DNA from: a virus
Direction: 5' to 3' (one strand)
Length of the DNA: 26,064 nucleotides
IMG/VR virus record: IMGVR_UViG_3300021139_000125
Location: 1-26,064 of that record
In this document: positions 1-26,064 of the stretch, one piece after another
Layout: every line of letters starts with the position of its first letter
Position numbering within the stretch: the stretch's first letter is position 1
Notes under the pieces: model-generated
The model's database searches: none
Seen by the model: only the letters and a program-made list of their open reading frames with translations
Told to the model about the DNA's origin: nothing
Translations under genes and position numbers: made by a program

Positions 1-97
1 GGCCAGCTAAAAAAAGAGCACTACCCAAGATGCTCACAGCAAAAAGGCCAAAAGCCCAAGTCGGCACGCTGAGATAAATCGGCTGTTTCAGTTTCAC
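1..97 (-). CDS. Partial small membrane protein, runs off left edge
   Basis: A GTG at 97-95 overlaps the TGA of the upstream gene (GTGA), and the frame stays open to the window edge. The visible 32 residues begin with a basic stretch (VKLKQP) followed by a hydrophobic run rich in L, F, A and V (about residues 12-32), consistent with one membrane helix or signal anchor. It would be the second gene of the leftward early operon that starts at the operator near 290-380. The family is not recognisable from this fragment. The call rests on the four-base coupling and the membrane-like composition. Confidence 0.45.
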   Translation of the reverse strand, partial: MKLKQPIYLSVPTWAFGLFAVSILGSALFLAG

Positions 98-279
98 GCC
101 GCCACCTCCGTGCGCTGAGAGTTATCCGTGGTGCGGAGCGCCCGGCGCTTGCGCACAAATTCACGGGACGCTTCGAGCACCAAAGCCCCCAGCGACTTCC
201 CCTCCTCGCGTGCAGCGTTCACCATCTCCCCGAGTTCGTCGGGCTTCAGATCGTCAGTAATGTTCAGTGTCAGTGTCAT
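94..279 (-). CDS. Small ribbon-helix-helix-like protein, first gene of leftward operon
   Basis: The 61-residue protein starts with a beta-strand-like MTLTLNIT, followed by two helices (about residues 13-26 and 28-46) and a basic RKRR patch. This is the layout of CopG/Arc-type ribbon-helix-helix regulators. It is divergent from the XRE gene, and its ATG lies 10 bases from the nearest operator half-site, so it sits where a Cro-like or early regulator would be expected. No Shine-Dalgarno is visible before the ATG. The C-terminal 12 residues are polar and probably disordered. The RHH assignment is by secondary-structure reading only; a small toxin-antitoxin-type antitoxin is an alternative. Confidence 0.55.
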   Translation of the reverse strand: MTLTLNITDDLKPDELGEMVNAAREEGKSLGALVLEASREFVRKRRALRTTDNSQRTEVAA

Positions 280-289
280 GGCGTTATTA

Positions 290-379
290 CATTGGTTAAA
301 TAATGTGACCCATTATTTAACCAATGGTTGAATCAGGCAACTGAAAACTTGCACATTGGCTAAAATAATTTAACCAATG
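290..379. promoter_or_regulatory. Divergent operator: two inverted repeats, four half-sites
   Basis: A perfect 16-bp inverted repeat, CATTGGTTAAATAATG (290-305) against 311-326, has a 5-bp spacer. A second pair, CATTGGCTAAA (354-364) against 369-379, has one mismatch. All four half-sites share CATTGG(T/C)TAAA. The block fills the space between the divergent genes starting at 279 (minus) and 382 (plus). Its A+T-rich cores probably contain both -10 regions; for example TAAAAT at 361-366 could serve the plus-strand gene. This is the expected layout for a lysogeny switch where a dimeric repressor controls its own gene and the early operon. Confidence 0.8.
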
Positions 380-381
380 GG

Positions 382-780
382 ATGGTTATCACCCCAGAAC
401 AGCTCCGCTTCCTTCGTGACCAACGCCGCATGACACGGGAAGAACTCGCCAAAGAACTCGACTGCTCCGCTGGGGCCATTGTTCACTGGGAGGGTGGCAA
501 ACGCGAAATCCCCTTCTGGGTCGCCGACAAGATGTTCGCCAAAATGCCCGTGAGCTTCACCATTCAGGAGCTCGCCGAAATGTACGATCTCTGCCGCGAG
601 GAAGCCATGGGCATGAGTGAGCTCATCCAGGAAGCCGTGCGCTCCAAACTCGAACAACGCCGGGCCTCACAAACGCCACCAGCTACGAAGTTTGCCCAGT
701 TCCCCGCACAGCAGCCGTCAAGCCCCGTCGCCGAAGATCCCCGCGACCAACACAAAGCCAAAGACGGCACCAACGACTAG
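382..780 (+). CDS. XRE-family HTH regulator, likely phage repressor
   Basis: The 132-residue protein opens with a Cro/C1-type helix-turn-helix (about residues 4-50): PEQLRFLRDQRRMTREELAK, then a Ser-Ala-Gly-Ala recognition helix and HWEGGKR. The middle (55-92) is helical and may dimerise. The last 40 residues are Pro/Gln/Ala-rich and look disordered. It is the only clear plus-strand gene, divergent from the early operon, with its start two bases after the last operator half-site. Hence it has essentially no leader and no Shine-Dalgarno, so the message is probably very short-leadered or leaderless. A good terminator follows. It is the best candidate for the lysogeny repressor, but it is shorter than lambda CI and has no LexA-type cleavage domain, so induction would need another route. 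Confidence 0.8.
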   Translation: MVITPEQLRFLRDQRRMTREELAKELDCSAGAIVHWEGGKREIPFWVADKMFAKMPVSFTIQELAEMYDLCREEAMGMSELIQEAVRSKLEQRRASQTPPATKFAQFPAQQPSSPVAEDPRDQHKAKDGTND

Positions 781-816
781 AGCCTCTAAACATCATCGAC
801 GCCCGTCAAGCCTTCA

Positions 817-841
817 AAGCCGCTCAATGAGCGGCTTTTTT
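817..841 (+). terminator. Rho-independent terminator of the XRE gene
   Basis: AAGCCGCTCA (817-826) pairs with 828-837 around a tiny loop and is followed by six T (836-841). It lies 37 bases after the XRE stop codon and just before the end of the convergent integrase gene. The A-run on the left arm could also let it work on the minus strand. Confidence 0.85.
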
Positions 842-869
842 CATGCGTAGTCCTCGTCATCGCAAACCG

Positions 870-2042
870 CTAGGTGCACGGGGAAAGCTCCCAGAACTTC
901 TTCGCCTCCGCCGGCGTCGTCTGCCCACGGTAGTGCTTATAAATCAGCTCGGCATTCACATGCCCCATGAGCATCTGCAGGCGCTTCTCGTCGCCATGCA
1001 GCGCCAGCCACATCGTGGCAAAGGTGTGCCGCATCGCATCATGCGGCCAGCCATCGAGCAGCTTCACCGCCTTTCGCAGGGCCTTCCACTTGCGGACGAA
1101 ATTCGTCGGCAGGATTTTCCCTTCACGGCTCGGGCACAGCGCCAGCCAGGCCCGTGCATTCTCAGGCAGATCCACCACACGCCTGGACCTCGACTTCGCC
1201 GTGTGGCCACGCACCCAGACCACGTCCTCACGCACCGCATCCCACGTCAGCTCTCCTAGCTCACGCTCCGGCCGCAAGCCACAGAACAGCCCCAGGGCCG
1301 CCACTGCCAGGCAATCCCGAAAATCCACCTGCTCAAGATCCTGCTCAACCCACACGCCCTTCTCATCGCGCCGCAGTGCCCCCGGCTTCACCATCGCCGC
1401 CCTGGTCAGCAACCGCGCCACATCATCCACCTGCAGGAACTCGATCTCCCCATCCGCGATCTTCTTTCTCGGCACCGCATCACACGGGTTCATCGTCAGA
1501 TACTTCTGATCGATCCCCCACTGAAACAACGTCCGCAGATCGGTCCGGTAGTTGTTCCAAGTCTTCTCCGACCACTCATTGTCACGCAGCCACCCCGTGA
1601 TGTCATCGCACACAATCTCATGCGCCAACCGCCCGCCATGCCCCGCCTTCGCGAACTTCTCAGTCGGCGATTTGAACTGCTTCAAATACCGCTCGCTCTG
1701 CCCTTCCTCCCTCTTCGCCGCAATGCACATCGTGATCAGCTCATCCAGTTTCACCGGCTCTTTCGCCGGCTTCGCGTGCCGCAAATAAAAATCCACCGCC
1801 TCAGTCATCGAGGCCCCCACCGCCTGCAGTCGGTCGCGCAGCTGCATAAACAAAAGCCGGTCAGCCTCGCTCAAAGTAAAAGCCTGATGCCCGGATTCCT
1901 TCAAGACGGCTTTGAGTCTCGCCATCTCCGCCATCGCATCGTCTTTGTTGGCAAACGACAACTGCTTGCGTTTCCCATTGATCAAGCCGCAGTCAAGCTG
2001 CCAGCTAAACCCGTTTCGACACTTGCGTTTTCGCAGGTTCAT
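870..2042 (-). CDS. int: Tyrosine-recombinase integrase
   Basis: The 390-residue site-specific recombinase would join attP to the host tRNA-Met gene and, with helpers, excise the prophage. The layout has three parts: an N-terminal arm-binding-type domain (1-50), a SAM-like core-binding domain (about 95-185, including the WNNYRTDLRTLFQWG helix) and a catalytic domain (about 200-380). Visible catalytic residues are R257 in GLRP, K283 in TAKS, the HDAMRH box with R338, H361 in MGH and Y371 in KHYRG. The gene overlaps the upstream GIY-YIG gene by ATGA, so the two are translationally coupled. The first 42 residues closely resemble the start of that GIY-YIG protein. Placement beside the tRNA-derived attP fits this role. 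Confidence 0.93.
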   Translation of the reverse strand: MNLRKRKCRNGFSWQLDCGLINGKRKQLSFANKDDAMAEMARLKAVLKESGHQAFTLSEADRLLFMQLRDRLQAVGASMTEAVDFYLRHAKPAKEPVKLDELITMCIAAKREEGQSERYLKQFKSPTEKFAKAGHGGRLAHEIVCDDITGWLRDNEWSEKTWNNYRTDLRTLFQWGIDQKYLTMNPCDAVPRKKIADGEIEFLQVDDVARLLTRAAMVKPGALRRDEKGVWVEQDLEQVDFRDCLAVAALGLFCGLRPERELGELTWDAVREDVVWVRGHTAKSRSRRVVDLPENARAWLALCPSREGKILPTNFVRKWKALRKAVKLLDGWPHDAMRHTFATMWLALHGDEKRLQMLMGHVNAELIYKHYRGQTTPAEAKKFWELSPCT

Positions 2043-2647
2043 TTGGAAGGCACCGGGTAGTCCTGGATGTTGTATTCAGGCCGTAAGCGCTGAATCCATT
2101 CGCGCTCCACTCGGTGCATCTGCGCCGGTGGCACAGCCAGCCAGGCCACGGCATCAAACTTCTTCAGCCCCTCTGCCAGGTGATCATGCACGCGGCGTAA
2201 AACACTCACAGCCTGCCCCACATACACCACCACATTCTCTCGGAGAAGGAAATAAACCCCCGTCGCCTGGGGGATGGAATGCATCACCAGCTTCTCGCGC
2301 AGATCGAACAAAGCGTCAGGAACCAAGACTGCCACCTCCCACGACTTCAAAGCCGCCAGCTTTCCCTCAAGTTCAAAAATCCTTTGCTTCGCATTAGTCA
2401 GCTCCCCCACTTGAGCCAGCAGCTCCGCGTTCAGATGCTCCAATTCAGCGACCCTTTGATCCAGAGCTCCGAGCTTTTCAAAAGGCAATCGCCCCTCGGT
2501 TTTGAACGAGGACTGCTGTTCAGCCAGTGCAGCCAGAGCCGCTTCTTTCGTCTTGAAAGAAAGCTGCATCCTCCTGCCCTCAACGATCCCGCAATCAAGC
2601 TGCCAAGAGACATTTCCAGATGGAAGTTTACGCTTTCGGACTTTCAT
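2039..2647 (-). CDS. GIY-YIG nuclease-like protein with integrase-type N-terminal domain
   Basis: The 202-residue protein has three parts. Residues 1-42 are paralogous to the integrase N-terminus: both carry RKRK, SWQLDCG and QLSF at matching positions. Residues 55-101 form a leucine-rich coiled coil. Residues 125-195 form a GIY-YIG domain with GVY (130-132), YVG (142-144), an Arg pair at 151-152, catalytic-type Glu181 and the terminal RLRPEYN motif, so the key catalytic residues look intact. The gene ends in a four-base overlap with the integrase and is the first gene left of attP. I infer that it binds the same att-region DNA as the integrase, perhaps as a recombination accessory, or is a homing-type nuclease that captured the domain. 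A GAGG lies one base from the ATG, closer than usual. Confidence 0.85.
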   Translation of the reverse strand: MKVRKRKLPSGNVSWQLDCGIVEGRRMQLSFKTKEAALAALAEQQSSFKTEGRLPFEKLGALDQRVAELEHLNAELLAQVGELTNAKQRIFELEGKLAALKSWEVAVLVPDALFDLREKLVMHSIPQATGVYFLLRENVVVYVGQAVSVLRRVHDHLAEGLKKFDAVAWLAVPPAQMHRVEREWIQRLRPEYNIQDYPVPSK

Positions 2648-2817
2648 ACCTCAACATTAATCAGACGCGTTACACGTTTGCAACATATTATCCATTTTGC
2701 CGTAACGCTTAAAATGTCACGAATGGTCATTTTCCATCCATTTACCGCCATCCATCCCCAACGCCCTCCCCAGACGCAAAAACGCCCAGTATCACTGGGA
2801 CACTGGGCGTTTGAGAT
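2648..2817. other. Integrase-side flank of attP, candidate arm-site region
   Basis: This non-coding, A+T-rich stretch lies between the GIY-YIG start and the tRNA 3' end. Visible structure includes GCGTTAC (2668-2674) inverted as GTAACGC (2703-2709), two direct copies of CCATCCAT (2735-2742 and 2749-2756) and the stem-loop at 2780-2812. GATAAT on the minus strand (about 2690) could be a -10 for the integrase operon. The repeats sit where integrase arm-type sites are expected, but the functional role is inferred only from position. Confidence 0.4.
2780..2812. terminator. Stem-loop terminator beside attP
   Basis: AAACGCCCAGT (2780-2790) pairs perfectly with ACTGGGCGTTT (2802-2812) around an 11-nt loop. 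On the minus strand it lies just beyond the tRNA CCA end. After integration it would become the terminator of the restored host tRNA-Met gene, or it could shield the integrase operon from late read-through. T-tracts are short on both sides, so efficiency is uncertain. Confidence 0.65.
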
Positions 2818-2868
2818 TGGTTGCGGGAGTAGGATTTGAACCTACGACCTTCAGGTTATGAGCCTGAC
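2818..2868 (-). other. attP: attP core: 3' part of tRNA-Met(CAT) including CCA
   Basis: On the minus strand this reads as the anticodon arm with CAT anticodon, variable region, a perfect 5-bp T stem (GTAGG/CCTAC) with loop TTCAAAT, the acceptor strand TCCCGCA, discriminator A and CCA. The sequence beyond 2868 (about 2869-2900) does not form a D-arm or 5' acceptor strand, so only the 3' portion is present. Phages that integrate in tRNA genes carry exactly such a 3' segment to rebuild the gene on insertion. TCAGG/CCTGA in the anticodon stem suggests initiator tRNA-fMet, but without the 5' half this is not certain. Confidence 0.85.
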
Positions 2869-2991
2869 GAGACTTTGTTCATTATCAAAGGTTTATGACA
2901 TTCTCGTAACTCGCGAGTCACATCTTGGAGGTTTTCAGGTTTTCGGACTGAAGACGACATTGAGAGCAATGCTGGCTTACTGCGGAATGGC
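2869..2991. other. Non-coding lysis-side flank of attP
   Basis: This stretch lies between the tRNA-derived core and the end of the GH75-type gene. The only structure I see is a 10-bp palindrome, ACTCGCGAGT (2909-2918). No convincing coding frame or terminator is visible. It corresponds to the P or P' flank of attP and may hold further integrase binding sites. Confidence 0.4.
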
Positions 2992-3474
2992 CTACAGATG
3001 ATGCAGCGCAAACTGAATGCCTTTGACCTCGGCGGGCTTGCCGGGAAACAAGATCCACTCGACGGGGTGCGCGGGATCGTGATCGAAGCCGCCACTGACT
3101 GAGGATTCAGGGATGCCGAGGGCACGGGCGAGGGCCTCGCTGCCTTCGCCGACTTTATGAGGCGGGCCGACGTCGCCGATGACGGCGTTGACGGTCTTTC
3201 CTTTGTAGCTGACGAGCGCTAATGCCCCCAGGAATACCGCAGGCAGGCTGGCGGCGATGTAGGGGTTTAAAACGACGTAAGGCAGCGTGTAGGCATCGAT
3301 GGGTTTACCGTCCGGCGTGTGCAGGCTGGTATCCTTTTGGTAGCAGCGATCGTGGAAATGATTCGTGGGATCGCCATCGCCATCGACGCGATACCAGGGC
3401 GTGGTGTAGATGACGCGGTCGGGCTGGACGTTGATCGCGATGCCTTCAATGAATAATGCGGTGCGCAGGGTCAT
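2992..3474 (-). CDS. GH75 chitosanase-like glycoside hydrolase, candidate endolysin
   Basis: The 160-residue protein resembles glycoside hydrolase family 75. It has a YVVLNPY strand, a GALALVSYKGKTVNAVIGDVG core and the GEGSEALARALG helix. Asp101 (GDVG) and Glu110 (GEGS) are nine residues apart, the spacing known for the catalytic Asp/Glu pair of fungal GH75 chitosanases. It has no signal peptide, as expected for a holin-released endolysin. It is the last gene of the late region and follows two membrane proteins, the normal place for lysis. Family members hydrolyse beta-1,4-linked glucosamine chains. I infer that it attacks host wall glycan, which would make sense if the peptidoglycan is partly de-N-acetylated. 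The family match is fairly strong; the lysis role is contextual. Confidence 0.75.
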   Translation of the reverse strand: MTLRTALFIEGIAINVQPDRVIYTTPWYRVDGDGDPTNHFHDRCYQKDTSLHTPDGKPIDAYTLPYVVLNPYIAASLPAVFLGALALVSYKGKTVNAVIGDVGPPHKVGEGSEALARALGIPESSVSGGFDHDPAHPVEWILFPGKPAEVKGIQFALHHL

Positions 3475-3499
3475 GCTCGTGCCCCAGTGTCAAACAAAA

Positions 3500-3528
3500 C
3501 ACCCTGGCTCCTTACAGGAACCGGGGTG
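3500..3528 (-). terminator. Stem-loop with T-tract upstream of the GH75 gene
   Basis: On the minus strand, CACCCCGGTTCCT pairs with AGGAGCCAGGGTG (two G-T wobbles) and is followed by TTTTGTTT. It lies between the holin/lipoprotein gene and the GH75 gene. It could terminate or attenuate late transcripts, making lysis-enzyme expression separately tuned. Confidence 0.65.
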
Positions 3529-3596
3529 CTGTGAATGCTGCGGCAGCTTCGGGAGGCCGTTCACGCGGCCTATCGCGGTGTGTGTGGGTAAATAAA

Positions 3597-4136
3597 TCAG
3601 TTGGTAGCTGCGGCTGGCGTGGCAGGTGCCAAGGCCTGTGTTAGCACGGCGGTCGTGGCCTTGATGATGAGATTGTCACCGGGGCTGACGAGGCCTTTCT
3701 GCGCGGCCACATCGAGCCCAATCTCACCGAGCTGCACCATCTTGCTTACGGTGCTGTTACCCGATGTGACGACAGCGATGCCGTTGCCGATAGAAACTGC
3801 ATCGCCCGGCGAGAGCTTGCCGAGATTGACGGCTTCCTGGATACCCAAGTTGGCGAGCTGCACCTCGACCGCTTTGGCTTTCGGAGTGCTCAGGGCCGCA
3901 CCCCACTGCTTCATGGTTGTGCAGCTTGGGATGATGAGCAGTGCCAGGCAGCCAATGAGGACCTTGGCAGTCCCAGTCACGCCGGCATCTTTGGCCACAT
4001 AGCCGAGGACGGCGATCAGGGCGGGAATAACCCACAGTTTCCAGTCGACCAGACTGCCGCCGTTAGCCTGAAATTGCGAGATGAAGGTAAGGCCAGCGAG
4101 TGCGGCCCCGACGATGGTGGTGCGATAGTTTTGCAT
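3597..4136 (-). CDS. Holin-like membrane protein fused in frame to a lipoprotein-like domain
   Basis: The 179-residue protein has two parts. Residues 1-50 resemble small phage holins: helix 1 about 8-22, a short Gly-rich turn, helix 2 about 33-48, then AKDAGVTG. Residues 56-72 form a third hydrophobic segment ending in a lipobox-like IIPSC with Cys72, followed by a polar Ala/Val/Gly-rich domain to residue 179. An in-frame GTG at codon 53 (3980) would start a separate lipoprotein with a textbook signal (TAKVLIGC...IIPSC). An AGGGG lies about six bases before the ATG, one of the few Shine-Dalgarno-like sites here. The setting next to the GH75 gene suggests holin and/or outer-membrane spanin-like functions. 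Confidence 0.65.
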   Translation of the reverse strand: MQNYRTTIVGAALAGLTFISQFQANGGSLVDWKLWVIPALIAVLGYVAKDAGVTGTAKVLIGCLALLIIPSCTTMKQWGAALSTPKAKAVEVQLANLGIQEAVNLGKLSPGDAVSIGNGIAVVTSGNSTVSKMVQLGEIGLDVAAQKGLVSPGDNLIIKATTAVLTQALAPATPAAATN

Positions 4137-4158
4137 AGCATCCCCTGCCCCGTGTCAA

Positions 4159-4470
4159 TCACTGCCCGGCTTTGTGCGCGATGCGCGCCTCTTTGCCGAT
4201 CTCATCGACGGAGCTTTTGAGGACCACAATCGCGGTCGCGAGCTGGCTGTCACTGACTGCGCGGGTTTCCAGCAGCGTCATGAGCCGGTCGGTCTGGCGG
4301 GCATGATCCTCATACACTTTACTCAAGGCCATTGCGCATGCCATGGCGATGATGATGCCGCCGCCGAACCTGCCCACTGCCCAGACAATGAGCCCGTTGA
4401 GCGTGGGCGGAACCTGCACAGCGGCAGGCGTGTCGTTTTGCGCGATGCTATGGAGTGTTTCAGTGCCCAT
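4159..4470 (-). CDS. Single-span membrane protein with C-terminal helix, lysis module
   Basis: The 103-residue protein has one transmembrane helix (about residues 27-49, LIVWAVGRFGGGIIIAMACA) followed by a charged helical region (50-100) likely to form a coiled coil. This is the shape of an inner-membrane spanin or of a class of small phage accessory holins. It lies 13 bases downstream of the gene at 4484-4780 and just upstream of the holin/lipoprotein gene. The stop codon is directly followed by TTGACAC. I do not recognise a named family; the lysis role is inferred from topology and neighbours. Confidence 0.6.
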   Translation of the reverse strand: MGTETLHSIAQNDTPAAVQVPPTLNGLIVWAVGRFGGGIIIAMACAMALSKVYEDHARQTDRLMTLLETRAVSDSQLATAIVVLKSSVDEIGKEARIAHKAGQ

Positions 4471-4483
4471 AGTGTTTGATGGA

Positions 4484-4780
4484 TTACAGGCCCAGTAGGG
4501 GCACCAGCGCCGTCAGCGCATCAGTGATGGTTTGCACCTGCGCAGCGATGGCGGGATTTGCGGCGGCGGCAGCGTAGATGTCTGGCACCTGGTGGTTGAG
4601 GACTGGCCCCACGGCGATGACGCCGGTGCCGACCTCGAGGTAGCGCTGCGAGGTGATGAGTGCGGAGCCGCCGACGCCGGTGGTGGCGGAGAGGCGGGGA
4701 GTGATGACGAGGCCGATGGCAGTGTGCTGCGCAGTGGCTCCGCCGGGAAGTGCGATGGGCTGGGTGGTGTTGATGGCCAT
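4484..4780 (-). CDS. Hypothetical protein between tail fibre and lysis genes
   Basis: The 98-residue protein has no recognised domain. The N-terminal 55 residues are Thr/Ala/Gly/Val-rich and probably beta (QHTAIGLVITPRLS...). The end is an Ala-rich helix (residues 66-98, YAAAAANPAIAAQVQTITDA). It lies between the coiled-coil fibre and the lysis genes, so it could be a fibre-associated or structural accessory protein. Its upstream region consists of tandem 16-bp repeats, not an ordinary ribosome-binding site. Confidence 0.55.
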   Translation of the reverse strand: MAINTTQPIALPGGATAQHTAIGLVITPRLSATTGVGGSALITSQRYLEVGTGVIAVGPVLNHQVPDIYAAAAANPAIAAQVQTITDALTALVPLLGL

Positions 4781-4787
4781 AATGGTG

Positions 4788-4828
4788 ATGTTGTGGTATG
4801 TTGTGGGATAAGTATGTTGTGGGATAAT
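4788..4828. repeat. Tandem 16-bp repeat before the 4780 start
   Basis: TATGTTGTGGGATAAG (4797-4812) is followed by a second copy with one mismatch at the end (4813-4828), and a partial third copy, ATGTTGTGG, lies at 4788-4796. It fills the gap between the fibre stop codon and the next start. It may be a regulatory site or simple slippage. Confidence 0.7.
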
Positions 4829-6384
4829 TAAGACTGATCTGCGACTGCCCAGAGGACGTGCGCACCACCCGTCGGGATGGTGCCAGCACCGAGCTGCGCC
4901 ACGAGGTCAAGGCCCTGCAGGCCTGTGTAAGCGGTCCATTTGTCGTAATACGGGCCAGCTCCCATGACGTCGGCAGTGAAGCCCGAAAAAGGTACAGCGG
5001 CGGCGCAGGGGTAAAAAGATTCCCCGTCCCACAAGCCTATGGATACAGTGACATTGCTCGGATCGGACGTAGAGCTAGCGGTCGTGAAGCCCCCGACTGC
5101 TACCATCTTGATCTGCTTGCCGGACACGCCGGGAATGAGGGTCACCTGTGTCACCTGCCCGGAGGGCGGGCCATCGCTGCCACTGCCACCGCCGGTCACA
5201 TACCAGCCGCTGCTCATGATTGTGGCATTGACTTCTACGAGCGAGCCTGTGGCGGAGTCAAAGCCCGAAAAAGTGCCAGCGCCTAGGTAATACCAGGTGA
5301 GGGTGTCGGTGAGATTGAGTGCAGTGAGCGCTGCCACGATGGCGAAGCCCATCGTGTCGAGGTCGGTGCCATACTGCACCCACACCACACCGCCAGGATC
5401 GCTGTCAGAAATCACCACCTGGGCCGTCCATTCGTACCCTGAGAGGTAAAGTCCTGCGCCATCCGTTATGCCGTCATACGTGCAATACAGCGGCGGCGGC
5501 GCTGTCGGATTCGGTGGTGTGATACAGCCTTGCAATGTGCCAATGCCACGCTGCAAAGGACTGCCCGCCGCTGCCACCGCTGTGGCAATGGCCGCGTTCC
5601 TCGCCGTGGCTTCGCTCGCCACGGCAGTGCTGATGGCCGTGCCGCGCGCTGCGGCTTCGCTCGCCACAGCAGTGCTAATGGCGGCGTCTCGCGCCGTAGC
5701 CTCCGCAGCTACCGCAGTGCTGATGGCCGTGCCGCGTGCTGTGGCTTCGCTCGCTATTGCCTCTTCGCGTGCTGTGGCTTCGCTCGCTATTGCCTCTTCG
5801 CGTGCGGTCACCTCCGCAGCAATCGCCGCCGCATTCGTTGCCAGCCCTGGCACGCTCAGTAGCCTCGTCGTGTCATCATGAGCGAAGCCCCCGGCATCGG
5901 TCGCGTGCGCCGTGAGCCACTGCCAGCGCTCGGCATCCACAGGGTCAGACGCTTGATCCTCCGGACGCACATACGAGTTCTCAAAACTCATCGGCACATC
6001 GATCTGCTCCGTCGATCCCGCCAACGCGTATTGAATGGCGCAGATCATCGCCGCCGGGGTCGTGGCTCCCGCGAGCGCGGCGCGCAGGTTGTCGCTGTCC
6101 GCGTAGTCCCAGGCGAATGAGTACAGCGTCGTGTTACCACTGCCTGCAACCACCGGCGAAGACGACTGCAGCAGCGCCGGCGAGCCATCCGGCGCGTCCA
6201 CCAGCTTGATTTCCATCAGCACACTCGCCACATCCACCGGGATGATCGTCCCAGTCCCATCAAAGAAACGCACGTTGAGCACGAGCTCCGCATACAGCTT
6301 CCCCCGCACATTTGGCAGCGCCGTGCCCGAGGTCGCCGCGCGTGCGACAAGATTGACGGTGTCGATAAAGATGTTGCTGGTCAC
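4828..6384 (-). CDS. Tail fibre/tip protein with trimeric coiled-coil repeats
   Basis: The 518-residue protein has three regions. Residues 1-165 are a beta-rich N-terminal domain that probably attaches to the tail tip. About residues 175-270 are a run of 11- and 15-residue repeats of the EATARxxAI type, strongly predicted to form a coiled-coil stalk. Residues 280-518 are Gly/Thr/Ser/Tyr-rich and beta-like, the likely receptor-binding end. It is the largest distal tail protein and precedes the lysis module, as fibres often do. The GTG start at 6384 is 12 bases after a TTTGACAC motif. Host recognition is inferred from architecture and position. Confidence 0.72.
   Translation of the reverse strand: MTSNIFIDTVNLVARAATSGTALPNVRGKLYAELVLNVRFFDGTGTIIPVDVASVLMEIKLVDAPDGSPALLQSSSPVVAGSGNTTLYSFAWDYADSDNLRAALAGATTPAAMICAIQYALAGSTEQIDVPMSFENSYVRPEDQASDPVDAERWQWLTAHATDAGGFAHDDTTRLLSVPGLATNAAAIAAEVTAREEAIASEATAREEAIASEATARGTAISTAVAAEATARDAAISTAVASEAAARGTAISTAVASEATARNAAIATAVAAAGSPLQRGIGTLQGCITPPNPTAPPPLYCTYDGITDGAGLYLSGYEWTAQVVISDSDPGGVVWVQYGTDLDTMGFAIVAALTALNLTDTLTWYYLGAGTFSGFDSATGSLVEVNATIMSSGWYVTGGGSGSDGPPSGQVTQVTLIPGVSGKQIKMVAVGGFTTASSTSDPSNVTVSIGLWDGESFYPCAAAVPFSGFTADVMGAGPYYDKWTAYTGLQGLDLVAQLGAGTIPTGGAHVLWAVADQS
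5600..5820. repeat. In-frame 33/45-bp coding repeats of the fibre stalk
   Basis: A 33-bp unit is repeated perfectly in tandem at 5735-5767 and 5768-5800 (11 residues each). Imperfect 45-bp units (15 residues) extend from about 5600 to 5735. The units keep frame and encode the EATAR coiled-coil repeats, so length change by slippage would lengthen or shorten the fibre stalk. Confidence 0.85.
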
Positions 6385-6406
6385 GCCGAATGCAGCGTGT
6401 CAAACA

Positions 6407-6616
6407 TCAGGCCGGGAAGGTGGTCGTTTGGGAATCAATCGTCACTACCTGGTTGGTGCCAGGCACTGGGATCTCAAAAGCATATTCGTCCGCAGCGTCA
6501 GGCACCGTGAAGGTGATCGGGTCCGAGTAGGAGTACGTGTTCGGCAGGTTGCGGCCATGTCGTATTGACGTAGATGTTGAATTCCACGAAGCAGCACGCG
6601 TGTCAAATTCAGGCAC
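6407..6616 (-). CDS. Small tail-region protein, probably frameshifted
   Basis: The frame from a GTG at 6616 gives 69 residues. Its C-terminal part (NTYSYSDPITFTVPDAAD onward) looks like a genuine beta-rich protein, but its first 25 residues do not. Another frame starts with GTG at 6587, 12 bases after TTTGACAC, and reads VEFNIYVNTTWPQPA. Skipping one base after GCC (about 6543) joins it to NTYSYSDPITF. The combined product would be about 59 residues. I think the real gene starts at 6587 and is broken by a one-base insertion, a sequencing error, or read through +1 frameshifting. No family is recognised; neighbours are distal tail genes. Confidence 0.5.
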   Translation of the reverse strand: MPEFDTRAASWNSTSTSIRHGRNLPNTYSYSDPITFTVPDAADEYAFEIPVPGTNQVVTIDSQTTTFPA

Positions 6617-7109
6617 CCTCAGCAGGGATTAGAATCATCGTGGCGGTGATCTGCGTGTACCCATTGGAGCCGCTGGCGCTATAGGTGAAGTCCTGGGGAT
6701 CATCACCGGGTGTGATATTGAGAGTCTCAAGAGTGACCGTGGTCGTAGTGACGGTGTCGCCGCTGTGCGTGGTTAATTCGTTGACGATTTGCCAGTCCAT
6801 CTTGACCCCGGCCACCTTGATGCTGACTACATTGCTCACGGTGTAGGATCCGTTTTTTGAAGAGGCATTCGTCAAGGGCCAAACGAAATCTCCCATGGAG
6901 ATAAAGCCCCCCGAATTCGTGACATAGAGTATGACAGGATCCGTCCACCCCGTATCTGCCGTCGTGTCACTGCCGCCGCCGACATGATGCGTGGTGGTAA
7001 CGACGCGGGTGCTGACGTAAACATGTCGGTAAGCAAAACGGCGGAAATAACGACGCTGCGGCGGTGGGGAGTCGCCCAGCATCCCGACGCTGAGATTCTG
7101 CCAGATCAT
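6609..7109 (-). CDS. Distal tail protein, unrecognised
   Basis: The 166-residue protein is beta-rich (many Thr, Val, Ser and Gly), with a basic N-terminal segment (QRRYFRRFAYRHVYV) followed by alternating polar and hydrophobic strands. The start overlaps the stop of the upstream gene (ATGA), so it is coupled to the 7106-7684 gene. It sits between tape measure and fibre, where lambda-like phages place minor tail proteins. No named family is recognisable. Confidence 0.6.
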   Translation of the reverse strand: MIWQNLSVGMLGDSPPPQRRYFRRFAYRHVYVSTRVVTTTHHVGGGSDTTADTGWTDPVILYVTNSGGFISMGDFVWPLTNASSKNGSYTVSNVVSIKVAGVKMDWQIVNELTTHSGDTVTTTTVTLETLNITPGDDPQDFTYSASGSNGYTQITATMILIPAEGA

Positions 7110-7684
7110 ACATTCCAGACTAGGTCAGTATTGTTCGCGCCATTATCAATGAGCGTCACCGATAGACTGCTGCTGTAATACGATGCGGAAGGCACACCAT
7201 CGGTGACGCTGTTGAACACAATATATTTTTCACTGTCCGTGTTTGTGGGCACAGTGGAGCCAATTTCGATTTCGACTGAATCGAGGGTGTAGCTTGAAAG
7301 GTAGCCATTGTAATAAGTGGGAGTAAAACTTATTTTGAACCAAACGAGAAATGTCCCACTGTCCGTGGTCATGTCGATGACATTGGTGGTGGTGTCCAGC
7401 GGATCGCCATCCAACGTGGGCATCTGACCTCCTACATTACCCGGCTCAATTTTACCCGACGTGTGGATGTAAAAGGGTGTGAGGGTGGGGCCAGCATCAT
7501 TGACTTTGAATTGGATACTCCCATCAGCTCCCACCGTAGCACCATCTGAACCGTCGATGGATAACTTGATCCCCGTGGCCGCGCAGATTCTTCGCATGGC
7601 TGCAGCTAGCCAAAGCCAGCGCAACTTGTAGGTCTTAGGTATAGGCGGCAGTTTGACCGCCGGGGTTCTGACGTTGGCTGGCAT
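7106..7684 (-). CDS. Distal tail protein, unrecognised
   Basis: The 192-residue protein has a helical, basic start (about 1-40, KLRWLWLAAAMRRICAATG). The remainder is beta-rich with many Thr, Asp and Gly, including DGSIQFKVND and DSEKYIVFNSVTDGVP. It starts one base after the stop of the 7686-8789 gene and overlaps the next gene by ATGA, so it belongs to a tightly packed minor-tail cluster. It is probably a tail-tip or baseplate-associated protein; the exact role is not visible. Confidence 0.6.
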   Translation of the reverse strand: MPANVRTPAVKLPPIPKTYKLRWLWLAAAMRRICAATGIKLSIDGSDGATVGADGSIQFKVNDAGPTLTPFYIHTSGKIEPGNVGGQMPTLDGDPLDTTTNVIDMTTDSGTFLVWFKISFTPTYYNGYLSSYTLDSVEIEIGSTVPTNTDSEKYIVFNSVTDGVPSASYYSSSLSVTLIDNGANNTDLVWNV

Positions 7685-7685
7685 G

Positions 7686-8789
7686 TTACTTCAGGAGCTG
7701 CGGCCATTTATACTGATACACCTGGGCGTAGATCGTCAGGTTGATCCCTGAACTGATACTTTCGATGTGGTTAGTGCCAACCAATGACCATTGGTTCGGC
7801 CATTGATAAGACAAGTCATCATCATTGTCTGAGCCGATGCTCAGAGAGCGCACCGAGGGAGGGCTAGGAGGGGTTCCACCTTCACTGTACGAGCTTGGGA
7901 TGCGTCCAGTGGGTAAGGCCGAAATGTCCACATAGACATCTGTGATAACGATCTCTGGCAGCGTTGCTGTCCAAAAATGTGGGGAACTGTCAGCATCCGC
8001 GACACCCGAGAGAACGATCTTGTCGGTGCTTGATATTTGCTGACCTGCGACGGTGATGGTGCGGTGATAAGGCTTATCCCACATCTTGCCCACGTAGCTG
8101 CATTCAGCTGTGCGCCATGGCGTCATATTATCTGTGGCGCGCACTTCTGAAAGATACATCGTGGGCCACAGCGGGTGCGGTGTGCCAGGGAAGAAATCAG
8201 CGGACATGAAATAACCCGCACTGATGTCAGACGTGAAATTCACCGCGCTGCCTCCGGCGGTAAGCGAAACCTGAAAGGTGGTGCTGGTGATGTTGATGAG
8301 ATAGTAAATGACAGCGATAGTCGTGAGCCCTTGTGCCGTGAGACCAGCCCCACCCGTGAGGGATAGAAAACAAATGCGCTGACCATTGGCGCAACCATGA
8401 GGACCATCGGTAGGGGTGATGATGTCGGTGCTAGCCACACCAGTGCAGGCTTTGCGGGCGGTCTGCCACGAGACTTTGTGCTCAGTGATGGTCTCAAAGT
8501 TTGCGCCGATGCTGCGGGCTTCGCTGCGGGAGAGTGTCTTCGTTGGGTTGGAGTTATCCAGGCTACCTTCGGCTTGGATGGAATAAGCTAATGATACACC
8601 CGAATCTATGCTGTCCAGATCCATGATGACCATGCCTGGGAAGCCAGGAACGGCATCGCCGGGGTTAATGATCATGGTCCGCGGTGCATAATAGACGCCA
8701 TTCAGGCTATCCACATCTGTGATGCGTCTTTTGTAGCGTATCGGATGCTGCCAAAGAGGCAAACGGCCTGCGGAGAATGCGGGTGTCAT
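7686..8789 (-). CDS. Tail protein immediately after tape measure (tail-tip candidate)
   Basis: The 367-residue protein is mostly beta in character. Its N-terminal part (about 1-120) is followed by a Thr/Gly/Ser-rich middle (FQVSLTAGGSAVNFTSD) and a C-terminal part with a Pro/Ser-rich linker at about 302-318. The start overlaps the tape-measure stop (ATGA), which is where siphoviruses encode the distal-tail protein. I infer a Dit/tip-like role from position and size. No motif proves it. Confidence 0.6.
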   Translation of the reverse strand: MTPAFSAGRLPLWQHPIRYKRRITDVDSLNGVYYAPRTMIINPGDAVPGFPGMVIMDLDSIDSGVSLAYSIQAEGSLDNSNPTKTLSRSEARSIGANFETITEHKVSWQTARKACTGVASTDIITPTDGPHGCANGQRICFLSLTGGAGLTAQGLTTIAVIYYLINITSTTFQVSLTAGGSAVNFTSDISAGYFMSADFFPGTPHPLWPTMYLSEVRATDNMTPWRTAECSYVGKMWDKPYHRTITVAGQQISSTDKIVLSGVADADSSPHFWTATLPEIVITDVYVDISALPTGRIPSSYSEGGTPPSPPSVRSLSIGSDNDDDLSYQWPNQWSLVGTNHIESISSGINLTIYAQVYQYKWPQLLK

Positions 8790-10393
8790 ACAAGGGCCTC
8801 AGCGATCTTTTGCAGGTGGGTGTTGCTGGTGTCGATCTTGGTGCTGACATCATTGGAGTTTGCGGCTAAGTGAGCCTTGGCGTTGCGAGCTACCATATCG
8901 TCATAGGTGCGTGGCTTTTGATACATGCCCCCGCCCATGTATCTGCCACCGCGCTGCGCACTCGTGGGAGGGACGCCATCACGGCCAAAGGCATCGTATT
9001 TAGGAGTCGCTTTTCCACGGCCATAACCGGGAAGAGGTGCATCCCACATGCGGTTTTCCTGCTTCTCCTGATTGCGGTGAAACTGATTTAAGTTGCTGTC
9101 GTTTTCGGTGTAGTAATCGCCGCCGTGAAAGTTCTTTTTCTTCTTTACGCCACCAATGCGGGCGCGGCCAGTCTTCTCAAATTCTTCCAGATCTTTACGG
9201 GCTTTGAGTTCACGTTTGGCTTCTGCAATAGCGCGGTTGGGGTCCATGCCTTTACCTTGGAGATCGGCTGATCTTTGGCGGATAAATTCTTCATCCTGCA
9301 TCTTTTTGACTTTGCGATCTTGGCCTTTGGATTGGGCTTCGAGGATGTCGGTGTGGCTTTTTTCCGCCTCGATGTTCTGGCGGTTTTTCATCATCGCGGC
9401 CTGCTCCGTGGCTTGCCGTTTGTAGGAATTAGCGAGTTCGTCGGCGGCTTTTTTGGCTTTCTCAGAGGCCAAAGCTTCTGCCGCGAGATCTTTGATTTTT
9501 TGGCGAGCCGCTTCTGCGGATTCTTTGGCGGCTTTGGCTTCTTTGGCTTCGGTCTCCGCCAGGTCATTGCGGAGCTGATCGACTTGACCAACAAAGTTCC
9601 ATGCGTCTTTCACCGAACCGGTATCAAGAAGCGATTGAAAGAATAGGCCCGCAAGAGCAGCGTCTTCCCCGAGTGACATAGCAATGTCATCAATGACCGG
9701 AATCGCTTTAGCTGCACCACTTTTGATTTTTGCATAGAAGCCATCGATCTTATCATTGATCTCAGCCATTTTTTGGACTTGGTCATCGGAGATGATGGGG
9801 GCATCGCCAAACATACTTTCGATAGCCTCTCTACATTGAGAGAGCATGGGGAGCAATTCACCGGCGCTTTTCCCGAGTAGAGTCACGATGTCGTTATACC
9901 CAGTGCCTTTTTCACGAGCTTTTTGGAAAGCGTCTGAGAGCGCCAGTATCTTTTCGCTGAGCTTCATCCGGGTGAGCTTTTCGGCGGTAATACCTAGATG
10001 CTCCAATGCCTCAGCGGCTTTATCGTTTTCGACATCACCCAGTGCTTTTTCCAACTTGAGGAATTCGCTGGTCAAGCCGTGCACGTCCACACCTGCCATG
10101 ATTTTGGACGCATATTCCACCTTCTGAATTTCTTCAGTGGACTCTCCCAAGCGCAGGGCCGTGTCTGCCAGATCGTCCATGGAATTGGTGAAGGAACGAA
10201 TGCCGCCAATCACTCCAGCAATGCCCAGGAAGGGCACAAATTGCCCAAAGTTTTTCTCCATCACGCCATGGAGCTTGCGGAAGCGGGACTCGTTTTTATC
10301 CCCAAACTTTTTCATCTTTTGTTCGGACGCATCGAGGCCAGCATTGAGTTTGCGGCCGTCAAAGCCGAATATTACTGTTGCGTCTTCACTCAT
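8786..10393 (-). CDS. Tail tape measure protein
   Basis: The 535-residue protein determines tail length and helps genome ejection. It starts MSEDATVIFGFDGRKLNAGL, a common tape-measure opening, followed by helices and a hydrophobic segment at about 52-68 (FVPFLGIAGVIGGI). A DLADTALRLGESTEEIQKVEYASK block is typical of phage tape measures. A long Lys/Ala/Glu-rich coiled coil covers about 270-400, and a Gly/Arg/Lys-rich segment follows. At about 1.5 angstroms per residue the tail would be on the order of 80 nm. It follows the tail-assembly chaperone and the zinc-ribbon gene. Confidence 0.82.
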   Translation of the reverse strand: MSEDATVIFGFDGRKLNAGLDASEQKMKKFGDKNESRFRKLHGVMEKNFGQFVPFLGIAGVIGGIRSFTNSMDDLADTALRLGESTEEIQKVEYASKIMAGVDVHGLTSEFLKLEKALGDVENDKAAEALEHLGITAEKLTRMKLSEKILALSDAFQKAREKGTGYNDIVTLLGKSAGELLPMLSQCREAIESMFGDAPIISDDQVQKMAEINDKIDGFYAKIKSGAAKAIPVIDDIAMSLGEDAALAGLFFQSLLDTGSVKDAWNFVGQVDQLRNDLAETEAKEAKAAKESAEAARQKIKDLAAEALASEKAKKAADELANSYKRQATEQAAMMKNRQNIEAEKSHTDILEAQSKGQDRKVKKMQDEEFIRQRSADLQGKGMDPNRAIAEAKRELKARKDLEEFEKTGRARIGGVKKKKNFHGGDYYTENDSNLNQFHRNQEKQENRMWDAPLPGYGRGKATPKYDAFGRDGVPPTSAQRGGRYMGGGMYQKPRTYDDMVARNAKAHLAANSNDVSTKIDTSNTHLQKIAEALV

Positions 10394-10433
10394 TCAGGTT
10401 CGTCAGGGGTTGACGAATCTGCGGTGTCAATCC

Positions 10434-10892
10434 TCAGAGCGCGGGGAGCCAACGCAAAGTCTCAGGATGGTGCGCACACCAATGCCAAGCGGCGATACCG
10501 AGAGCCACCAGAACCGCAGCCCAAATGGCACGGGAAAGCCAGAGCATCTCCGCACGCTCTGGAGCGCTCAATTTCGCGCTGCAAACGGGACAGAGGGTGC
10601 TGGTGGCGGAAACCTCATTGCCACAGCCAGAGCACCACGAAACGCGTGTGTGTCGGGCATCGACGAGCGCTGAGGCAAGCATGATGCACAGGCCAATTGC
10701 CCAATCGCGCGAGGAAACCGCTAGGCCCAGGAGAATGACCAGCAATGCCAGCGCACGGCTGCCGCTGAGATGCTTCTGGCGCTCCAAACGTTTGGCGAAG
10801 GTGGAAGGTGCGGAAATGGCGGATGATGGCTTTATGGGCCAAAGAATGCGCGAAATGAGGTGGGCGTCAAGACTGGCTTTCACAGCACCCAT
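10434..10892 (-). CDS. Membrane protein with zinc ribbon, inserted in tail module
   Basis: The 152-residue protein has hydrophobic helices at about 46-60, 64-77 and 121-138. Between them is a four-cysteine zinc ribbon, Cys87-x2-Cys90 and Cys101-x2-Cys104 (CSGCGNE...CPVC). The ATG at 10892 lies inside the end of the frameshifted tail-chaperone product, so it is translationally coupled. Nothing like it belongs to the standard tail set between chaperone and tape measure. It may be a moron affecting the host envelope (for example superinfection exclusion) or a membrane chaperone. The topology is clear; the function is unknown. Confidence 0.6.
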   Translation of the reverse strand: MGAVKASLDAHLISRILWPIKPSSAISAPSTFAKRLERQKHLSGSRALALLVILLGLAVSSRDWAIGLCIMLASALVDARHTRVSWCSGCGNEVSATSTLCPVCSAKLSAPERAEMLWLSRAIWAAVLVALGIAAWHWCAHHPETLRWLPAL

Positions 10893-11517
10893 TCCCGCAG
10901 CCCACCTCTGCGGTTGCGGGCTTCGAGCTGGTAATACAGAGCGTGGTGGTAGGGCAGGTCATAAATAGCGTCTTCGCCCCACCCGGTCAGATCTGCTATG
11001 TCCGCGATGAGACTGCAGATGCCAGGTGGGGCAGCTAGTTTCCCAGCGAATCGAGGCCTTCGTCCCCGGCGGTTGGTTGTGTCCGGGCGCGATTGGCGAC
11101 AACGTTGATTTGCTGGGCTAATGCGATGATGCGGTCGATCTCGTGAAATTGGATGTTACGCTCTACCCATTGGTCAAAGGCTTCGATCTGGCGCTCTGCG
11201 GATCTCAAACGTAGAGCGCGCATCTCTGCCCGTGTGAGTGCAGCGCAGTAAACGACGCGGGGGGCTTCCGCGCCAAAGTCTGCCTCGGTGAGATAATCAC
11301 CCAATGGCGGCGCATTCATCTGCGTGCGCAGCTCACGGTAATACAGCTCACTGGCGACGCTGAAATGGATCTCTGAATCGCGCCAGACGAAGGGCTTATT
11401 AAAGTCATCCTCGCGCTGCTGAGCTGTGACGGGAGGCGGGGCATCGACGAGGTTGCCAGCGGGGATGATGGGCGTGAAGGGAGGCGGCGGCTCGTTGGTG
11501 GATTCGGGGAGGATCAT
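10880..11517 (-). CDS. Tail assembly chaperone, -1 frameshift (G-T-like) product
   Basis: The long form shares 160 residues with the 0-frame protein. At GGGAAAC (11044-11038), directly before the TAG stop, a -1 slip continues for 52 residues to a TGA at 10882-10880. The extension contains DLTGWGEDAIYDLPYHHALYY, a Trp/Tyr-rich tail typical of the second half of such chaperones. This copies the lambda G/G-T arrangement, where GGGAAAG is the slip site and the fusion binds the tape measure. The frame is open through a stretch otherwise left non-coding and ends inside the next gene. Confidence 0.82.
11035..11517 (-). CDS. Tail assembly chaperone, 0-frame (G-like) product
   Basis: The 160-residue protein has a Pro-rich, disordered start (1-30), then WRDSEIHFSVASELYYRELRTQ and a helical middle with RAEMRALRLRSAERQIEAFDQW. 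It ends in DSLGN at TAG. It lies two genes after the tube candidate and just before the zinc-ribbon and tape-measure genes, the standard site of tail chaperones. These coat the tape measure during tail assembly and are absent from the virion. The slippery heptamer overlaps its last two codons (Gly-Asn), so the terminating ribosome fraction gives this form. Confidence 0.78.
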   Translation of the reverse strand: MILPESTNEPPPPFTPIIPAGNLVDAPPPVTAQQREDDFNKPFVWRDSEIHFSVASELYYRELRTQMNAPPLGDYLTEADFGAEAPRVVYCAALTRAEMRALRLRSAERQIEAFDQWVERNIQFHEIDRIIALAQQINVVANRARTQPTAGDEGLDSLGN

Positions 11518-11577
11518 GGGAATTAAGAGCGCCAGCAGGCGCAGTGGATGTTGTTGCAGCGGTCGTCGGTCAGAGGG

Positions 11578-11841
11578 TCAGATTTGGAAGTCGTCGGGAG
11601 TTTGGGGTTCGACGATCTGGCGATTGTGGGTGAGGCGGCGGGTGAGGTAGAAACTGAGGAGGCACCAGGCGAGGCGCAGACATTGGGACGGGGCGAGCTG
11701 CCGGCTGCGATGTCCGGCGCTGTTGAGAGGGATGCTGAGAGTGACATGATTGTTGTCGTGAAAATGGGCCAGCCGGTAGGACTCATCGTGCAGATCCTGC
11801 TCAGTGATGATGGTCCAATCACTGTCAGTGCGGACACTCAT
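11578..11841 (-). CDS. Small tail-region protein, unrecognised
   Basis: The 87-residue frame begins with an ATG at 11841 that overlaps the upstream stop by one base (TGATG), a coupling that supports this start over the longer upstream frame. It starts MSVRTDSDWTIITEQDLHDE, then beta-like HVTLSIPLN and a hydrophobic helix (LRLAWCLLSFYLTR). It lies between a 259-residue tail gene and the chaperone. No family is recognised. Confidence 0.6.
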   Translation of the reverse strand: MSVRTDSDWTIITEQDLHDESYRLAHFHDNNHVTLSIPLNSAGHRSRQLAPSQCLRLAWCLLSFYLTRRLTHNRQIVEPQTPDDFQI

Positions 11842-12620
11842 CAGCCGATGGACACTCCCAGGTTGCGTTGAGCGGCGGCTTTCGTGGTGCTGTCCGCCTT
11901 TTCGTGAATGGCTCCGCCTTTGAAAAAGGGCGTCTTGTGCGAGACGATGATGAAACGATCTGCGTATTGGCTGCGGCGTAGGACGCGCAGGCAATGCAGG
12001 GCGTGGATCTGCTGGCCAAAATGGGAAGCGGCGTGTTCGGGGAACAGCTTCTGCTCGGCGTGGCGCAGATACCAGATCCCATTATCGGCGCGGGGTTGGT
12101 CCGGCAAAAGCCGGGAGGGCAGAGCCAGGCGCGTGAGGCGATAGGTATGATTATCCTTGGGGCCCGTGATGCTGATGAGGGCGCTGCCATTGCCAATCAA
12201 AGCGAGGGCGCGATCTTGATCGACGGTCTCGATGAACAGCCCGGATGTTTCGGCGGCGGTGTAGTGGCCAGGCTCAAGAATCCAGGAGCCGGGAGCTTCC
12301 TCCACGCTGCGCATGCTGCGGCCCTTCTGCGCATCCAGGAGATGATGGCGATTGGCCATGGCGCGCAGAGAGATCAGGTATGGGTGCAGGGGTTGCGTGG
12401 CAAGAATGCCCTGGGGTTTGCCGTCATTGAAGGCCTTGCGCAGCTCGCTGGTGTTGTAGAAACCATCGGTGCTGACAGGCTGCAGCGTCCATTCGGTAAT
12501 GTCTTTGGCCGCGCTCTCATTCCGCCGCATGGTCGTCGGCTTCGCACCGATCTGCAGGGCATTGAGCGCGGCTGCCTCATAGGGGTTGCGAGTGAGGAGC
12601 CAGGAGAAGGGTTGAATCAT
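11841..12620 (-). CDS. Tail-module protein of unknown function
   Basis: The chosen start is the ATG at 12620 (MIQPFSWLLTRNPYEAAALN), giving 259 residues. A GTG at 12662 would extend the frame, but it lies inside the terminator stem-loop at 12635-12666, so I reject it. The protein mixes helices and strands and includes WILEPGHYTAAETSG and RLTRLALPSRLLPDQPRADNGIWYLR; the C-terminal third is basic (LRVLRRSQYADRF). It lies between the tube candidate and the chaperone region. Lambda has nothing of this size there, and I do not recognise the family. Confidence 0.62.
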   Translation of the reverse strand: MIQPFSWLLTRNPYEAAALNALQIGAKPTTMRRNESAAKDITEWTLQPVSTDGFYNTSELRKAFNDGKPQGILATQPLHPYLISLRAMANRHHLLDAQKGRSMRSVEEAPGSWILEPGHYTAAETSGLFIETVDQDRALALIGNGSALISITGPKDNHTYRLTRLALPSRLLPDQPRADNGIWYLRHAEQKLFPEHAASHFGQQIHALHCLRVLRRSQYADRFIIVSHKTPFFKGGAIHEKADSTTKAAAQRNLGVSIG

Positions 12621-12634
12621 TGGAGCAAAGAAAA

Positions 12635-12666
12635 ACGCGTGATCGTCGGGGTGAACGATCACGCGT
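12635..12666 (-). terminator. Strong terminator after the tube candidate
   Basis: ACGCGTGATCGT (12635-12646) pairs perfectly with 12655-12666 around an 8-nt loop. On the minus strand the stem is followed by TTTTTCTTT. It lies between the 12709-13119 gene and the 12620 start and would reduce expression of downstream tail genes relative to the abundant tube protein. Confidence 0.8.
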
Positions 12667-12708
12667 GCGTGAATATGTGATCGTCAGGGCATGGTATGAT
12701 CTGTTAGA

Positions 12709-13119
12709 TCACATGAACGGATTGTGCGTGAGGTTGAAGGTGAACTCGACGCCATTGCCGGTGCGGGATTTCTTCACCGAAGGATCGGTGCTGACCAGTG
12801 TGCCCGAGCTGAGGGCGATGCCGAAGAGTTCGTTGTCCACGAGGTTGTTGAGGCTGCCCAGGACGGCGGCGTCTTCTGCGGCGCAAAGGCCCTGGTAGGC
12901 ACCGGCGGAAGTAGGAATGGGCAGGCCGCTAAATTTGATTTCGACGTATTCACCCCAGCCTTCCATGTAAAGCCGCTGTGGGACATCGCCGCCATTGGCG
13001 ACTCCGGTGACGATCACGTATTCACGCTTTGGATCGATGCTGAGATCGCCGCCGATAAACAGCCAGCTTTCGGATGTCACAGAGGAGCGGCGGGTGCCTG
13101 CGGCGAAGTGGGGAGTCAT
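12709..13119 (-). CDS. Candidate major tail (tube) protein
   Basis: The 136-residue protein is beta-rich: LFIGGDLSIDPKREYVIVTGVANGG, EYVEIKFSGLPIPTS, and a terminal strand GNGVEFTFNLTHNP. It is followed by a strong terminator and preceded by a duplicated intergenic cassette, as suits a highly expressed structural gene. It lies after the tail-terminator candidate and before the chaperone, the normal order for a tube gene. The size is small for lambda gpV (246 residues) but acceptable for other siphovirus tubes. Assignment is by position and fold-like composition only. Confidence 0.55.
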   Translation of the reverse strand: MTPHFAAGTRRSSVTSESWLFIGGDLSIDPKREYVIVTGVANGGDVPQRLYMEGWGEYVEIKFSGLPIPTSAGAYQGLCAAEDAAVLGSLNNLVDNELFGIALSSGTLVSTDPSVKKSRTGNGVEFTFNLTHNPFM

Positions 13120-13136
13120 GGCGGAGAAGGAATGAA

Positions 13137-13202
13137 AGGTGAAGCGGGAGTCTGAACGGGCTAGCAGCCCGTCTCATGTGGGCGAGTGTCAATTGTTCCA
13201 GA
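13137..13202. repeat. Intergenic cassette copy A with hairpin
   Basis: The 15-base CGGGCTAGCAGCCCG (13157-13171) forms a 6-bp stem. With TCTCA after it, the 20 bases are identical to copy B at 14183-14202. Flanking GGTGAAGCGG and GTGTCAATT are also shared. It lies between the 13189 stop and the 13119 start. Confidence 0.85.
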
Positions 13203-13671
13203 AGCTGGAGATAGTGTAGGGCGCGGTCAGAGTGAGGACATTGGTGTCTTTATTGATTTCGCTCTCGGTGGCCTGTGGCACGAAGTATTGAGCAAACCAG
13301 CCATCTTTGTCGGCATCGCTCAACGTGGCGATCCATGCGTCCCAGGCTGCGAATGCGGCTGCATCATCGCTTAGTAAAGCGCGGAAAGATTTGAACCAGG
13401 TCTCGGCTTGCGCGGCGGTGGTCTGACCGGTCTCGTCACCGAGCTGGACGGTAAGCACGAGCTTGACTGTGAGGATCAAGAATTCGTCGCTGCTCTCGGG
13501 CGAGACTTCGACCTCAATGAGGAGATTCGGATTGGTGATCTTAACCGCGCTGGTGAGATGCCGCCGTAGCACAGCCGTGAGCGATGGTGCTCCGGCGGTG
13601 ATGGCGATGTCGCTGCCCAAGAAGTCGGAGAAGACTTTGGAGAAATGAGCGGCTGGGGCGAGCGCGGGCAT
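13189..13671 (-). CDS. Candidate tail terminator / tail completion protein
   Basis: The 160-residue protein starts with a helix (AAHFSKVFSDFLGSD) and has a mixed alpha/beta centre (LLIEVEVSPESSDEFLILTVKLVLTVQ). The Ala/Trp-rich helices at about 85-130 are followed by a C-terminal strand. Helix plus beta-sheet with a strand-pairing middle, and a place between neck genes and the tube, suggest the tail terminator (lambda U position). The stop lies inside an AATTGACAC motif. The role is inferred from position; the family is not proven. Confidence 0.5.
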   Translation of the reverse strand: MPALAPAAHFSKVFSDFLGSDIAITAGAPSLTAVLRRHLTSAVKITNPNLLIEVEVSPESSDEFLILTVKLVLTVQLGDETGQTTAAQAETWFKSFRALLSDDAAAFAAWDAWIATLSDADKDGWFAQYFVPQATESEINKDTNVLTLTAPYTISSFWNN

Positions 13672-13688
13672 GAGGTGCGGAAATGGAA

Positions 13689-13723
13689 GCGCCGGTGCCG
13701 TGAAGAGAAACGGACACCGGCGC
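13689..13723 (-). terminator. Stem-loop between late genes
   Basis: GCGCCGGTG (13689-13697) pairs with CACCGGCGC (13715-13723), and a further CCG/CGG pairing extends the stem after a bulge. It lies between the 13744 stop and the 13671 start. There is no T-tract, so RNA stabilisation or processing is as likely as termination. Confidence 0.5.
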
Positions 13724-13743
13724 AGTGGGGCGAGGAAGAGGGA

Positions 13744-14154
13744 TTAAGCTTTGACGGCTCCGGCGGCGACGGGTGCCCAGTTGACGGTTGTGGTGGTGTT
13801 GAAAACACCGAGAACGGTGACGAAGTCGCCGCTGACATCATCAGCCACAGGGGCAATCATGCCGACATTCGAAGAAAGAACAATGACATCGCCAACAGCA
13901 CCCGTGATGCCGAGATTGGCATTGGGATCTTTGTCCACCACATTGACGCGCTGGCCAGCGGCTCCGCCTTGCTCAAAGTAACCGGCGACAACGCATTTGG
14001 TGGCATCATTGCCATCAGCCTTGCCGTAGGTCCCATTGGCCAGCCTGTAAGCTGGCATGCCGGCGGAAACAGTTTCGGCCAGCACCACGTTTGGGATGCG
14101 GTGGGCTTGAGGTCCGGCGATAACACCGGTGGCGGTTTGGGAGAGATCGGCCAT
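13744..14154 (-). CDS. Capsid cement/decoration-like protein (DUF2190-type)
   Basis: The 136-residue protein reads as a small beta protein of the DUF2190 capsid-cement style. It has TVSAGMPAYRLANGTYGKAD, then CVVAGYFEQGGAAGQRVNVV and a terminal VTVLGVFNTTTTVNW; the 'modest promoted property plus GVA' pattern of short strands and turns is typical. The known role is to stabilise the capsid shell at its three-fold sites. The gene is separated from major capsid by five genes, so a tail-associated role is possible. The duplicated intergenic cassette lies just upstream, suggesting strong expression. Confidence 0.5.
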   Translation of the reverse strand: MADLSQTATGVIAGPQAHRIPNVVLAETVSAGMPAYRLANGTYGKADGNDATKCVVAGYFEQGGAAGQRVNVVDKDPNANLGITGAVGDVIVLSSNVGMIAPVADDVSGDFVTVLGVFNTTTTVNWAPVAAGAVKA

Positions 14155-14167
14155 AAGGAGAATGAGT

Positions 14168-14226
14168 GAAGGTGAAGCGGCTCGGGCTAGCAGCCCGTCT
14201 CACGAGGCGCGGTGTCAATTCCGGGC
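14168..14226. repeat. Intergenic cassette copy B with hairpin
   Basis: This second copy of the 13137-13202 cassette has the hairpin CGGGCTAGCAGCCCG at 14183-14197, the same TCTCA, GGTGAAGCGG at one side and GTGTCAATT at the other. It lies between the 14215 stop and the 14154 start, the same position relative to genes as copy A. Confidence 0.85.
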
Positions 14227-15039
14227 AGTAAGCTTTTGCTTTTTGAGCACGGCGCGGATCTCGGCTTTGATGCGGTGAACGATGCGTTTCTTCCGTTTGT
14301 CGCTGGCGAGAACAAACTTCATGCGGCGGGGAAGATCGTTTCTGTTGCCATACTTCACGCGGTTGCTGATCGTGATACTGAAGTGTCCGCGAGAGCGCTT
14401 GATGCTCACGGCCCCGCGATTGGTGCCGTGGCGTTTGATCCAGGCTGGAGGCGAAATGCCGAGCTGCTTCGCCGCCGCATTGAAACCACCAGCGAGCATG
14501 CCCACGCGTGCCAGAATGAACTTCAGGTAACGTTTCCAGGCTGTGGTCGAAACGACCATCTGGTCAATGTATTTCCAGCGGCCAATGTCACGCGTGCGAC
14601 CGCCGGCGGTGGATACTTTCCTATTCTTCTGCCTCTTGCTTTGATGGTAATCAAACATCTCATCGACGGTGGCATTCGGGCGGTAGAAGCGCGTATCGCA
14701 GCCATAGACCTTGCCATCTTTGGAAGCAAACAGGCGGACGTATTCCTCCTTCTGCGTTGCCTTAGCCATGATGTCATCATCCAGCACCACAAAGACACCG
14801 CCCGTGCGAAAGTTTCCACTCCCCTTTTGTCCGAGCAACTCGTGAATGATGGCCATCTCGCCGCGCTTCTGGGATTGCTTATCCGCCTTCCCCATGCTCG
14901 GAGGCGTAATGGCAATGATGTCGCGAAGGAAACCTTTGGCATCCGTCTCTACGACCTGCTCAATGATGCGCGCCGAATGCTCCGGCACTTTCTTCAAGCG
15001 CCACATCACATCGCCGAGATGTACCTTGCATGAGAGCAT
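14215..15039 (-). CDS. Neck/head-tail connector candidate, basic protein
   Basis: The start chosen is the ATG at 15039 (MLSCKVHLGDVMWRLKKVPE), four bases after the upstream stop, giving 274 residues. It opens with helices and KGFLRDIIAITPPSMGKADKQ, a helix-then-TP motif seen in minor head and HK97 gp10-type proteins. The C-terminal 90 residues are very basic, with VSIKRSRGHFSITISNRVKYG near the end, again like gp10-type connectors, which finish in a strand after a 'NxVxYG' element. It is twice the length of a normal gp10-type protein, so the long central part (about 95-190) is an insertion or another domain. The role is inferred. Confidence 0.55.
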   Translation of the reverse strand: MLSCKVHLGDVMWRLKKVPEHSARIIEQVVETDAKGFLRDIIAITPPSMGKADKQSQKRGEMAIIHELLGQKGSGNFRTGGVFVVLDDDIMAKATQKEEYVRLFASKDGKVYGCDTRFYRPNATVDEMFDYHQSKRQKNRKVSTAGGRTRDIGRWKYIDQMVVSTTAWKRYLKFILARVGMLAGGFNAAAKQLGISPPAWIKRHGTNRGAVSIKRSRGHFSITISNRVKYGNRNDLPRRMKFVLASDKRKKRIVHRIKAEIRAVLKKQKLTARN

Positions 15040-15043
15040 GATC

Positions 15044-15397
15044 CTATCTCGCGGTTGGTTGCGTGCATTCCAAAGTCCAATAAACACCGTAGGGCGATTG
15101 ATTCACGCCGCTGGTATTGATGCGGTAAACGAGGTTGGTCTCGAAATGAGTCACATCGATAGGACGCGTATTGCCATCGCCATCGATCAATTGCGCAGCA
15201 GGCAGCAGAGAACACAGCACCAGAGCGCTGAGTTTGCGAGTTTGGAGGGAGCCACCCTGCTCTTGGAATGCAGTGCCACGCTCAGTGTAAATGCGCGCGG
15301 CATACTTGACGTTGTTAATAACCAGTGTGCCTCGGACTCCAATGGATTGAGCCATGAGTTGTTCGGCAGCAATGAAGGGGGCATCGGCGGGGTTCAT
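15044..15397 (-). CDS. Small neck/connector-region protein
   Basis: The chosen ATG at 15397 (MNPADAPFIAAEQLMAQSIG) gives 117 residues. Starts further upstream lie in the terminator at 15423-15457 and are rejected. The protein is beta-rich (VRGTLVINNVKYAARIYTERG; HFETNLVYRINTSGVN) and has about the size of head-closure proteins. It lies between the decoration genes and the connector candidate. No family is recognised; a head-completion role is inferred from location. Confidence 0.58.
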   Translation of the reverse strand: MNPADAPFIAAEQLMAQSIGVRGTLVINNVKYAARIYTERGTAFQEQGGSLQTRKLSALVLCSLLPAAQLIDGDGNTRPIDVTHFETNLVYRINTSGVNQSPYGVYWTLECTQPTAR

Positions 15398-15422
15398 TCG
15401 AAAAAAAACGGTTGTTAAAAAA

Positions 15423-15457
15423 AGCGCCGTATCCCCCAACCAAAAGGATACGGCGCT
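15423..15457 (-). terminator. Strong terminator in head gene cluster
   Basis: AGCGCCGTATCC (15423-15434) pairs perfectly with 15446-15457 around an 11-nt loop. On the minus strand it is followed by seven T, and a second T8 run lies further on. It lies between the 15490 stop and the 15397 start, so it separates abundant head proteins from connector genes. Confidence 0.85.
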
Positions 15458-15489
15458 GGCTAAGACCCGGCTGCGAGGCCCGGTGAATG

Positions 15490-15753
15490 TTACTTGGCGT
15501 CAGTGTCGGCGTCGGCATCGCTGGCTTTGCCTTTGCCCTTTGCTTTCGCTTCTGCGGCGGCTTTCGCTTCTGCGGCGGCTTTCGCGTCATCTGGTTGCAA
15601 GACAGCATGGCCGTGCTTGCGAATGAGGCAGACTGGGACGCGGGAGACGTGGACAGTCTCCCCTGCCCCGAGATCGACGGTGCCGTCGTCGTGCTGTTTC
15701 ACGACATCGAGCAGAATGGCTTCTCCCGAATGCTGGTAATAATGCGCCTTCAT
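15490..15753 (-). CDS. Small protein with Ala/Lys/Asp-rich tail, head cluster
   Basis: The 87-residue protein has an N-terminal half that folds as short strands (MKAHYYQHSGEAILLDVVKQ; GETVHVSRVPVCLIRK). The C-terminal third is low-complexity AAAEAKAAAEAKAKGKGKAS, ending DADADTDAK. The DNA here has a GGCGGCTTTCGCTTCTGC repeat. It lies between the 15780-16208 capsid-associated gene and a terminator. No family is recognised; a head-associated accessory role is possible. Confidence 0.58.
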   Translation of the reverse strand: MKAHYYQHSGEAILLDVVKQHDDGTVDLGAGETVHVSRVPVCLIRKHGHAVLQPDDAKAAAEAKAAAEAKAKGKGKASDADADTDAK

Positions 15754-15779
15754 ATTTCGTGGTATCGCTCTCGCGTGGG

Positions 15780-16208
15780 TTAGGCGTTGGCGAAAACTTG
15801 GAGCGTGGCGCTCACGGCGATGTTGCTACCGCCGGCGCTGTCAACGGCGGAAGACAGACGCAGATAACGGCGCGTGCCAGGCGGCAGCTTGTAGCGGCGG
15901 CTTGCGGCGGCGGCCCCAGCACCTCCAGCGCCGGTGACGATCAGCGGAGCCAAGGAGGCGATGGCTGCGAAGGTGGCGTTGTCAGCGCTATCCTGCAGCG
16001 TGAGGGTGGCATTTTTCGTGTCTGCCAGAGAAGGTGTTGCTGGAACAGACACGACGACCTCCACGCGATCCGCGAGCGTACCGATGAAGATGTCACCGAG
16101 ATCCAGGCTGGCGCCGTTGGCAGTTGCGGCAGCAGCGGGCAGAGCCGTGATGACGATGAGGTTTTGATCGCCGAGACGGCGGATGGTGTTGGCTACGACA
16201 TTGCTCAT
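15780..16208 (-). CDS. Capsid-associated/decoration candidate after major capsid
   Basis: The 142-residue protein is beta-rich and Ala/Ser/Thr-rich. It has VEVVVSVPATPSLADTKNATLTLQDSAD, then RRYKLPPGTRRYLRLSSAVDSAGG and a final strand ATLQVFANA. It begins 48 bases after the major capsid stop, the usual place for a decoration or head-fibre-base protein. Phage proteins with this 'LTLQDSADNATFA...YLRL' layout are commonly annotated as capsid or structural proteins. The exact family is not certain. Confidence 0.58.
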   Translation of the reverse strand: MSNVVANTIRRLGDQNLIVITALPAAAATANGASLDLGDIFIGTLADRVEVVVSVPATPSLADTKNATLTLQDSADNATFAAIASLAPLIVTGAGGAGAAAASRRYKLPPGTRRYLRLSSAVDSAGGSNIAVSATLQVFANA

Positions 16209-16256
16209 GATGGTTACGAATTAGAGTGGGTGTGAAGGTGGGTTACAGCTCGGGGT

Positions 16257-17453
16257 TTATTCTTCAGGAGCGGCAGAGACTTCGATGGCCTCGGTGTCCA
16301 TGATGGCGTCAGTGACGATGATACGAGCGCCCATGTATTCGGTGGGCAGCGGAGCAATCACAGGCTGGTTAGGCGTGCTGATGCCCTGACCAAACAGCGT
16401 GACGGTGCGGCTCTTCTGGAGCTGCTTCTGCGAGCGCTGGCTCATCATGATCACATCAGGCTTCACGTTTTGCGGCCAGGCGGCCCAGAAGTCTGCCAGC
16501 AGAGAATCGGTAAGACCACAGTTGGCATCATTGGTGAGATTGCCGATGCGACGCACACAATGGTTGTTCGGGATCATCAAACCCGCGAAACCGTTGAGCT
16601 CCGACGCATAGCTGCGGACGATGGTGCCATCACCGTTCGGATTTGGCAGATCCACGAGCATCGGCTCAGGGAGATCGAAGACGCTGCCGCCGCCGAATTC
16701 AAGCTGCACACCGTCGGGAGCATTGATGGGGTCGGAGCTGAACTTGATGCCATACACGGAAGATCCCGTGTTGGCCGTGGTGCCGCCGGCATTGAGGTAG
16801 ATCGGATACGTCTTGCCAGTCACAGGATCGGTGAAGGTGCTGCCGTAAGCGGTGAAATTGTGCAGGCCGGGGAAGCCTTTGCCGTTTCCGAGAGAACGGC
16901 CGTAATAGATCTGCTGCGCGATGGTGAACATCGTGACCTTGGCCACGCCGGAAGCTTCAAAGGCAAAGTAACCCGCCGGGCCGCCACGTGCATACGCATC
17001 GGCGATGGTTTTGGGGCACTGCACACGCGAGCCAAAGGGAAAGCACTCAAAGGTGTCGATGCGAGTGGTGGAGTGCGATGGGTTGAGACCCGCGCCCATG
17101 TCGCGGAACGTGGCGGACGGATAACCGATGCGCACCAGCGTTTCATACTTCAAGATGTTCTGACCATTGACGCCGACTCCGAGCTGCTCAGCGGGAAAGA
17201 GCTGCATTTCAGGAATGGCCCCGGCATGCTCTTCGATGACTTCACGCGCAATCGCCGGCGCATTGGCCCGCGCCAGATCGATCATGGTGATGACACCGGG
17301 AAAGCGGAAGCACAGCGAGTAAGCAGACCAGGGAACCGCAGCAGCGGCCCCGGTGAAAGCGATGAGATAAGCGCCGTGGACGTTGCCTTTGGCGGCGAGA
17401 ACGAAAGCGCTGAAGAGCGCCAGGAACAGGATGGATTTGCGGGCGAAGTTCAT
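16257..17453 (-). CDS. Major capsid protein (lambda gpE-like), with odd hydrophobic N-terminus
   Basis: The frame encodes 398 residues and forms the head shell. From residue 57 (MIDLARANAPAIAREVIEEH) it reads as a typical capsid protein, with TFECFPFGSRVQCPKTIAD, IAQQIYYGRSLGNGKGFPGLHN, VYGIKF and a terminal GARIIVTDAIMDTEAIEV. This resembles the group that encloses the shell in lambda-type heads. Residues 1-55 are unusual: KSILFLALFSAFVLAA looks like a signal peptide and a second hydrophobic stretch follows. The alternative ATG at 17285 (codon 57) gives 342 residues, close to the length of lambda gpE (341). I regard the shorter form as the likely mature protein. Confidence 0.8.
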   Translation of the reverse strand: MNFARKSILFLALFSAFVLAAKGNVHGAYLIAFTGAAAAVPWSAYSLCFRFPGVITMIDLARANAPAIAREVIEEHAGAIPEMQLFPAEQLGVGVNGQNILKYETLVRIGYPSATFRDMGAGLNPSHSTTRIDTFECFPFGSRVQCPKTIADAYARGGPAGYFAFEASGVAKVTMFTIAQQIYYGRSLGNGKGFPGLHNFTAYGSTFTDPVTGKTYPIYLNAGGTTANTGSSVYGIKFSSDPINAPDGVQLEFGGGSVFDLPEPMLVDLPNPNGDGTIVRSYASELNGFAGLMIPNNHCVRRIGNLTNDANCGLTDSLLADFWAAWPQNVKPDVIMMSQRSQKQLQKSRTVTLFGQGISTPNQPVIAPLPTEYMGARIIVTDAIMDTEAIEVSAAPEE

Positions 17454-17492
17454 GAGTTTGAAAGGATGAGAAATGAAACGGAAGTGTGGGGT

Positions 17493-17999
17493 TTAGGCTT
17501 GAGCGGCGGCGGGACGTTGGAAGATGGTCATCTTGGCAGCGGCAGTGATGGCCCGAGCGCGGGGCGTTGTGGCAGGGGGTTCCTCACCGGGTTTGCCAGG
17601 GGCGGCGGGCTTTTCAGCGGCAGCGGTAGGAGAGCCAGGCTTGCCACCCAGGCCGTGTTCGGAGAGGCCTTTCAAATGCTTCAGTTCTTTGGCCTGCGCT
17701 TTGATTTGATCTTGCAATGGCTTCACTGCAGCGGTGATGAGCTTGGCCGTTTTACCTTTGGCGGTGACTTTGGCTTTGGAGGCGGCGGTCGTTTCCTTTT
17801 CCGCTTCTTCAGCTTCGTCTTCATCTTCTTCCGCTTCATCGTCTGCCTCCTCTTCTTCGTCCGCATCTTCGGCATCGGACGTTTCTTTGGCGGCGGTGAT
17901 TTGTTCGATGGCTGCATTGACCGCAGCTTCGTCAGCTTCAGCCGTGAGTTTGATCCCGTAAAGGGCCGTGAGTTTGAGGAGTGCGGGAGTTGCTTTCAT
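17493..17999 (-). CDS. Possible nested scaffold protein (Nu3-like)
   Basis: This frame is identical to the last 168 codons of the protease gene, from the ATG at 17999. It covers the whole acidic, coiled scaffold-like part (residues 247-414) and leaves the protease domain complete. In lambda, Nu3 is made from such an internal start inside gene C. No ribosome-binding site is visible here, but most genes in this window lack one. This is inference from domain boundary plus an in-frame Met. Confidence 0.35.
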   Translation of the reverse strand: MKATPALLKLTALYGIKLTAEADEAAVNAAIEQITAAKETSDAEDADEEEEADDEAEEDEDEAEEAEKETTAASKAKVTAKGKTAKLITAAVKPLQDQIKAQAKELKHLKGLSEHGLGGKPGSPTAAAEKPAAPGKPGEEPPATTPRARAITAAAKMTIFQRPAAAQA

Positions 18000-18737
18000 G
18001 GAATGGGCAGAGGGTGTTGCGGCGGCGGTGTCAATCAGGGCGGTGATCGTGGCGGGTGGTTTGTGGGCAGCCGTGACACGTTTCAGCGGCTGATAAGCGG
18101 AAAGTGCGACCTCACCGAGCACCACATCCACGAGTCCGAGGTCGCGGGCCTGCTCACCGGTCATCCAGGTGGTCGCAACCATGCGCTGCATCCATTCTTC
18201 GACGGTGCCACCGGCCTTGTTTTGGAAAGCGGCTGCCATGGAGTTGTTGCACGCCTCCAGCGTCGCGATGTTCTGGCGCATGGCTTCGATGTCCGCACCC
18301 TGGCACCAGAACTCAGCATCATGAATCATCAGGATGGCATTCTTTGCCGCGCGCACTTCATCGGCTGCACAGGCAATGACCGGAGCGGCAGAGTAGGCAT
18401 AGCCATCGATCACACACACGATGCGCGCAGACTGGCGCGCAAGAATCGAACTGATCGCCACAGCCGTTGGGAAATCGCCCCCCTCGGAGGTGAGATAGAC
18501 GGTGATCAACGTTACATCACCGAGCGCCAGCAGCGCGTCTTCAAATTCCTTGAGCGTCCCCATGCCGCCGGTATCGACAACTTGGTCTGTCCAATAGTCT
18601 CGGGAACTGCTCGCCTCGCCAATGTAGCCACGAAGGCGAAGTTCCGCGCCGGTAGTGGAAGCCCTAATGGCAAACCAGGGTTCTTTTTTCGGAGCCGTGG
18701 CAGCGGCGGTGATGGCAAAAGGTGAAACGGGGCGCAT
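17493..18737 (-). CDS. ClpP-like head maturation protease with scaffold C-terminus
   Basis: The 414-residue protein has an N-terminal ClpP/S14-type domain (about 30-215). It carries the nucleophile region DGYAYSAAP with Ser116 and the MIHD box with His139, residues expected in phage prohead proteases. From about 230 on it is Ala/Glu/Asp/Lys-rich and coiled, with a highly acidic stretch (273-300) and Pro/Ala-rich end: a scaffold-like domain. This is the lambda C/Nu3 design. An internal ATG at 17999 (codon 247, MKATPALLKLTALYG) sits at the start of the scaffold part and may give a separate scaffold protein. Position between portal and major capsid is canonical. Confidence 0.87.
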   Translation of the reverse strand: MRPVSPFAITAAATAPKKEPWFAIRASTTGAELRLRGYIGEASSSRDYWTDQVVDTGGMGTLKEFEDALLALGDVTLITVYLTSEGGDFPTAVAISSILARQSARIVCVIDGYAYSAAPVIACAADEVRAAKNAILMIHDAEFWCQGADIEAMRQNIATLEACNNSMAAAFQNKAGGTVEEWMQRMVATTWMTGEQARDLGLVDVVLGEVALSAYQPLKRVTAAHKPPATITALIDTAAATPSAHSMKATPALLKLTALYGIKLTAEADEAAVNAAIEQITAAKETSDAEDADEEEEADDEAEEDEDEAEEAEKETTAASKAKVTAKGKTAKLITAAVKPLQDQIKAQAKELKHLKGLSEHGLGGKPGSPTAAAEKPAAPGKPGEEPPATTPRARAITAAAKMTIFQRPAAAQA

Positions 18738-18764
18738 GCCAGGCGCGCCCTGTCAAAATGAGAA

Positions 18765-18788
18765 AGCGTCACGGATTTCCGTGACGCT
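18765..18788 (-). terminator. Perfect stem-loop overlapping the portal stop
   Basis: AGCGTCACGGA (18765-18775) pairs with TCCGTGACGCT (18778-18788) around TT. The arm overlaps the portal TAG stop and is followed on the minus strand by TTTCTCATTTT. It may be a weak terminator. The arms contain the same GCGTCAC/GTGACGC word as the 23.9-24.1 kb cluster. Confidence 0.65.
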
Positions 18789-20400
18789 ATTTCTTTTCCG
18801 CGACTGCCGTGGCGATTTCTTCCGGGTTGATCTGTGCAATGGGGCTCGCGGCGATGGCGGCCAACGATTGCAACACGGCAGGATCAACCGCGAGATACCA
18901 GGGCTTTTTTAAGACGTTGACCATGTAGTCAATGTCATCGGCGATTTCAGCCAGGCGTGTGTGCCGCACCGTCTCGCCGTCTTTGCCGATGGCGTCGCAG
19001 TAGTCCTCCACAGTGCCAGTGAAGCTGCGGAGCTTGTCTTGTTCGGCTTTTTCATCACGGCCGGCATCGATGCTGGGATCGATGCCGCCTTTCCAGTTCA
19101 CCATGCGCCAGTCTTCGACGACATTGCCCTCTTCATCCTTCGTCCAATCGAGGCCCTGCTCAATGGCATCGCCGATGACATATTCCCACACCTTCTGGCA
19201 GTATTGTTCGCGGATCGGGCGGCGAATTCGATCGAGAGCCTTCTTCACTTTGCGCAAAACCATGCGAGTGACGCCGCTGCCGAGGCCGGCGAGGTTGAGC
19301 AGATACTCAGGCGGGAAATTCAGGCAATAGACGGCCTCATTCCAGCAGTCCTGGAGGATTTCTGCGAAGGAAATGGGCTCGGTGCCATTGAAAAAGGAAA
19401 TCGTCTCGCCGGTTTTCAACACCGGGAGGGAAACGCCGCCGCCGAGTTCGATGTAGCGCATGCCATCGTCCACTTTGGCGTTGGTGGCAGGGTCGGTGGT
19501 GGTGCCTTTCTTGACATTCGGCCGCATCGCATTCGGTGTGTCCCCGCTCGGGGTGCTGATGACACCCAAAAAGTAAGCGCGGATCTTGGCCGCAAATTTT
19601 TTCACCGCTTTGAGGTCCAGCGCATCGAAGAGCGAGTTGTCTCCGCGAAAGAGCCAGGGCGTGCCGTGGCGCTGGTTGAGATTGCGCTCGCTGAAGATAT
19701 GCATGACTTGATCGTAGTCATACTCATCGAAGCCAGTGGCCAGCAGAGTGATGGATGACGACTGCTTCAGCACGCGAATTTTCTGCGCGACATCATTGGC
19801 GTCGAATTGAATGCCGGCATCCCAGACTAGATCCGTGCCATTCGATACCAGATCCCGTTGTCCGGCATTGCCGAGCTGGTCACGAGTCAGGAATTGCAGG
19901 CGCAGCGCACGAAACGTCTTGTCTGTCAGCGGCCTGGCGCGTGCTTTGGGAGAACGATCCGCGACCTTGAGGGCGAACACCTGGCCATCTCCCACCATGG
20001 TCTGGCCCAGCATGTGCTGGCTTGTGTAAAAATCGAGCCGATTGCGAATGTCGATGGCTGGCGAGCGCGCCCAGGTGTCGAAATATTTCACCGAAGCTTT
20101 CTTGAAATTTGGATTGGCGCTCTCGCTGGCAGGTGTGAGGCCATCGCCCAGGGCTTCTTCAGGGAGCTGGCTGACAAGATAACCAACAAATGGCAGCATC
20201 TCCTGCAGCGCGCGCGACTTCACCACACGGTCGCGGGCGATGGCTGGCGTCTCCATGCGCCAGTTGCGCCAGAGCACCGCCTGGGGGCCGCTGCGGATGC
20301 CGCCGCCGTTGTTAATGGATGCCGATGCCTCGGGGATGCTAGCAGCCGTAATGCGTGGCTTTTGCGCGGCTTTTATTTTGTTGGCGGTTCGCTTGGCCAT
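18787..20400 (-). CDS. Portal protein, lambda gpB family
   Basis: The 537-residue protein forms the dodecameric portal through which DNA enters and leaves the head. It carries features of the lambda-type portal family: an N-terminal SGPQAVLWRNWRMETPAIARDRVVKSRALQ that leads into a long helix region, QMLGQTMVGDGQVFALKV, LNQRHGTPWLFR, then INFPPEYLLNLAGLGSG-type lipid-less 'PPEYL' and the terminal long helices. Its length fits lambda gpB (533). It is preceded by the gpW-position gene and followed by the ClpP-like protease, the lambda order. Confidence 0.9.
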   Translation of the reverse strand: MAKRTANKIKAAQKPRITAASIPEASASINNGGGIRSGPQAVLWRNWRMETPAIARDRVVKSRALQEMLPFVGYLVSQLPEEALGDGLTPASESANPNFKKASVKYFDTWARSPAIDIRNRLDFYTSQHMLGQTMVGDGQVFALKVADRSPKARARPLTDKTFRALRLQFLTRDQLGNAGQRDLVSNGTDLVWDAGIQFDANDVAQKIRVLKQSSSITLLATGFDEYDYDQVMHIFSERNLNQRHGTPWLFRGDNSLFDALDLKAVKKFAAKIRAYFLGVISTPSGDTPNAMRPNVKKGTTTDPATNAKVDDGMRYIELGGGVSLPVLKTGETISFFNGTEPISFAEILQDCWNEAVYCLNFPPEYLLNLAGLGSGVTRMVLRKVKKALDRIRRPIREQYCQKVWEYVIGDAIEQGLDWTKDEEGNVVEDWRMVNWKGGIDPSIDAGRDEKAEQDKLRSFTGTVEDYCDAIGKDGETVRHTRLAEIADDIDYMVNVLKKPWYLAVDPAVLQSLAAIAASPIAQINPEEIATAVAEKK

Positions 20401-20405
20401 GGAAG

Positions 20406-20783
20406 TCAGTAGTAATTGCCAGGGATGCCGGAGCCGTTCGGATAGGGTCCGGTCGGATATTCGTAGCCCAGCGGGAAACCATTGAGGCGGGGCGTGAGCA
20501 TCGCACCCGTGGAAGAATTGTTGCTGTTGCCGTTTGCATCGACATCGAGGCGCTTGCGAGCTTGGGTGAGCACGGCCAAGAGGGGGGCCGCTTCGACTTT
20601 ACGTTCGGATTTGTTCGAGACGTCTTTGAAACTCATGTCGGTGACGTAAATATCACCCGCCAGCACCGCATTCATCACGCGGTCAAATTCCCGACGCAGC
20701 CAGTCAGGCCCCTGTGCCTCCATGTCCGCCACTCGCATGAGAATGGAGTCAATGAAGAGTTCGGGATCAATGTCGGCAGGCAT
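20406..20783 (-). CDS. Protein in gpW position between terminase and portal
   Basis: The ATG at 20783 (MPADIDPELFIDSILMRVAD) is chosen; a TTG at 20804 overlapping the terminase stop is a poorer start. This gives 125 residues. It is helical at 1-45 (DSILMRVADMEAQGPDWLRREFDRVM) and 60-85. The tail of about 40 residues is Asn/Gly/Pro/Tyr-rich and likely disordered. The position matches lambda gpW, a head-completion protein, but the sequence is not an obvious gpW, so the function stays inferred. The start is 14 bases after a TTGACAC motif. Confidence 0.55.
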   Translation of the reverse strand: MPADIDPELFIDSILMRVADMEAQGPDWLRREFDRVMNAVLAGDIYVTDMSFKDVSNKSERKVEAAPLLAVLTQARKRLDVDANGNSNNSSTGAMLTPRLNGFPLGYEYPTGPYPNGSGIPGNYY

Positions 20784-20800
20784 GTGTGATGACTGGTGTG

Positions 20801-22777
20801 TCAATCATCGGCATGGCGTTCCTGCAGCACGTAATCGCGCTGCTTCTGCGGTGCCTCTTCATCGGCCTCACCTTCGGGCGGCTCCCAGCCATAGAAGGCG
20901 CGGAGGAAATACCACATGGCGAGGCCATACTTGATGCAGTCGCCGTAATCATTCGGGTCAGTGGGATCAATCCAGACCCAGCGAAGACGGCCGCGCACTT
21001 TCTTGAGCATGCGCTTTTCGGCGCAAAGTTCATTGATGAATTCTTCATCAGGGTTGCGCATCAAATACAGCGGCGGTGCAGGAAGTGGGACGCGTTTGGA
21101 CGGCTGCTGCCGCATGAGTCTCAGGCCGGCGTGGATCTCGTCATTCTTGGCGATGCGCTGCAGGTAGAGCTCGGTGGCGAATTCGTTGTGCGAGACGTGG
21201 TAGGCCTTGAACTTGTAGCCATCGACTTCGCGGTCGCGTTCATCGACGGCACCTTTGATCTGGTGACCTCCCGCGCCTTTGCAAGGGAAGATCCACTGGC
21301 CGCCATTGAGCGGATGCGACCTGGAACGCGGGCGCGTGCAGAAGTCACGCACATCTTTCATCGAGTTCTCGCCATCGCCTTCGTCTATCCACATGTAACT
21401 GACGATGGGATTCTCCTGCTCCTCTTCGGGAGTGTCGCCCCAGTCGAGGATCTTGATGGGGGTCTCGGCGATCTCGTAAAGATCATCGAATGTCAGTACT
21501 TCACCGTAATCGAGGATGTAGCCGGTGCCGTCACTGAGGAAGGCCATCTTGGCCCATTTCTTGACGTCGATCTGAACGTCCACCTCCATGAACACCACGA
21601 CCGGCGGCACGGGGCATTCACCGTGCCGATAGGTGCTGTCTTTGGCGAGCGCTCGCACCATCTCGCCTTTGATGACGGTTTGTTTTTCGCGATACGGCTC
21701 GCCAAGACGTGTGCGGAAAAAATGAGCGAGCTCGCGGCCGCCTTTTTTCTGGGACTTGATGAAGTGGAGTGCGATGGCCGACCAGGTGAGCTTCGGACGC
21801 AGGCTGTATAATTGGCTGGTATGAACGGACATCTTGCGCGGCTCCGGCTTGTCTTCGTCCTGGCCAAAGTTCGTCTGCCGCCATTCGCGTTTCGCGAGCA
21901 TGGTGCCTTTGTGGGATTCTTCGATGCGGCCGTGATGGGGAGCGGTGTGCTGGCATTCGGGGCTGATGCACTGGTAGTAGGTCTCAGCTGCAACGCGCTG
22001 CTGCTCGAAAGCCCCGTCGTCATCACGACAGTGGTCAAATTTGAGCTGTTTAAAATCGAGCGTCTGAATCATGCCACAGTGCGGGCATGGAACGAAGAGC
22101 TTGTGACGTGTGCCGGTGAGGTATTCCGACCATAGAATGTCTTCGGCGTTTTTGGGTTTGCCGCCATGGATGCTCTTGGCACCTGGCACGTCCATCACGC
22201 GGTCGCGGAGATGCGCGAGTGAATTGGCTTCACCGCTGGCGAACTCGCGGAATTGATCCAGCTCATCGGTGACGACGAGAGACGCGGATTTGTTCGTGAC
22301 ACTGGAGACGCTTTGCGCGCCGGCCATGTAGAGGGTGCGGCCTTTGAGGAAGAGTGTCTCAAGCGTCATTTGGCGCTCGCTGGCGGGGAGCACCTCCTGC
22401 AGGGCCGCGATACTTTTGATCAGCGGGATGATGCGCTTTTTGGAGATCTTCTTGACCTCTTTCGCGTTATCGATGCAGAAGATGGCATTGGTGCTGAGGT
22501 GGACGAACCACCAACAGATGATGATGAAGCACGCCAAGGTGTAGCCACAACGTGAGGGCTTGAGCACGATGCATTCATCGTAGCGGGGATCTTGGATGAA
22601 ATCGAAGAGGATGGTTGACCAGGGCTCAAGCTCCGGGTTGTAGGGACCGGGGGAACCGGAACTTTCTTCGGAGCTGAGGCGGATGTTTTCGACGGCCCAT
22701 GTTTTCACGCTGCCTTTGGGCCGCGGGCGAAATGCCTGTGCGAGCAGGTCATTGAGGAAGGCATTGAGATCGCTCAT
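20801..22777 (-). CDS. Large terminase subunit, GpA family
   Basis: The 658-residue protein is the packaging motor and DNA-cleaving enzyme. It has a Walker-A-like VLKPSRCGYT (71-80), Walker B LVVTDELDQF (168-177, Asp171/Glu172), a zinc-binding pair CPHC (231-234) and C270/C275, and a nuclease domain starting FMEVDVQID with Asp400, followed by MWIDEGDG (463-470). These are standard GpA-family features, and the length is near that of lambda gpA (641). The ATG overlaps the small-terminase stop (ATGA). GpA-type motors usually cut at cos-like sites, so a cos site should lie near the small terminase, but I could not identify it. Confidence 0.92.
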   Translation of the reverse strand: MSDLNAFLNDLLAQAFRPRPKGSVKTWAVENIRLSSEESSGSPGPYNPELEPWSTILFDFIQDPRYDECIVLKPSRCGYTLACFIIICWWFVHLSTNAIFCIDNAKEVKKISKKRIIPLIKSIAALQEVLPASERQMTLETLFLKGRTLYMAGAQSVSSVTNKSASLVVTDELDQFREFASGEANSLAHLRDRVMDVPGAKSIHGGKPKNAEDILWSEYLTGTRHKLFVPCPHCGMIQTLDFKQLKFDHCRDDDGAFEQQRVAAETYYQCISPECQHTAPHHGRIEESHKGTMLAKREWRQTNFGQDEDKPEPRKMSVHTSQLYSLRPKLTWSAIALHFIKSQKKGGRELAHFFRTRLGEPYREKQTVIKGEMVRALAKDSTYRHGECPVPPVVVFMEVDVQIDVKKWAKMAFLSDGTGYILDYGEVLTFDDLYEIAETPIKILDWGDTPEEEQENPIVSYMWIDEGDGENSMKDVRDFCTRPRSRSHPLNGGQWIFPCKGAGGHQIKGAVDERDREVDGYKFKAYHVSHNEFATELYLQRIAKNDEIHAGLRLMRQQPSKRVPLPAPPLYLMRNPDEEFINELCAEKRMLKKVRGRLRWVWIDPTDPNDYGDCIKYGLAMWYFLRAFYGWEPPEGEADEEAPQKQRDYVLQERHADD

Positions 22778-23553
22778 GCAGCCAGGGCGAGGTGCTCACG
22801 TGTGACGAAGCCGGCGGCGATGAGTTCGCCAAAGGCGTCATCGATGCCCTGTTGCCAGATGCGCTCGGCCTCCTCTTCACTTTGTGCGGCATCGAGCTGC
22901 GGACGGATGCGAGTGCGCATGAAGCGCATGGAAAGCGCGACAGTGACGAGCTTGGGCAGCAGCAGCGCTCCGAGCTGTTCTTGATTGACGAGCTTGCCCT
23001 GCTTGCTGCGCAGTTTAAAAATGGCCTCTTCGGCTTTTTCGACCTCGCCACGCAGCTCGCGCCATTTGCTTTCTGCGGCTTCGATTTTCGCAAAATCGGG
23101 CGGTTCCTCGTTTTCGAGGGAGAGCTGTCGTTCACGTGCACGTGCGAGCCGCTCTTTGAGATGCTGCAGGTTTTGCTCCTGGCTCATCACGGCCGGATTT
23201 TCAAACCGTGGTGAAGGTGGTGGCAGCGAGGTTGATGGCGGCGGTGCTGGAAGTGGAACCTCGACTGGCGGAGCCGAGGCCACGCGCGCGGCATCGATGA
23301 TGCTGGCGGGGCAGCTTTGCTTCATGACGCGCTTCCACCAGATGGGCATGGAGGCTGGATCATCGAGCGGAGGCAGATCCGGGCCACCGCTGGCGGCGCG
23401 TCCCTGCTGCACCCACCATTTGATGGTGCGCACCTGTTTGCCGTAGATGGTGACGTAATGGCCGTAGTCGTGTGCTTTCTCGACACGCGAAGCCGCTGGC
23501 GCACTGGGGGGCGCTTGCAGCACAAGCTCAGGGATGTCACCAGCGAGTGCCAT
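22774..23553 (-). CDS. Small terminase subunit (Nu1-like)
   Basis: The 259-residue protein recognises the packaging site. About residues 30-52 (HYVTIYGKQVRTIKWWVQQG) resemble the winged-helix start of Nu1-type small terminases, which bind DNA as a dimer. Residues 93-118 are Pro/Ser-rich linker. A long coiled coil follows (about 124-185, KERLARARERQLSLENEEP and KWRELRGEVEKAEEAIFKL). The C-terminal region (190-259) is helical and likely contacts the large subunit. It overlaps the GpA gene by four bases. At 259 residues it is longer than Nu1 (181), mainly from the linker and coil. Confidence 0.82.
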   Translation of the reverse strand: MALAGDIPELVLQAPPSAPAASRVEKAHDYGHYVTIYGKQVRTIKWWVQQGRAASGGPDLPPLDDPASMPIWWKRVMKQSCPASIIDAARVASAPPVEVPLPAPPPSTSLPPPSPRFENPAVMSQEQNLQHLKERLARARERQLSLENEEPPDFAKIEAAESKWRELRGEVEKAEEAIFKLRSKQGKLVNQEQLGALLLPKLVTVALSMRFMRTRIRPQLDAAQSEEEAERIWQQGIDDAFGELIAAGFVTREHLALAA

Positions 23554-23559
23554 GGCCGT

Positions 23560-23700
23560 TCAAAATGCGGGCGGTATTTTTATTTTATCGCGATTTTTTG
23601 CTCCCACCTTGATGGAGGAACGGTTTGCAAAAACCCGCGTGGACGCACTGCTCCCACCCTCACACCAAGGGGTGCCAGCCTGATTTTGAGCGCGCTTCAT
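23560..23700 (-). CDS. Possible small basic protein before the small terminase
   Basis: The frame from ATG at 23700 encodes 46 residues (MKRAQNQAGTPWCEGGSSAS...KIPPAF), rich in Lys, Arg, Ser and Gly. A TTTGACAC motif lies 15 bases upstream of the ATG, the same spacing as other genes here. It stops six bases before the small-terminase ATG. An in-frame ATG at 23709 is also possible. A GGTGGGAGCA repeat inside it and the less biased third positions argue for non-coding DNA instead. I keep it as a weak candidate. Confidence 0.28.
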   Translation of the reverse strand: MKRAQNQAGTPWCEGGSSASTRVFANRSSIKVGAKNRDKIKIPPAF

Positions 23701-23722
23701 TATGCCCATGGGCAGGTGTCAA

Positions 23723-24119
23723 AGCCGGGGGCAAAAGCCCTGCAAAACACCCCACGCGAAAACCCATTGGGAGACGTTTAACCCGCATTATGCAGGGGTA
23801 TAAGGGTAAAAGATTCCTTCCCGGCGTGGGGTGGGTGCAGGATAGGGGGTTAAAGGGGCAGAAAGTGACGCGTTCGCCCTGCCTTTGCACTCATAGCGTC
23901 ACGCTATAGCCCCCATCTTTCAAGGCTTTCAGCCCAAAGTGACACCAGTGACTTAGATTTCTATCCATCTCTACAACACTCTAACAATAACGAAAAGTGA
24001 CGCATGTCGCGCCGTTAATATAATAAAAAAACCCGCCACACGCGTCACGTCACGCTGCGCGCCTTGAATTACAAGGCTTATAGCGTGACGCCTGCAACGG
24101 CACCGCGCTGTCACTCCCG
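23723..24119. other. Non-coding region with GTGAC word cluster, candidate origin or control region
   Basis: No convincing gene is visible here. GTGAC occurs on the plus strand at 23865, 23939, 23948, 23997 and 24085 and on the minus strand (GTCAC) at 23898, 24044, 24049, 24110 and 24119, ten copies in about 260 bp. GCGTCACGCTATA (23896-23908) is inverted at 24079-24091. A 15-bp palindrome lies at 23893-23907, and an A+T-rich tract at about 24015-24030 (TTAATATAATAAAAAA) is well placed for DNA opening. The region lies right after the helicase gene. An iteron-type origin is my first reading; a late-promoter control region is the alternative. Confidence 0.55.
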
Positions 24120-25928
24120 TCACTCCTCGCCGCTTGGCCGTGCTATCGACCACAGCCGTCCCGTGTTCTTCCTCTCTTGAGCGACCCTGTCAACACAGTC
24201 CACCTTGAGACGTGACAGCACGCGCTCTACAGCCGTGTGCCTGAAGAGCTTCAGCGCCTCTTTGGTCACACTGCTTTTCCATCCTTCCATCTCACCCGAG
24301 AGCCACTTCTCCAGATCCATCGCGCTGCCCACCCACACGCCTTCCACAGGCAACCATCCACCCCCACGCTGCTGGCGGCCGCTGAGGTTATAATGCGGCC
24401 CTTTCAGCTCCCACAGCTTGCATGGCATGCTCGGCGTCGATGTGTCACGCGTGATCTCACACGCATCGATCAGTGCTAGCAGCTGTGCACCAGGTGAATC
24501 ATCAAACAATGCTGACGCCAGTGACGGATGCTGCCACGCACGAAAACCAAAGCGCGTCTCACGCTTGCCCGTGTCGCTGACAAGTAGGGCCTCAGGCACC
24601 TCAAATTCATTCAGCAGCCAGTAGATGTAGCCAGGCAGCTCCTCACGCATGCGCTCATTCCACACCTTGCGTTCCGCCGGCGTGTCTGTTGGCAATGGCA
24701 GCGGGATCTGATCCACATTTAGCATCAGCACCTTGCCACGGAAATCCGGGGTGAGCATGGGGAAGGCGCGCATCTTGTCCGGGTCACTATTCATGCTCAG
24801 CGTCGTGCGCCAGAACGGTTCTATGGTAAACGGATCGTTCCGCATCAAACGCACACGCTTGGAATCCGTGGCCACCATGCGTTTAAAAGCCTCGCTCAGC
24901 TCCACACGATCCGTCGTCTTTTGAGAGCCCGACATCAGTTCCTCCATCTGCTGGTGCTCAGCCTCCACCATGTCCGCATTGAAGGAATCCTCACCCGTCA
25001 GATAGGACGTCGGATCTGCGTGCCGTCCACCCAGCAGCGGCGTTATCACGTTCGTCTGCAGGCGGCTTTTGCCACAGTCATCCGCACCGGCTAGCACCAG
25101 CAAATGCGCTCCCATGTAGCTCCCCGGCTCGCCAAAGGCCAGGCTCTCGTAGGAGTTTTTGCACCACAAATGGAACATCAACGCCTGGTCTTGTGTCACC
25201 GGCATCACATAAGTCGAAGGCCCCGCTTGACTCGCGTCCACCCATGTCTGGTAGGGAGGGCTCAACCTCTTCAGACGCACCTCGATAAACTCCCGCAGCA
25301 GCCTCCAATCGCGCTTCACCGGCTTGATGATCTCAGGCGATGACCCCACGATGAAAGCACCGCCCTGCTTCGATTTCTCCGCATCAAACGGCCTACCATG
25401 CTTGTCGTAATGGCCACTGCGATAACCCGCCAACGCATTCACCATGCGATGCACACAGCGATGCTTGCGCACATACAGCAGCAGCCTCTCCATCTCACTC
25501 AATTGCTCACCCGCGCGCTTCTCATGCCACACGCGGCCCTGCAGTCGCTCCTTGATTTCCGCCACCAGGGCAGCTTTCGGCCAGCGGCTCCACAGCTCAT
25601 CTTCCACCTGCAGAATGAAAGAGTCCCCACCATCATTTTCCCAATAAATCCGCAGCTCCGCAGCGAGCTGCTCCGGTTCAAAAAGTTTGCTCGCCGCAGC
25701 CTGGCCAGGCTCAAACTGCGCCGGCTCATCCGCCTCAGTTTTCTTGAGCCTTCCGAGACGCTTGTTCGTGCCCTTTTTCCCACCCTTCGCAGGTGACGTC
25801 TGTGACGCCGGCGGCGCGATCACATGACCACCACCGCCAGACGCAGGCACAGCACGCTTAGGCCTTGGTTTGCCACTCGCTGCAGCAGGCAACGGCGGCT
25901 CCTCCATCATGTAGTCGTCCTCGTTCAC
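24120..25928 (-). CDS. Superfamily-3-type (D5-like) phage replicative helicase
   Basis: The 602-residue protein probably unwinds phage DNA at the origin. Residues 1-75 are low-complexity, Pro/Ala/Lys-rich. A helical middle (about 80-230) precedes an ATPase core with Walker A GADDCGKS (281-288), an acidic ADMVEAEHQQMEEL segment in the Walker B area (318-331) and motif C-like RTTLSMNSDPDKM (374-386), as in SF3/DUF5906-type proteins. The C-terminal 150 residues carry an extra domain (WLPVEGVWVGSAMDLEKWLSG) that may be a winged helix. No primase motifs are visible, so I call it a helicase only. The GTG start overlaps the upstream stop (GTGA). Confidence 0.82.
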   Translation of the reverse strand: MNEDDYMMEEPPLPAAASGKPRPKRAVPASGGGGHVIAPPASQTSPAKGGKKGTNKRLGRLKKTEADEPAQFEPGQAAASKLFEPEQLAAELRIYWENDGGDSFILQVEDELWSRWPKAALVAEIKERLQGRVWHEKRAGEQLSEMERLLLYVRKHRCVHRMVNALAGYRSGHYDKHGRPFDAEKSKQGGAFIVGSSPEIIKPVKRDWRLLREFIEVRLKRLSPPYQTWVDASQAGPSTYVMPVTQDQALMFHLWCKNSYESLAFGEPGSYMGAHLLVLAGADDCGKSRLQTNVITPLLGGRHADPTSYLTGEDSFNADMVEAEHQQMEELMSGSQKTTDRVELSEAFKRMVATDSKRVRLMRNDPFTIEPFWRTTLSMNSDPDKMRAFPMLTPDFRGKVLMLNVDQIPLPLPTDTPAERKVWNERMREELPGYIYWLLNEFEVPEALLVSDTGKRETRFGFRAWQHPSLASALFDDSPGAQLLALIDACEITRDTSTPSMPCKLWELKGPHYNLSGRQQRGGGWLPVEGVWVGSAMDLEKWLSGEMEGWKSSVTKEALKLFRHTAVERVLSRLKVDCVDRVAQERKNTGRLWSIARPSGEE

Positions 25929-26064
25929 CCCTTGGCCTCCAGTTCAGCAATGAACTCCAGACGTCTCATGCGATGCGCCAGCCGGATCGATGTCACCAAC
26001 GGCAGAGCGATCAATTCATCGCTTGCGTCCTTGCCCAAAATTTTCTTCAAGATAATACCACGCC
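25925..26064 (-). CDS. Partial gene upstream of helicase, runs off right edge
   Basis: Only the last 45 codons are present; the frame is open from the window edge to a TGA at 25927-25925. The visible C-terminus includes KKILGKDASDELIALPLVTS, then a basic helix HRMRRLEFIAELEAKG. It overlaps the helicase GTG by four bases, so the two are coupled and belong to the early replication operon. Family not identifiable from this piece. Confidence 0.65.
   Translation of the reverse strand, partial: RGIILKKILGKDASDELIALPLVTSIRLAHRMRRLEFIAELEAKG

Follow-up and report, generated by a model that had tools for sequence, protein, structure and literature searches.

A phage GIY-YIG nuclease with an integrase-type arm-binding domain, putatively directed at attachment-site DNA

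The integrase-nuclease gene pair and its attachment site

The window, that is, the entire stretch of DNA analyzed here (26,064 bases of an IMG/VR virus record), contains the genes of a tyrosine integrase (P0002) and of a GIY-YIG nuclease (P0001) on the same strand (Table 1). The two open reading frames have 4 nt in common, the ATGA at 2039-2042, in agreement with the overlap given in a preliminary description of this DNA. An HTH gene converges with int, and because the window and the viral contig L265 have the same arrangement, the int/HTH pair is regarded as a conserved module. The host of the phage is probably a member of the Verrucomicrobiota, since relatives of the integrase occur in Akkermansia phages and in genomes from the order of an Akkermansiaceae MAG. 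Exact-peptide scans of viral contigs yielded no close relatives of P0001 or P0002.

Table 1. Genes, protein domains and putative attachment-site elements of the window
Feature	Position	Strand	Basis or remark
HTH protein gene, convergent with int	382..780	+	homologue (40%) arranged alike in L265
Tyrosine integrase P0002, 390 aa	870..2042	-	Pfam Phage_integrase E 1.1e-7; PHROG integrase E 1.7e-28
P0002 N-terminal domain of the arm-binding type, residues 1-51	1890..2042	-	BLASTP to P0001; other integrase N-termini
GIY-YIG nuclease P0001, 202 aa	2039..2647	-	ORF and translation; fold match to UvrC GIY-YIG 1yd6, probability 1.00
P0001 GIY-YIG catalytic domain, residues 128-195	2063..2266	-	Y132, Y142, R152, H156, E181, N193
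P0001 coiled-coil linker, residues 56-101	2345..2482	-	one long helix in the predicted structure
P0001 N-terminal domain, residues 1-51	2495..2647	-	homologous to integrase arm-binding N-terminus; 26/56 identical to P0002
Candidate arm-type site GTGTAACGC	2667..2675	-	tentative; 20 bp from P0001 start codon
Candidate arm-type site CCGTAACGC	2700..2708	+	contains CGTAAC
Candidate terminator or structural element	2780..2812		14-bp inverted repeat
Putative attP core, tRNA-Met 3' end including CCA	2818..2869	-	exact 52-nt match in many bacterial genomes
Candidate arm-type site TCGTAACTC	2904..2912	+	other side of the core; CGTAAC basis

On its upstream side, P0001 is next to a 52-nt stretch of tRNA-Met, 49 nt of which are placed exactly at 2818-2866; Akkermansiaceae MAGs are among the bacterial genomes that contain the stretch in exact form. 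Since this is the 3' end of a tRNA in a 26,064-nt window that contains no complete tRNA, and since it is flanked by phage reading frames on either side, attP is the best interpretation, and P0001 is indeed the gene beside attP that it had been said to be. A 3.2-kb contig of an Akkermansiaceae MAG (L098) carries the same tRNA-Met sequence together with a related integrase and is probably another element with the same attachment site.

The three candidate arm-type sites of the window are a weak, post hoc proposal made by comparison with L265, in which five ACGTAACAC repeats surround the core region. The site at 2667, in its + strand form GCGTTACAC, has two mismatches to these repeats; the other two are suggested by CGTAAC, which occurs just 4 times in the 26 kb and has two of these copies in the attP region (likewise suggestive and post hoc). 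A de novo repeat search of the attP region of the window gave nothing significant. The inverted repeat between the arm region and the core is 93% complementary and has a 5-nt loop.

An integrase-type N-terminal domain

The N-termini of the nuclease and the integrase had been described as alike at about half of their positions, and an alignment of residues 1-56 of P0001 with residues 1-55 of P0002 agrees with this: 26 of 56 residues are identical and 36 of 56 are similar (BLASTP), the common segment includes RKRK, SWQLDCG and QLSF, and the E value of 1e-13 rules out chance similarity. At the DNA level the two domains are only 55% identical, with identical codons at 10 of the 26 identical residues, and the relationship is therefore old and does not reflect a recent duplication. 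The more specific claim that the nuclease carries the domain of this very integrase lacks support, because the N-domain trees have no resolution on the neighbouring integrase as the donor.

The same segment matches the N-termini of integrases from Verrucomicrobiota (L125, L123, L118, L122 and L137) and that of the L265 integrase (56% over 41 aa); as these other integrases begin with it, it represents an integrase N-terminal domain family. In the best AlphaFold2 model of P0001 (mean pLDDT 77; 71-89 per block of ten in residues 1-50), strands at 2-7, 13-22 and 25-31 are followed by a helix at 34-51, and this beta-beta-beta-alpha fold, the three-stranded sheet plus helix of an arm-binding domain, was predicted in two models. 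Foldseek gave no confident PDB match for the N-domain, and the Pfam arm-domain models stayed below their cut-offs with P0001. The sequence family and the predicted fold together support the assignment of the segment to the integrase arm-binding domain family, as had been proposed. When P0001 was searched in 388 genomes of the phylum of G001, only single-domain matches were obtained.

An intact GIY-YIG nuclease domain

In the model, the N-domain is followed by the long coiled coil and a domain at residues 130-188 with the order strand-strand-helix-strand-helix, which is the correct one for a GIY-YIG fold. The nuclease part matches the UvrC GIY-YIG structures 1yd6/1ycz with an E value of 2e-4 (Foldseek). 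P0001 itself misses the Pfam cut-off for GIY-YIG (PF01541; 15.6 bits vs 22.6), and several of its relatives clear it, for example, L159 with 23.3 bits. Among 74 distinct domains, the catalytic Tyr/Tyr/Arg/Glu set is invariant (Y132 73/73, Y142 74/74, R152 74/74, E181 74/74), H156 (71/74) is nearly so, and N193 is found in 62/74. As far as sequences can tell, this is the pattern of a nuclease that has been kept active, and both the modelled fold and the active-site residues agree with the coiled coil and apparently intact nuclease domain of the preliminary description. The defence families PDC-S14 and UzuA were considered for P0001 and rejected, because the matches span just part of the GIY-YIG domain.

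Recurrence with a second integrase type

A search for other arm-type domains joined to GIY-YIG near int found two, in L164 and L172, each with the N-domain of its own integrase type. In L164, a 69.9-kb contig from the family search, a 162-aa GIY-YIG protein starts with MPRARNPENLDLPKRWKLHHGAYYYLVP and the neighbouring integrase with MPRPRNKENNGLPKRWKLHHGAYYYLVP, and the two N-domains are 64% identical over 56 aa; the corresponding value for L172 is 62% over 50 aa. The integrase type of L164 and L172 has no detectable N-domain similarity to the integrase of the window, and the combination is thus found with two arm-domain types in three phages, these being only three examples, two of them related. 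The nucleases of L164 and L172 have an overall identity of 46%, and a single fusion origin is probable for them, because their N-domains have the substitutions PEN, DLP and WN in common, which are absent from the integrases. As both N-domains sit on long branches of the N-domain tree, the specificity of these nucleases may have drifted from that of the integrases.

L164 contains a second GIY-YIG gene (5855-6481, minus strand), which is located 187 bp from the integrase and has another N-terminus (around TYWTIRHNFNGELWPRLWPTEADAWKML), so that two GIY-YIG genes flank one integration module.

The nuclease gene is tied to the attP arms

Arm-type repeats were found around the cores of these phages, with GAATTACGCA in L172 and its relative L264 and AATAACCCAC in L164; there are four copies each, in the layout +,+,core,-,+, and GTGGGTTATTC-type repeats are kept in L253, L254 and L255. 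Exact 8-mer arm repeats are present in three or four copies, in comparison with a maximum of two in shuffled sequences. The nuclease ORF of L164 runs up to the outermost arm repeat, and that of L172 contains both outer repeats in its 3'-terminal part. Both genes lie on the side of the CCA end of the tRNA and point to attP, irrespective of int, which is located to the left in L172 and to the right in L164; P0001 is located on the same side, but points away from attP. In L172 the gene order is int, a hypothetical gene and the GIY-YIG gene, the last two of which overlap. The nuclease gene is thus tied to attP rather than to int, and an operon with int, which had been put forward for the window, lacks support as an essential feature, because the L164 gene is outside the int operon and yet abuts attP.

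The two arm sites nearest to the nuclease gene of L164 are TCGGGTTATTC and GTGGGTTATAA, in comparison with TTGGGTTATTC in L254 and L255, and one outer site of L172 is GAATTACGCG in place of GAATTACGCA. These deviations would be compatible with self-avoidance by alteration of the phages' own sites.

The wider GIY-YIG family

The family comprises 58 distinct GIY-YIG clusters. A tyrosine integrase is present in the DNA examined for 15 of them, and in 13 of these 15 the gap to the integrase is at most 300 bp; uniform placement would predict about 7% per locus, and the resulting binomial tail of about 1e-11 is rough, as the loci are uneven in length and the clusters partly dependent. The 43 clusters without an integrase in the DNA examined have other N-termini, and some of them are found on plasmids and some on phages without a nearby integrase. 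The GIY-YIG module is rare in the genomes sampled: a profile search gave one weak match in 387 genomes of the order of G001 and none in 369 genomes of another class.

These data bear on the possibility that the arm-type domain is a generic DNA-binding module of a homing nuclease that has its target elsewhere, with the place at attP being no more than the site of pick-up. It would fit the many different DNA-binding modules of the wider family and its many members without a nearby integrase, as well as the long branches of the L164 and L172 N-domains. However, the L164 and L172 genes have the same position relative to the arm repeats in spite of the different positions of int, and the family is enriched beside integrases, and this possibility therefore appears quite improbable.

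AlpA and HTH_17 domains belong to types known from excision control. Three family members are fusions of such domains with GIY-YIG, namely, L199:5674-6273 (AlpA, E 3.5e-14), L246:5770-6210 (AlpA, E 5e-9) and L244:5866-6309 (HTH_17, E 6e-7); they lie 19-215 bp from tyrosine integrases and apparently represent excision-control-type DNA-binding domains joined to a nuclease. Several family loci have an extra small HTH/Xis-like gene between the nuclease gene and int (assigned by eye).

Further family members occur on plasmids. A GIY-YIG protein of the Methylovorus plasmid pMsip01 (L158:3776-4684) has a C-terminal LuxR-type GerE domain (E 1.9e-6) and an N-terminus that, by eye, resembles the integrase arm/AP2-like domain; its annotation is LuxR-type regulator only. 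The GIY-YIG protein L157:2809-3378 of a Morganella plasmid belongs to a large subgroup, together with proteins of L159, L160, L174, L180 and L192, that has the basic N-terminal motif TPEERKAIAAKxxATRRA in common; in the Morganella plasmid, a TrbI-family gene and a KfrB-domain gene flank the nuclease gene.

Empty sites in relatives

The nuclease gene is sporadic. L264 shares int, the hypothetical gene, the arm repeats and the tRNA core with L172 (82-91% DNA identity over most aligned pieces and 75-80% over the rest), and is without the nuclease: the segment next to the arms has about 467 bp in L172 and about 153 bp in L264, and the two sequences become alignable again within the 3'-terminal part of the nuclease gene, roughly 30 bp short of the first arm repeat. 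Similarly, L253-L255 align with L164 across int up to the core (68-72%) and are without the nuclease, and the L164-type integrases of L252-L264 have no GIY-YIG gene in the DNA examined. The sole nuclease-free comparison for the window is L265, a distant relative of its int region (integrase 36.7%, convergent HTH gene 40%), in which int lies directly beside the arm repeats with no nuclease in between. The gene of a homing or target-linked endonuclease would be expected to show just this, namely, sporadic insertion where the domain of the encoded protein finds its recognition site.

The empty sites also bear on a role of P0001 as an accessory or directionality factor of recombination, which would bind the attP arms, compete with or help the integrase, or favour excision, while the nuclease domain nicks or merely bridges DNA. 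Several observations can be reconciled with such a role, that is, the arm-binding family of the N-domain, the translational coupling to int in the window and the int operon in L172, and the fusion of family members to AlpA and HTH_17. A directionality factor should, however, be a constant partner of the integrase, and the gene is missing in L264 and L253-L255, close relatives that have int and attP in common with its carriers, so that it is presumably not needed for recombination. In addition, several family loci have the separate small HTH/Xis-like gene between nuclease and int, and the catalytic residues are retained although an architectural role does not need them. The earlier suggestion that the nuclease assists or controls excision has thus lost ground, and a pure recombination factor, downgraded on account of the empty sites, is considered unlikely.

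A putative mobile endonuclease directed at attP arms

Targeting of P0001 to attachment-site DNA is the most economical interpretation, because the N-domain belongs to an integrase family, the active site is intact and conserved, and the same combination is found beside attP in independent phages. The interpretation that is favoured here, with somewhat more confidence than doubt, is that P0001 is a mobile endonuclease directed at attP arms that acts in a homing- or interference-like fashion. The N-domain would dock on the arm-type repeats of attP, the coiled coil would space the nuclease from it and perhaps dimerize the protein, and the GIY-YIG domain would cut DNA near the arm repeats. The nuclease gene would be a mobile unit linked to the attP arms, and, most likely, related phages or prophages that have the same arm sites but lack the nuclease would have their attP cleaved. 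In a cell with such a relative, the break would damage the attP of the latter, and its repair would copy the gene in; the cleavage would thus spread the gene by homing and also handicap a competitor. As the phage's own attP has similar arm sites, a mechanism of self-protection would be required; its attP might be spared by occupancy with Int, by altered own sites or by low expression.

It is conceivable, though held with a little less confidence than the contrary, that a recurrent class of compact GIY-YIG att-site nucleases exists, which would repeatedly acquire the modules by which mobile elements recognize their own att sites (integrase arm, AlpA or HTH_17 domains), be located at attP and cut, or home into, the att sites of related elements. 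If such a class is real, competition for integration sites would be shaped by these enzymes. The integration sites of phages would then be contested, or entered by homing, by other phages, with the recognition domain of the integrase as the guide of a nuclease, which could explain the fast change in attP arm sequences and integration modules. Such enzymes would also be compact natural nucleases with predictable targets, and the L172/L264 pair allows a direct test with cloned DNA.

Comparison with known systems

The closest described enzyme to P0001 is Odn (Gp88), the origin-directed nuclease of the Vibrio phage ICP1 (Barth, Nguyen and Seed 2021, PMC8263062). Its N-terminal domain is 42% identical to RepA_N of PLE1, its C-terminus is a T5orf172 nuclease of the GIY-YIG superfamily that is related to putative homing endonucleases, and it has been proven experimentally that it cuts the PLE replication origin; to the knowledge of its authors, it is the first anti-MGE gene to have arisen when a sequence-specific binding protein was captured and joined to an endonuclease domain (PMC8263062). 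P0001 is likewise chimeric, with an N-terminal domain akin to a site-specific binding protein of an element and a C-terminal GIY-YIG domain. However, the Odn domain resembles the replication initiator of a rival satellite, whereas P0001 has one of the integrase arm-binding family; its own genome also encodes the neighbouring integrase, and attP takes the place of the replication origin as the presumed target. The nuclease parts also differ, as P0001 and its relatives have no Pfam match to T5orf172 and belong to a compact, other GIY-YIG group.

The design of Odn, together with the coupling to int in the window and the conserved active site, could be taken to mean that P0001 is solely a domesticated weapon, which destroys the attP of superinfecting or resident rivals of the same arm specificity and does not home. 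The fixed position at the arm repeats and the sporadic presence are, however, better explained by homing, and the phage's own attP would be a potential target as well; this view is thus regarded as rather improbable. Should an att-directed endonuclease be confirmed, the principle of Odn would extend beyond a single phage-satellite pair and would hold for temperate phages with several types of integrase.

Free-standing GIY-YIG homing endonucleases of the I-TevI type, which include F-TevI and the Seg proteins of T4, are a second point of reference. P0001 resembles this type in having a GIY-YIG domain that a linker connects to a distinct DNA-binding part, and in the sporadic occurrence of the gene by its presumed target, with empty sites in relatives. 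In I-TevI the nuclease is N-terminal and the DNA-binding part C-terminal, whereas P0001 has the reverse order, with an integrase domain as its putative binding part and with attP as its presumed target in place of a coding gene or an intron site. With excision regulators of the AlpA/Xis type, the family is connected by the integrase-adjacent AlpA- and HTH_17-GIY-YIG fusions, but P0001 itself has no such HTH, and several family loci add a separate small HTH gene.

The arm-binding N-terminal domains of tyrosine integrases are AP2-like, as in lambda Int and Tn916 Int. The first ~50 residues of P0001 are similar to these domains in place, size and predicted beta-beta-beta-alpha fold, but are not followed by a recombinase catalytic domain. 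The view that P0001 does not belong to a described system holds in part: searches of open-licence papers found no description of an integrase arm domain joined to GIY-YIG, and none of a link between GIY-YIG and integrase, excisionase or attP, whereas Odn has the same design with another domain and another target. The proteins described here have the Odn design with an integrase domain and, presumably, attP as the target.
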